Shown here piece by piece: positions 1 to 64,000 of a stretch of DNA of 64,000 bases (positions are counted from its first letter, which is position 1; every line of letters begins with the position of its first letter). The notes under the pieces are model-generated. The model did not search any database. It had not been told where the DNA came from and was given only the letters and a program-made list of their open reading frames with translations. Both the position numbers and the translations under genes were made by a program. The stretch is from Leucobacter exalbidus (GTDB taxonomy: Bacteria > Actinomycetota > Actinomycetes > Actinomycetales > Microbacteriaceae), in contig NZ_JAFIDA010000001.1 of the NCBI RefSeq assembly GCF_017834145.1, positions 1,798,001-1,862,000 of the forward strand. Direction: 5' to 3'.

Positions 1-555
1 ATCAGTTGGTGGATGATCTTGCCGCTGAGCATTATCGGCAGCTTGCTTCATTTCGTCTTCGACTGGACACGCCACAATCGAATTGCGGCGATCTTCAGCG
101 CAGTGAACGAAAGTTACTGGGAACATATCAAGATTGCTATTTGGCCTACCGTGCTGCTGCAAATCGTTCTGTTCGCCGCAGGGGGTTACCAATATCTGTC
201 GTTTATCCCTGCGGCAACGATCGCGCTCTATTCCTTACCGGTCAGCATGCTCGGCATCGTGTTCCTCTATAAGAGCATCACTAAGCGCAACATTCTTTGG
301 TTAGACATCGCTTCTTTTTTCGTGATCATCGCCGTCGCACAGACTTTGTTCGTGCTGGTTTTGGAACAGCTCGACGCTTCATGGGTCACTGTTGTTTTGG
401 CGGGTTTCTTTCTTGTTGGGCTGCTGATCGCGTCTCTTCGTTTCACTCTTCGTCCACCCAATGAGCCAGACGCCTTCATCGACCCGCTCACCCAGAAATA
501 CGGCCTCCACGCGCATCCTGATTACCAGATACCAAACGAGCAACAGCGCGGATAG
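1..555 (+). CDS. DUF6512 family membrane protein (5' end may lie outside the window)
   Basis: The frame is open from the first base. The first ATG is at 13, so the product is at least 180 aa and may be longer. It has about six hydrophobic segments and the N-terminal stretch with FSAVNESYWEHIK that is typical of DUF6512 membrane proteins. The function of that family is unknown. The C-terminal 30 residues are hydrophilic and probably cytoplasmic. The gene lies beside decayed transporter relics, which suggests accessory DNA. The family call is from memory of the motif. Confidence 0.7.
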   Translation: MSWWMILPLSIIGSLLHFVFDWTRHNRIAAIFSAVNESYWEHIKIAIWPTVLLQIVLFAAGGYQYLSFIPAATIALYSLPVSMLGIVFLYKSITKRNILWLDIASFFVIIAVAQTLFVLVLEQLDASWVTVVLAGFFLVGLLIASLRFTLRPPNEPDAFIDPLTQKYGLHAHPDYQIPNEQQRG

Positions 556-757
556 CCGGTATCGGGAGGCATCCCCATGGGTTGACCATCTTGATAGATG
601 CAGCGTGTTCAAGCGGCTCGGCAATGACCAGAAGTTCGGCAGCATCTAAGTGTTCGCCTTCGCGTGCATGAATGACAGTGAGGAGCGGCGCGTTGTACGA
701 TGCACCGAAGCCGCGGGTGATGGCGTCGGCGGCCTGCCACTCGGTCGCTGTCTTTAC
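553..757 (-). pseudogene. Relic of an MMPL-family transporter
   Basis: On the minus strand, reading from 757, one frame gives a stretch containing EWQAADAITRGFGASYNAPL and then LLTVIHA. This is the motif found in the periplasmic loop of actinobacterial MMPL exporters. About 45 residues match; the frame then runs into unrelated sequence with no start codon and no membrane segments. I read it as a degraded gene fragment that cannot make a working protein. Confidence 0.5.
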
Positions 758-833
758 TGGGGCCGCGGGCTGAGAATTCGTTCACCGACAGCTCTCAGAA
801 GGGATCGGAGCGGGGTACTGGAACGTCCATTCT

Positions 834-1307
834 TCAGGCGTTTCGTATCGCCGAGTCCACAGACGCTCTTGTTTCGCTGTGTCTGACATGGTCTTGCTGC
901 GCTCCCTTATACGCTCGGAGCGCTCGGAGTGCCGACACGATAGCGACAAGATCCACGATCTCTTGGAGGAGTGCGCCCGCCACTGCCGGCAGGTACCCAA
1001 ACGCGGCTACGAGCATCAAACCCATCGAAATGATGATGCCCAGCCAGATCGATTGCAACGCGATCTGCACGGTGCGTCGCGAAACATAGGCAACATCTGC
1101 CACGCGTGCAATGTCATTCGAGGCGATTACCGCGGCCGCGGACTCGCTCGCGACCGTGGCGCAGCGCGCCGCCATCGCGATACCCACATCAGACACAGCT
1201 GGCAGAGGGGCGTCATTGATCCCATCACCAACCATGAGCACGGGCCAAGGCCGCATGGCCTGCACGATTTCGACCTTGCCCTGGAGGACGGTCTTAGCGT
1301 GAACCAT
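834..1307 (-). pseudogene. C-terminal fragment of a heavy-metal P-type ATPase
   Basis: The 157-codon frame encodes the end of a P1B-type ATPase. It has the hinge motif GDGINDAP, then DVGIAM, a stretch resembling the usual GARGATAASESA-type segment, the RRTVQIALQSIW segment and the last two membrane helices, ending LLQEIVDLVAIVSALRAL. The N-terminal domains are missing: the metal-binding region, the DKTGT phosphorylation site and most membrane helices. A stop codon lies in frame just upstream of 1307. A normal family member is over 600 aa, so this is a relic, probably of a zinc, cadmium or copper exporter. Confidence 0.8.
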
Positions 1308-1434
1308 TTGAATTCGGCGCCTGTTGCGCTAAGAGCTGCCTATTGCCGAGGTGCGAGTCGTGTGACTGTCACAGAAGCCTGACCAATGCTGCGGTTCAGC
1401 GAGGGAAAGCACTAACAGCGGCTACCGGTGGTTC

Positions 1435-1782
1435 TTACCAGAAAACTGCAAGCCCGACGTTGATCAGGGCAAGGCCGCCCACCGCGTGCGCGATCCCGGT
1501 GGGAACGGTTTGGCCCCGCTTCACCTTTCGGCGCCCAATCCAGGCAGTGACGAGAATTACGATAAGGAGGGACAACTTCACCGCAATCTTGATGTGATTG
1601 ACGTCGGCATCGCCCATTTCTGCCAGGCCCACAAGTAACACACCAGTAATGAGCTGCACCCATGCACCGATGAACTGAAAGAGACCCACGGATGGTTTCT
1701 TGAACGTTGCGAGCCACCCTCCGACGAGCGCGGCCGCTCCGAGGATGTGAAAAAAGACCAGGGTGGCGTGTAGAAGATCCAT
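1435..1782 (-). CDS. Small four-helix membrane protein
   Basis: This 115-aa protein has four hydrophobic segments and a short positively charged loop (GRRKVKRGQ) between helices three and four. It contains histidines near the first helix (HATLVFFHILG). It resembles small uncharacterised actinobacterial integral membrane proteins, and no function can be given. The start ATG at 1782 lies 7 bases after TAAGCT on the minus strand, which suggests a leaderless transcript. The gene diverges from the ABC permease that begins at 1931. Confidence 0.65.
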   Translation of the reverse strand: MDLLHATLVFFHILGAAALVGGWLATFKKPSVGLFQFIGAWVQLITGVLLVGLAEMGDADVNHIKIAVKLSLLIVILVTAWIGRRKVKRGQTVPTGIAHAVGGLALINVGLAVFW

Positions 1783-1789
1783 ACCGATT

Positions 1790-1795
1790 AGCTTA
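1790..1795 (-). promoter_or_regulatory. -10 hexamer TAAGCT, leaderless start of the 1435-1782 gene
   Basis: TAAGCT on the minus strand ends 7 bases before the ATG at 1782. No ribosome-binding site lies between them. Confidence 0.5.
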
Positions 1796-1864
1796 TGGTG
1801 GTCGATCTGGCTTTGCCGTGGTCCGCCACATTACGGGCGGGGGTTCTCGGCGACCTTTCAGGTT

Positions 1865-1905
1865 TCTCGACATAGTGTTGACATGTTTTCGACCCTGTGT
1901 CGACA
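1865..1905 (+). promoter_or_regulatory. Four phased TGTCGACA-like boxes before the ABC exporter
   Basis: Octamers begin at 1865 (TCTCGACA), 1876 (TGTTGACA), 1887 (TTTCGACC) and 1898 (TGTCGACA). All are spaced exactly 11 bp apart, so all face the same side of the helix. The second box includes TTGACA at 1878-1883, a candidate -35. The boxes end 25 bases before the permease ATG at 1931. The neighbouring TetR protein (3860-4504) or a two-component regulator could bind here; this is inference. Confidence 0.6.
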
Positions 1906-1930
1906 AAATGAAACAATCCGGAAGGAAGTC

Positions 1931-3073
1931 ATGTTTCTTGCAATCCGCGAACTGAAGTTTGCGCGAGGACGGTTTGGGCTGATGGGTGCTGTTGTATCAC
2001 TCATCGCCATCCTGATGGTACTGCTGTCCGGTCTGTCCTCGGGCCTGGTCAACGATGGTGTCTCAGGCCTGAAGTCGCTGCCAGTCACTGCGTTTGCCTT
2101 CGATGAAGGCACGAAGACCGACAATGCGTTCTCTCGCTCGGTGGTAGACGCTGAGCAGGTTGACGCGTGGAAGTCACAACCAGGCGTCAAGCATGCTGAC
2201 CCCGTGGGTGCTGGAATGACAAACGCCACCACCGACGACGGCACGCAGATTGACCTGTCGCTCTTCGGCATTGAACCCGACTCCTTCCTAACCCCAGCAG
2301 TCTCTGAGGGCGAGCACCTCTCCGGCCTCGCTGGAATCGTCGTATCCGAAACCGCGAAGAGTGACGGACTCGAACTCGGCACAATCATCACCCTCGATCG
2401 CCTCGACACCGAACTCGAGGTCATTGGCTTCACCGAGGGCCAGGCGACGTTCGGGCACGTCGACATGGCGTACCTCCACCTCGACACGTGGAAATTGATT
2501 GCATCGGGTGCGGCGCAACCTGGTACCCCTACTCAGGCGCAAGTCGACGCGCTCGACTTCGAGGTCGCGAGCGTGGTGGCACTGCAGGCCGAAGATGGCG
2601 AGGAAATCGACATGCTCGCTGGAGATTTAGCGGCTGGCACAACAACGGTTGATCTAAAGGAGTCCTTTAACTCGTCGCCGGGGTACGAAGCAGAAACCCT
2701 CACTCTCAGCATGATCCAGGTATTTCTCTACGGGATCTGTGCACTGGTCGTAGGCGCATTCTTCACCGTCTGGACCATTCAGCGTCAGCACGAGCTGGCA
2801 GTGCTCCGCGCTGTCGGTGCCTCGGGCCGATACCTGCTCCGTGACTCGTTGACGCAGGCGGCAATCCTACTTCTCAGCTTTACAGCGCTCGGCGTGGCGG
2901 CCGGCGTGGGTCTCGGTTCAGCGATGCCTGATGGGATGCCATTCGCGCTTGAAGCAGAGCCGATTCTCACCTCTTCAATCATCACTATTGTTCTGGGTCT
3001 TGTAGGTGCCGCTGTCGCGGTGCTTCGCATCACCCGCATCGATCCAAATACTGCCCTGGGAGGTCAGCGATAA
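1931..3073 (+). CDS. ABC exporter permease, FtsX/MacB-like
   Basis: This 380-aa protein has one N-terminal membrane helix (about residues 15-38), a large extracytoplasmic domain, and three C-terminal helices forming an FtsX domain. The C-terminal part contains the conserved QRQHELAVLRAVGASG coupling segment. That architecture marks MacB/FtsX-type permeases, which drive export of peptides, lipids or drugs. I chose ATG 1931 over the longer frame from 1763 because GGAAGG lies just upstream and the N-terminus MFLAIRELKFARGRF is typical. The stop overlaps the start of the ATPase gene (TAATG), so the two are translationally coupled. Confidence 0.85.
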   Translation: MFLAIRELKFARGRFGLMGAVVSLIAILMVLLSGLSSGLVNDGVSGLKSLPVTAFAFDEGTKTDNAFSRSVVDAEQVDAWKSQPGVKHADPVGAGMTNATTDDGTQIDLSLFGIEPDSFLTPAVSEGEHLSGLAGIVVSETAKSDGLELGTIITLDRLDTELEVIGFTEGQATFGHVDMAYLHLDTWKLIASGAAQPGTPTQAQVDALDFEVASVVALQAEDGEEIDMLAGDLAAGTTTVDLKESFNSSPGYEAETLTLSMIQVFLYGICALVVGAFFTVWTIQRQHELAVLRAVGASGRYLLRDSLTQAAILLLSFTALGVAAGVGLGSAMPDGMPFALEAEPILTSSIITIVLGLVGAAVAVLRITRIDPNTALGGQR

Positions 3074-3792
3074 TGGCGACAGAGCACGCAATCGAGCCAG
3101 CACTTTCACTGTGCAGCGTCACGGTCGAACTGGGAGACGGCGACAGCAAGGTGCGCCCCCTCGACCACGTCGACCTCGAAGTCGCCCGCGGGGAGTTCGT
3201 TGGTGTCGTCGGCCCATCAGGCGCTGGGAAATCCTCTTTGCTCGCAGTCGCCGGAGCACTCCTGCAGGCAGACTCGGGCAATGTCGAAGTGTTGGGGCAG
3301 GATCTGTCGAAGATCGGTCGCTCTCAGGGGAAACTCGCAAAGTTCCGGCTCCGCAATATCGGCTTCGTCTTCCAATCAGGAAACCTCATCCCGGCACTGA
3401 ATTCTGCGGATCAGTTGCGCCTGGTGAACAAACTTTCTGGAGGTCCCACTTCGTTCGACCCGCTACCACTCCTCGACGCAGTCGGCATGGCACACAAAGC
3501 GAAGAACCTTCCCGGGCAGCTATCCGGCGGAGAACGCCAGCGTGTGGGAATCGCACGCGCATTTGTCACAAGTCCGGGTTTGCTGCTCGTTGATGAGCCG
3601 ACGTCTGCACTTGATCGTGCACGCAGTCAGCAGATTGTGGCGCTCCTCGCTGAGCAGAGCCACGAACGTGGTGTAGCAACCATCATGGTGACGCATGATC
3701 ACGACGTGATTGGTCACTGCGACCGCGTGGTCGAGATGGTCGACGGACGCCTGAGCGCATATGAAACGAGTGAGGCCATGGGAGCCCACTAA
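3073..3792 (+). CDS. ABC exporter ATP-binding protein, MacB/LolD-like
   Basis: This 239-aa nucleotide-binding subunit has Walker A GPSGAGKS (residues 47-54), the Q-loop in VFQSGNLIPALNS, signature LSGGERQR, Walker B LLLVDEPTSALD and an H-loop in VTHDHDV. The sequence is closest to MacB/LolD ATPases, which pair with FtsX-type permeases such as the one encoded immediately upstream. It overlaps that gene by one base. A TetR regulator follows 67 bases downstream. The substrate cannot be read from the sequence. Confidence 0.9.
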   Translation: MATEHAIEPALSLCSVTVELGDGDSKVRPLDHVDLEVARGEFVGVVGPSGAGKSSLLAVAGALLQADSGNVEVLGQDLSKIGRSQGKLAKFRLRNIGFVFQSGNLIPALNSADQLRLVNKLSGGPTSFDPLPLLDAVGMAHKAKNLPGQLSGGERQRVGIARAFVTSPGLLLVDEPTSALDRARSQQIVALLAEQSHERGVATIMVTHDHDVIGHCDRVVEMVDGRLSAYETSEAMGAH

Positions 3793-3859
3793 CCCTCTCT
3801 CCAGAAACCGAGGTGTATGTTCAAAGACGGACACCACGTGTGGAAAGGAGGCGGTCGCA

Positions 3860-4504
3860 ATGCCGAAAATTAGTGCAGCCACGGTCGTGGAACACCGCGC
3901 TCAACAAGAGCGCCTCATTCTTGATGCAGCCCACGCGATTCTCGAAGAAACTGGCGATGTCACAAGCATGCGGGAAGTTGCTGAGCGTGCAGGCCTTGCG
4001 AGATCTAGTGTCTACCACTACTTCGATTCCCGCGAGGCACTCCTCAACGCGCTCGTACAAGATGTGTTCCCGAAGTGGACCGAGCGTGTCACAAACGCGA
4101 TGGCCGCCGAGCCCGAACTCAGCGAGCGAATCATTGCCTACGCGGTGACGAACGTACAGCTTGTTCAGGAAGGGGCACACGCGGTCGGCGCCGCTCTCGC
4201 AGCACTGTCACCCGGCGAAGCCCTCAATGAGCAAGCCACACAGATGCATCGCGCGATACAAGAGCCATTGATAGAGACCCTTGCCGAACTCGGGGTTCGA
4301 GACCCTGAGGGGCTCGGGGAGCTCATCAACTCGGTGGTGCACGCCTCCACGCGATTGTTGGAGTCGGGGCGGCAACCTGAGCAAGTGTACGCTGGGCTTA
4401 CCGCGGTTATCAGGCCGATGGCACGCGAGATGCAGGCGCAGATGGACCAGGAAATCAAGGACTATGAGACTGGCCCCCGCAGTCTGCAGGGTGATCGCTC
4501 TTAG
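3860..4504 (+). CDS. TetR-family transcriptional regulator
   Basis: This 214-aa regulator has an N-terminal helix-turn-helix. The segment VTSMREVAERAGLARSSVYH is followed by YFDSREALL, the usual TetR recognition helix and anchor. The rest is an all-helical ligand domain. The start at 3860 is favoured by AAAGGAGG at 3845-3852; the longer frame from 3761 runs into the ABC gene. It lies in the same direction after the ABC pair and probably represses that operon through the phased boxes at 1865-1905. That link is inference. Confidence 0.85.
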   Translation: MPKISAATVVEHRAQQERLILDAAHAILEETGDVTSMREVAERAGLARSSVYHYFDSREALLNALVQDVFPKWTERVTNAMAAEPELSERIIAYAVTNVQLVQEGAHAVGAALAALSPGEALNEQATQMHRAIQEPLIETLAELGVRDPEGLGELINSVVHASTRLLESGRQPEQVYAGLTAVIRPMAREMQAQMDQEIKDYETGPRSLQGDRS

Positions 4505-5257
4505 CATTGCGACCCGCACGGGCTGCAGCGGAATAGGCTCACGCGATTCGTTCTGCTCAGAAAAGTTTAAGTCCGCACGCCCCTACCACTGTCGTGCACC
4601 AGGTCGTCAGAGCAAAGAAACATGAGGATTCAGAACCAATTAGCTAACGAGTTCGTTCGAACACTCCAAAACTTGCCTTCGTTCAGCACTTGAAGAAAGC
4701 TCGTCAAGGAGTCCATGCATGGCGTAATAGTGATCTCGCGTGCCTCAGCTTGCAACAGCACCCCAACTTCTAGTCTCACTTGAATGGCGCACAAACTCCC
4801 CGCGTGCGTTGTCCTACGAGCAGAGTTTGAATGCGCAGATCATTAAACGCAGAAGTTTTCTGATGAAACACTTTGCCCCATGGGGCAAACCATGGGGCAC
4901 CGGCCATGAATGAGCATGTATTTACGTGCCACTATGTGTCCCCGTGGCTTTGAAAATTGCTGACCTCATGCAGTTCTGTGCACCCTTATGTCTCAGGTTG
5001 TTGCTGCGCACTGTGCAAGGCATGTCCCCTCTCTTTGTCCATTGCCGTATTTAGCACACGGAAGTACCCTTGAAAGTGTCCCATCCGCAGCAGGACGGCA
5101 CTGGACACGAAGACCATTTCACAGTGGCACGCTGGGGGCACGAGAACTCCACAACTGCCGACAATCCGCGGAATTACGCGGGTGGTGACGAGTACTGGGA
5201 CTTCTAAAGTACCTGGTCAGACCATGTTTCAAAGAATTAGTGCAAAGAAGGGGGATC
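4505..5257 (+). other. 753-base stretch without a convincing gene
   Basis: I see no reading frame with protein-like composition or a good ribosome-binding site on either strand. The apparent GC content is lower than in the core genes. The one clear feature is the palindrome at 4872-4889. Decayed mobile DNA is the most likely content. Confidence 0.5.
4872..4889. promoter_or_regulatory. Perfect 18-bp palindrome TTTGCCCCATGGGGCAAA
   Basis: The sequence is its own reverse complement over 18 bases. A second half-site, CCATGGGGCAC, follows at 4890-4900. It could be an operator, but no neighbouring promoter is evident. Confidence 0.45.
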
Positions 5258-5653
5258 ATGAACGCAACTTGTCGCAACGACGAGAATGTGCCCAGTGATC
5301 ACATTTTGAGCACACATTTTCCAGAGTGCCGACATCGACATAATGTCCGTTCGGCACGCCTGGCATGCAACAGGAAGGGTTCTCGCGTCCGCGCGGGAGC
5401 CCTTTCCCGTTGTAACGACCCACCACCGAGAAATACTCAGGTGGGAGAGAGGAGTCTGCTCGTGCATACTCCAAAGGGCCCCAATGGGGAATGGAAGACG
5501 GGGCAGCGCGTGCCCGTCTCGGGACAATGGGTGGATCAGTACGGTGTAGTCACGCACCATACTGCCCACGGAACGTTCCCGCCATGCATCGACCGCAAGG
5601 GCGAAACTGCATATCGCGAATTGATTCAAGAAGATGTTCGGTTGGTAGCCTAG
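5258..5653 (+). CDS. Small protein with a YjzC-like C-terminal segment
   Basis: The 131-aa frame starts at ATG 5258 after AAGGGGG. The first 75 residues are basic and cysteine/histidine-containing and match nothing I know. The C-terminal part, with TGQRVPVSGQW and then GTFPPCIDRKGETAY, follows the pattern of small YjzC-like proteins (a GxxxPxSG motif, then FPPC). The real gene may begin later and cover only that part. A clear terminator follows at 5671-5705, which supports a transcribed gene. Function unknown. Confidence 0.5.
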   Translation: MNATCRNDENVPSDHILSTHFPECRHRHNVRSARLACNRKGSRVRAGALSRCNDPPPRNTQVGERSLLVHTPKGPNGEWKTGQRVPVSGQWVDQYGVVTHHTAHGTFPPCIDRKGETAYRELIQEDVRLVA

Positions 5654-5670
5654 CTTCTTGATCAAGCAAG

Positions 5671-5705
5671 AATACCTTCACTCATTCGGGTGGGGGTATT
5701 TTTGT
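5671..5705 (+). terminator. Rho-independent terminator
   Basis: AATACCTTCAC (5671-5681) pairs with GTGGGGGTATT (5690-5700), using some G-U pairs, and is followed by a run of T residues. It sits just after the 5258-5653 gene. Confidence 0.75.
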
Positions 5706-5710
5706 TTTTA

Positions 5711-5744
5711 GACGCCGGGTCGATACCGGCGGGACGTTACTCCA
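5711..5744 (+). other. Sequence resembling a tmRNA/tRNA 3' end; candidate attachment-site relic
   Basis: GACGCCGGGTCGATACCGGC, then GGGACGTTACTCCA, has the layout of a T-arm (stem CCGG, loop with TCGATA, stem CCGG) followed by an ACTCCA end. No complete tRNA or tmRNA is present. It lies directly beside an integrase gene end, which is where attachment sites in tRNA or tmRNA genes usually fall. Confidence 0.3.
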
Positions 5745-5761
5745 CTCTAACTGCATTTGCC

Positions 5762-6250
5762 TCAGCTTGCCTTCGAAGCTTTGTTCGAGAGAGCCTTTGC
5801 CCGTGCCCCGCTCATGTTCGCCGCCACATCATCTATGTCCTGCTCAAAGAGATCCGCGTACACGTCCATCGTCATCGCTGCGCTCGCGTGCCCAAGCATC
5901 CTCTGGACCGCTTTCGGGTTCGCCCCTGCGCTCACCGCTAGGGACGCGGCAGTGTGACGGAGATCGTGTGGAGTGACGCGTGGGAACGTCTCATCTTCCT
6001 TCATCGCGGCCTTCACTGCGCTCGCGAACCACGAATACTCTGCGTGAGGGCGGATGGGCGGCACGCTATCGACCTTGCCGAACACGAACGCGCTCTGGGG
6101 TCGGCCCTTCGTGATGCGCCTGAGCGAGAATGCGATGAAGTCGAGCATCGGGACTGACCGGCTCTCGCCCGTTTTTGGTGTACCAAACTCGAACTCGCCT
6201 TTCACTTGCACGGCGTTGTAATCGATCATCATGCGCTGCTTTTTGAAGTC
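5762..6250 (-). pseudogene. Tyrosine recombinase (integrase), C-terminal fragment
   Basis: The frame encodes the catalytic end of a phage-type integrase: HDLRHTAASLAVSAGANPKA, then QRMLGHASAAMTMDVYADLF with the active-site tyrosine, and an alanine-rich tail. The N-terminal domain and the first catalytic arginine are missing. The match stops near 6250, where the IS3 element begins. The remaining upstream codons (to 6487) are antisense to the transposase. It was probably truncated by the insertion and is inactive. Confidence 0.8.
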
Positions 6251-6332
6251 GAGACGGTTGAGGGTCTGCTGAGGGTTTGGTTGAGTCTGAGTATGTTTCG
6301 TTCGCGAGGGCGGAACTGGAAGGATGTTGATC

Positions 6333-6623
6333 ATGCCAACGAAATACAGCGAGGAATTCAAGAAAGACGCTGTCGCGCTTACCGAGTCCGGGATGACCCA
6401 GAAACAGGTGTGCCAAGACATGGGCATCTCGAAGTCAGCGTTAGCGGCGTGGGTGCAAGATGCCAGGTTCAAGACGTATGGCATCACCCCGTCGAAAGAT
6501 CCTGACGAGCAGCGCGAGATGCGGCAAGCGTTGAAGCGAATCCGTGAACTCGAAATGGAAAACGAGGTGCTGCGCCGTGCCGCAGCGTATCTTTCACAGA
6601 TTCACATCACGCCCCCAAAATGA
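6333..6623 (+). CDS. IS3 transposase OrfA
   Basis: This 96-aa OrfA has the helix-turn-helix MPTKYSEEFKKDAVAL, then MTQKQVCQDMGISKSALAAW, followed by a leucine-zipper-like coiled coil (ALKRIRELEMENEVLRRAAA). These features are typical of IS3 OrfA, which joins OrfB by ribosomal frameshifting. ATG 6333 has GGAAGG 9 bases upstream. The stop lies inside the junction with the IS110 element, so no fusion with OrfB can now be made. Confidence 0.9.
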   Translation: MPTKYSEEFKKDAVALTESGMTQKQVCQDMGISKSALAAWVQDARFKTYGITPSKDPDEQREMRQALKRIRELEMENEVLRRAAAYLSQIHITPPK

Positions 6624-6640
6624 CGCTTCTATGCTTTTTG

Positions 6641-7687
6641 TCAAGCCATGCGGGTCTGGAGTTCTCGAAACATGGCTCGGCATACGTAACGCCGCAGGCA
6701 GCGACGAACCTCGCGTGGAGTGCGGCCCTCAGCTCGGCGGCGGGACACGTACTCACGAGTGGCTTCGTCGTAGCTCATACGGGTACGAACAATGGTGTCA
6801 ACTGCCCGGTTGAGTTGCCGGTCTCCGGAGCGGGAAAGCCGGTGCCGAGTCGTGTTCCCTGAGGACGCTGGTAGCGGGGCGATTCCCCCGAGGGCTGCGA
6901 AAGCAGCTTCTGACCGCACCCTGCCACGGTGTGAATAGGCAGTGACAAGAATCGCTCCAGTTACTGGGCCGACCCCCGATATCTGCTGCAACCCAGGGGC
7001 GAGTTCCTCAGTGAGTTCAGCAAGCAGGAGGTGGTTGACCTTGAGCTGCTCGATGTGTTCGAGGATTGCCCTGGCCAAGCGCTTCGCCTCAGTTCGGAAT
7101 ATGCGCGCTGGCCCATTGTCCCCGGACGTGCGCCAGGCAGAGATAGTTTTGATCTGCGCGTCGTTCAGTGGCTTGCGGGCATCGATGCCGAGGTCAACGC
7201 TGCGTGCCAAAGCATTAAGCGCGTTTCTGTTCGCTGTGCGATGGTGATCGAGCTGTGCACGGGCTGCAAGTAGCACCCGGAGTGCGGTACGACTCCCCGC
7301 CTGCCGAGGCTGGCAGAGAACGGCGGTATCGCGGCCGAGGACTGAACGGGCTGCCGCTTCGGCATCGAGAACGTCAGACTTCCCAGAATGGGCGTGAGTC
7401 GATCGAGCTGCCGGCCGAACCTCGGCAACGGTGATTCCGGCCGCGCCTAAGGCTGCGGTGATACTACTACCGTAGGAAGACGTGCCCTCAGCAGCCGCAA
7501 GCACTGCAGTGTGCTGACTGCGCCGCCCAATCCAGTTGACGGCGCGGGCGTTGCCGGCCGAAGACGTGGGAAATGTTGCGGTGGAAATGACCGCACCATC
7601 TTGCGCCCGGATAAGGCAATAGGTGTGGGTACGAGCATGTGTGTCGATGCCGACGACATACTCGAACTGATCTGTGACGAGAACCAT
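6641..7687 (-). CDS. IS110-family recombinase (transposase)
   Basis: This 348-aa enzyme has the N-terminal RuvC-like DEDD domain: Asp15 in VVGIDTHARTH, Glu in AAEGTSSYG, and the pair in KSDVLDAEAAARSVLG. The C-terminal Tnp_20 domain has LQQISGVGPVTGAILV and PASSGNTTRHR with the candidate catalytic serine. All these features are intact, so it may be active. I start it at ATG 7687, because GGAGGT lies just upstream, rather than at 7780. IS110 recombinases use a bridge RNA made from the element's non-coding end to choose targets. Confidence 0.9.
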   Translation of the reverse strand: MVLVTDQFEYVVGIDTHARTHTYCLIRAQDGAVISTATFPTSSAGNARAVNWIGRRSQHTAVLAAAEGTSSYGSSITAALGAAGITVAEVRPAARSTHAHSGKSDVLDAEAAARSVLGRDTAVLCQPRQAGSRTALRVLLAARAQLDHHRTANRNALNALARSVDLGIDARKPLNDAQIKTISAWRTSGDNGPARIFRTEAKRLARAILEHIEQLKVNHLLLAELTEELAPGLQQISGVGPVTGAILVTAYSHRGRVRSEAAFAALGGIAPLPASSGNTTRHRLSRSGDRQLNRAVDTIVRTRMSYDEATREYVSRRRAEGRTPREVRRCLRRYVCRAMFRELQTRMA

Positions 7688-7835
7688 GGTGACCTCCATT
7701 AATGAAATATGATGACCGGTCCACTTTGGGGTCGCTTGGAGCCACATCTGTAATGAGTCACATCCGCGAGGGGTGGACAAGCTTCTAATTAAGGCATCCG
7801 TGCGCAGAGACCGGGCTTCGACTTGAACATGGACA
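7688..7835 (-). ncRNA. Candidate IS110 bridge RNA region
   Basis: In IS110-group elements the bridge RNA is encoded in the non-coding end upstream of the recombinase gene. Here that end is about 150 bases between the start codon and the right border. I did not identify its loops; the call rests on position and family knowledge. Confidence 0.25.
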
Positions 7836-7861
7836 CGTCATTTTGAAGACACCACCGTGAG

Positions 7862-8542
7862 GTGAGTCGGATATACCGTGAGTCACATGTGCGAGTCGAA
7901 GTCCAGCCTCTCAGCCCACCACGGGTGGGCATAGACCCATTACAGATTTACCCGCTCGTCCAAGAAATGGCCGCGACGGGTGCCCGTGTTCGGGTGCCCG
8001 TCGCGGTGACGTGCCGGGTGCTGGGGTTTTCTGAGCAGGCCTACTATCAGTGGCTGAAACAGCCGCGCTCGGCACGCGAGATCGCCGATAACCATCTGAT
8101 CGGGGTGCTCCAAGAGCTCCACGAGGATGACCCCGAGTTCGGGTATCGTTTCCTGGCCGATGAGCTCCATGCCCTCGGCTATCAGACGTCAGAACGTCGT
8201 GTGTGGCGGCTGTGTAACCTTGCGGGCATCGCTTCAGTGATCACGAAGCGGAAACCCCGGTACAAGAAGGCCCTGCCGCCAGTGCATGACGATCTGGTGC
8301 AGCGCGATTTCACTGCGACGGGGCCGAACCAGTGCTGGCCGACGGACATCACAGAGCATTGGACGAAAGAGGGAAAACTGTACCTTTGTGCCATCAAAGA
8401 TGTGTGGTCCAACAAGATCGTGGGCTACGCGATTGATGACCGTATGAAAGCATCGTTGGCGGTGAGGGCGCTCGAGAACGCGGTGCTCCAGCGCGGCGCC
8501 CCTGAGGGTGTGGTGGTGCATTCCGATCGTGGTTCTCAAGGC
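7862..8542 (+). pseudogene. IS3 transposase OrfB, truncated at the 3' end
   Basis: The frame gives an IS3 OrfB from about residue 20 onward: VPVAVTCRVLGFSEQAYYQW, the HTH_21 segment, then the rve integrase core with PNQCWPTDITEHW (first Asp) and VVVHSDRGSQ (second Asp). Directly after SDRGSQ the sequence changes to the left end of the IS30 element, so the catalytic glutamate and the C-terminus are lost. The region before the match, from 7862, may partly be IS110 or junction sequence. The protein is inactive. Confidence 0.85.
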
Positions 8543-8567
8543 GGATTCAATTGGTTGTCGCAACACC
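8543..8567 (+). repeat. IS30 left inverted repeat
   Basis: GGATTCAATTGGTTGTCGCA, continuing ACACC, matches the reverse complement of the right end at 18 of 25 positions. The outermost match is TTCAA and the innermost GCAACACC. Confidence 0.75.
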
Positions 8568-8589
8568 CTGATGATGGAGGTGTTCAAGA

Positions 8590-10030
8590 ATGGCGACGAA
8601 AGATTGGGCCGCGAAAACCGGTGATGCGCCCGAGGTGGTGCGTCGGCAGTGGCGTGCGGATAGGGCGTTACGGCCCCCGATGCGATCTCCTGGTAGACCG
8701 GAGCCTTCCCGGTCAGTTCAGCGCGAGTTTTGGCGTCTGATCGCCACTGGGATCACCTCGGCTGAAGCTGCGCTACAGGTGGGCGTGTCAGTGCCAGTAG
8801 GTACGAGGTGGTTTCGGCATGCTGGGGGTATGACACCACTGAGTTTGTGCGAGCCCACTGGGCGGTATCTCTCATTTGAGGAACGTGAAGAGATCGGCCT
8901 CCTTCGCGCCCGGAACATTGGGGTGCGTGAGATTGCCCGCCAGTTGCGGCGTGACCCTGGAACGATTTCACGTGAGTTACGACGGAACGCAGCCACCCGG
9001 AGCGGGAAGCCAGAATACCGGCCGTTGGTCGCGCAATGGAAAGCGCAACAGGCCGCGAAACGTCCCAAAGTAGCGAAGCTTGTGCAGCACGATCACTTGC
9101 GGGAGTACGTGCAGGAGCGTCTTTCTGGTGAGGTTCGGCTGCCCGATGGCACCATCGTTACGGGACCCAAAGCCCCGGTATGGAAGGGACTAAATAAGCC
9201 GCATCGGCAGGACCGGAAGTGGTTCCTGGGGTGGAGCCCGGAACAGATCTCCGAACGGTTGAAGGTCGATTTCCCCGATGATGAGAGTATGCGTATCAGT
9301 CACGAAGCGATCTACCAGTCTCTCTATATCGAGGGTCGTGGCGCGCTGAAGCGTGAACTCGTCGCGGCGCTTCGGACTGGGCGTGCGCTCCGGAAACCGC
9401 GGGCGAGGTCGCGCAACACACCGCAGGGGGCATGTCACCGCTGATGTGGTGATTTCTGAGAGGCCAGCGGAGGCTGCTGATCGTGCAGTTCCGGGGCATT
9501 GGGAAGGGGACCTCATCATCGGGACGAACCGGTCGGCGATAGGCACCCTCGTTGAGCGGAAGAGCCGTTCCACGTTGTTGGTGCATCTGCCTCGACTGGA
9601 GGGGTATGGGGAGCAACCGGTGGTGAAGAACGGGCCCGCGCTTGGTGGGTATGGGGCTGTGGCGATGGCCGATGCGCTGACTGTGGCGATGTCTCAGCTA
9701 CCGCAGCAGCTCAGGAAGACGTTGACGTGGGATCGCGGGAAAGAGCTCTCCGCTCATGCGAAGTTCGCATTCGAGACTGGCACGAAGGTGTTCTTCGCGG
9801 ATCCGCATTCGCCGTGGCAGCGGCCTACGAACGAGAACACGAACGGGCTCCTGCGACAGTATTTTCCGAAGGGTACTGATCTTTCAAGGTGGAGTGTGGA
9901 GGAGCTTGAGGCGGTGGCGTACACGTTGAATAACCGGCCCAGAAAGGTGTTGGGTTGGAAGACCCCGGCAGAGGTATTCACGGAGCAGCTACAGTTGGTT
10001 CAACGACCCGGTGTTGCATCGACCGGTTGA
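8590..10030 (+). pseudogene. IS30-family transposase, frameshifted
   Basis: The N-terminal half (frame from 8590, ribosome site GGAGGT) has the IS30 helix-turn-helix YLSFEEREEIGLLRA and IARQLRRDPGTISREL. The C-terminal half, in the next frame to 10030, has the DDE core: GHWEGDLIIG, LTWDRGKELSAH and DPHSPWQRPTNENTNGLLRQ. The frame changes at a run of five G residues at 9426-9430; removing one G rejoins the two halves as PQG-HVTADVV. It is either a genuine knockout or a sequencing error in the homopolymer. IS30 transposases are not known to need frameshifting. Confidence 0.85.
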
Positions 10031-10034
10031 ACTC
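10010..10034 (-). repeat. IS30 right inverted repeat
   Basis: This is the partner of 8543-8567, reading inward from 10034. It begins immediately before the transposase stop codon and overlaps the last codons. Confidence 0.75.
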
Positions 10035-10135
10035 ACCTTCGATCTGGGCATCATTCAGATCGGGACATGCGCGGATCGAGGTCAATAATTCGTATTGGCA
10101 AGTCCAGGTCCAACCGAATCAACAATTGGACAGCG

Positions 10136-10501
10136 TCACCGGCCGAGCACTGTGCTGGGCTCACTCGGTGACTCTTGTGCGAGCAGTTCTTTACGAGCGA
10201 TTGCCTCATAGTGCCTCGATCGCAACAAAAGCATCACGCTGACCGGGCCCATAACGATGAACTTCATCGCGTTCCAGATGCAGATCAAGATCACGAAGTG
10301 CAACCATCCCGGCCCGCCGTGATCGATAAGATCTGAACACCACACGGCGGCCAGCATGTAGGGCACGGCAAGCAACGTCGCTGGCACACCCCACTTCAAC
10401 CCACGACGCCGCCGAATGACAGCGATGAGGATGTTGGTCGGCATGCAGTGCTGCATGAACGAGCGAACGTAGATACTCAAGATCCAGATTGAGCGAATCA
10501 T
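10136..10501 (-). CDS. Small membrane protein of the mislabelled 'sulfate permease' family
   Basis: This 121-aa protein begins MIRSIWILSIYVRSFMQ and has three or four hydrophobic helices plus a basic tail (LLLRSRHYEAIARKELL). Near-identical small proteins are common in Arthrobacter- and Microbacterium-like genomes, often on plasmids and islands. Databases often call them sulfate permease, but they lack the SulP fold and are far too short, so that name should not be trusted. GGGAGG lies 7 bases before the ATG. Function unknown. Confidence 0.7.
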   Translation of the reverse strand: MIRSIWILSIYVRSFMQHCMPTNILIAVIRRRRGLKWGVPATLLAVPYMLAAVWCSDLIDHGGPGWLHFVILICIWNAMKFIVMGPVSVMLLLRSRHYEAIARKELLAQESPSEPSTVLGR

Positions 10502-10692
10502 GGCGGGGCCTCCCGATATACATACTTCTCCGAAGAGGAGGCGACATATGATCGAGTTCCCGTGAGGGCCACCCCGAAGGGCCTATTACTTGTGGACGTG
10601 CCTCACCCTCCAATGTACGCCCGCTTTTGCAGATGCGAAAGGGTCAGATGAGGCGCACCTTCTAGAAGAAGTCATTCTCGAAGGAGGCCACC

Positions 10693-11676
10693 ATGCCCGC
10701 GCTCACTGCTCTTGCCAGGGACGATCGCTCCGCCCGCTTATTGCTATCGATTATCGGCACCCCCGCTGACGTTGCCACGGGAAAACTACTCACCGAGGTA
10801 GGCGCAGCAGAGCTGATCTCGATCGCCGAAGGGGACGGCACAGTCCCGGGCATGGATCGAGTTGAGGCTGCGGTGTGGCGCGATCGGCTCCATTCAGCTG
10901 CCACCCCGGATCGCCTTGCCGAGCGAATAGTTGAGGCCAGCAAGTTCCGTGTGATCATTCCCAGTGACCCCGACTGGCCAACGACGCTTAACGATCTCGG
11001 TCACCGTGCCCCGTACGCGCTCTGGGCGAAGGGGCGCACAGAATTGCTCGCTGAGCCGCTCCCGCAGCGCATCACCGTCACGGGCGCCCGCGCCGCCACC
11101 TCATACGGCGCGCATGTCACCGACGAACTCTGCGGCGACCTTGCTCAGAGTGGCAGAACACTGATCGCAGGGGCCGCATACGGGATCGAGGCGTCCGCGC
11201 ACCGCGCCGCCCTCCTCCGCGATATGAACACGATCGCAGTGCTCGCTTCTGGGGTTGATCGCCCATACCCCGCGGGCCACGCTGATCTCATCGACCGCAT
11301 TGCGCGCGAAGGGCTGCTGCTGTCCGAGGTACCACCGTCGGTCGCGCCGACTCGCCAGCGGTTTATCGACCGATCGCGCATCCTCGCCGCTTTGTCGAGC
11401 GCGACGATCATCGTTGAAGCAGGATCCCGGTCAGGTTCGTTGCACACGGCCACCGAGGCTGCGCAGCTGGGACGCCTCGTCGGTGCAGTCCCTGGGCCGG
11501 TAACGAGTGCCGCCAGCACGGGCACCAACCTGATGCTGCAAAGTGGTCAAGCCAGTGTAATTACCAATGGATCGGACATCATGCGCATGGTTGAGGGCGA
11601 GACGAACGCCCCTGAGCGGAGTGTGATCCGCTCAGGGGCGCCGCATGTTGCCTCACCCAAAAGTCGAGTGCTGTAA
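10693..11676 (+). CDS. DprA/Smf-like DNA-processing protein
   Basis: This 327-aa protein has the Rossmann-like DprA fold: TVTGARAATSYGAHV, LIAGAAYGIEASAHRAALL, AVLASGVDRPYPAGHADL, then RSRILAALSSATIIVEAGSR with SGSLHTA, and GAVPGPVTSAASTGTNLML. DprA loads RecA on incoming single-stranded DNA during transformation. This copy lacks the usual C-terminal winged-helix domain and lies in accessory DNA between a membrane protein and an integrase. It is probably an element-borne paralogue. Some DprA-like proteins act in defence or phage biology, but nothing here shows that. AAGGAGG precedes the ATG. Confidence 0.85.
   Translation: MPALTALARDDRSARLLLSIIGTPADVATGKLLTEVGAAELISIAEGDGTVPGMDRVEAAVWRDRLHSAATPDRLAERIVEASKFRVIIPSDPDWPTTLNDLGHRAPYALWAKGRTELLAEPLPQRITVTGARAATSYGAHVTDELCGDLAQSGRTLIAGAAYGIEASAHRAALLRDMNTIAVLASGVDRPYPAGHADLIDRIAREGLLLSEVPPSVAPTRQRFIDRSRILAALSSATIIVEAGSRSGSLHTATEAAQLGRLVGAVPGPVTSAASTGTNLMLQSGQASVITNGSDIMRMVEGETNAPERSVIRSGAPHVASPKSRVL
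11607..11640. repeat. Perfect 14-bp inverted repeat at the 3' end of the dprA-like gene
   Basis: CGCCCCTGAGCGGA (11607-11620) and TCCGCTCAGGGGCG (11627-11640) flank a six-base loop inside the last codons of the gene. No T-run follows on either strand. It may act as a bidirectional transcription barrier between the convergent genes. Confidence 0.6.
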
Positions 11677-11679
11677 GTC

Positions 11680-11886
11680 CTATCTTGCCGTCGGAATCTC
11701 GACCACCAGACTCCGGCGAAGCTCGTCGAGATCGACCCGGATGAGTCGGCCGACCCGATACCCACGAACGGTGCCGTCAGCGATTCGACGCCTGATGGTC
11801 TTGACCGAAACCCCCAGGTTCTCGGCCGCGACCACCAATGGAACCAGCGCAGATTCAGATGCCTCAGATCGAGTTCGAGCAGTCAT
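11680..11886 (-). CDS. Excisionase-like helix-turn-helix protein
   Basis: This 68-aa protein contains a MerR/Xis-type DNA-binding fold: LVVAAENLGVSVKTIRRRIA, then DGTVRGYRVGRLIRVDLDEL. Such proteins act as excisionases or small regulators beside tyrosine integrases. Here the integrase follows on the same strand 60 bases further left of its stop. The start at ATG 11886 is fixed by GGGAGGT just upstream. It probably controls the direction of integrase action. Confidence 0.8.
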   Translation of the reverse strand: MTARTRSEASESALVPLVVAAENLGVSVKTIRRRIADGTVRGYRVGRLIRVDLDELRRSLVVEIPTAR

Positions 11887-11944
11887 GGTGTTACCTCCCT
11901 GTAAGCGAATGAGTGTCACTCCACAGGTGTCCGCCGCTGTCCGG

Positions 11945-13225
11945 TTAGGTCTCCTCGCCGCCGTCACCTTCTTTCTGCGCTCGGGCAATGCTCGCGCTGA
12001 CACGATCGCTCATCCGGTCAGCCAGTTCTCGATCTCGGTTCATGGTGGCGTGCTGGTAACGCAACACGATGTGAATGTCAGCGTGACCGCCGCGTCTCAT
12101 CAGCTCCGCGAGCGTCGCCCCCTCTTGCGCGAAGATCGTGAGCCCCGTGTGGCGCAGGTCGTGGAACCTGAAGCGGTGGGGCAGCCCCGCGACTCCATCT
12201 CGCACGTCAGCCCAGATGTACCCCCACCGGGTGTTCGACAGCGGGATGCTCCCCCGGCGGTCGGCGGGGAGCACCGGCGCCTTCGCGTCGGAGGAAACGT
12301 AGTCGTGCAAGTGCTGCTGCAGTCGACCGATCATGAGCTTCGGGATACTGAGGGATCGCCTGCCAGCCTCACTCTTCAGATCGGTGTAGCCGCCCGTATT
12401 GGCGTTGAGTTGACGCCGAACGTGCAGCGTGGCACTTCCATCGTCATGCCACTCGATATCACGACGTTGCAGCCCAAGGCACTCCCCTCGGCGCAGCTGA
12501 CACCATGCCGCGAGCAGTACTGCGATCGCGTACTGATCTGGAACCGCCTCGTACAACGCCTCTACCTGCATGGGAGTCGCAACGTCTTCACCCGCGTCGT
12601 GGTCTACGTCGTGCCTTACCGACTCTTGCCGCGGTACCGATACATTCGGTGCGGCTGGGATGATGCCGTCTCGTGCGGCCTGCCGGAGGATCATCATGAG
12701 CACGATGAGCACCGGTCTCGTGATGCCGTTGAACTTCGAGTTTGGGTTCAGAGGCGCGGGGATCTGGTCAAGCCGGTCCGTCATCACCTTGATGCGGGCG
12801 GCGTCGATCTCGCGCACCGGAGTGCTTCTGAACTCTGGAACGAGATAGCCGGTGACCTTTCCTTGGTAAGAGCGCACCGTACCAACAGCCCGCTTCTTAC
12901 CGCTGCGGTTAGGTTCGGTACGGATCATTTCAAGCCAACGCTTGGAGTACTCCTCGAATCCCAAGGACTGTGCTTGTTCGGTTGCCAGCTCGGCTTCAAG
13001 CCTGGCCGCGATCTCCTCCGGCGGCTCCCACAGGCCCCGCGCCATGTTCGACTGCACCCCGGCAAGCCAGGTTCTGGCATCCGTTTTGGTGAGGAAGGTG
13101 AGCAGCCTGTCTTGATCGGTTCTGGCTGTGTAGGTCGTTCCGTCGGGTCCTGGGTAGCGAGCTTGCCAGCGGCCAGAAGGGAGCTTGCGCAGGCTCCCCC
13201 AATTCTCGCGTTTGCTGTTACTCAT
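11945..13225 (-). CDS. Tyrosine site-specific integrase
   Basis: This 426-aa protein has an N-terminal arm-binding segment (GSLRKLPSGRWQARYPGPDG), a core-binding domain (residues about 90-190) and the catalytic domain. The catalytic residues are Arg in CQLRRGECLGL, a lysine in the sheet region, HDLRHTG, and GGHADIHIVLRYQHA with the nucleophile Tyr. All are present, so it should be active. ATG 13225 follows GGGAGGTCATC; the frame extends upstream to 13273 without a better start. Candidate arm sites lie upstream at 13266-13458. The excisionase-like gene is downstream. Confidence 0.9.
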   Translation of the reverse strand: MSNSKRENWGSLRKLPSGRWQARYPGPDGTTYTARTDQDRLLTFLTKTDARTWLAGVQSNMARGLWEPPEEIAARLEAELATEQAQSLGFEEYSKRWLEMIRTEPNRSGKKRAVGTVRSYQGKVTGYLVPEFRSTPVREIDAARIKVMTDRLDQIPAPLNPNSKFNGITRPVLIVLMMILRQAARDGIIPAAPNVSVPRQESVRHDVDHDAGEDVATPMQVEALYEAVPDQYAIAVLLAAWCQLRRGECLGLQRRDIEWHDDGSATLHVRRQLNANTGGYTDLKSEAGRRSLSIPKLMIGRLQQHLHDYVSSDAKAPVLPADRRGSIPLSNTRWGYIWADVRDGVAGLPHRFRFHDLRHTGLTIFAQEGATLAELMRRGGHADIHIVLRYQHATMNRDRELADRMSDRVSASIARAQKEGDGGEET

Positions 13226-13265
13226 GATGACCTCCCATGGACTCGAACGGACGCTGGTGGACCGT

Positions 13266-13458
13266 CGTGCCACTTCGTGCCACTCGACCTCACACCCCTC
13301 CTAGATCCGCATGATTCCGCGGATCTCCGGGGGTTGATTCGATCGTTTGTGACACGAAGTGGCACGGCTTGGGCGGTGCAGCAACTGCAAATTCTGGTCC
13401 CTGCCTCGCCTCCCTTCCACGTGGAAGGTGCGCACGTGCCATCCCCGTGCCACTTCGG
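13266..13458. repeat. Repeated CGTGCCACTTCG sites upstream of the integrase
   Basis: CGTGCCACTTCGTG occurs at 13266-13279, its exact reverse complement at 13353-13366, and CGTGCCACTTCGG at 13446-13458. A shorter copy, CGTGCCACTCG, overlaps at 13276-13286. Between them AGATCCGC (13303-13310) pairs with GCGGATCT (13319-13326). The layout resembles integrase arm-type sites around a core site. Confidence 0.55.
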
Positions 13459-13513
13459 GTGGGTATTCCTGTTCATTTCTGTTCTCCTCTGTCTTTCGAC
13501 TGGAGACACGAAA

Positions 13514-13551
13514 ACGCCCCTGATCTGCGAAAACTCGCGAATCAGGGGCGT
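13514..13551 (-). terminator. Terminator of the nrd operon
   Basis: On the minus strand ACGCCCCTGAT (13551-13541) pairs with ATCAGGGGCGT (13524-13514) and is followed by TTTCG. It lies 37 bases after the nrdF stop. Confidence 0.75.
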
Positions 13552-13587
13552 GAACAGGTATTTAGGTGGGGCCTCTAGGGAGAAGTC

Positions 13588-16833
<3,246 letters not shown>

Positions 16834-16834
<1 letters not shown>

Positions 16835-17235
16835 CACTGCTGCTTCCAAAACGTATCCATTCCTTTCCGAACGGCGTTCACGTCGTCCGGGGTTCCAAAG
16901 AGTTCAAATCGGTAGAGAAAGGGCACTTGGCACTTCCTCGAAATAATCTCTCCGGCGATCGCATATCCTTCGCCGAAGTTCGTATTTCCTGCCGCCATCA
17001 CCCCGCGTAAAAGCGTGCGGTTTCTCTCATCGTTGAGGAACTTGATGACTTGTTTGGGCACGGCCCGGGTTTCAGGGCCGCCTCCGTACGTGGGGACGAG
17101 GAGCACATAGGGCTCTGTCACCACGAGCGGTTCTTCATGCGCGTACAGCGGGATCCGGGCCGCGGGGCGTCCCAGTTTTTCGACGAAGCGCTTGGTGTTC
17201 CCTGAGATGCTTGAAAAGTACACCAGGTCAGTCAT
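16834..17235 (-). CDS. nrdI: Flavodoxin-like NrdI, ribonucleotide reductase maturation
   Basis: This 133-aa flavodoxin-like protein begins [19 protein letters not shown] (the FMN phosphate loop). It continues with [10 protein letters not shown] and [15 protein letters not shown]. NrdI supplies oxidant to assemble the manganese-tyrosyl cofactor of NrdF. The length is normal. It lies between nrdH and nrdE and overlaps nrdE by one base. Confidence 0.95.
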
Positions 17236-17301
17236 GATCGCTTACCTCGATACCGCAGTACCCCGAGGTCCAAAGACTCCGGGGCGAATTGCGCAGGTGT
17301 G

Positions 17302-17535
17302 TTACGCCAGACGGCTCGCGAGTGCCGAGATCTTGTCGGGGCGAAAGCCCGACCAGTGCTCGTCATCGGTGACCACGACGGGAGCCTGGAGGTAGCCCAG
17401 TTCCTTCACCGTTTCGAGCGCCGATTCGTCCTGCGAAAGGTCGAGTACGTTGTACTCAATTCCCTTGCTGTCGAGCGCTCGGTACGTCGCTGTGCACTGC
17501 ACGCACGACGGCTTGGTGTATACCGTGATGGCCAT
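17302..17535 (-). CDS. nrdH: Glutaredoxin-like NrdH redoxin
   Basis: This 77-aa thioredoxin-fold protein has the CVQC active site in YTKPSCVQCTATYRALD and the C-terminal SGFRPDKI motif of NrdH. It reduces NrdE, itself reduced by thioredoxin reductase. GAAGGG precedes the ATG at 17535. As first gene of nrdHIEF, its upstream region carries the NrdR-box-like sites. Confidence 0.95.
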   Translation of the reverse strand: MAITVYTKPSCVQCTATYRALDSKGIEYNVLDLSQDESALETVKELGYLQAPVVVTDDEHWSGFRPDKISALASRLA

Positions 17536-17573
17536 TTCACGCCCTTCTTAAAAGCTTACTCGCCTCGTTCGAG

Positions 17574-17589
17574 GCACTACATATAGTGA
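17574..17589 (-). promoter_or_regulatory. NrdR box
   Basis: GCACTACATATAGTGA matches the NrdR consensus ACACWATATATWGTGT at 13 of 16 positions. It lies about 40 bases before the nrdH start. NrdR represses ribonucleotide reductase genes when dATP is high. Confidence 0.75.
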
Positions 17590-17607
17590 ACCATACCAAC
17601 CTTGACC

Positions 17608-17622
17608 ACAACATGATGTAGT
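17608..17622 (-). promoter_or_regulatory. Second, weaker NrdR-like palindrome
   Basis: ACAACATGATGTAGT is a 15-base palindrome with one mismatched pair. Its centre is about 34 bp from the first box, near the roughly three-turn spacing usual for paired NrdR boxes. Confidence 0.45.
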
Positions 17623-17710
17623 TACACCAATGTAGTTTTCTTTTCACTCTCCACCGAAACCGGTGTGACTTGGGGAGAACTTTTCGCATGGTTCTGCGCT
17701 TTCCGCACAG

Positions 17711-17719
17711 TTATCCACA
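17711..17719 (+). promoter_or_regulatory. Single perfect DnaA box TTATCCACA
   Basis: The nonamer matches the DnaA consensus exactly. It lies about 175 bases upstream of nrdH. No cluster surrounds it, so it is not an origin. Confidence 0.5.
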
Positions 17720-17781
17720 ACCCCACTCGGGGCAGAGAAATTTCCTCCCCACCCCTATCTCGGCGTGTCGCCAGTAGGGGG

Positions 17782-18219
17782 TCATTCGAGGGCCACCGGC
17801 CACAAGAATTCACGCCCATCGGGTTCAAACCAGCGCAGCATCAGCATCGCGTTGGGGGCTGCCGCGCAGTCTCCCGCGGCCCCGCCACGCACGATCACTC
17901 GCGCCCGTTCGCCGGGCAATACCGTGGCCGGAAGCGACAAACCTAACACCCCGGCCCCCGCTAACGCGAACCTCACTGAGTGCGCGGGGCGCTCCCCGCA
18001 GTGCTCCACCTCAATCGCCCCGGTGGCCGACCGCAGGCTCACGCGCCACGGTGTTTCGATCGGGGCAGCGTCGGGTGGCGCGGGCCCCGCATGCCGGGCC
18101 GTCGAGGCGCTAGAGGTAGCCCCGGGGCTCGGGGCCTGCTGCGGCGTCTGCGCCCACAGCCCCAGGCGAGCTCTTCGCGCCCGGGGCCGCACCCTGACAC
18201 TCAATCTGAAGGGGTTCAT
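17782..18219 (-). CDS. Hypothetical protein, 145 aa
   Basis: The protein has an arginine-rich N-terminus, a proline/alanine/serine-rich linker (residues about 25-55), and a compact C-terminal part. That part includes TPWRVSLRSATGAIEVEHCG and FEPDGREFLWPVAL and looks like a beta-sandwich. I do not recognise a family. TATCCT lies 6 bases before the ATG, which supports expression as a leaderless mRNA. The GC content is typical of the core genome. Confidence 0.6.
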   Translation of the reverse strand: MNPFRLSVRVRPRARRARLGLWAQTPQQAPSPGATSSASTARHAGPAPPDAAPIETPWRVSLRSATGAIEVEHCGERPAHSVRFALAGAGVLGLSLPATVLPGERARVIVRGGAAGDCAAAPNAMLMLRWFEPDGREFLWPVALE

Positions 18220-18225
18220 GGCGGC

Positions 18226-18231
18226 AGGATA
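18226..18231 (-). promoter_or_regulatory. -10 hexamer TATCCT, leaderless start
   Basis: TATCCT on the minus strand ends 6 bases before the ATG at 18219. Confidence 0.5.
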
Positions 18232-18278
18232 CGCCGCACGTCAGACATTGCAGGGGCAGATGCCGCCCCCACCGTGTT

Positions 18279-18737
18279 CTACACGTGATGGTAGGGGCGC
18301 CCGCCCGCAATCTCCTGTGCCCGGTAGAGCTGTTCGGCGAGAATCAACCGCACCAGCTGGTGGGGGAAGACGAGCTTAGACAGGCTCCACACGAAGTCAG
18401 CGCGCGCCCGCACGGCGTCGCTGACGCCGTAGGCCCCGCCGATCACGATGCTGACATTGCGCCCCGCGTTAAACGCGCCCTGCAGCGTGCGGGCCAGCTC
18501 TGGGGAGTCGACGTTTTTGCCGCGCTCGTCGAGCAGCACGACGAAGGCGTCACGGTCGAGCTTCGCGAGAATGCGCTCCGATTCTTCGCCGCGCGCCGCA
18601 TCGTTTTCACGCGCGGAGTGCGGCAGCAGCTGCCAGCTCACATCGAACGGTTTGCGCAGCCGCTTCTCGTAGCGGTCGATCCCGTCGAGCACCCACTTCT
18701 CGTGCTTCTTGCCAACGGCCAGCACCTTCACGCTCAT
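18279..18737 (-). CDS. rlmH: 23S rRNA pseudouridine-1915 N3-methyltransferase
   Basis: This 152-aa SPOUT methyltransferase has the conserved VVLLDERGKNVDSPELA, the SAM-binding knot IVIGGAYGVSDAVRARADFV, and the C-terminal SLSKLVFPHQLVRLILAEQL, then YRAQEIAGGRPYHH. It methylates pseudouridine 1915 in helix 69 of 23S rRNA on assembled 70S ribosomes. Its ATG overlaps the aminotransferase stop (ATGA), so it is translated from the same operon. The longer frame to 19130 is a shadow of the aminotransferase. Confidence 0.95.
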   Translation of the reverse strand: MSVKVLAVGKKHEKWVLDGIDRYEKRLRKPFDVSWQLLPHSARENDAARGEESERILAKLDRDAFVVLLDERGKNVDSPELARTLQGAFNAGRNVSIVIGGAYGVSDAVRARADFVWSLSKLVFPHQLVRLILAEQLYRAQEIAGGRPYHHV

Positions 18738-19990
18738 GAGGCGCGCACACTCTCGAGGTACTCGGCGATGCGCCCGATCGCTTCCGTAAGCACCGGCACG
18801 GCCGGCAGGGTGACGAAGCGGAGGTGATCCGGAGTCGCGAGGTTGAAGCCACGGCCGTTGGTCACCAGCACCTGCGTGGCCCGCAGCAGATCGATCACAA
18901 ATGCCTGATCGTCTTCGATCGCGTAGACCTCGGGGTCGAGGCGGGGGAAGAGGTACATCGCGCCGCCGGGGCGCACGCAGGTGACTCCGGGGATCTCGGT
19001 GAGCAGGGTGAGTGCGGCGTCGCGCTGCTCGCGCAGCCGCCCGCCCGGGGCGCACAGCTCGCCGATGCCCGACCAGCGGGGGTCGGCGAGCGCGGCCGGA
19101 ATCGCGTGCTGCGCCGGCACGTTCGAACACATGCGCATGTTCGCGAGCAGGGTGAGGCCCTCGAGAAAATCGCGGGCGTTCGAGCGGTCGCCCGTGATCG
19201 TGAGCCAGCCGGCGCGGTACCCGGCAATGCGCTGGGCCTTCGACAGTCCGCTGAACGTGAGACAGATGGTGTCGTGCGCGTGCAGGGCAGCGTGCTCGTG
19301 GCGGGCGCCGTCGTACAGAATCTTCTCGTAGATTTCGTCGGCCATCAACACGAGGCCGTGGCGTTCGGCGAGCTCGGCGAACCCACGCACCAGCTCGGCG
19401 CTGTACACGGCTCCGGTGGGGTTGTTGGGGTTGATCAGCACAATGCCCTTAGTGGCGGGCGTGATGAGTCGCTCGATGGCCGCAAGATCGGGCATCCAGC
19501 CGTTCAGCTCGTCGCACGGGTAGTGCACGGCGCGGCCGCCCGAGAGCGTGACCTGCGCGGTCCACAGCGGGTAATCGGGCGCGGGCACGAGAATTTCGTC
19601 GCCGTCGCTCACGAGCGCCTGCAGTACGAGCGAGATGAGCTCGCTCACGCCGTTGCCGATGATCACGTCATCGGGGGTGACCCCGGTGATTCCGGCGGCC
19701 TCGTAGTAGTGCGCCACGGCCTCACGCGCTGGCAAAATGCCGCGCGAATCGCTGTAGCCCTGCGCGAGCGGCAGCGCCTGCCGCAGCGCCTCGACGATTT
19801 CGGGAGGGGCCTCGAACCCGAACGGGGCCGGGTTGCCGATGTTGAGTTTGAGGATCTGGTGGCCCTCGCGCTCAAGGCGCTCGGCCTCCTGCAAAATCGG
19901 GCCGCGTACGTCGTAGCGCACCCCTTGCAGTTTCTTGGACTGGGTGATCTGTCGCTTCTGCCGCACGGTGAAAGTGTAGTCCTGTGTCAC
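18734..19990 (-). CDS. PLP-dependent aminotransferase, AlaA/AspC-like
   Basis: This 418-aa fold-type I aminotransferase has LNIGNPAPFGF near the N-terminus, VLINPNNPTGAVYS, MADEIYEKILYDG and the Schiff-base lysine in FSGLSKAQRIAGYRAGW. The substrate-carboxylate arginine is in LRFVTLP near the end. It is closest to the AlaA group, which makes alanine from pyruvate and glutamate; the true substrate is uncertain. It overlaps the ABC gene upstream and rlmH downstream, each by four bases. Confidence 0.9.
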   Translation of the reverse strand: MTQDYTFTVRQKRQITQSKKLQGVRYDVRGPILQEAERLEREGHQILKLNIGNPAPFGFEAPPEIVEALRQALPLAQGYSDSRGILPAREAVAHYYEAAGITGVTPDDVIIGNGVSELISLVLQALVSDGDEILVPAPDYPLWTAQVTLSGGRAVHYPCDELNGWMPDLAAIERLITPATKGIVLINPNNPTGAVYSAELVRGFAELAERHGLVLMADEIYEKILYDGARHEHAALHAHDTICLTFSGLSKAQRIAGYRAGWLTITGDRSNARDFLEGLTLLANMRMCSNVPAQHAIPAALADPRWSGIGELCAPGGRLREQRDAALTLLTEIPGVTCVRPGGAMYLFPRLDPEVYAIEDDQAFVIDLLRATQVLVTNGRGFNLATPDHLRFVTLPAVPVLTEAIGRIAEYLESVRAS

Positions 19991-21840
19991 TGCTGTTGCG
20001 CGTACAACTCGGCGTATGCCCCACCTTGTGTGATCAATTCGGTGTGCGTGCCCGATTCGAGAATGTGCCCGGATCCCACGACGTAGATGCGATCTGCCCC
20101 CTCGATGGTCGACAACCTGTGCGCGATCGCGATCGTGGTGCGGCCGCCGCGGGCCCCGTCTAGCGCCCGCTGCACCGCCCGCTCGTTGACCGTGTCGAGC
20201 GCGCTCGTGGCCTCATCGAGCACCAGCACGCGCGGGTTCTTCAGCAGCACGCGCGCGATGGCGATGCGCTGTTTCTCGCCGCCCGAGAGTCGGTAGCCGC
20301 GCTCGCCCACGACGGTGTCGTAGCCGTTGGCGAAGGTTGAAATCGCATCGTGAATATTGGCGAGTTTGGCCGCGGCTTCAAGCTCGGCCTGGGTGGCGTC
20401 GGGTTTGCCGTAGCGCAGGTTTTCGGCGATGGTCGCGTGGAACAGGTAGGGGTCTTGGGTGACGACGCCGATGCGATCCATCAGGGCTTCCTGCTGCAGG
20501 TCGCGCACGTCAACGCCGCCGTAGCGCACCGAACCCTCGCTCGCCTCGTAGAGCCTGGGGATCAGTGATCCGATGGTGGTCTTGCCCGACCCCGATGCGC
20601 CAACGAACGCCACGAATTCGCCGGGGGCGACCTCGAACGACACATGGTCGAGGGTGGCGCGCTCGCTCGCCTCGGCGTCGGAGTACCGAAAGGTGACATC
20701 GTCGAAAGTGATGCGGCCGGCCTCGCCAGGTCGCTCGCTGGGTTCGAGCGCGTCGGGCCGGTCGGTGATCGCGGGATTCAGGTTGAGGTACTCAAAGATG
20801 CGCGCGAACAGGGCGCGCGAGGTCTGCAGGTCGAGGGCGATACGCATGAGTGCCATGAGCGGGAAGAGCAGCCGCGATTGCACCGTTGTGAACGCCACGA
20901 TCGTGCCCGAGGTGATGCCCGGGTCGAATCCCTCGCCCTGCGCGTTGGCAATGATCCAGCCCGACACGAGGTACACGATGGCCGGCACCGCCGACATAAA
21001 CACCTGCACCATGGCGAAGAAGTACTGGCCGCTCATGGTCTGGCGCACCTGCAGGTCGATCTGGCGTGCGTTCTCCGCCGCGTACCGGCCCGTCTCGGCG
21101 CCCTGCCGCGAGTAGGTCTTGGCGAGCAGTACGCCCGACACCGACAGCGCCTCTTGGGTGATCGCGGTCATTTCAGACAGTGATTCTTGTGTTTTGCCCG
21201 CGATGCGCGCCCGCACCTGGCCCACGCGGCGCTGCGCAAACACGATGATGGGCATCAGTACGAGGGCGATCAGGGTGAGCTGCCAGCTCAGCAGCAGCAT
21301 GGCAACCGCGGCGGCGATGACGGTGACGATGTTGCCGATGATGCTCGAGACGGTGTTGGTGAGCACGTTGGCGACGCCGCCCACGTCGTTTTGCAGGCGC
21401 GATTGGATGACGCCGGTTTTGGTGCGGGTAAAGAACCCAAGCTCCATCGCCTGCAGGTGCCCAAACAGGCGCACGCGCAGGTCGCCCATGACGCGGTTGC
21501 CCACGCGCGCGGTGAAGTGGGTCTGCACCACGCTGATGGCGCTCGAGAGCACGAACGCCGCGATCATCGCCCCCACCAGCCAAGCCAGCAAGGGGAGATT
21601 CGGAATGCCGTCGGGCGGAAACAGCCCGTCGTCGAACACGCGCTGGGTGAGCAGCGGCGGGGCAATACCCAGCGCGGCCGACACGATTACGAGCCCGATG
21701 ATGACGGTGAGCTGCGTCTTGTAGGGGCGAAACAGGTCGGTGATGTGTTTGCCAAGGTTGGGAATCTCGGGCGCCTCAGCGTTGAGTTCCTTCTGCTTTG
21801 CGGCGTCTCCGCCAGCGACTCCGCGCCCACCTGGTCTCAT
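19987..21840 (-). CDS. ABC exporter, fused membrane and ATPase domains
   Basis: This 617-aa half-transporter has a type IV exporter membrane domain (six helices, residues about 45-340) and an ATPase domain. The ATPase has [49 protein letters not shown] and [10 protein letters not shown]. All catalytic residues are present. It probably works as a homodimer or with an unlinked partner; the substrate is unknown. The ATG at 21840 lies 6 bases after TAGGCT, suggesting a leaderless mRNA that heads the ABC-aminotransferase-rlmH operon. Confidence 0.9.
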
Positions 21841-21846
21841 GTGCAG

Positions 21847-21852
21847 AGCCTA
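21847..21852 (-). promoter_or_regulatory. -10 hexamer TAGGCT, leaderless start
   Basis: TAGGCT on the minus strand ends 6 bases before the ATG at 21840. Confidence 0.55.
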
Positions 21853-21863
21853 GCGCGCCGGCG

Positions 21864-22940
21864 CTAAATACTCAGTAGATCGCCGATGCCCTCGAGCACC
21901 GATCCCCCGGCATCCACGAGCTGGCCCGCGCTGCCGAGCGCTTCAACGAGATGGCCCGCGGCGGCCGCGATCTGCAGCGTCGCCGAGATCAGCTCGAGGG
22001 CCACGAACGCGTCGTCGGCCCCGAATGCATCGGTGTCGATGCGCGCTGCTTCAATACGCAACACCTCGGCCCACTCGGTTTCGAGGTTGAACAGCATCGC
22101 ATACGGCAGCAGTTGCTCATACACGTGCAACCGTTCGAACCCCTCGGCGGCGGGCACACGTACCGCGCCCTGCGGCGACTGCAGCACGCGCAGCCGGTCG
22201 GCCTCGGCCAGGCGAATGTACTCGCGCATGCCGGCGAGGTGCCGGCGCGCTTGCAAACTCGGCGGCAGAAACCGCCGCCACGGCCTAGGGCAGACAATCA
22301 TCGCGGCGATGGTCGCGCAAAACGCGGCACCCGCGACGATCACCCCGGCGAGCGCGGTGTCATCTTCGCCCAGCATCGTCGCGCACACAATCAATACAAA
22401 CGCGGTGGCAAACACACCGATCCAGCCGAACACCAGGCACACGGTGCGCGCCCAGCGCACTGGCCGAGCACCGATCAGCCCTCGATGAGCGAGCTCGCTG
22501 ATCGTGTCGGCGAGCAGCGCGGCGGCCCGTTTGCCTGCCGCGCCGCCCTTAGTCTAGAGCTTGCGCACGGCCTTCTCTTGTGCCGCCTCCCCCAGATACA
22601 CCGCGAGCACGCGCTGCTCTTGCGCGGTGAACTGCGCACCGGGTGCGATCTCGATTGCGAGCTGCTCGCGCCCCTTTTTCGTGGGGGCTGCGCCCGGTTC
22701 GGGCTGCGGGGTGAGCAGGCGAATTTTCTTCCGGATCGCAAGCTCCACCAGCGCTGCGGGCAGGGCGCGCGCTTCGGCATTGGCCAGCACCGCGTCAAAC
22801 AGCAGCGAGGACCCGGGCAGCGGCGCGTACTCGGCGATTACGGTGCCGACGGGCTGACGCGACTTGTGCCGCGAGATCAACGCGATCGTGAGCAGGGCTG
22901 CCGCGGGGAGTGCGGCGGCAAGAATCGCGAAGAAGACCAT
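21864..22940 (-). pseudogene. DUF2207 membrane protein with an in-frame TAG and no N-terminal domain
   Basis: Two pieces in one reading frame, 22554-22940 and 21864-22553, together give the cytoplasmic half of a DUF2207 protein. The first has LISRHKSRQPVGTVIAEYAP and LPAALVELAIRKKIRLL. The second has a helix pair, then HLAGMREYIRLAEADRLRVL and YEQLLPYAMLFNLETEWAEV. A single TAG at 22554-22556 divides them. The extracytoplasmic N-terminal half of the family is absent. TAAACT lies 6 bases before the ATG at 22940, so the first piece is probably transcribed. The second could restart at GTG 22460. Confidence 0.7.
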
Positions 22941-22946
22941 GCACAA

Positions 22947-22952
22947 AGTTTA
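22947..22952 (-). promoter_or_regulatory. -10 hexamer TAAACT, leaderless start
   Basis: TAAACT on the minus strand ends 6 bases before the ATG at 22940. This favours that ATG over the TTG at 22946. Confidence 0.45.
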
Positions 22953-23007
22953 GGGCGGTGGCCGAGCCTCGGCGTCGCCCCAAGACGAAACCCCGCCACC
23001 CCACCGT

Positions 23008-23328
23008 CTACGACGCGTCGATGGCCTGTTCGAGTCGCTCGAGCTTGCCGTCTATTTCGCCCTCGAACCCGGGGCGAATGTCGGCCTTCATGATCAGCGA
23101 GACGCGTGAGCCAAACGGCAGCACGGCCTCGGTAGCGCGCTTGACCACGTCGAACACCTCGTCCCATTCGCCCTCGATCTCGGTGAACATTGATGAGGTA
23201 CGGTAGGGCAGCCCCGATGCGCGCACGACCTTGACGGCCTCGGCGACGGCGTCAGACACCGACCCGTCGGCACGCTCTGCACGGCCGGGGGCTTCGCCGC
23301 TCGGGGCGACTGAGAACGCAAGAATCAT
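23008..23328 (-). CDS. Thiamine-binding protein, MTH1187/YkoF family
   Basis: This 106-aa ferredoxin-like protein has ILAFSVAPSG, VSDAVAEAVKVVRASGLPYR, then TSSMFTEIEGEWDEVFDVVK, and RVSLIMKADIRPG. These are conserved features of the Thiamine_BP family, members of which bind thiamine or related pyrimidines. AAAGGA precedes the ATG at 23328. The role in the cell is not established; it stands alone here. Confidence 0.85.
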   Translation of the reverse strand: MILAFSVAPSGEAPGRAERADGSVSDAVAEAVKVVRASGLPYRTSSMFTEIEGEWDEVFDVVKRATEAVLPFGSRVSLIMKADIRPGFEGEIDGKLERLEQAIDAS

Positions 23329-23402
23329 GGGAGGTCCTTTCGAGAACTGTGCGGGCGGCGGCGCCCACACAGGGTGAGAAGCACAGGGCAGAAAACGCAA
23401 AA

Positions 23403-23439
23403 GCGTGGTGCCTCAGACGCTACGCCTTGGGCACCACGC
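23403..23439 (-). terminator. Terminator of the DHA2 efflux gene
   Basis: GCGTGGTGCC at 23439-23430 and GGCACCACGC at 23412-23403 (minus strand) pair and are followed by TTTTGCGTTTTC. It lies 26 bases after the MFS stop. Confidence 0.7.
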
Positions 23440-23464
23440 CAGTCTACGGATGACGAGATACGGG

Positions 23465-24967
23465 TTACTGCATCACCGGCACGGGGCCCGTGACGGGGCG
23501 CACCGGGCGCTTGCCGAAGAACAGGGTGACGACGATACCGACGGCGATGACCGCGATCGGCAGCAGCAGGGACTGCGCCATCGCGATCGAGTAGCCCTCG
23601 CGCAGCGGCTCAGGCAAAGCTCCTCCGCCCGCACCCTGACCGCCGGCGCCAGCCGCGGCCGCACCGAACTGCGCCGACAGCTGCGACGCCATCAGCACGG
23701 TGATCGCCGCCGCACCGAGCACGGCGCCCACCTGGCGGCCGGTGTTGTAGACGCCTGATCCGGCGCCTGCGAGTTCAGGGGCCAGCCCAAACGTCGTGAT
23801 CGAAGCCAGCGGGCCCCACATGAACGCGTTGCCGAGGCCGAGCACCGCGCTCGCGGCGAGCAGCCACCAGATCGAGGTGTCGGGGCGCATCATGAAGAAG
23901 TACATGATGAGGCCCGCGGCCACGAACACGAGCCCGAGGGTCGCTGCGCGGCGGGGTTCGCGGTGGTCGATCATGAGGCCGACGGGGCGGGCGAGGGCGA
24001 TCGCAATGACGGCCATCGGCGACAGCATCAGCGCAGATTCGGTGGGCGTGAGGCCCAGCACGAGCTGGAAGTAGAACATCAGCGGAAGGCTCTGCGCGGT
24101 GATCGCGAAGCCGATGGTGACGATCGCGGCGGTGCCGACCGAGAAGTTGCGGTCACTAAACACGCGCAGCGGAATCAGTGGTTCACCCTTCTGCACCCGC
24201 TGCCACACGACGAACAGCACGAGCAGCACAATGCCCGCGATGATCAGCATGGGTACGGTGATCGGGCCGAGGATGGAGCCCCAGTCGTAGCTCTCGCCCT
24301 CTTGAATGCCAAACACGAGCAGAAACATGCCGACGCCGCTGAGTATCACGCCGAGCCAGTCGAAACGGTGCGCGGTGGTGGGCAGCTTCGGCACGAACTT
24401 CAGGGCGAGCGCGAACGCGATCACGCCCACGGGCAGGTTGATGAAGAAGATCCATTCCCAGCCGCCGGCATCGATCAAGAAGCCGCCAAGAATCGGGCCG
24501 ACGAGGGTCGCGACGCCCGCCGTGACACCCCAGATCGCCATCGCCGACCCGCGCTCACGCGGCGCGAAGATGCGCGTGATGACCGCCATCGTCTGCGGTG
24601 TCATCAGCGAGGCGCCGAGGCCCTGGAACACACGCGCGATGATCAACGTTTCGATATTGGGGGCGATGCCGCACGCGAGCGATGCCACGGTGAAGACCGC
24701 GAGGCCCAGCAGGTAGAGGCGGCGCGGGCCGAACCGGTCACCGAGGCGCCCGGTGATGAGCAGCGGCACCGCGTACGCGAGCAGATACGCGCTCGTCGCC
24801 CACAGCGTCGCCGTCATCGTCGTGTCGAGCCCCTGCATGATTGAGGGGTTCGCGACCGACACGATCGTCGTATCCACCAAGATCATGAAGAAGCCGAGCA
24901 CCAGGGACCACAGGGCCGCCCACTGTCTGATGGGCGGGGCGGCAGGGGCCTTACTGTCGTTACTCAC
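23465..24967 (-). CDS. MFS multidrug efflux transporter, DHA2 (EmrB/QacA) family
   Basis: This 500-aa protein has 14 predicted membrane helices. DHA2 motifs are visible: VDTTIVSVANPSIMQGL in helix 1, GRLGDRFGPRRLYLLG (motif A) and RVFQGLGASLMTPQTMAVI. The C-terminal part includes the GAGSGVYNTGRQVGAVLGAA motif. It should export drugs or toxic compounds using proton motive force. The GTG at 24967 lies 6 bases after TAAGCT. No regulator is adjacent. Confidence 0.9.
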   Translation of the reverse strand: MSNDSKAPAAPPIRQWAALWSLVLGFFMILVDTTIVSVANPSIMQGLDTTMTATLWATSAYLLAYAVPLLITGRLGDRFGPRRLYLLGLAVFTVASLACGIAPNIETLIIARVFQGLGASLMTPQTMAVITRIFAPRERGSAMAIWGVTAGVATLVGPILGGFLIDAGGWEWIFFINLPVGVIAFALALKFVPKLPTTAHRFDWLGVILSGVGMFLLVFGIQEGESYDWGSILGPITVPMLIIAGIVLLVLFVVWQRVQKGEPLIPLRVFSDRNFSVGTAAIVTIGFAITAQSLPLMFYFQLVLGLTPTESALMLSPMAVIAIALARPVGLMIDHREPRRAATLGLVFVAAGLIMYFFMMRPDTSIWWLLAASAVLGLGNAFMWGPLASITTFGLAPELAGAGSGVYNTGRQVGAVLGAAAITVLMASQLSAQFGAAAAGAGGQGAGGGALPEPLREGYSIAMAQSLLLPIAVIAVGIVVTLFFGKRPVRPVTGPVPVMQ

Positions 24968-24973
24968 TGCGCC

Positions 24974-24979
24974 AGCTTA
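24974..24979 (-). promoter_or_regulatory. -10 hexamer TAAGCT, leaderless start
   Basis: TAAGCT on the minus strand ends 6 bases before the GTG at 24967. Confidence 0.5.
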
Positions 24980-25011
24980 CGCGCCCGGGCTTAGGATCAA
25001 GATCACGATCA

Positions 25012-25053
25012 AGATCCGGATCAAGGCCTAGTGTCTAGGGCCTGATCCGGATC
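25012..25053 (-). terminator. Terminator of the NatAB-like ABC operon
   Basis: GATCCGGATCAGGCC (minus strand, 25053-25039) pairs with GGCCTTGATCCGGATC (25028-25013) with one bulged base, around a short loop. Only TTG follows. It lies 10 bases after the permease stop. Confidence 0.6.
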
Positions 25054-25062
25054 CTTAGCCCG

Positions 25063-26196
25063 TTAGCGCTTCAGCGCGTCGGCAATCTTGACCCGCGTGC
25101 CGGTGCGCAGAATCGATCCTTCATAGATGCGGGCACCCAGCGCCCACACAATCGCGATCGATACCAGCAGAATCAGCACTGACAGGATCGGCTCCCACCA
25201 TGCCGCGGTGCCCAGGTAGAGCCGCATCGGCATGCCGACGGGGGCCGAGAAGGGGATGTAGCTCATGATCGCGAGCGCGGTCGGGTTGTCGTTGAACACG
25301 ATCACGCCGATGTAGGGCAGCATCACGAGCATCATCACGGGGCTCGACACCGAGCCGATGTCTTCTTGTCGCGACACGAGCGAGGCGAGGGCAGCGTAGA
25401 GGGCGGCGAGCAGCACGAAGCCGAACGCAAACAGAATGCCGAACCAGATCAGTGCGATGCCGAGTTCGCCCAGCAGCAGGTCTTGCCCGGTCGCGAGCAT
25501 GCCCACCGAGGCGAGGGCCGCGATGGCGACGACCTGCGCGAGGGCGAGCAGGCTGTTGCCGAGGATCTTGCCCGCGAGCATGGTGCGGGCGCTGACGGTG
25601 GAGAGCAGAATCTCGACGATGCGGGTCTGCTTCTCTTCGACCACGCTTTGGGCGATGGTGGTGCCGAAGGTGATCGCGCTCATCATGAACACCATGCCGA
25701 AGGCGATCGAGATGAGGTACGCGACCATCGGGTTGTCTGAGGTGGGTGCGAGGATCTCGAGTGTGGGGGCGGCAGACAGGGCCTGCATCACCTCGCCGGG
25801 TGCGCTGTCGTTGGTGAGCACGGTGAGGCCGACCGGGGTGTCTCCGCCCGGGATCACTGCGGCTTCGACGTCGCCGTCAAGCACGAGGCGCTCGGCCGCG
25901 GCGCGATCTGGCGCGCTCGTAACCTCGAGGCCAGCGGCTTCAAGCTGCGCCGCCGGATCGCTGGTGCTTGCGGCGCCGGTGCCGGCCACAACGGCGACCT
26001 TTGCCGGGTCACCGAACCCGCCAGAGTTGGCGATCACGCCGCTCGCAATCACGCCCGCGAGCACGAAGAACAGCAGCAGGCCGGCCGAGATTAGAAACGC
26101 CTTGCTGCGCAGGCGGGTGGTGATTTCGCGCTCGGCGACTAACCAGGTCGCGGCCGCCGGGGTGAGCCGCCGGTGCGTGGGTGTTGATGTGCTCAT
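25063..26196 (-). CDS. ABC-2 type permease, NatB-like
   Basis: This 377-aa permease has one N-terminal helix, an extracytoplasmic domain of about 150 residues, and five or six C-terminal helices. The segment SVVEEKQTRIVEILLSTVSA is typical of NatB-type ABC-2 permeases. NatAB exports sodium, and relatives export peptides or drugs. It overlaps its ATPase gene by four bases (ATGA), so the two form one transporter. The adjacent divergent two-component system may control it. Confidence 0.88.
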   Translation of the reverse strand: MSTSTPTHRRLTPAAATWLVAEREITTRLRSKAFLISAGLLLFFVLAGVIASGVIANSGGFGDPAKVAVVAGTGAASTSDPAAQLEAAGLEVTSAPDRAAAERLVLDGDVEAAVIPGGDTPVGLTVLTNDSAPGEVMQALSAAPTLEILAPTSDNPMVAYLISIAFGMVFMMSAITFGTTIAQSVVEEKQTRIVEILLSTVSARTMLAGKILGNSLLALAQVVAIAALASVGMLATGQDLLLGELGIALIWFGILFAFGFVLLAALYAALASLVSRQEDIGSVSSPVMMLVMLPYIGVIVFNDNPTALAIMSYIPFSAPVGMPMRLYLGTAAWWEPILSVLILLVSIAIVWALGARIYEGSILRTGTRVKIADALKR

Positions 26197-27101
26197 CGCA
26201 CTACCTCCTGAAAGATCTGAGCGAGCGAGGGGGTGACCGGGCCGAACCGGCGCACGTGGCTGACCGCAGGGTCGCCCTCGGTGACGGCACGCGTCAATAC
26301 CGACTGCGCTGCGGCGACGGTGTCGGCTTCGAAGCGGGCCAGGCCGCCGTCGAGGTGGGTGACGGTGACGCCGGGGTGTTCCCTGATCCAGCCGGCGTCG
26401 CCCGCGCTGCCCGCGATCTCGATTTCGAAGACGCGGCCCGAGTGTTCGGCGCGCAGCGCTTCGCGTGAGCCCTGGGCGAGGATCTTGCCGCCGCCAACGA
26501 TGACGAGGTCGTCGCAGAGCCGCTCAACAATGTCGAGCTGGTGTGAGGAGAACAGCACGGGAACCCCCTGTGCGGCGTAGTCGCGCAACACCCCCACCAC
26601 GACCTCCACGGCCATCGGATCGAGGCCCGAGAACGGTTCATCGAGCACGAGTACGCGCGGTTCGTGTACGAGGGCGGCCGCGATCTGGGCGCGCTGCTGG
26701 TTGCCCAGCGACAGGCTTTCGAGGGTGTCGCCCGCGCGATCGGCGAGCCCCAGGCGTTCCACCAAGCGCTCGGCCGAGGCCTTCGCCCCCGTCGCCGTCA
26801 TGCCGTGCAGGCGGCCGAGGTACACGAGCTGCTCGAGCACCTTCATCTTGGGGTACAGCCCGCGTTCCTCTGGCATATAGCCGAAGCCCGCGCGGTCGGC
26901 GGCGGTGATGGGGGCACCGTCGATGGTGATCGTTCCGGTGTCTGCCGCGAGCACTCCGAGCAGAATGCGCATGGTGGTGGTTTTGCCCGCGCCGTTGGCC
27001 CCCACGAAACCGGTCATGCGGCCCGCGGCGACACTAAAGCTCACGCCGTCGAGCACGCGGCGGGAACCGAACGTGCGGCTGACTCCTTGAATCTCAATCA
27101 T
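26193..27101 (-). CDS. ABC transporter ATP-binding protein, NatA-like
   Basis: This 302-aa ATPase has Walker A GANGAGKTT, the Q-loop region GYMPEERGLYPKMKV, signature LSLGNQQRAQIAAAL, Walker B VLVLDEPFSGLDP and the H-loop FSSHQLD. A C-terminal extension of about 90 residues (ALRAEHSGRVFEIEIAG onward) is typical of NatA/CcmA-type exporters. The start at ATG 27101 is supported by GAGAGGAAC; the longer frame to 27581 is antisense to the kinase gene. Confidence 0.9.
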   Translation of the reverse strand: MIEIQGVSRTFGSRRVLDGVSFSVAAGRMTGFVGANGAGKTTTMRILLGVLAADTGTITIDGAPITAADRAGFGYMPEERGLYPKMKVLEQLVYLGRLHGMTATGAKASAERLVERLGLADRAGDTLESLSLGNQQRAQIAAALVHEPRVLVLDEPFSGLDPMAVEVVVGVLRDYAAQGVPVLFSSHQLDIVERLCDDLVIVGGGKILAQGSREALRAEHSGRVFEIEIAGSAGDAGWIREHPGVTVTHLDGGLARFEADTVAAAQSVLTRAVTEGDPAVSHVRRFGPVTPSLAQIFQEVVR

Positions 27102-27220
27102 CAACGTTCCTCTCGTTATGTGTTCCAGCTTGGCCTGCCACCGCGGTGCGGCGCCTCCCCCGCAAGGCGGAACTTGCGCGGGTGTCAGAGGAGATTCGCA
27201 CCGAGCAAGGCGTGTTCCCG

Positions 27221-27256
27221 CCGCATCTCCCCGCACATCTCCCCGCGCATCTCCCT
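27221..27256 (+). repeat. Three 12-bp tandem units
   Basis: CCGCATCTCCCC, GCACATCTCCCC and GCGCATCTCCCT follow each other between the divergent ABC operon and the kinase gene. The shared core is CATCTCCC. Confidence 0.6.
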
Positions 27257-27290
27257 CGCACGGGGGAAGCGGCTCACCGCGCCAGTTCAC

Positions 27291-27296
27291 TACCCT
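27291..27296 (+). promoter_or_regulatory. -10 hexamer TACCCT, leaderless start of the kinase gene
   Basis: TACCCT ends 6 bases before the ATG at 27303. Confidence 0.45.
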
Positions 27297-27302
27297 GGAA
27301 TC

Positions 27303-28730
27303 ATGACGGTCACCACGCGAGAGCCCAGCCACGGCACCTGGACTCGCCCCCGGCCCACGCGCGAGGGGCTGCGCTTCGATGTCATCCTTGCCGTTGCCCT
27401 GGCCCTCGCGGCCACGACCACCGCGCTGCTGTACGACCGGGTCGGCATCTACGCCGAAACCGCTCCCATATGGGTGTGGATTGTGGGCCTCGGGCTGTCG
27501 ACCCTGCCGCTCGCCGCTCGGCGCATCTGGCCCGTGCCCGTCGCGATTCTCGTGTCGATCGGGTTCTTTGTCTGCGGGCAATTCGCTGTGCCCGAGCTAC
27601 TGATTGTCAACATCAGCCTCTTTATCGGCCTCTACGCGGTCGGCGCGTGGGAGCCCCGGCGTGCGCTCGCAATCTGGAGCCGCATCGCCATCAGCCTGGC
27701 GATGGTGGTGTGGCTGCTGGTCTCGCTGATCATCGCCTCGTCGAACACCGAGGCGATGCCCGAGGTGTCGCGCAGCGGCATCTTCTCGGCCTTCGCCACC
27801 TACGCCGTCATTCAGATCATCACGAACCTGATCTACTTCAGCGGCGCGTTCATGTTCGGCAACCGATCGTGGCAGGCAGCCCGCGCGCAGGCGCAGCTCG
27901 AGGCGCAGGGGCACGAGCTCGCGCTCGAACGACGCACGAGCGCCGAGCAGGCGGTAGCCCTCGACCGCATCGAAATTGCGCGTGAACTGCACGATGTCGT
28001 CGCGCACCATGTCTCAGTGATGGGCATTCAAGCGGCGGCGGCCAGGCGGCTGCTGGAAAAGGACGCCGAATCGGGGCGCGAACGGGCCCAGCAGGCACTC
28101 TTGGTTGTTGAAACGAGCGCAGAAACTGCCATCGCTGAGCTGCGCGGCCTCGTGGGCACGCTGCGGGCGCCAGAGCCCAGCGCCACCGCCTCCACCATCG
28201 GCATCGCGCAACTACCCGCGCTCGTCGCGGCGTCGCAAGGGGCCGGAGTGCCCGCCACGCTCATCATCGCGGGCACGCCGCACCCGCTGCCCATGCTCAT
28301 CGACGTCGCGCTCTACCGCGTCGCGCAAGAGGCCCTCACGAACGTGCGCAAGCACGCGGGTCGCGGCGCCGAGGCGACCGTGCGACTCAGGTTTGAGACG
28401 GGCGCGGTCGAGCTCGAGGTCAGCGACACCGGCATCGCGCAACGGCTCGCGGCGGGAGCTGCCGCGGGTGCTGGTGGGTCTGCCGCAAGCTCCGGATCAG
28501 GCCTCGGCCTGCGCGGCATGCGTGAGCGCGCGGGCGCCGTGGGCGGCACCGTTGAGGTGGGCCGGCGCGAAACCGGTGGGTTCTTGGTGCGCGTGCGGGT
28601 GCCGCTGCGCGAGCCCAGCCCGGCACCGGGCTCCGCTGCCGGGCCTGCATCCACGACTGTGCTTGCTCCGGCCCCTACTCCTATACCTGCATCAGCATCC
28701 GTCACCATTCCCGCGGAGGATCTCGCATGA
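27303..28730 (+). CDS. Sensor histidine kinase, NarL-system type (HisKA_3)
   Basis: This 475-aa kinase has five or six membrane helices (residues about 24-190), a coiled linker, and a HisKA_3 domain with phospho-accepting His230 in IARELHDVVAHHVSVMGIQA. An HATPase domain follows, with QEALTNVRKHAG and SGSGLGLRGMRERAGAVGG. The alanine/proline-rich tail (about residues 445-475) is low complexity. The kinase fold resembles DesK/LiaS-like sensors of membrane stress. Its stop overlaps the response regulator start (ATGA). It diverges from the NatAB-like transporter, a likely target. Confidence 0.92.
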   Translation: MTVTTREPSHGTWTRPRPTREGLRFDVILAVALALAATTTALLYDRVGIYAETAPIWVWIVGLGLSTLPLAARRIWPVPVAILVSIGFFVCGQFAVPELLIVNISLFIGLYAVGAWEPRRALAIWSRIAISLAMVVWLLVSLIIASSNTEAMPEVSRSGIFSAFATYAVIQIITNLIYFSGAFMFGNRSWQAARAQAQLEAQGHELALERRTSAEQAVALDRIEIARELHDVVAHHVSVMGIQAAAARRLLEKDAESGRERAQQALLVVETSAETAIAELRGLVGTLRAPEPSATASTIGIAQLPALVAASQGAGVPATLIIAGTPHPLPMLIDVALYRVAQEALTNVRKHAGRGAEATVRLRFETGAVELEVSDTGIAQRLAAGAAAGAGGSAASSGSGLGLRGMRERAGAVGGTVEVGRRETGGFLVRVRVPLREPSPAPGSAAGPASTTVLAPAPTPIPASASVTIPAEDLA

Positions 28731-29479
28731 TTCGTGTACTGGTGGTTGATGACCAGGCGCTCGTGCGATCGGGGTTTCGCATCATCCTCGAAACCGAGCC
28801 CGACATCGAGGTGGTGGGCGAAGCGGCCGACGGCGCCGAAGCGGTGCAGCTCGCGGCGGCGCTCACCCCCGACGTCATCTGCATGGACGTTGAAATGCCG
28901 GGCCTCGACGGTATCGAGGCATCCAAACGCATTCTCGGCTCCGCGCGCTCCGGCAACTCCGGCAACTCCGGCAACTCCGGCAAGTCTGCCCCGCCCGCCA
29001 TCTTGATCCTCACCACGTTTGGGCACGAGCAGTATCTCTTCGACGCCCTCGCCGCCGGCGTCAGCGGGTTCCTGGTGAAAACGGCCCGGGCCGAGCAACT
29101 CATCGATGCCGTGCACGAGCTCGCGGCCGGCGGCGCCCTGCTCGGCCCCGATGTCACCCGCGCGGTGATGGAACGCGCGGCTCAGCGTGACGCGGCAGCA
29201 GCGGGCGGCACGGCGGCGGGAGGCACGGCGGCGGGAGGCACGGCAGGATCCGGAGCAGCGTCATGCCCCCTCGACGCCGCAGGCCTCACCGAGCGCGAAC
29301 GCGAGGTGCTGCGGTGGCTCGCGACCGGGGCGTCGAACGCCGAGATCGCGGCCGCATTGTTCGTGGGCGAGGCCACCGTGAAAACCCACGTCTCCAACCT
29401 GCTGCAGAAATTGGGGGCGCGCGACCGCATCCAGGCGGTCGTGTGGGCGCACACCCACGGCATCGAGCCACACGAATGA
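28727..29479 (+). CDS. Response regulator, NarL/LuxR family
   Basis: This 250-aa regulator has a receiver domain with phospho-acceptor Asp54 in VICMDVEMPGLDG, and a LuxR-type HTH domain LTEREREVLRWLATGASNAE, continuing IAAALFVGEATVKTHVSNLL. Two repeat-coded insertions stand out: a GNSGNSGNSG stretch inside the receiver between helix 3 and strand 4, and an AAGGT repeat in the linker. Overlap with the kinase gene shows co-translation. Probable targets are its own operon and the divergent ABC genes. Confidence 0.92.
   Translation: MIRVLVVDDQALVRSGFRIILETEPDIEVVGEAADGAEAVQLAAALTPDVICMDVEMPGLDGIEASKRILGSARSGNSGNSGNSGKSAPPAILILTTFGHEQYLFDALAAGVSGFLVKTARAEQLIDAVHELAAGGALLGPDVTRAVMERAAQRDAAAAGGTAAGGTAAGGTAGSGAASCPLDAAGLTEREREVLRWLATGASNAEIAAALFVGEATVKTHVSNLLQKLGARDRIQAVVWAHTHGIEPHE
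28948..28983 (+). repeat. Four perfect 9-bp tandem repeats inside the response regulator gene
   Basis: CTCCGGCAA occurs four times in a row. The repeat is in frame and encodes SGN units, so a change in copy number would lengthen or shorten the receiver loop without a frameshift. Confidence 0.8.
29207..29247 (+). repeat. 15-bp tandem repeats in the response regulator linker
   Basis: GGCACGGCGGCGGGA occurs twice, followed by a partial third copy. It encodes GTAAG units between the receiver and DNA-binding domains. Confidence 0.75.
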
Positions 29480-29736
29480 GCGGGCGTGATTTGATCCGGA
29501 TCGCGCCCCTCGCCGCGGGCTCACGCCCCGGCGCGCTTCGCCCATGCTTCGGCGCCGTAATGTTCAGTCATGTCTCAGGCGTGACTGGGCTGATGCGGGG
29601 GCCCAAGAACTAGTCTGGAGAGAGCTCGCTCCTGGGGGCTATTCGCCTTGGGGGCGCGAGCCGCTTGCCGCGCTACGTTGCCGCGACCGAGACCAGTCAC
29701 CGACGACACGATTCGCACATTGCGAAGGAGGCCACC

Positions 29737-30573
29737 ATGTCTGACCTACAGCCCGCCGAGCCCGCCACCACGGCTGCCGCAGCTCCCGTCGCCACCGCGT
29801 TCAGCGACGCCCACGCCGTCTGGCACGCCGAAGTCGAGGCGGCCCGCACCGCCCCCTATGGTGCGCTCACCGCGACCGCCATGCACTGGCTCGAGGGAGA
29901 TGCGGGCGAGGCCCGCGAGCTGCCCGGGCTACCCGGTGAGTGGCGTGCGTACCCCGATGGGCTCGTGACCGTCGTGGTCACCGAGGCCGACGGAATTTCG
30001 CAGGCGGGGCAGCCCGTAGCGGGCGAGGTGCGGGTGGGCCCGCTGACCGGGCTCGCCTCGGCCACCCTCACCTGGGGTGACATTTTGATTGAGATCGCAG
30101 CCCGCTCGGGCGCGATTGCGGTGCGACCCCGTGACCCGCAGGCTGCGGCGCGCGTGGAGTACACGGGCACCCCCGTGTTTGCCCCGAACCGTGACTGGGT
30201 GGTGTCGGCCGAGTTCGAATCTGACCCGCGCGCGAGCGTTGAGATTGATTCGGCGGCGGCCGGCCGGTTGCAGCACTATGACTCCCCCGGGCGGGCGGTT
30301 TTCACGGTCGGCGGCGAGCGCGTGGCCCTCACCCTGTTTGGGTCGGCGGCGGGCGGTGACCTGCGCGCCATCTTCTCTGACGCGTCACCCGAGACGTTCG
30401 ACGCGACCCGCTTCGTGGGGGTGACTGCGCGCGAGGGCGGTCTCGTGATCGATTTCAACCGGGCCGTGAACCCACCGTTTGCGTACACCGAGCACGCGAC
30501 CTGCCCGTTCCCGCCCGCCGAGAACCGGCTGCCGGTGCCCGTCGAGGCCGGCGAGAAGCGCCCCAACGCGTAG
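29737..30573 (+). CDS. DUF1684 family protein
   Basis: This 278-aa protein matches DUF1684, whose usual features are a WHAEVEAARTAPYG-type start, a central beta-rich region, and the C-terminal VIDFNRAVNPPFAYTEHATC with PFPPAENRLPVPVEAGE. The conserved NPPCAYT-type motif appears here as NPPFAYT, so the usual cysteine is replaced by Phe. The function of the family is unknown. I start it at ATG 29737, which follows AAGGAGG; the frame is open to 29665. Confidence 0.85.
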   Translation: MSDLQPAEPATTAAAAPVATAFSDAHAVWHAEVEAARTAPYGALTATAMHWLEGDAGEARELPGLPGEWRAYPDGLVTVVVTEADGISQAGQPVAGEVRVGPLTGLASATLTWGDILIEIAARSGAIAVRPRDPQAAARVEYTGTPVFAPNRDWVVSAEFESDPRASVEIDSAAAGRLQHYDSPGRAVFTVGGERVALTLFGSAAGGDLRAIFSDASPETFDATRFVGVTAREGGLVIDFNRAVNPPFAYTEHATCPFPPAENRLPVPVEAGEKRPNA

Positions 30574-30588
30574 GCATGGCGTAGCGAC

Positions 30589-30624
30589 GCGGGGTCGTGG
30601 CGGCTACGGCCGCTGCGACCCCGC
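30589..30624. terminator. GC-rich hairpin between convergent genes
   Basis: GCGGGGTCG (30589-30597) pairs with CGACCCCGC (30616-30624), with further pairing of GGCGGC and GCCGC inside. There is no T-run. It overlaps the last codons of the 30604-30966 gene. Confidence 0.45.
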
Positions 30625-30966
30625 GAAGCACTCGCGCACCTCGACGCGGGCGGTGAGCCCGCGCGCGATCCGCTCGCCGAGCGCGTAGGCGCGTGCCGGG
30701 TCAGTCACCCGCACCGCCCACACGCGCGTCAGCGACGAACCTCCGCCCGCAGCGGGCAGGCCGTCTGCGCCGAACTGCTGCGCACGACCGGGTTCGTCGA
30801 GCACCTCGCTCCACTCGAGCTCAGACGACGCGGCGAGCTCATCTTCAAGCGCGGCCGCAAAGGTGACGGCCGCCTCGATCTGGGCGGCGCTGCGCCCGGC
30901 GTGCACCAATCTCGCGGATGCTTCCCCCGTATGCGCTGCTCCGTGCACCATCAGTAGGTATCGCAT
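30604..30966 (-). CDS. YCII-like (DGPF-type) small protein
   Basis: This 120-aa protein begins MRYLLMVHGAA and has a ferredoxin-like pattern. Near the end, RVWAVRVTDPARAYALGERI resembles the TVIEARDLDEAVALA segment of YCII/DGPF proteins. Those proteins are often encoded beside sigma factors, but none is seen here. The match is partial, and the family's His-Asp pair cannot be placed with certainty. GGAG lies about 7 bases before the ATG. Confidence 0.55.
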   Translation of the reverse strand: MRYLLMVHGAAHTGEASARLVHAGRSAAQIEAAVTFAAALEDELAASSELEWSEVLDEPGRAQQFGADGLPAAGGGSSLTRVWAVRVTDPARAYALGERIARGLTARVEVRECFAGSQRP

Positions 30967-31059
30967 GGCCCGCTCCGTTTCCCGGGCCCGACCTCAGTGA
31001 CGTGCCCGCAATTGGTACGTCAATGGTGTCACGAAGCAGCGCGCAGGTCGAGGGGTCAG

Positions 31060-32166
31060 CTACTGCACTTCGTCGCGTGCGCCCGCCACCAACCGGTCGA
31101 TGGTCTGCTGCGCACTCGCGAGCGCCACGGCCGACTCCTCGGGGCGGTTCAAATACCCGTGCGTGGTGCCCGCCTGCGTGTACTCCAGCACCCGCACCCC
31201 GGCCACCGCGAGCTGCTCGGCAAACTGCTCCCCCGACGCCCGCAGGTCGTCAATATCGGCGTTCACGATCACCGTGGGCGGCAAAAGTGCGAGACGGGGC
31301 GCCGCAATCTCGCCCGCGACGAGCTCGCTTTCGGCGGCTTCTGCGTCGCTCACCTCACCAATGTGGGTGGCGTACATGGTCGAGATTCGATCCGGATCAA
31401 AGCGCAGCCCCTCCCGCAGCGTCGCCGTCGCGCGCGCAATCGCGGCATCGGGCCGCTGGGTGCGGTGCAGCGTGGGGTATTCGAGCATCAGGGCCGCGGC
31501 CGCGGTGCCGTCGCCCGCGAGGGCGGCATCGGCACGGTCGAGGGCGGCGAGGGTGGCGAGATGGGCCCCGGCGCTGGCTCCGCCGATGAGCAGCGGGGCC
31601 GATTCGGTGCGCGCTACCCACGAGGCGACCGCGGCGACGTCGTTTGCGGGGGCGGGGGCCTTCACGGTGTCGCTCGCTAGGACGTAGTCGACCGAGTAGA
31701 CGCGCACGCCGGCGGCGGCGAACTGGCGGGCGGCCCAGTCGGCCTCGGCCATGTCGAGCCCGCCGTGAATGAAGGATCCGCCGTGAGCCCACACGAGCAC
31801 GGCCCAGGGTTCGGTGGTGGCGGCTGTCGCCGGTGCCGGGTCGTAGCGGCGCACCGGAACCTCGGCGGAACCCACCCGGTTGATGCCGCTCGCAGCCGCG
31901 GCACCAGCATCTTGGTTGCTCGGCTTCGACGACGAAACCTGGTTCGCAGGGCCAGGCACCACGAGATTCGTCACGGTGACCGCCGAGGCATCGGAGCCAG
32001 TAGCGTCGTGAACTCCTGTCGCACCAGTCGCACCGCTCAGGCTCGTTGTCGGCTGGGCGGCCGCCGTGCCGCGGGCGTCACCGCGCCACAGCACTGCCAC
32101 GAGGCAGGCGGCGAGCGCCACGCACCCCACAATTACACCGATCAGGGGCCATCGTCGTATGCTCAC
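31060..32166 (-). CDS. Membrane-anchored or lipoprotein alpha/beta hydrolase, HSL-like
   Basis: This 368-aa protein begins with a basic residue pair and a hydrophobic stretch ending ALAAC, so Cys21 could be a lipobox cysteine; otherwise it is a membrane anchor. A threonine/serine-rich linker follows. The hydrolase domain has the oxyanion motif HGGSFIHGG, the nucleophile Ser in GGASAGAHLA, Asp in NADIDDLR and His in GTTHGYL. This set is typical of hormone-sensitive-lipase-type esterases. The GTG start at 32166 lies 6 bases after TAGAAT. Confidence 0.85.
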   Translation of the reverse strand: MSIRRWPLIGVIVGCVALAACLVAVLWRGDARGTAAAQPTTSLSGATGATGVHDATGSDASAVTVTNLVVPGPANQVSSSKPSNQDAGAAAASGINRVGSAEVPVRRYDPAPATAATTEPWAVLVWAHGGSFIHGGLDMAEADWAARQFAAAGVRVYSVDYVLASDTVKAPAPANDVAAVASWVARTESAPLLIGGASAGAHLATLAALDRADAALAGDGTAAAALMLEYPTLHRTQRPDAAIARATATLREGLRFDPDRISTMYATHIGEVSDAEAAESELVAGEIAAPRLALLPPTVIVNADIDDLRASGEQFAEQLAVAGVRVLEYTQAGTTHGYLNRPEESAVALASAQQTIDRLVAGARDEVQ

Positions 32167-32172
32167 ACGCTG

Positions 32173-32178
32173 ATTCTA
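32173..32178 (-). promoter_or_regulatory. -10 hexamer TAGAAT, leaderless start
   Basis: TAGAAT (five of six to consensus) ends 6 bases before the GTG at 32166 on the minus strand. Confidence 0.6.
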
Positions 32179-32405
32179 TGCGCGGTTGGTCGTACCCCTG
32201 GCGAAGTACACAAGTTGCGAGTCATAATTGGGTTCATGCTGACAGGAGCTCAAACGCAGTTCATTCATGGGGTTAGGAGCATCCATCGCTACGGCAGGCG
32301 GAACAATATGACCATGAGACATGAGATTGTCGAGAATGTTAGACATCCGTTTATAAACCGAATGAAAAGTTAACCTCTACTGGCACGCTTCAGTAATCAC
32401 GACAG

Positions 32406-33362
32406 TTAATGTGCGCTCTTCTCTAAGAGGTTCTTGACATGATTACCTACTGCATAGGCCAGTTTGACGGGAACAGCGTTTCCAATCTGCCGACCTTGAA
32501 TGGTCTTGGGCCCTTGTAATATCCAGGAGTCTGGAAAAGTCTGGATTCGTGCAGCTTCTCTGACCGTCAGCTGCCTAGGAAGCGTTGGATGAATTGGTGG
32601 ATGAAATCCAGCTAAGTGATTGCCATTCGGCCCGTACCCACCACCTGCTCGAATCGTAACCGATGGCTTATTGGGATTTAGCCTCGACCGCCGATAATTC
32701 GGGTCCTCCTCCCCTGCTCCCAGCTTCTTCCAGCGTTCAACCACGTGTTTAGCATGCTTGTTCGCGACATGGTTCAGTTCTGGCTTGTCATCCCAACTCT
32801 CTAAATCTCCGATGGCGTCCCAGACAGTTTTCGGCGGTAAGCCCACAATTGGGCTGGGCAATGATGCCCCTCCCCCCATTAGCCCCACTACGATTAACCG
32901 TTTCCGGGCCTGCGGAACATCGAACTCAGCTGCGTTAAGAACACCCATCGAGAATTCGTATCCCATTTCACTCAGTGCGGACATAATTCCGCTCAGGTGA
33001 TCATCATTTTTACGATGAGTCAGCGCGCTAACGTTCTCGAGCACAATCGCTCGAGGCTTAACCTCTCTGACAATTCGCATATATTCAACCCATAAAAAGT
33101 TACGCGGATCGTCAGGGTTTCCTCTGCCTGCGGAGCTAAATCCTTGGCAAGGTGGGCCGCCTACGACAGCATCCACACCTGCATAGGGAGACGCATCAAA
33201 ATCCCGAATATCACCGCAAACCACATTCCATTTAGGACGATTAAATGAGAGGGTTTCGCAAGCGATGGGATCGTGGTCTAGGCATACAGCGGGTTCCCAT
33301 CCGGCGAGCTCAAACCCTAGGTCCAAGCCGCCGCCACCACTAAAAAGAGAAACGTATCGCAT
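32406..33362 (-). CDS. DNA (cytosine-5) methyltransferase of a type II R-M system
   Basis: This 318-aa enzyme has all main m5C methyltransferase motifs: I (LFSGGGGLDLGFELAGW), IV with the catalytic cysteine (GGPPCQGFS), VI (VLENVSAL), VIII (QARKRLIVVG), IX (RAGGGYGPNG region) and X (IGNAVPVKLAYAVG). The target-recognition domain lies between VIII and IX, about residues 170-230, and is short. It follows the endonuclease gene on the same strand by 31 bases and protects the host. The base composition is lower in GC than its neighbours. Confidence 0.92.
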   Translation of the reverse strand: MRYVSLFSGGGGLDLGFELAGWEPAVCLDHDPIACETLSFNRPKWNVVCGDIRDFDASPYAGVDAVVGGPPCQGFSSAGRGNPDDPRNFLWVEYMRIVREVKPRAIVLENVSALTHRKNDDHLSGIMSALSEMGYEFSMGVLNAAEFDVPQARKRLIVVGLMGGGASLPSPIVGLPPKTVWDAIGDLESWDDKPELNHVANKHAKHVVERWKKLGAGEEDPNYRRSRLNPNKPSVTIRAGGGYGPNGNHLAGFHPPIHPTLPRQLTVREAARIQTFPDSWILQGPKTIQGRQIGNAVPVKLAYAVGNHVKNLLEKSAH

Positions 33363-33393
33363 CCCACAAGACTACCTGCGACAGCAGACAGTG

Positions 33394-34320
33394 TTAGCTT
33401 AGCGCCGCATTAATGGCGTCCTCATACGCCCCCATCGGAGGCAAATTCGTTACTCCGACAAAGGCTTGAGCTACCTGAACCACACTCGTTGTAAGACGCC
33501 CGGTCTGCAGCAAGCTCGCAGGTTGACCGGGAATCACGTTTTCCCAATCGGGGTCGTAAGACAAGAACGTAACTGCGCCAGGAGCCAATGGGTATTCAGG
33601 AAGTTCGTTTCCTTCGCCAAGAAGGCGCTTCGCGATTCGCTCAAAAACCGGCTTAGGAGTCACAAAGAAGAGGCCACCTTTACATAACTTCTCCCGCTGC
33701 AACAGATTACCTTTGTAAATCACCTGCGGCAAGATGCGCTTATTCACATTCTCCCAGTTAAAGGCCGCATCACTTTTCTTTATTTCTCGACCGTTCTGCA
33801 GCCCATCGATTGAGGCCCGATAGTTCCCTGTCGTATCAATCGTTTGCACTTCAACAGCCACAAACTCGGCAAGGCCCGTCGGAGTAACTACCGCCAAAAT
33901 CCAGTCCACAAAGTAGGAACCCGAGCCGCCTCTCTGAGGTAAGCGCAGCTCACCACCCCATTTTTTTCCGAATACCCCAATTACGGGGCTCCCCCTCCGG
34001 ATCGCCTCTGACAGCGCGGTTCGCCCCGGGGTCAGCACCCACCCATCGGTAAATCCAAACTCCCACTTATCGCCGAAAGCGATCGCAGCGATATCTCGAA
34101 GAATTTTCCAGTCGTCGCCATACAACCGATTGGGGCAGCAAACCACCGGAGCTCGCGTGGTTTGCTTCAGCGCGCATACGCCTGCGACCAAACCATCCTG
34201 AAACACTTTCTCGCACGAATCATCTATGAAAGGGCATCGTTGATTCGATGCGGCAGACGTAGCTTCCACGCTAGTGTCTGCAGCGCTGTACCCAAACCAA
34301 TCGGTAATTGTCACGGCCAT
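33394..34320 (-). CDS. NotI-family type II restriction endonuclease
   Basis: This 308-aa protein matches NotI in two regions. The N-terminal region has four cysteines in the NotI spacing style: Cys29 in RCPF, Cys36, Cys49 in GVC and Cys62 in CPNR; in NotI such cysteines bind an iron atom. The catalytic core has GGELRLPQ, Asp139 in YFVDWILAVV, and Glu157 and Gln159 in VEVQT, matching Asp160, Glu182 and Gln184 of NotI. NotI is longer (383 aa) and cuts GCGGCCGC; the target here is unknown. It heads the operon with the methyltransferase. Confidence 0.85.
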   Translation of the reverse strand: MAVTITDWFGYSAADTSVEATSAASNQRCPFIDDSCEKVFQDGLVAGVCALKQTTRAPVVCCPNRLYGDDWKILRDIAAIAFGDKWEFGFTDGWVLTPGRTALSEAIRRGSPVIGVFGKKWGGELRLPQRGGSGSYFVDWILAVVTPTGLAEFVAVEVQTIDTTGNYRASIDGLQNGREIKKSDAAFNWENVNKRILPQVIYKGNLLQREKLCKGGLFFVTPKPVFERIAKRLLGEGNELPEYPLAPGAVTFLSYDPDWENVIPGQPASLLQTGRLTTSVVQVAQAFVGVTNLPPMGAYEDAINAALS

Positions 34321-34408
34321 GGCCCCATACTGTCACGCTCGAGGGGATTCAGCTATTCCGCATTAGCGCCGCATCCTCTAAACACTGGCGCCGCACACCT
34401 CGACCCGC

Positions 34409-34414
34409 CACAAT
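34409..34414 (+). promoter_or_regulatory. -10-like CACAAT before the lysophospholipase gene
   Basis: CACAAT ends 6 bases before the ATG at 34421. It is weaker than the other leaderless -10 sites. Confidence 0.3.
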
Positions 34415-34420
34415 AGGCCC

Positions 34421-35281
34421 ATGACACCCGCCTACACCGAGTTCACGTACACCGATGCATTGGACGTCGAGATCACCGCCTACGAGTGGCGGGCCGAAGA
34501 TCCTGTTGCGATTGTGCAGATCTCGCACGGCATCGGCGAGCACGCGAAGCGTTACGACGCCTTTGCGCAGTTCCTCACGAAGAACGGGTTCACCGTTTAT
34601 GCCGACGATCACCGCGGCCACGGCGCCACCGGCCTTGCCCAGCACGACGGCGATCTCACGAAGCTGGGGCGCCTCGGCGAGGGTGGCCTCGCCGCCACCG
34701 AGAACGCTATTTTGCAGCTCACCGCGATCATTCGTGAGCGTAACCCCGGCCTCTCCGTCGTCATGTTTGCCCACTCGTGGGGGTCGCTCATGGCCCAGCG
34801 TATTCTTAATTCGCACCCGCGTGCGTGGGATGCGCTCGTGCTCTCGGGGTCTGCCCTGCGCACGTTCCGCCACATGGAGAGCGGCAATCTCAACGCGAAG
34901 TGGGCCGGCCCCGACGCCAACGGGTTTGAGTGGCTCAGCCGCGACGAGGCCGAGGTCGCGAAGTACATCGCCGACCCGCTGTGTTTCGAGGCCGATATTC
35001 TGCGGCTCTTCGGTGTTGCCGACGGGCTGCGACTCTTCGGCCGCCCGGTCGCTGGCCTCGCCCCCGAGATGCCGATCTTGATCATTTCGGGTGCCGAAGA
35101 TCCGATCGCCCGCGGCGACAGCTTGCCGCTGCTCGCTGAGGCCTTTCGCAAGCGCGGAGTCCAAGACGTCGCCCTCAAAACCTACCCGGGCGCGCGGCAC
35201 GAGACACTCAATGAAACCAATCGCGACCAGGTGTTCGTGGATCTCTCGACCTGGATGCTCGAGCAGGTTTCGCCGAACTAG
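34421..35281 (+). CDS. Alpha/beta hydrolase, lysophospholipase/monoacylglycerol lipase-like
   Basis: This 286-aa Hydrolase_4 protein has the oxyanion region ISHGIGEHAKRYDAFA, the DDHRGHGAT segment, nucleophile Ser in MFAHSWGSLMAQ (Ala replaces the usual Gly of GxSxG), Asp in ISGAEDPI and His in GARHETLNE. This set points to a monoglyceride lipase or lysophospholipase. There is no signal peptide, so it acts in the cytoplasm. No strong ribosome site is seen. It is the first core-like gene after the R-M island. Confidence 0.88.
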   Translation: MTPAYTEFTYTDALDVEITAYEWRAEDPVAIVQISHGIGEHAKRYDAFAQFLTKNGFTVYADDHRGHGATGLAQHDGDLTKLGRLGEGGLAATENAILQLTAIIRERNPGLSVVMFAHSWGSLMAQRILNSHPRAWDALVLSGSALRTFRHMESGNLNAKWAGPDANGFEWLSRDEAEVAKYIADPLCFEADILRLFGVADGLRLFGRPVAGLAPEMPILIISGAEDPIARGDSLPLLAEAFRKRGVQDVALKTYPGARHETLNETNRDQVFVDLSTWMLEQVSPN

Positions 35282-35469
35282 ATTCCGAGTCCCCAGGACC
35301 GGCCTTGTACCCGAGGTTCCCCTTGATGGCACCGTGAGACATCGCACTTGCTCATTCTGGCATTGCCCAGATGGCTGCAAAGAAACGAAATTCAGCTATA
35401 GCTCGTACCGACAGCAGACCCCATCCGCGCCGAACAACCCCTTGCCTCCAACACGAAACAATATGTACA

Positions 35470-35504
35470 CTATAGAACATAGGTTCCGAACATGTATTCT
35501 ATAG
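35470..35504. promoter_or_regulatory. 35-bp dyad with two GAAC-N4-GTTC-like motifs
   Basis: The outer arms CTATAGAA (35470-35477) and TTCTATAG (35497-35504) are perfect. Inside lie GAACATAGGTTC (35475-35486) and GAACATGTATTC (35488-35499). Both resemble the GAAC-N4-GTTC core of actinobacterial LexA (SOS) boxes. The dyad ends 17 bases before the DUF2188 gene start and overlaps TATTCT, a candidate -10. Confidence 0.6.
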
Positions 35505-35521
35505 AGGCATTGGAGAAGCAC

Positions 35522-35749
35522 ATGAGCAAGAGGAAGTCTGTGCATACAGTTCCAAGAGGCGACGGGTGGGGCAACCTGAGTTCTGGGAGTACTCGTGTGC
35601 CTAAGATTTATTCAACCAAGGCCGAAGCTCAAGCCGCGGGGCGGGCTACCGCGATGCGCCAAGAGGCTGAGCACGTGATTCATAATCGCAACGGCCGCAT
35701 TGGTGCCTCCAACTCCTATGGAAACGACCCGTTCCCACCTCGGGGCTGA
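35522..35749 (+). CDS. DUF2188 small protein
   Basis: This 75-aa protein matches DUF2188: VHTVPRGDGWGNL, a STKAEAQAAGRATAMRQEAE helix, then HNRNGRIGASNSYGNDPFPP. The family is small, widespread and of unknown function, often in accessory or defence-rich DNA. I start it at ATG 35522, as GGAG lies about 8 bases upstream and the preceding in-frame ATG (35492) falls inside the operator-like dyad. It is probably controlled through that dyad. Confidence 0.8.
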   Translation: MSKRKSVHTVPRGDGWGNLSSGSTRVPKIYSTKAEAQAAGRATAMRQEAEHVIHNRNGRIGASNSYGNDPFPPRG

Positions 35750-35998
35750 AGGCACTTCGAGTGCTTAAAACATGGCTCGTACCGCCCGCACCATCAGCGG
35801 TTGTCGCGTTTCTTCAGCGAGGGTGACTTTCGAACCAAGGGGCCTAAGTCCGTTATCCGCTGAACCAGTCGCTGAGCACCACATGCCCTCCGCCCGTGCC
35901 CGCAATGCGCCCCGGCTGTGCTCCACAGTTCACACCGCGCGACGCGCCCCACGGCACCCCGCTGACCCCCGTCCATGGCGCCAAAGCGGCCCGAGGCG

Positions 35999-36004
35999 TA
36001 CGCT
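35999..36004 (+). promoter_or_regulatory. -10 hexamer TACGCT, leaderless start of the lipoate ligase gene
   Basis: TACGCT ends 6 bases before the ATG at 36011. Confidence 0.45.
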
Positions 36005-36010
36005 AAAGCT

Positions 36011-37066
36011 ATGAGCACACACGGCGAGTTCAAGGTTCCCGGCGGCAAGCTGGTTGTCGTCGATTTCGACGTGGCCCACGGCCGCATCAAAGACTTCCGG
36101 TTATCGGGTGATTTCTTCCTCGAACCCGACGATGCCCTCGACTGCATCAATGGGGCCGTTGAGGGTATGGACCCCGCGGGCACCATCGAAGACTTCGCGG
36201 TCGCGATCCAAAAGGCGCTCCCCAGCGAGGTCCATCTGCTCGGGTTCACCCCGGGGTCTGTGGGGGTCGCCATTCGCCGTGCGCTCACCGGCGCCGCCCA
36301 CTGGCGCGACTACGACTGGCAGATCATCCACGAGCCGCCCATCTCCCCGGTGCTGAACGCCGCCCTCGACGAGGTACTCACCACCGCCGTCGGTGAGGGT
36401 CTGCGCGGCCCCACCCTGCGCATTTGGGAGTGGAACGAGCCCGCCGTCATCATCGGCAGCTTCCAGTCCGTCAAGAACGAAGTAGATGAGGCCGAGGCCG
36501 CCGCCCGCGGCGCGAAGATCGTGCGCCGCATCTCGGGTGGCGGCGCCATGTATATGGAGCCCAACGCCAGCATCACCTACGCCCTCTACGTGCCGGGTGA
36601 ACTCGTGCGCGGCATGGGCTTTGCTGATTCCTACGCGTACCTCGACGAGTGGGTGCTCGAGGCGCTGCAGGCGCTCGGCATCAACGCCACCTACAAACCC
36701 CTCAACGACATAGCGAGCCCCCAGGGCAAAATCGGTGGCGCGGCCCAAAAGCGCCTCGGATCGGGCGCCGTGCTGCACCACGTCACGATGGCCTACGACA
36801 TGGATGCCGAGGCGATGACCCAGGTGCTGCGCATCGGCCGAGAGAAGCTCTCTGACAAGGGCACCGCGAGCGCGCAGAAGCGCGTCGATCCGTTGCGCAG
36901 CCAGACCGGGCTGTCGCGTGAAGACATCATCGCGAAACTCATCGAGGTGTTCACGCAGCGTCACGGCGCCCAGATGGGCGAGGTGACTGACGGCGAGTGG
37001 GCCGCGGCCGAGCTGCTCGTTGAGCAGAAGTTTGAAACCCTCGAGTGGATTAAGCGCGTCCCGTAA
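36011..37066 (+). CDS. lplA: Lipoate-protein ligase with N-terminal accessory domain
   Basis: This 351-aa enzyme attaches lipoate (or octanoate) to the E2 and GcvH lipoyl domains. Residues about 1-90 resemble the small accessory domain that in E. coli LplA is C-terminal: FKVPGGKLVVVDFDVAHGRI, then DCINGAVEGMDP. The catalytic domain follows, with RRISGGGAMYMEPNASITYA and NDIASPQGKIGGAAQKR, whose lysine binds the lipoyl-adenylate. The order accessory-then-catalytic is known in some actinobacteria. The start is leaderless (TACGCT, 6 bases). Confidence 0.85.
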   Translation: MSTHGEFKVPGGKLVVVDFDVAHGRIKDFRLSGDFFLEPDDALDCINGAVEGMDPAGTIEDFAVAIQKALPSEVHLLGFTPGSVGVAIRRALTGAAHWRDYDWQIIHEPPISPVLNAALDEVLTTAVGEGLRGPTLRIWEWNEPAVIIGSFQSVKNEVDEAEAAARGAKIVRRISGGGAMYMEPNASITYALYVPGELVRGMGFADSYAYLDEWVLEALQALGINATYKPLNDIASPQGKIGGAAQKRLGSGAVLHHVTMAYDMDAEAMTQVLRIGREKLSDKGTASAQKRVDPLRSQTGLSREDIIAKLIEVFTQRHGAQMGEVTDGEWAAAELLVEQKFETLEWIKRVP

Positions 37067-37082
37067 GCTCAATAAGTTTCAG

Positions 37083-37088
37083 TAGGCT
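37083..37088 (+). promoter_or_regulatory. -10 hexamer TAGGCT, leaderless start
   Basis: TAGGCT ends 7 bases before the ATG at 37096. Confidence 0.5.
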
Positions 37089-37095
37089 CAACAGC

Positions 37096-39015
37096 ATGCA
37101 GCACAACGACGCTCTCCTGCAGGATCTTCGCCGCGTACTGGCGAGCCCCTCGCCCGCGCTGTTGATCGAGGCCGCGAGCGCGCTTGCGGCGCTCCAGCCC
37201 GCCGAGCCCGGCCCTGATGGCTCCCACACGCATGAGCTGCAGGATCTCATGACGGTGATCACGCAGTTGGCGCCCACGCTGGTGTCGGCCGCTGACCCTG
37301 AGACGAACGCGGTGCTGCGGGTGTGGGCCGAGATGCTCGGTGATGACATGCTGCGCCGCCGCGTCTTCCACTCGGTGAGCAAGCGCGATCACCCGGCTTG
37401 GCTCGATAACCTCCCGCACACCCGCGTCACGCGCGCCATTAGCTTTGGCGATCCGTTTGGCGAGGAAGAAACCCTGATGCTCGAGGTACAGATCGGCGCC
37501 CTGAGCTTCACGCTGGCGTGCGCGGTGCGTCACCTGGGCGGATCCTGCCTCGAGGATGCCTATCTGCTGTCGACCTCGATCGCGGGCGCCTTCGAAGACA
37601 TTCCGCCTGAGGTTGCCGAGACCGTCGTGCGGCGCGAGCGGCCCCTCCCCGAGGCGCAGCAGCTGCTGGCCGAGGCGCTCGAGGTTTCTGACCAGACGTT
37701 TCCGCCGTTTGAGTCTGACAGCTGGCCCATCACGCGCCCCGCGTTCGAGTGGTTTCTGCGCCTCATGCCGGCCCCGCCCACGCACCTGCAGGCCGTCGAG
37801 GACCCCTGGCTGGGTGACTTGGGCCACGCCGAAGGCGGTCACCGCGACCCCGAGGTGGCGCGCGTCGCCGACGCGTTCGCCCAGTCGCTCGAGGGCCGCA
37901 GGCTCCCCCCTGAAATGCGCAACGACGCCTATTTCGTGTTCTTGTTCCAGTCGACCCACGGCACCGGCGATCTGATGCGCTGGGGCCCGCAGTTCGTCGA
38001 GGCACTGATGCTCGATCTGTATCCGCGCAAGATCTTAGCCCCGGATCAGGTACTTTTGCGCCTTCCCCGGTTGCTCTCCGCGATCGTCACATGGGCGAAC
38101 ACGACCTCCGGAGTGGCGCCCTCGCGCACCAATATGGTGCTGCGGCTGATCAAGAAGCTGTCGCCCGAGTATCGCAATCTGGTGCGCGAGCGACATATCA
38201 ATCCGTTGACGCAAATGTGGGCGGGCATGCCCACGTCGGTGCCCGGATTCCCTGACGGCAGCATTCCCGGCGACCTGTTCCCGAGCGATCATCGCGCGGG
38301 TGACAGCCACGCGGGTGATCACCGTGCAGGCCGTCACCTCTCTATCGCCGATCTTGCAGACGCCGATCCGTCAGCCGCCGAGCTGCAGCGCGCTGATGTG
38401 CAGAGCGCCGATTTCCTTGACCCCGATTTCTTCGCTGACCCGTCGTTTTCGGCCGATCGGGCGCTCGTGCAGTTCGTGCGTTTTCAGTTAGAAGACGAAG
38501 CGGGCGGCCCCGAAGAGCTCGCCGAGCTCGACACCACCCCGCTGCGCATCGACACCTTCGACGAGGTGCTCGACAGCTATGAGGTGCCCGAAGATCTGCA
38601 CCCGAAGCTGCGCAAAATTGCGGCGATCGTCACCAAGGTGGGCGGTAAGTTCTTTCACGATACCGAGCTCGTGTCGGTGGCCGTGCGGGTGCTCGTGGCG
38701 TCGGCGACGTGGGATCCGGCGGTGTATCGCCGCCGCGCCAAAGACGAAATCACCGCGGCCGCCGTGTGCTGGATCGCGGGCCGCAATAACCGCTGGTTCT
38801 CTGCGTATGATCGCCCCGAGCGCAGCGTCAAGGCCCTCGTGACGGCCTTCGGGCTCACCTCATCGCCGCAGCAGCGCGGCATCACAATTCTGCGGGCAAT
38901 GGGTGCGCACGAACCGTATCGGGCGCAAGATCTGAACATCGGCGACCCCGAGTTTTTGACGGCCGCACGCCGCGCCATGATCATCGCTGAGCGCGACGCG
39001 CTGCCGCCCGCCTAG
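37096..39015 (+). CDS. Large hypothetical protein, DUF6398-like C-terminal part
   Basis: This 639-aa soluble protein has no signal peptide. The C-terminal region (about residues 490-600, with DLHPKLRKIAAIVTKVGGKF and ISVAVR-like VSVAVRVLVASATWDP, then AAAVCWIAGRNN) follows the DUF6398 pattern. It includes a conserved CW and a helix-turn-helix-like end (GLTSSPQQRGITILRAM). Residues about 395-440 are an Asp/His/Ala-rich low-complexity stretch (DHRAGDSHAGDHRAG). The function is unknown. Core GC content and a leaderless promoter suggest a resident gene. Confidence 0.7.
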   Translation: MQHNDALLQDLRRVLASPSPALLIEAASALAALQPAEPGPDGSHTHELQDLMTVITQLAPTLVSAADPETNAVLRVWAEMLGDDMLRRRVFHSVSKRDHPAWLDNLPHTRVTRAISFGDPFGEEETLMLEVQIGALSFTLACAVRHLGGSCLEDAYLLSTSIAGAFEDIPPEVAETVVRRERPLPEAQQLLAEALEVSDQTFPPFESDSWPITRPAFEWFLRLMPAPPTHLQAVEDPWLGDLGHAEGGHRDPEVARVADAFAQSLEGRRLPPEMRNDAYFVFLFQSTHGTGDLMRWGPQFVEALMLDLYPRKILAPDQVLLRLPRLLSAIVTWANTTSGVAPSRTNMVLRLIKKLSPEYRNLVRERHINPLTQMWAGMPTSVPGFPDGSIPGDLFPSDHRAGDSHAGDHRAGRHLSIADLADADPSAAELQRADVQSADFLDPDFFADPSFSADRALVQFVRFQLEDEAGGPEELAELDTTPLRIDTFDEVLDSYEVPEDLHPKLRKIAAIVTKVGGKFFHDTELVSVAVRVLVASATWDPAVYRRRAKDEITAAAVCWIAGRNNRWFSAYDRPERSVKALVTAFGLTSSPQQRGITILRAMGAHEPYRAQDLNIGDPEFLTAARRAMIIAERDALPPA

Positions 39016-39977
39016 CGGGTCAGAATCACCTTGCCGGTGGTGGCGCGGCTCTCGAGCGCGGTGTGCGCCGCGGCCGCCTCGGCGAGCGGAAAGCGGGCGC
39101 CGATGCGCACGTCGAGGGTGCCTGCGGCGATCGCGTCGAAGAGTTCACCGTATCGCCAGGCCCGCTCTTCGGGGGTGCGCAGGAAGAAAGTGAGCGAGGG
39201 GCGCGTGATCGAGAGTGATCCGCCGCCGTTCAGCCGCTGCAGGTCGAACGGCGGCACGGGCCCGCTCGCCGCCCCAAACAGCACCATTTCGCCGCGAATG
39301 CGCAGGGCCCGCAGCGAGTCATCGAAGGTGTCTTTACCGACCCCGTCGTACACGACCGCGACGCCAGCACCCGCCGTCAGTTCGCGCGCCTTCTCAGCGA
39401 AGTTGCCGTAGCGCAGCACGTCTGAGGCGCCGGCGGCCAGGCTCAGCTCGCGCTTGGCGGGCGTTGACACCGTGGTGATGACGCGCACCCCGCGGGCGAC
39501 GAGCAGCTGGGTGAGCAGCAAACCCACACCGCCGGCTCCGGCGTGCACGAGCACGGTGTCGCCGGGCTGCGGGCGTGCGGCCGAGGTCGCGAGGTAGTGC
39601 GCGGTGAGGCCCTGCAGCGGCAGCGCGGCGGCCGTCTCAGCGTCAATCGTGCCCGGCACGCGCACCGCGCCCACCGCGGCCACGAGAAATCGGTCGGCAT
39701 AGGTGGCCCGCGCTTCGGCCGTGGCGATCAGGTCGCCCACGGCAAACCCGGTGACCCCGTCGCCCACCGCGATCACGGTGCCCGAGGCCTCGGCGCCCGG
39801 GGTGAACGGGTAGTTTACCGTGTACAGGCCCGAGCGCTGGTACGTTTCGATGAAGTTCACGCCGACCGCGGCGGTCTCCACGAGCAGTTCGCCGGGCCCC
39901 GGGGACACCTCGGCAATGTCGGCAAGTTCGAGTACTTCGGGTCCGCCAGAGTGCGGGGCAACAATTGCGCGCGTCAT
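39012..39977 (-). CDS. NADPH:quinone oxidoreductase, MDR superfamily (zinc-free)
   Basis: This 321-aa protein has the GroES-like domain with GVNFIETYQRSGLY and YPFTPGAEASGTVIAVG, and the NADP-binding domain with VLVHAGAGGVGLLLTQLLVA and YDGVGKDTFDDSL. There are no zinc-ligand cysteines, as is usual for QorA-type quinone reductases. It ends against the 37096-39015 gene with a four-base overlap of the convergent stops. The start lies 6 bases after TAGGCT. Confidence 0.9.
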   Translation of the reverse strand: MTRAIVAPHSGGPEVLELADIAEVSPGPGELLVETAAVGVNFIETYQRSGLYTVNYPFTPGAEASGTVIAVGDGVTGFAVGDLIATAEARATYADRFLVAAVGAVRVPGTIDAETAAALPLQGLTAHYLATSAARPQPGDTVLVHAGAGGVGLLLTQLLVARGVRVITTVSTPAKRELSLAAGASDVLRYGNFAEKARELTAGAGVAVVYDGVGKDTFDDSLRALRIRGEMVLFGAASGPVPPFDLQRLNGGGSLSITRPSLTFFLRTPEERAWRYGELFDAIAAGTLDVRIGARFPLAEAAAAHTALESRATTGKVILTR

Positions 39978-39983
39978 GCTCTG

Positions 39984-39989
39984 AGCCTA
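39984..39989 (-). promoter_or_regulatory. -10 hexamer TAGGCT, leaderless start
   Basis: TAGGCT on the minus strand ends 6 bases before the ATG at 39977. Confidence 0.5.
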
Positions 39990-40173
39990 CGCTTTGGGCG
40001 GCCGTTCATCGAGTACGTCGCGCCGTATGACGTAATGTGCTTCGACGGGGCTGTCTGTTCCAGATGTCTGCCTGTTCTGCCGCCTGCCTACGTCAGCGAG
40101 CACCTTCCACCCCAACGACGAAGGGGAGGGCCCGCCGAAGCACACCCTCCCCCGTCATACCGCGTGAGCTACC

Positions 40174-42267
40174 TCACTTGCGTGCGCGAGCGACCGCGAA
40201 GGCCGTGAGCACGAGCCCACCCGCGGCCCACAGTACGAGTGCGGTGACCGCGGCGCCTGCGCCCGTGGCACTCATGGCGATCGCCTGGAAGCCACCCATC
40301 GCGGCCCCGATCGGGCTCGCGTCGCCAATCGCGGCGAGCGGGCCGGGCACCGTCGAAACGATGCCGACGGCAAACGCGACAACGAGCAGCGCGAACGCGA
40401 TGAAGCGCCCAAGCCCGCCCAGCAGTGCGGTGAGGCCCTGCAGCAGCAGGGTGAAAGCGACGCCCGTGAGCAGTGCGAGTCCGAAGAACGCGGCCCCCTG
40501 CGCGAGGTCGTATCCCAGCGCGATCGGCAGCACGATCCCGGCGATCCCGCCCTGTACCGCGCCTAGCACGATGGCCGGCAGCGCGCTGCGCAGCGTGATC
40601 CAGCCCACGCCGCGGGCGGCGTCGCGGGTGCGGCTCCACAGCGGCGCGAGCAGCAGGAACGCGGCCAACGCGCCGGCCCACAGGGCGATGCCCGCAAACA
40701 GCGGCACTCCCGATGCGTTGAACAGCTCGTCGCTCGCGCCCTCGGCCTTCACCGGGGTGACGGCGGTTTGCGCCAGCTTGTCGCGCTGGCTTTCGGTGTA
40801 ACTCGGAATGCCGCTTGCGGCCTCGCCGAGCCCCTCGGCGAGGGTCTTCGCTCCGGTGGCCGATTGGCCTGCGCCCTCGGCAAGCTTGGTCGCCCCGTCG
40901 GCGAGGTCGGGTACGCCGGCCGCGAGCTCAGAGGTGCCGGTCGCCAGCTGCGAGGTGCCGGTCGCCAGCTGCGCGGCCCCGTCTGAGAGCCCCGTGCTGC
41001 CCGTGGCGAGCGCGGCCGCGCCCGTCGATAGCTCGGCGCCCTGGGTGGCGAAATCAGACAGCCCGGTGCCGAATTCGGACAAGCCCGTGGTGAGCTGATC
41101 GAGCTGCGCAACCGGATCAACCCCGGGGGTTGCCTGCCCGCCGAGCGTCTCTTGCACACCCGACATTGCGGTGCCCAGGTCGGCCGCGCCGGTGCCAGCG
41201 TTGGCAAGCTCATCGCCGATGGCCTTTACCGAAGCCCCCATCGCACCCGCCATCTTTCCGCAGAACTCAGGGGTGGCGCCCGAGGCGTAGCACTCCAAGG
41301 TGAGCGGTTCAATCGAAGCGCCGAAGGTGGCGGCCTCGGTGCCCGCCCCGGCCAGCCCGTCAGTGAGCGCCGCGGAGTGAGCAGCGGCGTCCGCCTGCAT
41401 CTGGGTGAGTGCGCCGATGATCGTCTTCAGCTGCGTGACCGCGGCCGTGCCACCGGCCGCGAGGCCCTGGTACGACTCCGACAGGGTCGCTGCGCCATCC
41501 ACGTACTGGGTCACCCCTGCTGAGAGTGCGCCCGCCCCGGTCGCAAGCTCGGCGGCGCCCGAGGAGAGGGATCCGGCGCCGCTGGAAAGTTCGCCCGCCC
41601 CGTTCGCGAGCTGCTGTGTGCCGTCGACCAGCAGGGTGGTGCCGTCGGCGAGCTGCCCCGCGCCATCGGCCAGCTGGCTGCCACCGTCAGCGAGCTTCGT
41701 GGCGCCGTCAGCGGCCTCGCCGATGCCGTCGCCAATCTCGTTCATGCCGACAAACACGCTGCCCACGAACTGTTCGCCGAGCTGCTGGTTAAGCACCGAG
41801 GTTGCCGTCTGCGTGACGATGCCCGACAGTGCGGTGTCGATGAGGCGGCCGCGGTCGCTCTCTTCGATCTTGATGCGGGCCTGTTCGGCGTCGTCAGGTT
41901 CGCCCGAGAGCGAGGTCGCGGCGGCCGAGAAGTTCTTCGGAATGGTGACGACGGTCGTGTATCGCCCGTCGTCGAGGCCAGCCTTCGCGTCTTCGGCGTC
42001 GGTGAGCAGCCAGGTGAAGTTTGAGTCTGCGTCGCCGTCGATGAGTTCGCCCGCGAGCACCCGCCCGAGCGGCACGAGTTGCCCGTCGACCTCGACCGCT
42101 TCGTCGTTATTGACGACCGCAGCGGTCACGTTTTCGAGCCGGTCGGTGGGGTTCCACAGCCCCCACAGCAGCACGCCTGCCACCGTGAGCGGCACGAGCA
42201 GCAGGCCGAGAATGGTGGTCCACCGCACCGGCTTCGTTCCCTTGAGTCGCGAGAATGTGGAGCTCAT
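40174..42267 (-). CDS. YhgE/Pip family membrane protein
   Basis: This 697-aa protein has one N-terminal helix (residues about 18-38) and an extracytoplasmic region with long runs of the L-x-x-G-A/T-x-x-L heptad-like repeat (GAGELSSGAGSLSSGAAELA and many similar units). About five membrane helices form the C-terminus. This layout defines YhgE/Pip proteins, related to phage infection protein and to ESX-linked YueB. The gene overlaps the MMPL gene by four bases (ATGA), so the two are made together. It probably helps the MMPL exporter cross the envelope; this is inference. Confidence 0.88.
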   Translation of the reverse strand: MSSTFSRLKGTKPVRWTTILGLLLVPLTVAGVLLWGLWNPTDRLENVTAAVVNNDEAVEVDGQLVPLGRVLAGELIDGDADSNFTWLLTDAEDAKAGLDDGRYTTVVTIPKNFSAAATSLSGEPDDAEQARIKIEESDRGRLIDTALSGIVTQTATSVLNQQLGEQFVGSVFVGMNEIGDGIGEAADGATKLADGGSQLADGAGQLADGTTLLVDGTQQLANGAGELSSGAGSLSSGAAELATGAGALSAGVTQYVDGAATLSESYQGLAAGGTAAVTQLKTIIGALTQMQADAAAHSAALTDGLAGAGTEAATFGASIEPLTLECYASGATPEFCGKMAGAMGASVKAIGDELANAGTGAADLGTAMSGVQETLGGQATPGVDPVAQLDQLTTGLSEFGTGLSDFATQGAELSTGAAALATGSTGLSDGAAQLATGTSQLATGTSELAAGVPDLADGATKLAEGAGQSATGAKTLAEGLGEAASGIPSYTESQRDKLAQTAVTPVKAEGASDELFNASGVPLFAGIALWAGALAAFLLLAPLWSRTRDAARGVGWITLRSALPAIVLGAVQGGIAGIVLPIALGYDLAQGAAFFGLALLTGVAFTLLLQGLTALLGGLGRFIAFALLVVAFAVGIVSTVPGPLAAIGDASPIGAAMGGFQAIAMSATGAGAAVTALVLWAAGGLVLTAFAVARARK

Positions 42268-45050
42268 CGGGCGCCTCCTTCGTGTTGCATAACGAGTGTG
42301 TCGGTTGCCTGGTCGGCGACCAGTGCGGTGCCCTCGGGCAGAATGCGGGTGGCGAGCTCGCGCTCCCCCAGCACCACGATGGTGGGGGTGGGGCGGCCCG
42401 CTTGGCGCGCTGCCGCCGCGGCCGCCGCGAGTGCCGAGCGCATGTCATCGACGGCGCTCAGCGGCAGGGGCTGCTGCGCGGCCTCCTGCAGGTCGAGCAC
42501 GATGAGCTGCGGTCGGTCGCTCACGCTGGCGTGCAGCGAGGCCGGGTCTGCCCACGCCACCCGCGCGCGCAGGGAACCCGCGCGCTCGGGCAGCAGCAGC
42601 CCGCCCACCTTTGCGGTGCCGGCCACGATGGTGCCGCGGCCCGCAATGATTTCGGCGAGGAGGCGCGAGGTAGCTTCTCGCGGATCGAGCAGCAGCACCT
42701 CGCCCGGGGCGACCCGCAGATCCTTGATCTGCAGGCCGCCGGGCAGCAGCAGGTCTTCGGTCGCGATTACCGCGTGGGGCATATCGGCCGGCCATTCGGC
42801 GTGCGCGAGCTCGCGTGCGAGCCCTTCGCCCTCGACGTCGAACGAGGGCAGCACCCGGCTGAGCCAGCGCGGCATCTGCCAGGCCCGGTCGCCCAAGAGG
42901 GCGAGCACCGCGGGCACGAGGGTCATGCGCACGATGAAGGCGTCGACGAACACACCGACGGCGAGGCCAAGCGCGATCACCTTAATGCTGGGGTCGCCAT
43001 CGGGCACGAAGGCCGCAAACACGGCGATCATGATGAGTGCCGCCGCGGTCACCACCTTCGCGCTGCCCACGAAGCCGCGGCTGATCGCGTCGCTCGCGTT
43101 CGCGCCGTGCACGTATTCCTCGCGAATACGCGAAACAAGAAACACTTCGTAGTCCATCGCGAGCCCAAACAGCACGCCCATCAAGATGATCGGCATGAAG
43201 CTGAGCACGGGGCCCGCCGAGTGCACGTTGAGCAGGTCGCCCAGCCAACCCCACTGGAATACGGCGACCACCGCGCCGAACGCGGCGCCCACCGAAAGTA
43301 GGTAACCGAGGGTCGCCTTGATCGGCACCCACACCGAGCGGAACACCATCGCGAGCAGAATCAGCGACAGGCCAACGACGAGCAGCCCAAAGGGCAACAG
43401 CGATTCACCGAGCAGGTGCGACACGTCAATGCCCACCGCGGTAAACCCGGTGACGGCGAGGCTCACCCCGTAGGTCTCGAGCCATTCATCGTGGTGCGCG
43501 CGCAGCTCAGAGACGAGCTCCTCGGTACTCGCTGCCTGCGGCCCCTCCTCGGGCTGCACCTGGATAATGCCGGTGTCGGCGTTCTGGTTGGGCGTCGCCA
43601 TCGGCACCTCGGCAACGCCAGGAATCGCGCGCACCTCGTCGGCGAGGTCTGCCATCAGCCCGAGCGGATCTTCGCTCGCAATGATCGATCCCGTAAGAAT
43701 CAGCGGGCCGTTCGCGCCCTCACCGAAGTGCTCGCCTGTCAGCTCGTATGTGACGCGCGCCGGATCGGTTTCTTCCAGCGTTTCGGCACCCGGCAACGCG
43801 AGCCTGAGATCCAGGGCCGGCACCGAGGCCGCACCGAGGCCGATCACCACGATCAAGATCGTGATCAGTGGTTTTGCGGTGACCGCGCGCACCCAACCAC
43901 CGAAGAATCGGTCGGCCCGGCTGACCTTGCGGGCCGCGACGCCTGCGCCAGCAGTGTCTCCGCTGCCTGCGCTGCCTGCGCCCGCCTCGGCTGCCGCGGT
44001 GTTCGCGGCGAGCAACGCGCGCTGCTTCTTGGGGAGGATCCGGATCCCAGCCATCGCCAGCACCGCCGGTGTGAGCGTCACCCCGATCAGCACCGCGACC
44101 GCGACGCCCGCGGCCGCAGCGACGCCGAGCGCGGTGAGGAACGGGATGCCGGCGACCGACAGCCCGAGCAGCGCGATGATGACGGTGAGTCCTGCGAAGA
44201 CGACCGCCGAGCCGCTCGTGGCCGTGGCCCGCGCGATCGATTCGGTGACGCCGAGGCCCGAGCGCAGTTGTTCTTGGTGTCGACTCACGATGAAGAGTGT
44301 GTAGTCGATGCCGACCGCAAGCCCCAGCATCAGCGCCAGCATGGGGGTCGTCGAGGTCATGTCGGCGAACGCGGTCGTGAGGAACAGGCCCGCGATCGTG
44401 ACGCCGACGCCCAGCAGCGCGATGAGCAACGGCATCCCTGCGGCCACGAGCGAGCCGAGGGTGAACAGCAGCACGAAGAACGCGATCACTACACCCACCG
44501 CTTCAGTCGCGGTGAAGCCGGGGATCGAAGTCGAGAACACATCGCCGCCATAGGAGGCGGTAGCACCTGTGGGAAGCGCGTCTTGAAGTTCGGCGGTGAT
44601 GTCGATGATGCCGTCGCTGGTGGCCACCGGCACGTCGCTTTGAGTGGCATCGATCTGCACGCGAATGAGCGCTGCACGCCCGTCGTCGCTGATCTCGCTC
44701 GGCGCGAGCTCGGCAAACGGTGACACCACGGCGTTCACGAAGGGCAGCGCCTCGAGCTCGGTCGTCGCGTCGACGATCGCTCGCTCGTACTCGGCGGTGC
44801 CGGCTTCCTTGCCGTCGGGCGCCACCACGATGATCGTGGCGCTTGTGCCACTCACCTCGGGAAAGGTGCGGCCGAGGGCATCGATCGCCGCCTGCGACTC
44901 AGTGCCGGGGATGGTGATCGGGGCATTCGCGCCCTGGGAGAAGAGGCCCGCGCCAATCCCCAAGACCGCGAGGATCGCGATCCAGACGATGAGCACCAGC
45001 CATTTCGCCTTGGTAGCCCAGAGTCCGATCGCGTGGAGCAGAGTCGACAT
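42264..45050 (-). CDS. MMPL-family exporter with a decayed ABC-ATPase-like C-terminal domain
   Basis: This 928-aa RND/MMPL protein has 12 membrane helices in two halves. Motifs include GLAVGIDYTLFIVSRHQEQL and GLAMDYEVFLVSRIREEYV. Unusually, about 190 residues follow the last helix. They resemble an ABC ATPase outline: LQIKDLRVAPGEVLLLDPRE, ATSRLLAEIIAGRGTIVAGT, and PQLIVLDLQEAA (Walker B-like). The Walker A lysine and the LSGGQ signature are absent. MMPL proteins export lipids or drugs by proton motive force. ATG 45050 is chosen; GTG 45059 is possible. Confidence 0.88.
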   Translation of the reverse strand: MSTLLHAIGLWATKAKWLVLIVWIAILAVLGIGAGLFSQGANAPITIPGTESQAAIDALGRTFPEVSGTSATIIVVAPDGKEAGTAEYERAIVDATTELEALPFVNAVVSPFAELAPSEISDDGRAALIRVQIDATQSDVPVATSDGIIDITAELQDALPTGATASYGGDVFSTSIPGFTATEAVGVVIAFFVLLFTLGSLVAAGMPLLIALLGVGVTIAGLFLTTAFADMTSTTPMLALMLGLAVGIDYTLFIVSRHQEQLRSGLGVTESIARATATSGSAVVFAGLTVIIALLGLSVAGIPFLTALGVAAAAGVAVAVLIGVTLTPAVLAMAGIRILPKKQRALLAANTAAAEAGAGSAGSGDTAGAGVAARKVSRADRFFGGWVRAVTAKPLITILIVVIGLGAASVPALDLRLALPGAETLEETDPARVTYELTGEHFGEGANGPLILTGSIIASEDPLGLMADLADEVRAIPGVAEVPMATPNQNADTGIIQVQPEEGPQAASTEELVSELRAHHDEWLETYGVSLAVTGFTAVGIDVSHLLGESLLPFGLLVVGLSLILLAMVFRSVWVPIKATLGYLLSVGAAFGAVVAVFQWGWLGDLLNVHSAGPVLSFMPIILMGVLFGLAMDYEVFLVSRIREEYVHGANASDAISRGFVGSAKVVTAAALIMIAVFAAFVPDGDPSIKVIALGLAVGVFVDAFIVRMTLVPAVLALLGDRAWQMPRWLSRVLPSFDVEGEGLARELAHAEWPADMPHAVIATEDLLLPGGLQIKDLRVAPGEVLLLDPREATSRLLAEIIAGRGTIVAGTAKVGGLLLPERAGSLRARVAWADPASLHASVSDRPQLIVLDLQEAAQQPLPLSAVDDMRSALAAAAAAARQAGRPTPTIVVLGERELATRILPEGTALVADQATDTLVMQHEGGAR

Positions 45051-45156
45051 GCGGCGCACGCCTTTCGTTGAAAGGTCTGTTCACGACGGGCTCGGGCGCT
45101 TGCAAGATCGAACCAGCGGGGTCGAACGCGAGCGCCAGGCGCCTTCGCGAGGGTTC

Positions 45157-45194
45157 GATACACGAGTGTATCCGATTCGATACACTCATGTATC
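45157..45194. promoter_or_regulatory. Twin TetR-type operators
   Basis: GATACACGAGTGTATC (45157-45172) has perfect 7-base arms. GATACACTCATGTATC (45179-45194) has 6-base arms. Their centres are 22 bp apart, two helical turns, between the divergent MMPL and TetR genes. The adjacent TetR protein is the expected ligand. Confidence 0.85.
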
Positions 45195-45285
45195 CAGGTA
45201 TCATTCAGGTGACAGCGTTCGCCGCAATGAGCGGCCGTCGGCGGGAACTGCCGCCGCATTCTTACCCGAAAGGTGGGCTTTCTCG

Positions 45286-45945
45286 ATGACCGATGTACCC
45301 GCATCGACAGCGCCCAGCGCCCGCCGCCAGGCCACCCGCGAGCGCCTGCTTGAGGCCGCCTCTGAGGTATTTGTCGAAGACGGGTTTCAGGGCGCCGCCG
45401 TCGAGGCCATCTGCCAGCGCGCCGGGTTTACCCGCGGCGCCTTCTACTCCAATTTTTCGAGCAAGGAAGAGCTCTTCCTGGCACTGCTCGAGCGCGAGTT
45501 TGCGCGCCGCGCCGCGAACCTCGAGGCTAAAACGGCAGCCCTCTCCCCCGCGCTTCGGGGCCACGAGGGCATCATTGATCCGGCGCAGGCCGCCGAATAC
45601 ATCACCGCGTATCTGGCGCCCGATGGCGACGCCGCCACCTGGTACGTCTTAGAGACCGAGTTCGCGCTGCTCGCGATGCGCGACCCCGCCAACTCCCCCG
45701 GATACTCCGCGCTCATCGCCCGCTCACACGCGAGCATGGCGGGCCTCGTGGTCGCTGCGATTTCGGCGGCCGGGCGCCGCTTCACGCTGCCCGCCGAACA
45801 CGCCATCGCGATCTTGGCGGGAGAGTACGAGCGCGCGCTGCGCATCACGGTGCTCGAGGGCGACGGCGCCTCGGGCGGCCTCAAACACGTTCCCGCGCTC
45901 ATCAGCGAGCTGCTGTTCGCCATCACGGAGCCCACCCGCGGCTGA
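45286..45945 (+). CDS. TetR-family repressor of the MMPL operon
   Basis: This 219-aa regulator has an N-terminal HTH: RRQATRERLLEAASEVFVED, GFQGAAVEAICQRAGFTRGA, then FYSNFSSKEELFL. The ligand domain is alpha-helical. AAAGGTGGG precedes ATG 45286; the frame upstream (to 44644) is antisense to the MMPL gene. Its divergent position and the two GATACAC palindromes between the genes make it the likely repressor of both itself and the MMPL-YhgE operon. Confidence 0.9.
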   Translation: MTDVPASTAPSARRQATRERLLEAASEVFVEDGFQGAAVEAICQRAGFTRGAFYSNFSSKEELFLALLEREFARRAANLEAKTAALSPALRGHEGIIDPAQAAEYITAYLAPDGDAATWYVLETEFALLAMRDPANSPGYSALIARSHASMAGLVVAAISAAGRRFTLPAEHAIAILAGEYERALRITVLEGDGASGGLKHVPALISELLFAITEPTRG

Positions 45946-45983
45946 CGGTCGCCGCGGATCAGCCCAGCTCAACTCAACTCCGC

Positions 45984-46652
45984 TCAACTCAGCAGCGTCG
46001 ACCCCAGTCGCGCCGCTTCAGTCGATGCGGCCGCAAATGCCGCCGCGGCTTCCTCGGCACCCAGTTCAGGGATCATCCCGGCAAGCGTGCGGCTCGTGCC
46101 CACCACGTGCACATCCATCCCAAACACCGTGCCGAGCAGGTGACTCAGCGGCGCCGTCACGAAGTCTTCAATGCCGGGTTCGAGCGGACCGCCCTGCGCC
46201 GTGATGATCACGACGGGCTTTCCGCGCAGCGGAGCGGCGGGAGCATCGGGTCCACCAAACGGCGCCGTCACGCCCGGCACGTGCACCAGGTCTACCCATG
46301 CCTTCAGCGTCGACGCCATGTTGTAGTTGTACATCGGTGCGCCGATCACCACGACGTCGGCCGTGATCAGCTCGGCGATCAACGCGTCTTGCAGCCCAGC
46401 AGTCGCCGCGTCGAGCTCGGCACCCCCGTCGGCTAACGTGCCGCCAGCTTCGGCGGCCGCGCCCCGCAGGTGAGGCGGCCAGTGCTGCGCCCGCTGCGAA
46501 AGGTGCGGCGGCTGATCGGCGTGCAGGTCGCGCGTCACGACGTCAAACGAGTCACCGCGGGCCGCCCACGAGCGCGCCAGGTCAGCTGTGAGCTGGCGGG
46601 TGCGCGACTCGGCATCTGCGAGCGCCGAATCGATCTGCAACAGTACGGGCAT
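45984..46652 (-). CDS. azoR: FMN-dependent NADH-azoreductase
   Basis: This 222-aa flavodoxin-fold enzyme has the FMN-binding motif APMYNYNMASTLKAWVDLV and the segment VVIITAQGG. The N-terminus MPVLLQIDSALADAESRT is slightly unlike the usual LxIxxSP start. AzoR reduces quinones and azo compounds with NADH. AAGGAGCTC precedes the ATG. It converges with the TetR gene, with 38 bases between the stops that contain short CTCAACT repeats. Confidence 0.88.
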   Translation of the reverse strand: MPVLLQIDSALADAESRTRQLTADLARSWAARGDSFDVVTRDLHADQPPHLSQRAQHWPPHLRGAAAEAGGTLADGGAELDAATAGLQDALIAELITADVVVIGAPMYNYNMASTLKAWVDLVHVPGVTAPFGGPDAPAAPLRGKPVVIITAQGGPLEPGIEDFVTAPLSHLLGTVFGMDVHVVGTSRTLAGMIPELGAEEAAAAFAAASTEAARLGSTLLS

Positions 46653-46727
46653 GAATGAGCTCCTTTACTCGATGCCGGGCGCCAACACGAGAAGTTGAAT
46701 CGAGAGGACGATCTCACCCGGCACGCC

Positions 46728-46733
46728 TAGAAT
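46728..46733 (+). promoter_or_regulatory. -10 hexamer TAGAAT, leaderless start of dcd
   Basis: TAGAAT ends 7 bases before GTG 46741, which aligns with the usual Dcd N-terminus. Confidence 0.6.
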
Positions 46734-46740
46734 AGTGGTT

Positions 46741-47346
46741 GTGCTGCTTTCAGACCGCGATATTCAGGCCGAACTCGCTTCAGGGCGAATCGGACTCACC
46801 CCGAGCGAACCCGAGATGGTTCAGCCCTCGAGCGTCGATGTGCGCCTCGACCGCTTCTTTCGACTCTTCGATAACCACAAGTACGCGGTCATCGACCCGT
46901 CGGTTGATCAGCCCGAGCTGACCCGTCACATCGAGGTCGATCCCGAAGAGGGGTTCATTTTGCACCCCGGCGAGTTCGTGCTCGGTTCGACGTACGAGCA
47001 GGTGAGCCTGCCCGACGACATCGCGGCGCGCCTCGAGGGCAAGAGCTCGCTCGGCCGACTGGGCCTACTGACCCACTCCACCGCGGGCTTCATTGATCCC
47101 GGGTTCACCGGTCACGTCACGCTCGAACTGTCGAACGTGGCGACCCTGCCGATTCGCCTGTGGCCCGGCATGAAAATCGGCCAGCTGTGCTTCTTCCAGC
47201 TGTCGTCGCCCTCTGAACGCCCATACGGCTCGGGCGCGACCTTCTCGCGCTACCTCGGCCAGCGCGGCCCCACGGCCTCGCGCTCGCACCTCAACTTCCA
47301 CCGCGCTGACGTCACCGCGAGCGACGCTGGCGCCCCCGAGGCGTAA
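46741..47346 (+). CDS. dcd: dCTP deaminase, dUMP-forming (Dcd-Dut type)
   Basis: This 201-aa enzyme has the nucleotide motif [20 protein letters not shown] and [15 protein letters not shown], followed by [12 protein letters not shown]. These match the bifunctional actinobacterial form, which converts dCTP directly to dUMP. GTG 46741 gives the normal N-terminus MLLSDRDI; the upstream GTG at 46735 would add two residues. It supplies dUMP for thymidylate synthesis and shares the dNTP theme with nrdHIEF in this window. Confidence 0.93.
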
Positions 47347-47397
47347 CCCGCTGCCCGCGCACGCCGCTCATGCTGCGCGGCATCGCGGCAATAAAAT

Positions 47398-47441
47398 AAG
47401 CTCCGGATCAGGCATTCAACCCGATCCGGAGCTTCATTTTT
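47398..47441. terminator. Terminator between dcd and the CtaG/CopD gene
   Basis: AAGCTCCGGATC (47398-47409) pairs perfectly with GATCCGGAGCTT (47423-47434), followed by CATTTTT on the plus strand. On the minus strand ATTTTATT follows, so it can serve both convergent genes. Confidence 0.85.
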
Positions 47442-47447
47442 GCCCGC

Positions 47448-49439
47448 TTACCGCGTGACCTTTGAGTCGCGCGAGGCCTGCTTCGCGAGCATCTCGTTGT
47501 AGGCATTCAGCTCGGCGTCGCCCGAGCGGTCGGCCGCACGATCACTGCGCTTCTGCTCCTTCTTGTCGCTGCGCGCCCACTGCACCGCGACGATGAGGGC
47601 GAGCGCGAGGGTCGGCAATTCGCCGATGCCCCAGGCGATGCCGCCGCCCGCCTCTTGGTCGTCGAGCGGGGTCGCCCCCCAGGTGCGGCCCATCGCGCCG
47701 AACCAGTCGGCGAGCATCAGCCCGTTGCCCGTCATGATCGTGACGCCGAAGAACGCGTGCGAGGCCATCGTGGCGAACAGGGTCACGATGCGCAGCGCGA
47801 ACGGGAACCGGTACGGCACCGGATCGATACCGATCATCGACAGCGCGAACAGGTAGCCTGAGATCAAGAAGTGGATGATCATCCACTGGTGACCCAGGTG
47901 CTCTGACATCGCCCACCTGAAGATGGGGGTGAAGTAGAACACCCACAGCGAGCCGGCGAACACGACCGCCGCGACCGCGGGGTGCGTGACGACCTTCGAG
48001 TAGGGCGAGTGTACCGCCCACATGATCCATTCGCGGCCGCCCCACGACCCGTCGTCGCGTTTGTGCGTGGCACGCAGCGCGAGCGTGACGGGCGCGCCCA
48101 ACACGAGCACCAACGGAATCAGCATCGTCAGCATCATGTGGCCGAGCATGTGCACGCTAAACAGGTACTGTTCGTACGCGTTGAACGGGCCGTTCGTGGT
48201 GTAGAACAGCAGCGCGATACCGATCACCCAGGCGATCAATCGGCCCACGGGCCACTTGTCGCCGCGGCGCGCGAGCCTGATCGCGGCCGCGAGATACAGG
48301 CCGAGTGCGAACGCGCACACGAGCGCCCACGCGAGGTCGAACTTCCACTCGGTGAGGTAGCTCAGCGGGGTGAGCTCGGGCGGCAGCGGGTCACCGGTGA
48401 GCCATTCGGCTGGGCTGATGCCATCGCCCTGGTCACGGGCGGGCTCGAGCGCGACGGGGGTCGCGGTGCGGCCGAGGGCGCCGGCGATGCCGCTCGCGAC
48501 GCCCATCACGGCGAGCTCGGCGAGCACGAACCACGTGAACATGCGGCCGCCCTTCGCCTCGGCGCCGATGCGGGCGATGACGCGTGTGCGCTGCAGCGCA
48601 CCGAAGAGGCCGAGCACGACGAGCGCGCCGGTCTTCCACAGCACCAGCTGCCCGTACCCGGTGTTCACAAGCGCGTCCCACGTGCCGATGCGCAGCCACG
48701 CGCTCACGATGCCCGAGGCGGCCACACCGATGAAGGCGAGCAGCGCGAGCGACGAGTAGCGCGCGGTGATCACGGCGAGCCGCGGGCGGTCGACCGTGCG
48801 CGCGATGAACGCGAGCGTGATCAGGCCGCCCAGCCACACAGCGGCACCCACGAGGTGCACGAGCAGTGAGTTCACGGCCTGGCTGTGGCCTGAGGCCCCG
48901 GCTGCGTGGCCCTGCTGCGCGAGCGGCAGGGTGGTGAGCAGCGCCGCGACCAGCACGATCAGGGTGGCTCTGCGGCCCCTAATAGCGAAGGCCAGCACCG
49001 TCGTCACCGCGGCGAGCAGCAGCTCGTACATCCACAGCTGCCCCAGCTCAATCTCGGTGACGAACTGGGCGAGACCGGCCCCAAACATGGGGTCGCCCGA
49101 GAACGGCAGCCCCGATACGTCAACGTAGGTGAAGATGATCGTCGCCCCCACCGCCACCGTGAGCACGGCGGCCGCGGCTGCGGCGAGATCCATCGCGGCC
49201 CGGGTCTCGGCTTTCTCGCTGGCGAGCGCCCACACCGACATCAGCACCGAGCCGATCAGCACGGCGATCGACACGTTCACGAGGGTGCGCGAAATCGGCA
49301 GGCCGTAGCGCACCACGGCGCCCGGATCAGCGAGGGCGCGGGGTGCGGCTGCTTCGCCAATATGCAGACCCAACAGCAAAAATGCGAGAGTCGCGGCGAG
49401 CAAAATGGCGGGAGCTAATACGCGCAGGTAACGGGGCAC
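47448..49439 (-). CDS. Cytochrome c oxidase assembly/copper transport fusion, CopD-CtaG
   Basis: This 663-aa protein has about 14 helices. The first half (to residue about 330) is a CopD domain, with AQQGHAAGASGHSQAVNSLL and VHLVGAAVWLGGL, the usual histidines for copper. The second half is a caa3_CtaG domain with FSVHMLGHMMLTMLIPLVLV and LGHQWMIIHFLISGYLF. It likely delivers copper to cytochrome oxidase. The GTG start at 49439 lies 6 bases after TAGGCT. Actinobacteria commonly carry this fusion. Confidence 0.9.
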   Translation of the reverse strand: MPRYLRVLAPAILLAATLAFLLLGLHIGEAAAPRALADPGAVVRYGLPISRTLVNVSIAVLIGSVLMSVWALASEKAETRAAMDLAAAAAAVLTVAVGATIIFTYVDVSGLPFSGDPMFGAGLAQFVTEIELGQLWMYELLLAAVTTVLAFAIRGRRATLIVLVAALLTTLPLAQQGHAAGASGHSQAVNSLLVHLVGAAVWLGGLITLAFIARTVDRPRLAVITARYSSLALLAFIGVAASGIVSAWLRIGTWDALVNTGYGQLVLWKTGALVVLGLFGALQRTRVIARIGAEAKGGRMFTWFVLAELAVMGVASGIAGALGRTATPVALEPARDQGDGISPAEWLTGDPLPPELTPLSYLTEWKFDLAWALVCAFALGLYLAAAIRLARRGDKWPVGRLIAWVIGIALLFYTTNGPFNAYEQYLFSVHMLGHMMLTMLIPLVLVLGAPVTLALRATHKRDDGSWGGREWIMWAVHSPYSKVVTHPAVAAVVFAGSLWVFYFTPIFRWAMSEHLGHQWMIIHFLISGYLFALSMIGIDPVPYRFPFALRIVTLFATMASHAFFGVTIMTGNGLMLADWFGAMGRTWGATPLDDQEAGGGIAWGIGELPTLALALIVAVQWARSDKKEQKRSDRAADRSGDAELNAYNEMLAKQASRDSKVTR

Positions 49440-49445
49440 CCCGCA

Positions 49446-49451
49446 AGCCTA
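49446..49451 (-). promoter_or_regulatory. -10 hexamer TAGGCT, leaderless start
   Basis: TAGGCT on the minus strand ends 6 bases before the GTG at 49439. Confidence 0.5.
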
Positions 49452-49495
49452 CGCGGTGCGGCTGAGCCGAAACGGGGTGCGGTACCGCGCACCCG

Positions 49496-50512
49496 TCACC
49501 AGCGGTTGTGCACCTCTTCTGCCCAGCCCTCGATGCCCGCGAACTCGATGCGTTCGCCAGCTGCCGTGGTGAAGGTGCCCGACCATTCGCCGAAGCACTG
49601 ATCGGTGCGGCCCGAGAGCACCACGAAGTTGGTGCGCGAGCGTTTGTTGTAGTTCGGGGTGAAGGTGGCGTCGAGGCCGCCGCCCGTAATGCGCCAGGGC
49701 GTACGCCAGTTCTCGATGTCGTACTGCCAGCTGGTTTCGCCGTGGATCTTGTGCATGATGCCGTCCACAAAGAACGCGTTTTCTGACACCGAGGTGCTCG
49801 CCGTCCATTCGGCTCCCACCTGCACACCGATGACGCGGCCGTGCGAACGGCCCGATCCGGCGCCCCAGTTCCACTGGATGTCGTAGGGCCAGCGGCCGCG
49901 CCCGTGATCGAGCACCGCCCATGATTCGCCAGCCGGCACCGCGATCTCGACGCCGTCGAGCCGCAGGGTGCCCGATGCGGGCCGCGCCACGTCCTTCACT
50001 GTGTACTGGAATCGGTTCTGCGACCACGGCACCACGAGCGCCAACCGCTCGTGGCCCGCGGGCAGCTCGGCGACGATGTCAAATGAGGCGCCCCCGATCT
50101 CGGCGCGCAGCCGAGTGCCGCCGGGCACCTCATCAATGTCGATCGCGAGGCCGCGATCGCGCGCCGATGAGGAGCCCTGCTCGAGCCTGGGGGCCAGGGT
50201 GGCGCCCCGCGCCGGAATCAGCGTGGAGCCCTTGTGCCATTCGCGGCCGGTCGACCGGTCGAGCACCCACACCTCGTGCACGCACGCGTAGTCAATCGAT
50301 GACACCGTGAGCGCGATGATGTGGGTGGGCGTCATCACGTTCCAGTATTCCCAGCGCTTATTGCGCCCGCGGCCGCCGCCCAGCGACGCCGTGTCAATAA
50401 TGGGCTGTGTTGCCCACCCGATCGCGGCCGGGTTCAACCGGTTGCCCTTCCCCACGAGCGGGGCGGGGCCCTCGATCTTGGGTTCGTACAGCGCGTGTGC
50501 CTGCGTACTCAT
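49496..50512 (-). CDS. DUF2804 family protein
   Basis: This 338-aa protein has the DUF2804 pattern: NKRWEYWNVMTPTHIIALTV, a WVLDRSTGREW stretch, DHGRGRWPYDIQWNWGAGSG and the C-terminal NLYVLSG-like NFVVLSGRTDQCFGEWSGTF. It is probably a two-domain beta structure. No catalytic role is established. ATG 50512 is preceded by GGAG about 10 bases upstream; the longer frame to 50665 has no better site. Confidence 0.85.
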   Translation of the reverse strand: MSTQAHALYEPKIEGPAPLVGKGNRLNPAAIGWATQPIIDTASLGGGRGRNKRWEYWNVMTPTHIIALTVSSIDYACVHEVWVLDRSTGREWHKGSTLIPARGATLAPRLEQGSSSARDRGLAIDIDEVPGGTRLRAEIGGASFDIVAELPAGHERLALVVPWSQNRFQYTVKDVARPASGTLRLDGVEIAVPAGESWAVLDHGRGRWPYDIQWNWGAGSGRSHGRVIGVQVGAEWTASTSVSENAFFVDGIMHKIHGETSWQYDIENWRTPWRITGGGLDATFTPNYNKRSRTNFVVLSGRTDQCFGEWSGTFTTAAGERIEFAGIEGWAEEVHNRW

Positions 50513-50695
50513 CTCTCGATATCTCCGTTGCGTGTCGATTGATCGGGGCGGCGATCCTGCGCCGGATCGCGCGAGGTTCATCAGCCAGCCAGCAGCGCAG
50601 CCAGACCGCGTGTGCCAACCCCGGGTAGTGCGTCGAGTGTATCGAGCGCAACCAACACGACGCACACCCGTTGGAGATCTCCCCCAGACAGCACA

Positions 50696-50724
50696 AAACC
50701 CCCGGCTCTACGAGCCAGGGGTTT
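50696..50724 (-). terminator. Terminator of the HU gene
   Basis: AAACCCCTGGCTC (50724-50712) pairs with GAGCCGGGGGTTT (50708-50696) around a three-base loop, followed by TGTG. It lies 15 bases after the HU stop. Confidence 0.8.
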
Positions 50725-50738
50725 CGTTCAACGTGAAG

Positions 50739-51017
50739 TTACTTCACAGCAGCCTTGAGCTTCGAACCAACCGAAACCTTTACGCGCTTGCCAGCAGCGA
50801 TCTCGATGGTCTCACCGGTGCGGGGGTTGCGGCCGGTGCGAGCAGCAGTGGTTGCCGTCTCGAACGAAAGCCAGCCGGGGATCGAAACCTTCTCGCCAGC
50901 GGCAACGGTCTCAGAAACGGCGGTGAAGAAACCGTCGATCACGCTGGAAACCGCGGCCTGGCTCTGGCCAGTCTCAGCGGCGATCTTGGCAACGAGCTCG
51001 GTCTTGTTGAGTGCCAT
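50739..51017 (-). CDS. DNA-binding protein HU
   Basis: This 92-aa HU protein has the N-terminal helices MALNKTELVAKIAAETGQSQ and the beta-arm with RTGRNPRTGETIEI, including the Asn-Pro pair that intercalates in DNA. It lacks the lysine/alanine-rich tail of mycobacterial HupB, so it is the short form. GGAAGGAC precedes the ATG. It compacts DNA and assists replication and recombination. Confidence 0.95.
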   Translation of the reverse strand: MALNKTELVAKIAAETGQSQAAVSSVIDGFFTAVSETVAAGEKVSIPGWLSFETATTAARTGRNPRTGETIEIAAGKRVKVSVGSKLKAAVK

Positions 51018-51217
51018 GTTGTGTCCTTCCAGGGCGCTACCGCAAATATTGCGTGGCCCCTGATCTGGTTCAGGTATCCCACCACCGTGGCGGGTCCGAT
51101 CGGTTGATCGCTACGAATCTACCCTAATCTGGCGTAATGATGCGGATTTTCACGAAGATTCGCGGGGAACATCCTGAAAATACGCCACACGAGAACAGAT
51201 AGGCCCGTGAATCAAAA

Positions 51218-51252
51218 AATGGGCGCAGATCCCAAAGGATCTGCGCCCATTT
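51218..51252 (-). terminator. Terminator after rpsN
   Basis: AAATGGGCGCAGATCC and GGATCTGCGCCCATTT form a perfect stem with a four-base loop. On the minus strand it is followed by TTTTGATT. It closes the rpmB-rpmG-rpsN operon. Confidence 0.9.
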
Positions 51253-51264
51253 AAAAGCTCGTGC

Positions 51265-51570
51265 TTACCAGCTCGACTTGGTGATACCGGGCAGTTCGCC
51301 ACGGTGTGCCATGTCGCGGAAGCGAACACGTGAGATGCCGAACTTCGTCAGCACGCCACGGGGGCGGCCGTCGATTACGTCGCGGCTACGCACGCGTACC
51401 GGTGACGCGTTGCGGGGCAGCTTCTGCAGACCCACGCGTGCGGCTTCGCGGCTCTCGTCGGTCCCGTTGGGATCGATGAGTGCCTTCTTCAGCTCAAGGC
51501 GCTTCGCGGCGTAACGCTCCACGATGACCTGGCGCTGCTTGTTCTTAGCAATCATGCTCTTCTTAGCCAT
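51265..51570 (-). CDS. rpsN: 30S ribosomal protein S14, zinc-independent form
   Basis: This 101-aa S14 begins [14 protein letters not shown] and has [20 protein letters not shown] with [20 protein letters not shown]. It lacks the CxxC zinc-ribbon of the 61-residue form, so it is the longer cysteine-free type. In many actinobacteria this type sits with rpmB and rpmG, as here. It lies two bases after rpmG. Confidence 0.95.
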
Positions 51571-51572
51571 GT

Positions 51573-51740
51573 TTAGCGCTCCTCTCGGAAATCTACGTGC
51601 TTGCGGACAACCGGATCGTACTTCTTGAGCACGAGGCGGTCGGGGGTGTTGCGACGGTTCTTGCGGGTCACGTAAGTGAACCCGGTACCGGCCGTCGAAC
51701 GGAGCTTGATAATCGGACGGACGTCCTTATCTTTAGCCAT
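51573..51740 (-). CDS. rpmG: 50S ribosomal protein L33
   Basis: The 55-aa product reads [20 protein letters not shown], then [20 protein letters not shown] and [15 protein letters not shown]. It has no cysteines, so it is the zinc-independent type. Its ATG overlaps the rpmB stop by one base (TAATG). It is too short for most automatic open-frame lists but is unmistakable. Confidence 0.97.
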
Positions 51741-51976
51741 TAGAACTTCACCCCACGCTTCTGAAGGTCAGCCATAACCGACTCGATGCCACGAGCATCG
51801 ATCATCTTGATGCCCTTAACCGACAGGGTGAGAGTCACCTTGCGGCCGAGTGAGGGCACGAAGTAAGTCTTCTTCTGGATATTCGGATCGAACCGACGCT
51901 TCGTGCGACGGTGCGAGTGCGAAATGCTGTGACCGAAGCCGGGAACGGCGCCTGTCACCTGGCACACTGCTGCCAT
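51740..51976 (-). CDS. rpmB: 50S ribosomal protein L28
   Basis: This 78-aa L28 has [20 protein letters not shown], then [20 protein letters not shown], the family signature. ATG 51976 follows GAGAGGAAA; the longer frame to 52111 is not used. It heads the rpmB-rpmG-rpsN operon. I looked for a Zur-type AT-rich palindrome upstream, as some actinobacteria control such clusters by zinc, and saw none. Confidence 0.95.
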
Positions 51977-52191
51977 GATATTTCCTCTCATACCGTGAGA
52001 CCGGACGGCCTCACCCAAGATTTCTTGTCTGCCAGAGCGTACAGACCAAAACAATTTCGGCCTGCGTTTGATCGCTCCTGCGGTCTGCGCACTGGGACGG
52101 CGCACAGCCAAGGGTTAAGCTTAGGTGAGGATCGCAGTGGGCGCAAGTTTTTCTTGCGCCCACTTTTCACGGCTGGGCTGCGGCTCGCGAG

Positions 52192-53253
52192 CTACTCCCC
52201 CGCGGGCATTCTGATGACCGCGCGCCCGGTGAGCGTTCCCGCGCCGAACTGCGCGTACGCGTCTTCGAGCTGATCAAACGGAAACTCAACAATGGGGCTC
52301 TGCAACAGGCCGCGCTGAGCCAGCGAGATCACGCCGCGCAGCTCATTAACCGAGGAGCCTTGGTAGGTGAACACTTCGCCGTCGCGGGGCAGGTCGTGAA
52401 ACCAGCCCTGCTGGGAGGGCAGTGATCCGCCCGCGGCCCCAACTACACCGTACGAACCACCGCGGGCTGTCGCTTGCACACCGGCCGAGATGGTGGCGTC
52501 GACTCCCACAAAGTCGAGCACGACGTCGGCGCCGCGGCCGCCGGTGCGCTCCTTGATCGCCGCCACGGTGCCCTCATCGACCCCGTCAATGGCTTCGTCG
52601 GCGCCGAGCTTCAGGGCGAGTTCGCGGCGCTGCTCGTTGGGCTCGACCGCGATTACGTGGGCGCCGCTGAGCAGGTGCAAGAACTGCACGGCGTATCCGC
52701 CGAGGCCGCCCGTGCCGATCACGACGGCGGTGGTATCGGGGGTGAGCTTGTGCAGCACGCGATTGACGCCGTGGTAGGCGGTGGCGCCCGCGTCGGCGAG
52801 CGGCGCCGCGATCACGGGGTCGAGGTCGCCGATCGACACCAGCTGGCGCGGCGAGGTCACGATGACGTACTCGGCAAGCCCGCCGTCGTCGCCGTAGCCG
52901 CGACCGCTCGTGACGACGCAGTTCTGGTCTTTGCCGCGCAGGCAGTACCAGCAGCTTCCGCACGGGTTTGCGGCTGAGGCCACGACTGCGTCGCCGATTT
53001 CGACGCCAGTGGCGCCGGCGCCGAGGGCGGCCACGGTGCCCGAGATTTCGTGGCCGAGAGTGAAGGGCACCTTCCAGTTCAGCTGCGATGCGAAGTCGGC
53101 CGGGTAGCTCGGCAGCGCAATATCGGTGTGGCACAGCCCCACCGCAGATACCTTCAGCAGCACCTGACCGGGCCCGGGCGTGGGCACCGGCACCTGGTTA
53201 AATACTGGGGCGCTCTGCCACCCTGGAATCTGAAATGCGCGCATCTCGGCCAT
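52192..53253 (-). CDS. Zinc-dependent alcohol dehydrogenase (MDR)
   Basis: This 353-aa enzyme has catalytic-zinc ligands in VGLCHTDIALP and FTLGHEISG, and the four structural-zinc cysteines in NPCGSCWYCLRGKDQNC. The NAD-binding motif is VVIGTGGLGGYAVQFL. The substrate is not clear; similar enzymes act on primary alcohols or cyclohexanol-type compounds. The start may be ATG 53253 or the ATG three codons later; GAGGGAGAAC favours the first. Confidence 0.9.
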   Translation of the reverse strand: MAEMRAFQIPGWQSAPVFNQVPVPTPGPGQVLLKVSAVGLCHTDIALPSYPADFASQLNWKVPFTLGHEISGTVAALGAGATGVEIGDAVVASAANPCGSCWYCLRGKDQNCVVTSGRGYGDDGGLAEYVIVTSPRQLVSIGDLDPVIAAPLADAGATAYHGVNRVLHKLTPDTTAVVIGTGGLGGYAVQFLHLLSGAHVIAVEPNEQRRELALKLGADEAIDGVDEGTVAAIKERTGGRGADVVLDFVGVDATISAGVQATARGGSYGVVGAAGGSLPSQQGWFHDLPRDGEVFTYQGSSVNELRGVISLAQRGLLQSPIVEFPFDQLEDAYAQFGAGTLTGRAVIRMPAGE

Positions 53254-53444
53254 ATTGTTCTCCCTCGAACGACCGCCGCGGAGCTTCCGCGGCTCGACTT
53301 CAGGCTATCGAGGCGGCCGCTCCCGAGTAAATACGCGCGCGCCAATCTGCTGCGGCGCTGGCTGGCTGGGCGCACTGCTGCTCCGGATCACGCGGTGCCC
53401 GACCACCCTCGACCCACGCGCTGGTCGCAGGTAACCAGCTGCGA

Positions 53445-54008
53445 CTATACGGAGAGCGGTGGCGTTACCACGATCATTGCTGAAGCGCTCTCGTCGGTCC
53501 GATTATTCATACGGTGCGGCGAGGACGATCGAAACTGAAGCACATCACCCTCCGAGATCTGGTGCTCATCCGAACCAATCGTCACGCTCAGCCGGCCATG
53601 TGTACACATAAGAAACTCATCAGCGTCCCCGTAGACGTAATTCGCTTCACCCGATGACTGGCCAGGCTGCAGAGTTATCGAGTAGATCTCCACATTTGGA
53701 TGAGCCGGCGGTGAAAGAAGCCGCTTCGAGTATCCCTCGGTGAGCCCCAGCTCTGGCAGATCACGAGCCCGCAAAAGTACGGTGTCGCTGTGATCAGTAT
53801 CGAAAAGCTGAGTGAATCGAATACCCAAAGCACTCGCGAGGCGCCTGGCCGTGGCCACGGTCGCCCCCGTCTTGCCTCGCTCAAGCTGACTTAAAAACCC
53901 TGGAGTAACTCCTGCACGTTCAGCAAGCTGTTGCTGATTCATATGCCGCAGTTTGCGAAGTTGGCGCACCCTTGCGCCAAGCTCGTTCTCGTTGTGCTCG
54001 GCCTGCAT
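53445..54008 (-). CDS. XRE-cupin transcriptional regulator
   Basis: This 187-aa protein joins an N-terminal XRE helix-turn-helix (LRKLRHMNQQQLAERAGVTP, then GFLSQLERGKTG) to a C-terminal cupin domain (ITLQPGQSSGEANYVYGDAD, then EFLMCTHGRLSVTIGSDEH). Such regulators usually sense small amines or amino acids and control catabolic genes nearby. It diverges from a peptide transporter gene and an amine oxidase gene, the probable targets. The genes of this island are lower in GC than the surroundings. Confidence 0.9.
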   Translation of the reverse strand: MQAEHNENELGARVRQLRKLRHMNQQQLAERAGVTPGFLSQLERGKTGATVATARRLASALGIRFTQLFDTDHSDTVLLRARDLPELGLTEGYSKRLLSPPAHPNVEIYSITLQPGQSSGEANYVYGDADEFLMCTHGRLSVTIGSDEHQISEGDVLQFRSSSPHRMNNRTDESASAMIVVTPPLSV

Positions 54009-54070
54009 GTTGCCCCTCGCTCACATTAGATGATTAATTCGAACATACCCCACTAAACCTTTTCGTAGTT

Positions 54071-54092
54071 TCACTTACAAAAAATTAAGTGA
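54071..54092. promoter_or_regulatory. Operator-like inverted repeat TCACTTA-N8-TAAGTGA
   Basis: Perfect 7-base arms flank an AT-rich 8-base spacer. GATACT at 54091-54096 is a candidate -10 for the transporter gene, so the repeat would overlap the promoter. The XRE-cupin protein is the likely ligand. Confidence 0.6.
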
Positions 54093-54208
54093 TACTGTCG
54101 AAACGTCGTGAGCTCGCATTCGGATGCGCAGTAGCTCCGCACACCAAACAATGTAGTTAGGAACCAGGCCGAACACCGGAGTTCGAAGCCACGGAGAGGT
54201 AATGCAAA

Positions 54209-55762
54209 ATGACTGAACCAGCATCAGTTGCGTTAGATGCCAAGGATTCCCCAGCGATGGGTGTTGATGAGGCTCGCACGAGAGTAGTAGACCTCAGCAT
54301 CTCTTCCAAGGATCGAATGATCATGGAAGACACACGGCTACTGGGTCAGCCCATGCCGCTCCTGTACATCTTCAGTCTCGAGTTCTGGGAGCGGTTCTCG
54401 TTCTATGGCTTGCAGGCCATTCTCGCCATCTACATCTACTTCTCGGTCGCAGACGGCGGACTCGGGCTGGGCACAGGCACAGCAGTCGGCATTATTGCCG
54501 CCTACGGCGGAACCGTCTACCTCTCGACCCTCCTCGGAGCGTGGGTCTCTGATCGCCTCTTTGGTGCCGAACGCACCATTTTCTACTCAGCGGTCATTGT
54601 GGTCATCGGTCACGTCACCCTCGCTCTGGTTCCCGGTTTAGCTGGGCTACTGGTCGCACTGGTACTGACCGCAGTCGGAGCTGGCGGCGTGAAAGCAAAC
54701 GCAGCGGCAATGGTTGGGCAGTTGTATAGTCCTGGCAGCCAGCGAAAAGACGGCGGCTTTGTTCTCTACTACATGTCAATCACTATCGGCGCGTTGTTCG
54801 GTCCGCTCCTCACCGGGCTGGCTCAGTCAGAACTCGGCTTCCACTACGGATTCGGTCTAGCCGCAATCGGCATGACTATCGGCCTCGTCATTTATTCGCT
54901 CACCAAAAAGCACCTCCCCGACAGCGCGAAGTTGGTGCCCAATCCGCTCCCCGTAAATCAACGGTGGATGATCCTCGTAGCCGCAGCTGCAGTGGTGGGC
55001 GCGTTTACGATCATCGTTTCCACAGGGCTTCTCAATATGGGGAACGTGAGCCAGTGGGTGTCCGGCATCTCCCTGGCAATGCTCATCATGTTTTACTACG
55101 TCTTCGTCACCTCGAAGAAGGTGAATCGCGCTGAACGGAAGCGAACGATTGCTTTCATTCCGGCACTGGTCAGCACAGTTGTCTATTTTGCGCTCCACTT
55201 CCAAGTGTTTGGGTTGCTCACCACCTACGCTGACACGAGCATGAATCGAAAGATCGGCGACTGGGAAATGCCCGTTGCGTGGCTGGTCACTATGTACGCA
55301 GTGCTCATCACAGTTGCCGCCCCGTTCCTGAGCCGCCTGTGGACACGACTTCGCAACAAACAGCCTTCCTCTTCGATGAAACTGGGCCTTGGCCTTCCGA
55401 TCACTGGCGTTGCATTCTTGATGTTCATCCCGTTCGCAAATGCAACCGAACCAAACTCGACGCCCGTACTCTGGGTCGCGCTGATCTTGTTCTTGATCGG
55501 CATCGGTGAGCTCCTGGTCGGCCCCGTGGGTGTATCACTGGCCACAACCGTTGCACCAGCAGCTTTCAAGGCACAGACCGTCGGCGTGTACTACCTCTCC
55601 ATCGCTTTGGGTAGCGCTCTCTCAGGAGTCCTTGGCCAGTTCTACGACCCCATGAACCAGGTCCCTTACTGGATCACTATGGGCGCCCTCGGACTGATCG
55701 CTGGGGCGGTTCAAATCATCATCGCCCGCCCCGTTTCGCGAGTCCTCGTACCCACCGTCTAA
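54209..55762 (+). CDS. POT/PTR family proton-dependent oligopeptide transporter
   Basis: This 517-aa carrier has 14 predicted helices and the POT motif LEFWERFSFYGLQAILAIYI, which contains the ExxER proton-coupling site. It also has GGVKANAAAMVGQLY and YYMSITIGALFGPLL. It should import di- and tripeptides with protons. An acidic-residue-rich N-terminal extension of about 45 residues precedes helix 1. GGAGAGG precedes ATG 54209. The following oxidase gene starts 40 bases downstream, so the two form an operon. Confidence 0.92.
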   Translation: MTEPASVALDAKDSPAMGVDEARTRVVDLSISSKDRMIMEDTRLLGQPMPLLYIFSLEFWERFSFYGLQAILAIYIYFSVADGGLGLGTGTAVGIIAAYGGTVYLSTLLGAWVSDRLFGAERTIFYSAVIVVIGHVTLALVPGLAGLLVALVLTAVGAGGVKANAAAMVGQLYSPGSQRKDGGFVLYYMSITIGALFGPLLTGLAQSELGFHYGFGLAAIGMTIGLVIYSLTKKHLPDSAKLVPNPLPVNQRWMILVAAAAVVGAFTIIVSTGLLNMGNVSQWVSGISLAMLIMFYYVFVTSKKVNRAERKRTIAFIPALVSTVVYFALHFQVFGLLTTYADTSMNRKIGDWEMPVAWLVTMYAVLITVAAPFLSRLWTRLRNKQPSSSMKLGLGLPITGVAFLMFIPFANATEPNSTPVLWVALILFLIGIGELLVGPVGVSLATTVAPAAFKAQTVGVYYLSIALGSALSGVLGQFYDPMNQVPYWITMGALGLIAGAVQIIIARPVSRVLVPTV

Positions 55763-55802
55763 CCGCCCACCCTGGGCATCATCCAACAGAAAGCAAGGAA
55801 AA

Positions 55803-56960
55803 GTGTCTCGATTGCGCATCGCGGTTATTGGTACCGGAACGATGGGGTCCCAAGCTCTATGGCAGCTCTCACAACAGGATTGTGACGTGGTCGGCTACGA
55901 GCTTTACCAACCCGGTCACGCTCGTGGCGCTGCTGCTGGCGAGAACCGAGTGTTCAATTTCATCGAGCTTGAAGACTTACGGGTGCTTCCCATGACTGAT
56001 CGAGCAGATCAGCTCTATCGGCGACTCGAAGAAGACTCCGGAGTCGAATTACGAGACCTTCAAGGTGTTCTGGCGATCGGCGAAGAAAGCGCTGAGCCTA
56101 CCCAGATTGCGCTAGAAACTGCGCGAAAATATCCCGACCGTTTTCAGGTACTCAGCAACGCCGAGACCCGTGCCAAGTATCCGAAGTTCAATATTCATGA
56201 CAATGAGATCGCCATCTTCGACAAGGAAGGTGGAATCATCTTCCCTGATCGGACCATTCAGGCTGCATCCGCGTTAGCCGTAGAAAACGGGGCGATCTTG
56301 CACACTGAGGCCCGCGTAGCGAGCATCGAACAGCGTGACGGAAAAGTATATGTCACGAACACAGACCAAGAAGTTGAGACTTTCGACAGGGTAGTGGTCG
56401 CTGCTGGCGCTTGGACCGGTCAACTGCTGCCGTCCATGGACAAGTACTTCGCCATGCGCCGGCTCATCTCAACTTGGTTCCGGCCGAAGTTCCGGGAAAC
56501 CATGGAAGGGCTACCCGCTTACGTCAGGACAGAGCCGAATTACTCATACGGCCTTCCGTCCCCAGACGGGACCGCTCTGAAGGTCGGCCTCGGTTTCAAG
56601 AATCACCTTGCGATCGCTTCACCAGATTCATCTGAGTACACGCTCAGTGATGCGGATCTTCTACCTCTGCGAAATCTTGTCCGCGATCTATTCCCATCGC
56701 TCGGAGATTACCCTTCCCGATTTACGGTGTGCCACGAGAGTTACACCAAATCGCGAATTGAATGGGTTCAGCCGCACCCCGAGATGAGCAACGTTCTGGT
56801 CATGGCGGGGTTCTCCGGTAAGGGCTTCAAGAACTCACCTGCACTCGGCGAAATTGGTGCCCGCTGGGCTTTGGGCCTACCCACGGAACCACATGCTGAG
56901 TTCCTGTTTGAACTCGATCATCTCCCGTTCGAAGAAACCGAAGCTGTAGCCCAGGGATAA
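55803..56960 (+). CDS. FAD-dependent amine oxidase, sarcosine/N-methyltryptophan oxidase-like
   Basis: This 385-aa flavoprotein starts with the Rossmann motif RIAVIGTGTMGSQALWQLSQ. It has the MSOX/SolA-like HARGAAAGENRVFN segment and VVVAAGAWTG. Near residue 304, TVCHESYTKS carries a cysteine placed like the one that binds FAD covalently in sarcosine oxidase. MAGFSGKGFKNSPALGEIGA fits the C-terminal FAD site. It should oxidise a secondary amine or N-methyl amino acid. GTG 55803 follows AAGGAAAA. Co-transcription with the peptide carrier suggests amino-acid catabolism. Confidence 0.9.
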   Translation: MSRLRIAVIGTGTMGSQALWQLSQQDCDVVGYELYQPGHARGAAAGENRVFNFIELEDLRVLPMTDRADQLYRRLEEDSGVELRDLQGVLAIGEESAEPTQIALETARKYPDRFQVLSNAETRAKYPKFNIHDNEIAIFDKEGGIIFPDRTIQAASALAVENGAILHTEARVASIEQRDGKVYVTNTDQEVETFDRVVVAAGAWTGQLLPSMDKYFAMRRLISTWFRPKFRETMEGLPAYVRTEPNYSYGLPSPDGTALKVGLGFKNHLAIASPDSSEYTLSDADLLPLRNLVRDLFPSLGDYPSRFTVCHESYTKSRIEWVQPHPEMSNVLVMAGFSGKGFKNSPALGEIGARWALGLPTEPHAEFLFELDHLPFEETEAVAQG

Positions 56961-56972
56961 CTTAGCGAGGGC

Positions 56973-59900
56973 TCATAGCTCGATCAGGTTCTCCTCAGTG
57001 GCCCCCGCGCATATAGCGACGTGCACGGGGGTCGCACGGCCACCCTCGATCGCGAACCCGCGGCCCGGAGGAAAGTCGGCCCGCTTGACGCGGCCCAGGT
57101 GTTCTCGAAACGGGCTCTGGCTTTCACCCTCGTCGGGTTGCAACGCGAGCCCCCACGTGGGCTGTTTCAGCGCCGCGAACAGATCCCAAATCGCGCCGCC
57201 GGTGCCCTGCTCGAACTCGACGAGCACCAGGGCATCGGCCCGCCGCGCCGTTTTCACGAGCGCCACGAGTTCTGCGAGCGCCTCCGTTCCCTCAGCGGTT
57301 GAGGCCCGCTCGATCACGATCACGGGCCGCGAAACGGGTGCGGGGGTGGGCGACGCGGGATCCGGGACCAGATCAGGTACTGCTCCCGGCGCCTCCGCGC
57401 CGTGCACCGCATCGACCGGGCCGCCGATGAGCCCGGGCAAGAGTTGCGGGCCGCGCGGCGGCTTACCGCCTAGCCTGATCGTGAGCTCGCGGGCGAGATC
57501 GCGCACCGCGTCCTCTTCGTGCGCGATCCGGTCCCAGATGCCGCGCCGCCGCAATCCGTCGTCGGTGAGGGTGAGCAGGATGAGTTCTGTCGTTTCGCCG
57601 CGCGCCCGTGCCCCGCGCGCCGCCGCGATGGCGCAGGTCGCGGCCGCCGTGGATAGCCCGGCGCCCGAGGGCCCCGCGATCACGCCGAGCCCGCGGGTGG
57701 GCAGGGTGATCGGCGCGAGATCGCTCGTGTCGATGCCGTAGGTGGGGCGGTCGCCGATGCTCGCGGCGAGGTCGTTCAGTGCGATGAACGTGGGCGCCTT
57801 GCGCACCTCGGCGACCGGGGGCAGTTGGGCGTGACGCAGCTGCTCGGCGAGGGTTTCGACGGCTCGGGTTTGGGCGCGCAGTTCGGGCTCCCCACCCGCG
57901 AGCGCGAACTGCAGCTCGGTGAGCTGCGGCCCGCGGCGGCGGCCTGATGTTCCAGGGACGCCCGGGGCGCCGCTGGATCCTGCGGCTCCGGCGGTGTGCT
58001 GCGCTCCGCCCACGAGTACGGCTCGGCCGGGGCCCGCGCCGTCGAGCATTTCGGCGGCTCCGGCGAAGTAGCCGTAGTCGGCCGGGTTGGCGAGGCGCAG
58101 CACGTATTGTTCTTGCACGCTTGCGGCGAGCGCGGTGGGGATCGCCCCGGGTCGGTCGCAGGTCATGATGACGTGCACGCCGGCGGCCCGCCCGGTGGCC
58201 ATGATGTCGGTGAGTTGTTGGAGCTGGGTGTGGGGGCCTGCGGGGGCTTCTGCGGCTTGGCGCAGCGCGGCGAATCCGTCGATGAGCAGCACGATGCGGG
58301 ATGCGGTGGCCGTGCGGCGGTAGGCCGCGAGGCCGTTGCAGCGGGCGGCCGCGAATCGGCTCGCGCGTTCGGTGAGGGCGTCGAGTACCCGGCGCAGTAC
58401 CCGGCCGGTGAGTTCGGTGTCGGCGAGGGGCACTACGGCTCCCACGGTAGGCAGGGAGCGGATCGCGTCGAGCGCCCCGCCTCCCGCATCGATGCCGTAC
58501 AGCTCGACCGGGTGGTCCATGGCCTGCGCCGAGAGTGCCTGGGCCAGTGTGATCAGTGCACTCGTTTTGCCGGTGCCGCTCGCACCGATGATGGCGACGT
58601 TGCCGGTGTGTTCGAGGTCGATCATGACGGGTTGCTGGGCCTGTAGTTCGGGGAGATCGCTGAGCCCGATGGCCACCGCGTCGCTGCGTTCGGCGGAGCT
58701 TAAGGAACCAGCGGAGCCTGCTGCATCAGCCGTGCCCGCGGGCCGCAGTTCCGCGAGCCCCGCGAGCCCGAGCACCCTCGGCAGCTCATCGAGCCAGGGT
58801 TTGCGGGGCGCCGCCACACCCGCTTCGTGGGCGGCAGCCACGAGGTTGTCGCGCAGGCGTTCGATGTCGCGCGGCGGCTTGGCACGCACGGCATGATCCG
58901 GGGCAGCATTCAGCGCCTCAGCCAGCCGGCGGCCCCCAGGTTCGGGCGGCACCGCCCACGGCTCGCCCTCGGCGAATCCGAGGGAGCGGATTTCGAGGGT
59001 CGGCACGGGCGCCCGTTCGGTGGCCCGCCCACCCAAGTACCCCGTTTGGAAGTGCGCGATGCGGCCCGGGCCCACTTTGATCGCGCCCCGCCCCGGGGTT
59101 TCGGCGGCGAAGAATGCGGCGTCTTTCACGCCGATGACGTCGCTGCTGTCGGCTTCGTCGGCCATGCGCAGCGCCACCCGCAGGTTCGTGTTGGCCCGCA
59201 GGTTGTCTTTGATGACGCCCGCGGGGCGCTGCGTGGCAAGAATCAGGTGGAGCCCGAGCGAGCGCCCCCGCTGGGCCACGTCGACGACGCCCTCGACGAA
59301 TTCGGGGACGTCGCTCGCGAGCGCAGCAAACTCGTCGATCACGATGACGAGCGCGGGCGGGGCTGCTGGGTCGCTACGGCGCTCCATCGTGGCGAGATCT
59401 TTGGCGCCGTGCTCAGCGAGCAGTTCTTCGCGGTACCGCAGCTCGGCGCGCAGCGAAGTCAGGGCCCGCCGCACCAGGTGTGGGCTGAGGTCGGTCACAA
59501 GGCCCACCGTGTGTGGCAGGTCGACGCACTCGGCGAACGCGGCGCCGCCTTTATAGTCGACCAGCAGATACGTGAGCCGGTCGGGGCTGATGAGGGCTGC
59601 GAGGCTCATGATCCAGGTCTGCAGAAACTCTGATTTGCCGGATCCGGTCGTGCCGCCCACGAGGGCGTGCGGGCCGTGGCGGCGCAGATCGATCATGGCG
59701 GGGCCAGCGGGCCCCTGCCCCACGGGGGCCGCGAGCGAGACCTCGTCGCGTTCGCTGCCGCGCACCCAGTTCGAGGCAAGCGTGCCCTGCCAGGCCCGCA
59801 GAATCGGCGCGGGCCCCGTGGCGAGATCGATCGGGTGGAGTTCGCGCAGCGCGACCTGTTTGGGGAGGTCGCTTTCGTCGAGCGCGCGGGCGGCGGCATC

Positions 59901-61916
59901 TTCGACGGGCGCGAGGGTGCGTGCGAGCTGCACCGCCACCGGCAGGTCGACGAATTCGGCCCGGCTGAGGGCCACGCGGGTGCCCGTGCGCACGAACCCC
60001 ACCGTGCTTCCGGCCCGATCGAGGTCGACAAAGGTGCGGCACGCGGCGGGCAGCTCGGCACGCGATCGGGCCACCCAGATCAGGTGCACCCCCACGTCGG
60101 GCCCTGCCTCGGCCACCCCAATCAGGCGCGAGAGCGTCGCCGCGTCGGGTGCTGCGCCGTCGGCGAGCACGAGCGCGACCACCGCGGGCAACGGCCGCAG
60201 ACTCTTCACCGCCTCACCTCGCCCCTCATCATTGCGGGTGTCGGCGGCCAAGTGCGAGCGCACTCCGCTGCCAGGTACTGCCCCGGATCTCCCCTCAATA
60301 AGCGCCTCGATCGCGATCAGTAACCGTGTGGTGGAGGCCTCGTCATCGGCGAGCTGCCAGGCGCCAATCGGGCTCGTCACCGGGGAGGAATGGGGCAACC
60401 ATTTCAACCATTCCCAGGGCGCCCCGGTGATTGTTCCACCGCCCGCACGACCACCGCCCGCGAAGCACGCCAGCACGAGTTCTTCTGGCGAATGGAGCCC
60501 GGCCAGTTGCAGCACGAGGGACCTGGCCAGCCCCGAGGCGTACACGGGGTCACCGGCCACTCCGATCGATCCGCACCGGTCGAAGCGTTCAAGCACCGGC
60601 ACCGGGTGCGCGGTGGCAAATTCGGTCTCGAGCGCACGCACCTCCGCCCAGTCTTCGTGGGGGCCGTCGCCCCGTGCAGGCGCGGTGAGGGTGGTGCGGC
60701 TGGGCAGTTCGCCTTCCCCCAGCCGTGCCTCTAGGAACGCACCGTGTTCGGGGCGCCTCGCCCACAGCAGGCCTGAGCGTGCGCTCATGGCGTCGGCGAT
60801 CTCGGGAACAGTGGGAGTTTCGGTGCCGCGCACCGCTATTTCTTGTTCAAGCAGGGCTTCAAGCTCGGTGCGTTCTGCGGCGAGCGCCGCACGAAAGCGC
60901 TGACCTGCGCGGCGCTGCTTGCGGCGCTTGGTCACCGCGCCGTCGACCCAGCTGCCCAGCATCATGACGGGCGTGAACGCCATCATCATGAGCATCAACG
61001 CCTGCCCGGTGACGAGAAACAGTACGCCGCCCATGATGACCGGTGCAATGAGGGCCAGTGTGGGGATGCGGGTGGTTTGTGTGGCGGGCGGCGGCGCGGG
61101 GAGCTGCCTGTTCGTCTGTGGAAATACCGGGTCGATGCGCGGCGATCGGGTGTGGAGCGCCCGGTGCGGCAGCACTCGAGCAGACATTGTGTGGGTCGGC
61201 AGAATCTGGGGTGGCGGGCCCGGGGTGAATTTCAGCACCACGTCGCCCACTTGTAATTCAGTAGGGCCCCGCAGCCGCACACCCGCTGAGTTGTCGCTGT
61301 TCCTCGCGTGGCCGCCCTCGCGGTTTTTCTCGTCGGCCCCGTGATCACCGACACCGCCACCGGCACCAGCACCAGCACCAGCGTTCTCTGGCAGGGCGAC
61401 TCGGGTGCCGTTCGCGCTTCCCAGGTCGTGCAGTCTGGTCTCGCCGTCGGTGCCGCACTCGATGGCGGCGTGCCTGCGCGAGACGCTGGGATCCTTCAGG
61501 TGCGCTCGTGAGCCGGGGTCTCGCCCCACCAGGTTCATCCCCGGCACCAGGCTGAAGAGCGCTCCCGCCTGTGATCCGGTCAGCACTTCGAGGTACCCCG
61601 CCGGGGTGACGAGCCGCTCGGCCGGCGCACCCCCGAACTCGGCCACCGGTTCGATCGTCCACCCCGACTGCAGCCCTGAGCCCGCAACCGGGCTGCCCGG
61701 GTCGAGCAGCACGGGCGGCGCAGTAGCGGTGCTGCTCCCACGGATAGTCACGGGGCGCAGCCGCTCGGCGGCGATGCGGCCGAGCAGCGGGTCGGCTGCG
61801 AGCCCCGCCCGAATAAGGGTGCGGGCCAGATCGGCGACCGTCGCGGTGACATCGCACGCAAGCGTGACATCGTGAGTGCCGCCGTCGGGCAGCTGCAGCG
61901 CGACCCGAAACTTCAC
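56973..61916 (-). CDS. FHA-FtsK/SpoIIIE ATPase, EssC/EccC-like
   Basis: This 1647-aa protein resembles EssC of type VII secretion. A ubiquitin-like start (LQLPDGGTHDVTLAC) is followed by an FHA domain (MNLVGRDPGSRAHLKDPSVS, then RRHAAIE) and two helices near residues 295-335. Three P-loop domains follow: one with GGTTGSGKSE and IVIDEFAALASDVPEF; a second with GASGTGKTS; and a third with GPSGAGLST, whose Walker lysine is Leu. GTG 61916 with GGGAG upstream is the likely start. No WXG100 or other secretion gene is in the window, so its partner system is unknown. Confidence 0.88.
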   Translation of the reverse strand: MKFRVALQLPDGGTHDVTLACDVTATVADLARTLIRAGLAADPLLGRIAAERLRPVTIRGSSTATAPPVLLDPGSPVAGSGLQSGWTIEPVAEFGGAPAERLVTPAGYLEVLTGSQAGALFSLVPGMNLVGRDPGSRAHLKDPSVSRRHAAIECGTDGETRLHDLGSANGTRVALPENAGAGAGAGGGVGDHGADEKNREGGHARNSDNSAGVRLRGPTELQVGDVVLKFTPGPPPQILPTHTMSARVLPHRALHTRSPRIDPVFPQTNRQLPAPPPATQTTRIPTLALIAPVIMGGVLFLVTGQALMLMMMAFTPVMMLGSWVDGAVTKRRKQRRAGQRFRAALAAERTELEALLEQEIAVRGTETPTVPEIADAMSARSGLLWARRPEHGAFLEARLGEGELPSRTTLTAPARGDGPHEDWAEVRALETEFATAHPVPVLERFDRCGSIGVAGDPVYASGLARSLVLQLAGLHSPEELVLACFAGGGRAGGGTITGAPWEWLKWLPHSSPVTSPIGAWQLADDEASTTRLLIAIEALIEGRSGAVPGSGVRSHLAADTRNDEGRGEAVKSLRPLPAVVALVLADGAAPDAATLSRLIGVAEAGPDVGVHLIWVARSRAELPAACRTFVDLDRAGSTVGFVRTGTRVALSRAEFVDLPVAVQLARTLAPVEDAAARALDESDLPKQVALRELHPIDLATGPAPILRAWQGTLASNWVRGSERDEVSLAAPVGQGPAGPAMIDLRRHGPHALVGGTTGSGKSEFLQTWIMSLAALISPDRLTYLLVDYKGGAAFAECVDLPHTVGLVTDLSPHLVRRALTSLRAELRYREELLAEHGAKDLATMERRSDPAAPPALVIVIDEFAALASDVPEFVEGVVDVAQRGRSLGLHLILATQRPAGVIKDNLRANTNLRVALRMADEADSSDVIGVKDAAFFAAETPGRGAIKVGPGRIAHFQTGYLGGRATERAPVPTLEIRSLGFAEGEPWAVPPEPGGRRLAEALNAAPDHAVRAKPPRDIERLRDNLVAAAHEAGVAAPRKPWLDELPRVLGLAGLAELRPAGTADAAGSAGSLSSAERSDAVAIGLSDLPELQAQQPVMIDLEHTGNVAIIGASGTGKTSALITLAQALSAQAMDHPVELYGIDAGGGALDAIRSLPTVGAVVPLADTELTGRVLRRVLDALTERASRFAAARCNGLAAYRRTATASRIVLLIDGFAALRQAAEAPAGPHTQLQQLTDIMATGRAAGVHVIMTCDRPGAIPTALAASVQEQYVLRLANPADYGYFAGAAEMLDGAGPGRAVLVGGAQHTAGAAGSSGAPGVPGTSGRRRGPQLTELQFALAGGEPELRAQTRAVETLAEQLRHAQLPPVAEVRKAPTFIALNDLAASIGDRPTYGIDTSDLAPITLPTRGLGVIAGPSGAGLSTAAATCAIAAARGARARGETTELILLTLTDDGLRRRGIWDRIAHEEDAVRDLARELTIRLGGKPPRGPQLLPGLIGGPVDAVHGAEAPGAVPDLVPDPASPTPAPVSRPVIVIERASTAEGTEALAELVALVKTARRADALVLVEFEQGTGGAIWDLFAALKQPTWGLALQPDEGESQSPFREHLGRVKRADFPPGRGFAIEGGRATPVHVAICAGATEENLIEL

Positions 61917-62047
61917 GCGGTACTCCCGCTGCTGGCTGCAGCCTCGGTGCTCCTGGCGGCTCCGCCGCGGCTCACCTGCGCGGTCACGCACCGCTGGCCT
62001 ATGCCCCGCTGATCCATGCCCTTCTGATCCATGCCACGCTCATTCAT
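61913..62047 (-). CDS. Possible 44-aa protein overlapping the EssC-like gene start
   Basis: The frame from ATG 62047 reads MNERGMDQKGMDQRGIGQRC and then a Ser/Ala-rich tail. Its TGA overlaps the GTG of the large ATPase gene (GTGA), the arrangement of coupled genes. Three 15-base units (GGCATGGATCAGAAG and two variants) encode the repeat. The ribosome site (GGGAC) is poor and there is no homologue that I know. It may be only a leader peptide or a chance frame. Confidence 0.3.
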   Translation of the reverse strand: MNERGMDQKGMDQRGIGQRCVTAQVSRGGAARSTEAAASSGSTA

Positions 62048-62365
62048 GTCCCGACGGTAGCCCGCAGCGGCCTTTCCGCGAGCGGACGGACGGGGTTCTG
62101 TGAAGAACTTGATCCGGGCCCTGAAAATGCGCCGTTGGGGACGAATCGCAGCAGCAGCCAGTGCGGCAAGACCTGGCGCGCAGCCGGCAGCGGTTCACCA
62201 CACACTGAGATTTCACTAACTTCAGAGCGAAAGGCTCGAAAATCTCTGGAATTAGTGAAATCTCTGAACCTGGTGAAAGTGGTGGGACTGCTGCGGGCGA
62301 CAGGGTGGCTGCGCGTGGTGCAGTGGCGGTGGGCACCGGGCAGTGGCGGGCTGGCAGTGCGCAAA
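62048..62365. other. Intergenic region with no gene
   Basis: No protein-like frame is seen on either strand. It holds the long dyad at 62207-62264 and is bounded on the right by the terminator at 62365-62398. Confidence 0.6.
62207..62264. repeat. Long inverted repeat with 21-bp arms
   Basis: GAGATTTCACTAACTTCAGAG (arm 62207-62227, 21 bases with key core GAGATTTCACTAA) pairs with 62244-62264. The first 13 bases of the arms are perfect, and 19 of 21 overall match. The loop is about 16 bases. No T-run follows, so it is not a classic terminator. Confidence 0.75.
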
Positions 62366-62398
62366 AGCGGCCCGGATCAGTCAAGATCCGGGCCGCTT
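62365..62398 (-). terminator. Terminator of the DAACS symporter gene
   Basis: AAGCGGCCCGGATC and GATCCGGGCCGCTT form a perfect 14-base stem with a six-base loop. On the minus strand it is followed by TTGCG. It lies 68 bases after the gene's stop. Confidence 0.85.
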
Positions 62399-62465
62399 GG
62401 CAGGGTGTGGGCAGGGCCCATGCGCTCAGCAATACGTGTGCTGCAATACGCGCTGCAGCGCGAGG

Positions 62466-63749
62466 TCACGCGAGCGAGTGCTTCACCTCAGCGTCGCCGC
62501 CGTCAACGGCGTCTACCGTTTCGTCGGCTTCGCTCTGTGCCTGCGCTCCCAAGTTGCCCTTGGTGAGTTTGTTGAGGATCAGCGCGAGTGCGCCGTCGCC
62601 CGTCACGTTGGTGGCGGTGCCGAAGCTGTCGAGCGCGATGTACGCTGCGAACATCAGGCCGATTTCCATCTCGCCGAAGCCGAGCATCTGCGAGAGCAGG
62701 CCCGCGGCCGCAGCGATTGCGCCGCCGGGAACGCCGGGGGCCGCGATCATCATCACGCCGAGCATCAGCAGGAACGGGAAGTAGGCGCCGAACGACACGT
62801 CGCCGCCGGTGAGCAGCAGCACGGCGACCGAGAAGCAGGTGATCTTCACCATCGAACCCGACAGGTGGATCGTCGCGCACAGCGGCACCACGAACCCAGC
62901 CACCGCATCGGTGACCCCGTTTTTCTTCGTCGAGGCGAGCGTCACCGGAATGGTGGCGGCCGATGACGAGGTGCCGAGCGCGGTGAAGTATGCGTCGCGC
63001 ATGTTCCACAGCGCCTTCAGCGGGTTCAGGCCGTTCATCAACCCACCAATGGTGAACTGCACCAGCAGCACCACGAGCGTGAGCGCGAACGACACAATGA
63101 CCACGAGCAAGAACTTGGTGACGACCGTCACGGCCGAACCGCTCGCCGACAGGTCGAGGAAGATACCGAAGATGAACAGCGGCAGGGCGGGCACGATGAT
63201 GCGGCGAATGACCGCCTCGATCACTGTGCGGAACTCGACGGCGCCGCGGAACAGCACCCGGCTCTTGAACCCAGTGATGCCAATACCCACCACGAACGCG
63301 AGCACGAGCGCGCTCATCACGTCGATCACTGGGGAGAGCACGATCTCGGTCGCTGAGCCGGTCGCGCTGGCGCCAAGGGTGATGTAGGGGGCGAAGCCCG
63401 ATCCCGCGCCATCAGCGAGCGATTCGAGCCCGCCGCCGCCGAGCGACGCGGTGAACAGCCAACGGCTGACGACGTACGCGAGCAGGCCGGCGAGAATCGT
63501 CGAGCCGTACGCGAGGCCGGCGGTGAGGCCGAGCCACTTGCCGGCGCCCTTGCCCAGCTCTGCGATGGCGGGGGTAACGAGGCCCAAAATGATCAGGGGG
63601 ACGGTGAACCCGAGGAAGCCCGAGAAGATCGAGTTGTAGGTGAGGAACACGTTTCCGAGCCAGATCGGCATGATCGGGCCGGTGAGAATTCCGAGGATGA
63701 TCGCGAGGACAATCCAAGCAAGCAGCGGCATCGCGCGCAAAAGTTTCAT
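62466..63749 (-). CDS. Dicarboxylate/amino acid:cation symporter (DAACS)
   Basis: This 427-aa transporter has the serine-rich reentrant motif GTSSSAATIPVTLA, the helix-7/8 features LCATIHLSGSMVKI, and the substrate-site segment DSFGTATNVTGDGALALI. These mark the glutamate/aspartate/C4-dicarboxylate symporter family (GltP/DctA). It imports dicarboxylates or amino acids with sodium or protons. I start it at ATG 63749, after AAGGAACCTC; the frame upstream to 63920 is not conserved. Confidence 0.93.
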   Translation of the reverse strand: MKLLRAMPLLAWIVLAIILGILTGPIMPIWLGNVFLTYNSIFSGFLGFTVPLIILGLVTPAIAELGKGAGKWLGLTAGLAYGSTILAGLLAYVVSRWLFTASLGGGGLESLADGAGSGFAPYITLGASATGSATEIVLSPVIDVMSALVLAFVVGIGITGFKSRVLFRGAVEFRTVIEAVIRRIIVPALPLFIFGIFLDLSASGSAVTVVTKFLLVVIVSFALTLVVLLVQFTIGGLMNGLNPLKALWNMRDAYFTALGTSSSAATIPVTLASTKKNGVTDAVAGFVVPLCATIHLSGSMVKITCFSVAVLLLTGGDVSFGAYFPFLLMLGVMMIAAPGVPGGAIAAAAGLLSQMLGFGEMEIGLMFAAYIALDSFGTATNVTGDGALALILNKLTKGNLGAQAQSEADETVDAVDGGDAEVKHSLA

Positions 63750-63900
63750 GAGGTTCCTTGAGTTTTCGACTCGCGTCGTCGCGGGCCGTGCCACGCGCAG
63801 ACGCACTCCATTGTGGAGAGCCTTCATAGATAGTAAGCGATGCCGCGAGATCCCCTGCCATGTGGCAGTCCCGCAGCCGCACGCGCCCAGCCCGCAGGCA

Positions 63901-63906
63901 TAAGCT
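63901..63906 (+). promoter_or_regulatory. -10 hexamer TAAGCT, leaderless start
   Basis: TAAGCT ends 6 bases before GTG 63913. Confidence 0.5.
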
Positions 63907-63912
63907 GAGTGG

Positions 63913-64000
63913 GTGAGCAAAGAACCCGGGCACGCACGTATTCGCTATGTCGCCATTGGTGACAGCTTCACCGAGGGCGTCGGTGACGAGCAGCCCGATA
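63913..64000 (+). CDS. SGNH/GDSL hydrolase, N-terminal part only
   Basis: From GTG 63913 the frame reads MSKEPGHARIRYVAIGDSFT, then EGVGDEQPD, and leaves the window. IGDSFTEGVGDE is block I of SGNH hydrolases, with the nucleophile Ser in GDS. There is no signal peptide at the start, so it is likely a cytoplasmic esterase or lipase. The start is probably leaderless. The rest of the gene cannot be seen. Confidence 0.85.
   Translation, partial: MSKEPGHARIRYVAIGDSFTEGVGDEQPD

Follow-up and report, generated by a model that had tools for sequence, protein, structure and literature searches.

An imported NotI-family restriction-modification gene pair in Leucobacter exalbidus and a predicted CGGCCG recognition site

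The window, a stretch of 64,000 nucleotides from the Leucobacter exalbidus genome, contains a gene pair that, by homology at the level of sequence, is a real, imported, and apparently intact NotI-family Type II restriction-modification system. We think it likely that the system is complete, that it was acquired horizontally, and that it cuts at a palindrome with a GGCC core, CGGCCG being the best candidate, with the methyltransferase providing protection. The endonuclease gene (33394..34320, minus strand, 308 amino acids) comes first and is followed on the same strand, after a gap of 31 bp, by a gene for a DNA (cytosine-5) methyltransferase of a compact type, here called lineage A (32406..33362, 318 amino acids). 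From the spacing and shared strand we infer that the two genes form one operon. A scan of promoters and terminators gave four promoter-like sites against 1.7 expected and no terminator-like sites. The endonuclease would probably be homodimeric, would bind metal through a Cys4 fold, and would use an active site of the PD-(D/E)xK kind in its D-E-x-Q form to cleave unmodified DNA at its GGCC-core palindrome, which is more probably the hexamer than the NotI octamer. The downstream methyltransferase would add a C5 methyl group to a cytosine within the endonuclease's site, protecting the host.

Kinship with NotI had been proposed by a sequence-only reading of the window on the basis of four cysteines and three D-E-Q residues, and it is borne out by comparison with known proteins. 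NotI (PDB 3bvq/3c25) is the only significant solved relative of the endonuclease (E 1.2e-7, phmmer, single sequence), and a profile of 22 relatives compared with solved structures returns NotI at E 2.2e-12 and, besides it, a single row at E 0.86. Cys29, Cys36, Cys49, and Cys62, as well as Asp139, Glu157, and Gln159, are present in the window protein and invariant in 22 of 22 aligned sequences; in the phmmer alignment the cysteines lie opposite NotI cysteines, and D139, E157, and Q159 opposite NotI D160, E182, and Q184 (positions by our own count). The four cysteines thus form a putative metal site and the other three residues a putative PD-(D/E)xQ active site. For NotI itself, passages in the literature describe a requirement for iron in the Cys4 motif and an active site in which Q replaces K (PMC4081073), and a mono-iron, rubredoxin-like Cys4 centre (PMC4176176).

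The family name is less informative than it appears. The Pfam NotI model (PF12183) matches the endonuclease just above its cut-off (23.6 bits against 22) and matches all 22 members of the relative set A1 at E 0.01 or better; the PADLOC REase_II model also matches (E 2.1e-31), and an NCBIfam search with the endonuclease gave no match. A 376-aa NotI-like protein from another actinobacterium (L004), 23-25% identical to the window endonuclease, aligns to NotI over positions 13-369 at E 1.9e-71 and has no PF12183 match at E 0.01. Since this protein is far closer to NotI, the Pfam name appears to mark the short branch more than NotI, and the link to NotI rests on the phmmer and profile matches. Similarity to NotI of Nocardia otitidis-caviarum covers the cysteines, the D-E-x-Q residues, and the N-terminal to middle sequence, but the alignment stops at query position 174 (single sequence) or profile position 226, leaving the C-terminal part of NotI unaligned, and NotI is longer (383 residues against 308) and reads eight bases where the window enzyme probably reads six. 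Membership in NotI proper, an octamer cutter of ~380 amino acids, was considered and set aside, as full-length similarity including the C-terminal part was not found. On these alignments, the window endonuclease is a member of a shorter (~300 amino acids) branch of the NotI family.

The adjoining m5C methyltransferase, also proposed from the letters alone, is confirmed by a match to PF00145 (E 2.4e-68, 231 bits against a cut-off of 22), the only such match in the host genome. Its closest solved relatives are M.HaeIII (PDB 1dct, 3ubt), similar over the full length (E 1.7e-37 for 1dct, over 1-312), and the cytosine methyltransferase 3g7u (E 2.1e-37); an alignment to M.HhaI is restricted to 1-159. 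The catalytic motifs of m5C methyltransferases, P70-P71-C72-Q73, E109-N110-V111, and Q151-x-R153-x-R155, are invariant in nine sequences. M.HaeIII recognizes GGCC; its system differs from that of the window in having another partner endonuclease and, probably, another site length. It is very improbable that the window system is in decay or has become inactive through loss of cleavage by its endonuclease: broken relatives do exist, but both window genes are intact and carry every residue that is invariant in the branch. The broken relatives are a truncated endonuclease in Salinibacterium (L031:5064-5588), in a 10.8-kb locus that showed no methyltransferase, and, in a genome of the Microbacteriaceae, an endonuclease copy interrupted by a stop (L152:1525-2112).

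The pair lies in a low-GC block (32167..34420, approximate ends) inserted between two divergent alpha/beta-hydrolase genes, an Abhydrolase_3 member on the left (31060..32166, minus strand) and a Hydrolase_4 member on the right (34421..35281, plus strand). GC content is 0.521 over 32167-34320, compared with 0.632 in 400 kb of the host genome and 0.638 in the window, and only 1 of 844 stretches of the same length is as low (the 844 include stretches over the insert). Third-position GC is 0.56 in the endonuclease gene and 0.48 in the methyltransferase gene, against 0.81-0.86 in seven neighbouring genes, and none of 36 congeners has a methyltransferase homologue at E 1e-40. A block of 52% GC in a 63% GC genome, together with the absence of the methyltransferase from these congeners, indicates import, as the sequence-only reading had held for an A+T-rich block between high-GC genes. 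The insertion can also be seen in synteny: of 24 congeners searched, 23 have a homologue of the hydrolase on the right, and in 3 of the 23 loci (L046, L048, L050) the left hydrolase is its divergent neighbour at a spacing of 40 bp, compared with 2254 bp in the window. In the other loci of the 23, the left hydrolase was not found beside the right one, and L054 holds part of it ~1 kb away, so that the insert-free pair is seen only in congeners of 64-66% protein identity. Examination of the insert ends for terminal repeats revealed nothing convincing, and the 239-bp left spacer has no second copy elsewhere in the genome. An exact 12-bp direct repeat flanks the endonuclease gene (33399-33410 and 34363-34374); as a candidate insert boundary it was rejected, since some exact 12-mer repeat also arises by chance in 35 of 300 shuffled versions of the region, and since the closest related locus, L011, lacks it.

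That closest relative, in Microbacterium sp. SYP-A9085, has an endonuclease 71% and a methyltransferase 72% identical to those of the window, in the same gene order with a 35-bp gap. It differs in that a convergent Vsr mismatch-endonuclease gene (L011:6918-7544, minus strand; PF03852, 70.3 bits) adjoins it, whereas a search of the window's genome for PF03852 gave no match. Another Microbacteriaceae locus (L003:104-2406) pairs a methyltransferase 75% identical to the window's with an endonuclease ~42% identical; the latter sits on a very long branch, having diverged far faster than its partner, scores 21.7 bits, just below the Pfam cut-off, and has no PDB match.

The branch is mobile, as is seen directly from its carriers: 25 plasmid records (18 predicted conjugative), a Pseudomonas phage, and 8 viral contigs or loci. 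With 22 genome loci besides, the plasmid and viral numbers do not bear out the earlier suggestion that NotI-like enzymes are few, but the frequency per genome is low (at E 1e-3, 4 of 394 genomes in the class, counting the host's own; at E 1e-20, 6 of 398 in the family). A Nesterenkonia locus (L012) and an IMG/VR contig (L005) are an identical 8.9 kb, which places one compact-type system within a predicted provirus. The endonucleases of the plasmids and of phage vB_Pae_U8 are 48-52% identical to that of the window over the full length. Annotated as 'NotI family restriction endonuclease' and 'DNA cytosine methyltransferase', these pairs likewise have an adjoining m5C methyltransferase, but one of another lineage (~30% identity, ~400 aa) that is positioned ahead of the endonuclease. 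One DNA search of E. coli, with a Cronobacter plasmid gene as query, found no relatives, and a full-text literature search combining NotI family and methyltransferase found no paper.

Two methyltransferase lineages thus accompany one endonuclease branch. A linked m5C methyltransferase is present in 30 of 31 related loci tabled, the exception being the truncated Salinibacterium locus, and the methyltransferase tree splits them at 100/100 into types A and B. The compact type A comprises the window's and those of L003, L011, L012 (= L005), L002, L020, and L153, which are 57-75% identical to it; type B proteins are ~400 aa long and 28-33% identical to it, and the one member tested has DNMT1 as its nearest solved structure, compared with M.HaeIII for the window's. 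A search with the window methyltransferase brought up three compact-type enzymes besides itself (G204, G200, G1153), and each of them adjoins a NotI-family endonuclease. The endonuclease comes first in 5 of 7 type A systems and the methyltransferase in 2, while the methyltransferase comes first in 21 of the 23 type B systems tabled (L004 excluded), with L030 and L032 convergent; Microbacteriaceae genomes contain B-type systems too (L149-L151).

Endonucleases with a type A partner are 53-57% (L002, L012, L153), 71% (L011), and 49% (L020) identical to the window's. In a tree built without L003, L004, L005, L030, L031, and L032, forcing the five A-paired endonucleases into a single clade lowers the log-likelihood by 40.4 and is rejected (p-AU 0.00077). 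The rejection hangs on L020, a metagenome contig of Betaproteobacterial origin, as the other four A-paired endonucleases, all actinobacterial, group together with weak support (71/26). When all rows except L031 are used, and long branches blur the tree through the inclusion of L003, L004, L030, and L032, three label changes are needed, of which the starred branches force only one. By way of L020, the rejection of one clade supports partner exchange within the branch, whatever its number and direction.

Evidence on the recognition site comes from the system genes themselves. Expected counts were obtained by shuffling codons among synonymous positions within each gene, keeping the protein and its codon usage, and the sets exclude L005 (a duplicate of part of L012), L032 (a near copy of L030), L031 (truncated), and L004 (NotI proper). 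In a first set of 28 systems (56 genes), CGGCCG is seen 8 times against 29.7 expected, ranking first of 63 palindromes in depletion with 0 of 400 shuffles as low, in sequences that are related and hence not independent. Among the 16 NGGCCN words it alone is strongly depleted (8 against 29.6); TGGCCA (7 against 15.1), GGGCCC (8 against 14.3), and TGGCCC (11 against 19.6) are mildly low, and CGGCCA (18 against 14.9) and TGGCCG (21 against 23.7) are not depleted, which argues against YGGCCR. With four systems added (32 in all) the count is 9 against 33.3, and 1 against 13.3 in the endonuclease genes only. In an unbiased scan of a thinned set (28 systems, 56 genes; L006, L007, L010, and L024 removed as well), CGGCCG ranks first of 2077 hexamer classes (7 seen, 29.0 expected), and it ranks first of 1902 in the endonuclease genes alone (1 against 11.1).

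Control genes from the same loci (ORFs of at least 450 bases, picked by length and uncurated) are themselves somewhat short of CGGCCG, with 124 against 157.9 and, in the hexamer scan, a ratio of 0.69 and rank 24 of 2070, which counts against the argument. In a matched comparison they hold 89 against 129.9, and none of 5000 matched control subsets came down to the ratio of the restriction-modification genes (24 systems). In such genes beside the systems, the most depleted hexamer is CCGCGG (51 against 107.7). Six viral systems examined later contain CGGCCG once against 4.74 expected, a count matched or undercut by 33 of 1000 shuffles; this set includes two near copies of systems already counted (89-100% identity), and without these the count is 0 against ~2.1. 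Depletion of a word in a system's own genes is an uncalibrated signal, from which we judge that the branch probably reads CGGCCG. The sequence-only reading had expected a long, rare site, and this depletion points instead to six bases; a 400-kb sample of the host genome contains 458 copies of CGGCCG, so an enzyme reading it would be no rare cutter there.

The depletion stems from the type B systems and so does not directly support the site of the window member. In 25 type B systems CGGCCG is seen 0 times against 10.9 in endonuclease genes and 5 times against 16.6 in methyltransferase genes; in 7 type A systems the figures are 1 against 2.4 and 3 against 3.3, a sum of 4 against 5.7 that says nothing either way on CGGCCG, with the window itself contributing 0 against 0.62. 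Nor does the host genome help: palindrome avoidance in 400 kb each of the host and three congeners shows no CGGCCG footprint (0.90 against 0.83, 0.90, and 0.88), a result of little use, given that a methylated host has no need to shun the word. CGGCCG is our prediction for the window member, with the chances somewhat in its favour.

Two other specificities have to be weighed. The window enzyme could be a NotI isoschizomer cutting GCGGCCGC, a word that does recur in the window, as had been noticed, although its 31 occurrences exceed the 'several' then claimed. NotI is the solved relative, the window's subgroup lacks CGGCCG depletion, and CciNI of Curtobacterium citreum, a GCGGCCGC cutter, comes from a species of the Microbacteriaceae, where related systems occur (L011). 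We nevertheless consider an isoschizomer unlikely: NotI has 383 amino acids against ~300 in the branch, the NotI-like L004 is only distantly similar, and in the 32 systems CGGCCG is depleted beyond the octamer GCGGCCGC (8 against 30.5), while in L004, a single system, it is undepleted (6 against 5.07), as for an octamer cutter. Alternatively, the compact methyltransferase may have brought a changed specificity, so that the subgroup reads another GC-rich site. The deep split between the methyltransferase lineages and the lack of CGGCCG depletion in the compact-type systems are in keeping with this, but the expected counts are too small to discriminate and the compact-type endonucleases, at 49-71% identity to the window's, are about as near to it as the others; we regard a changed site as more doubtful still than an isoschizomer. 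The predicted site, CGGCCG, is also that of EagI, XmaIII, and Eco52I (C^GGCCG), whose source genera (Pantoea agglomerans, Xanthomonas) match plasmid hosts of the branch; the likeness lies in the predicted site and the genera. A passage of PMC4722110 lists CGGCCG for M.EagI and draws attention to GGCC as the HaeIII core.

As a restriction-modification system, the window pair is ordinary. Its wider bearing lies in the branch. Part of an endonuclease family of commercial importance gains a testable site, and two methyltransferase lineages on one endonuclease branch provide an example from nature of partner exchange, where survival would require matched specificities. A tentative reading, to which we give somewhat less than an even chance, is that the branch kept its word while the compact M.HaeIII-like type took the place of its methyltransferase, at least twice in association, and that the genes of these mobile systems record the site by avoiding it. 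If true, the sites of uncharacterised Type II systems could be predicted cheaply, from sequence alone, by looking for the word in which a system's genes are depleted.
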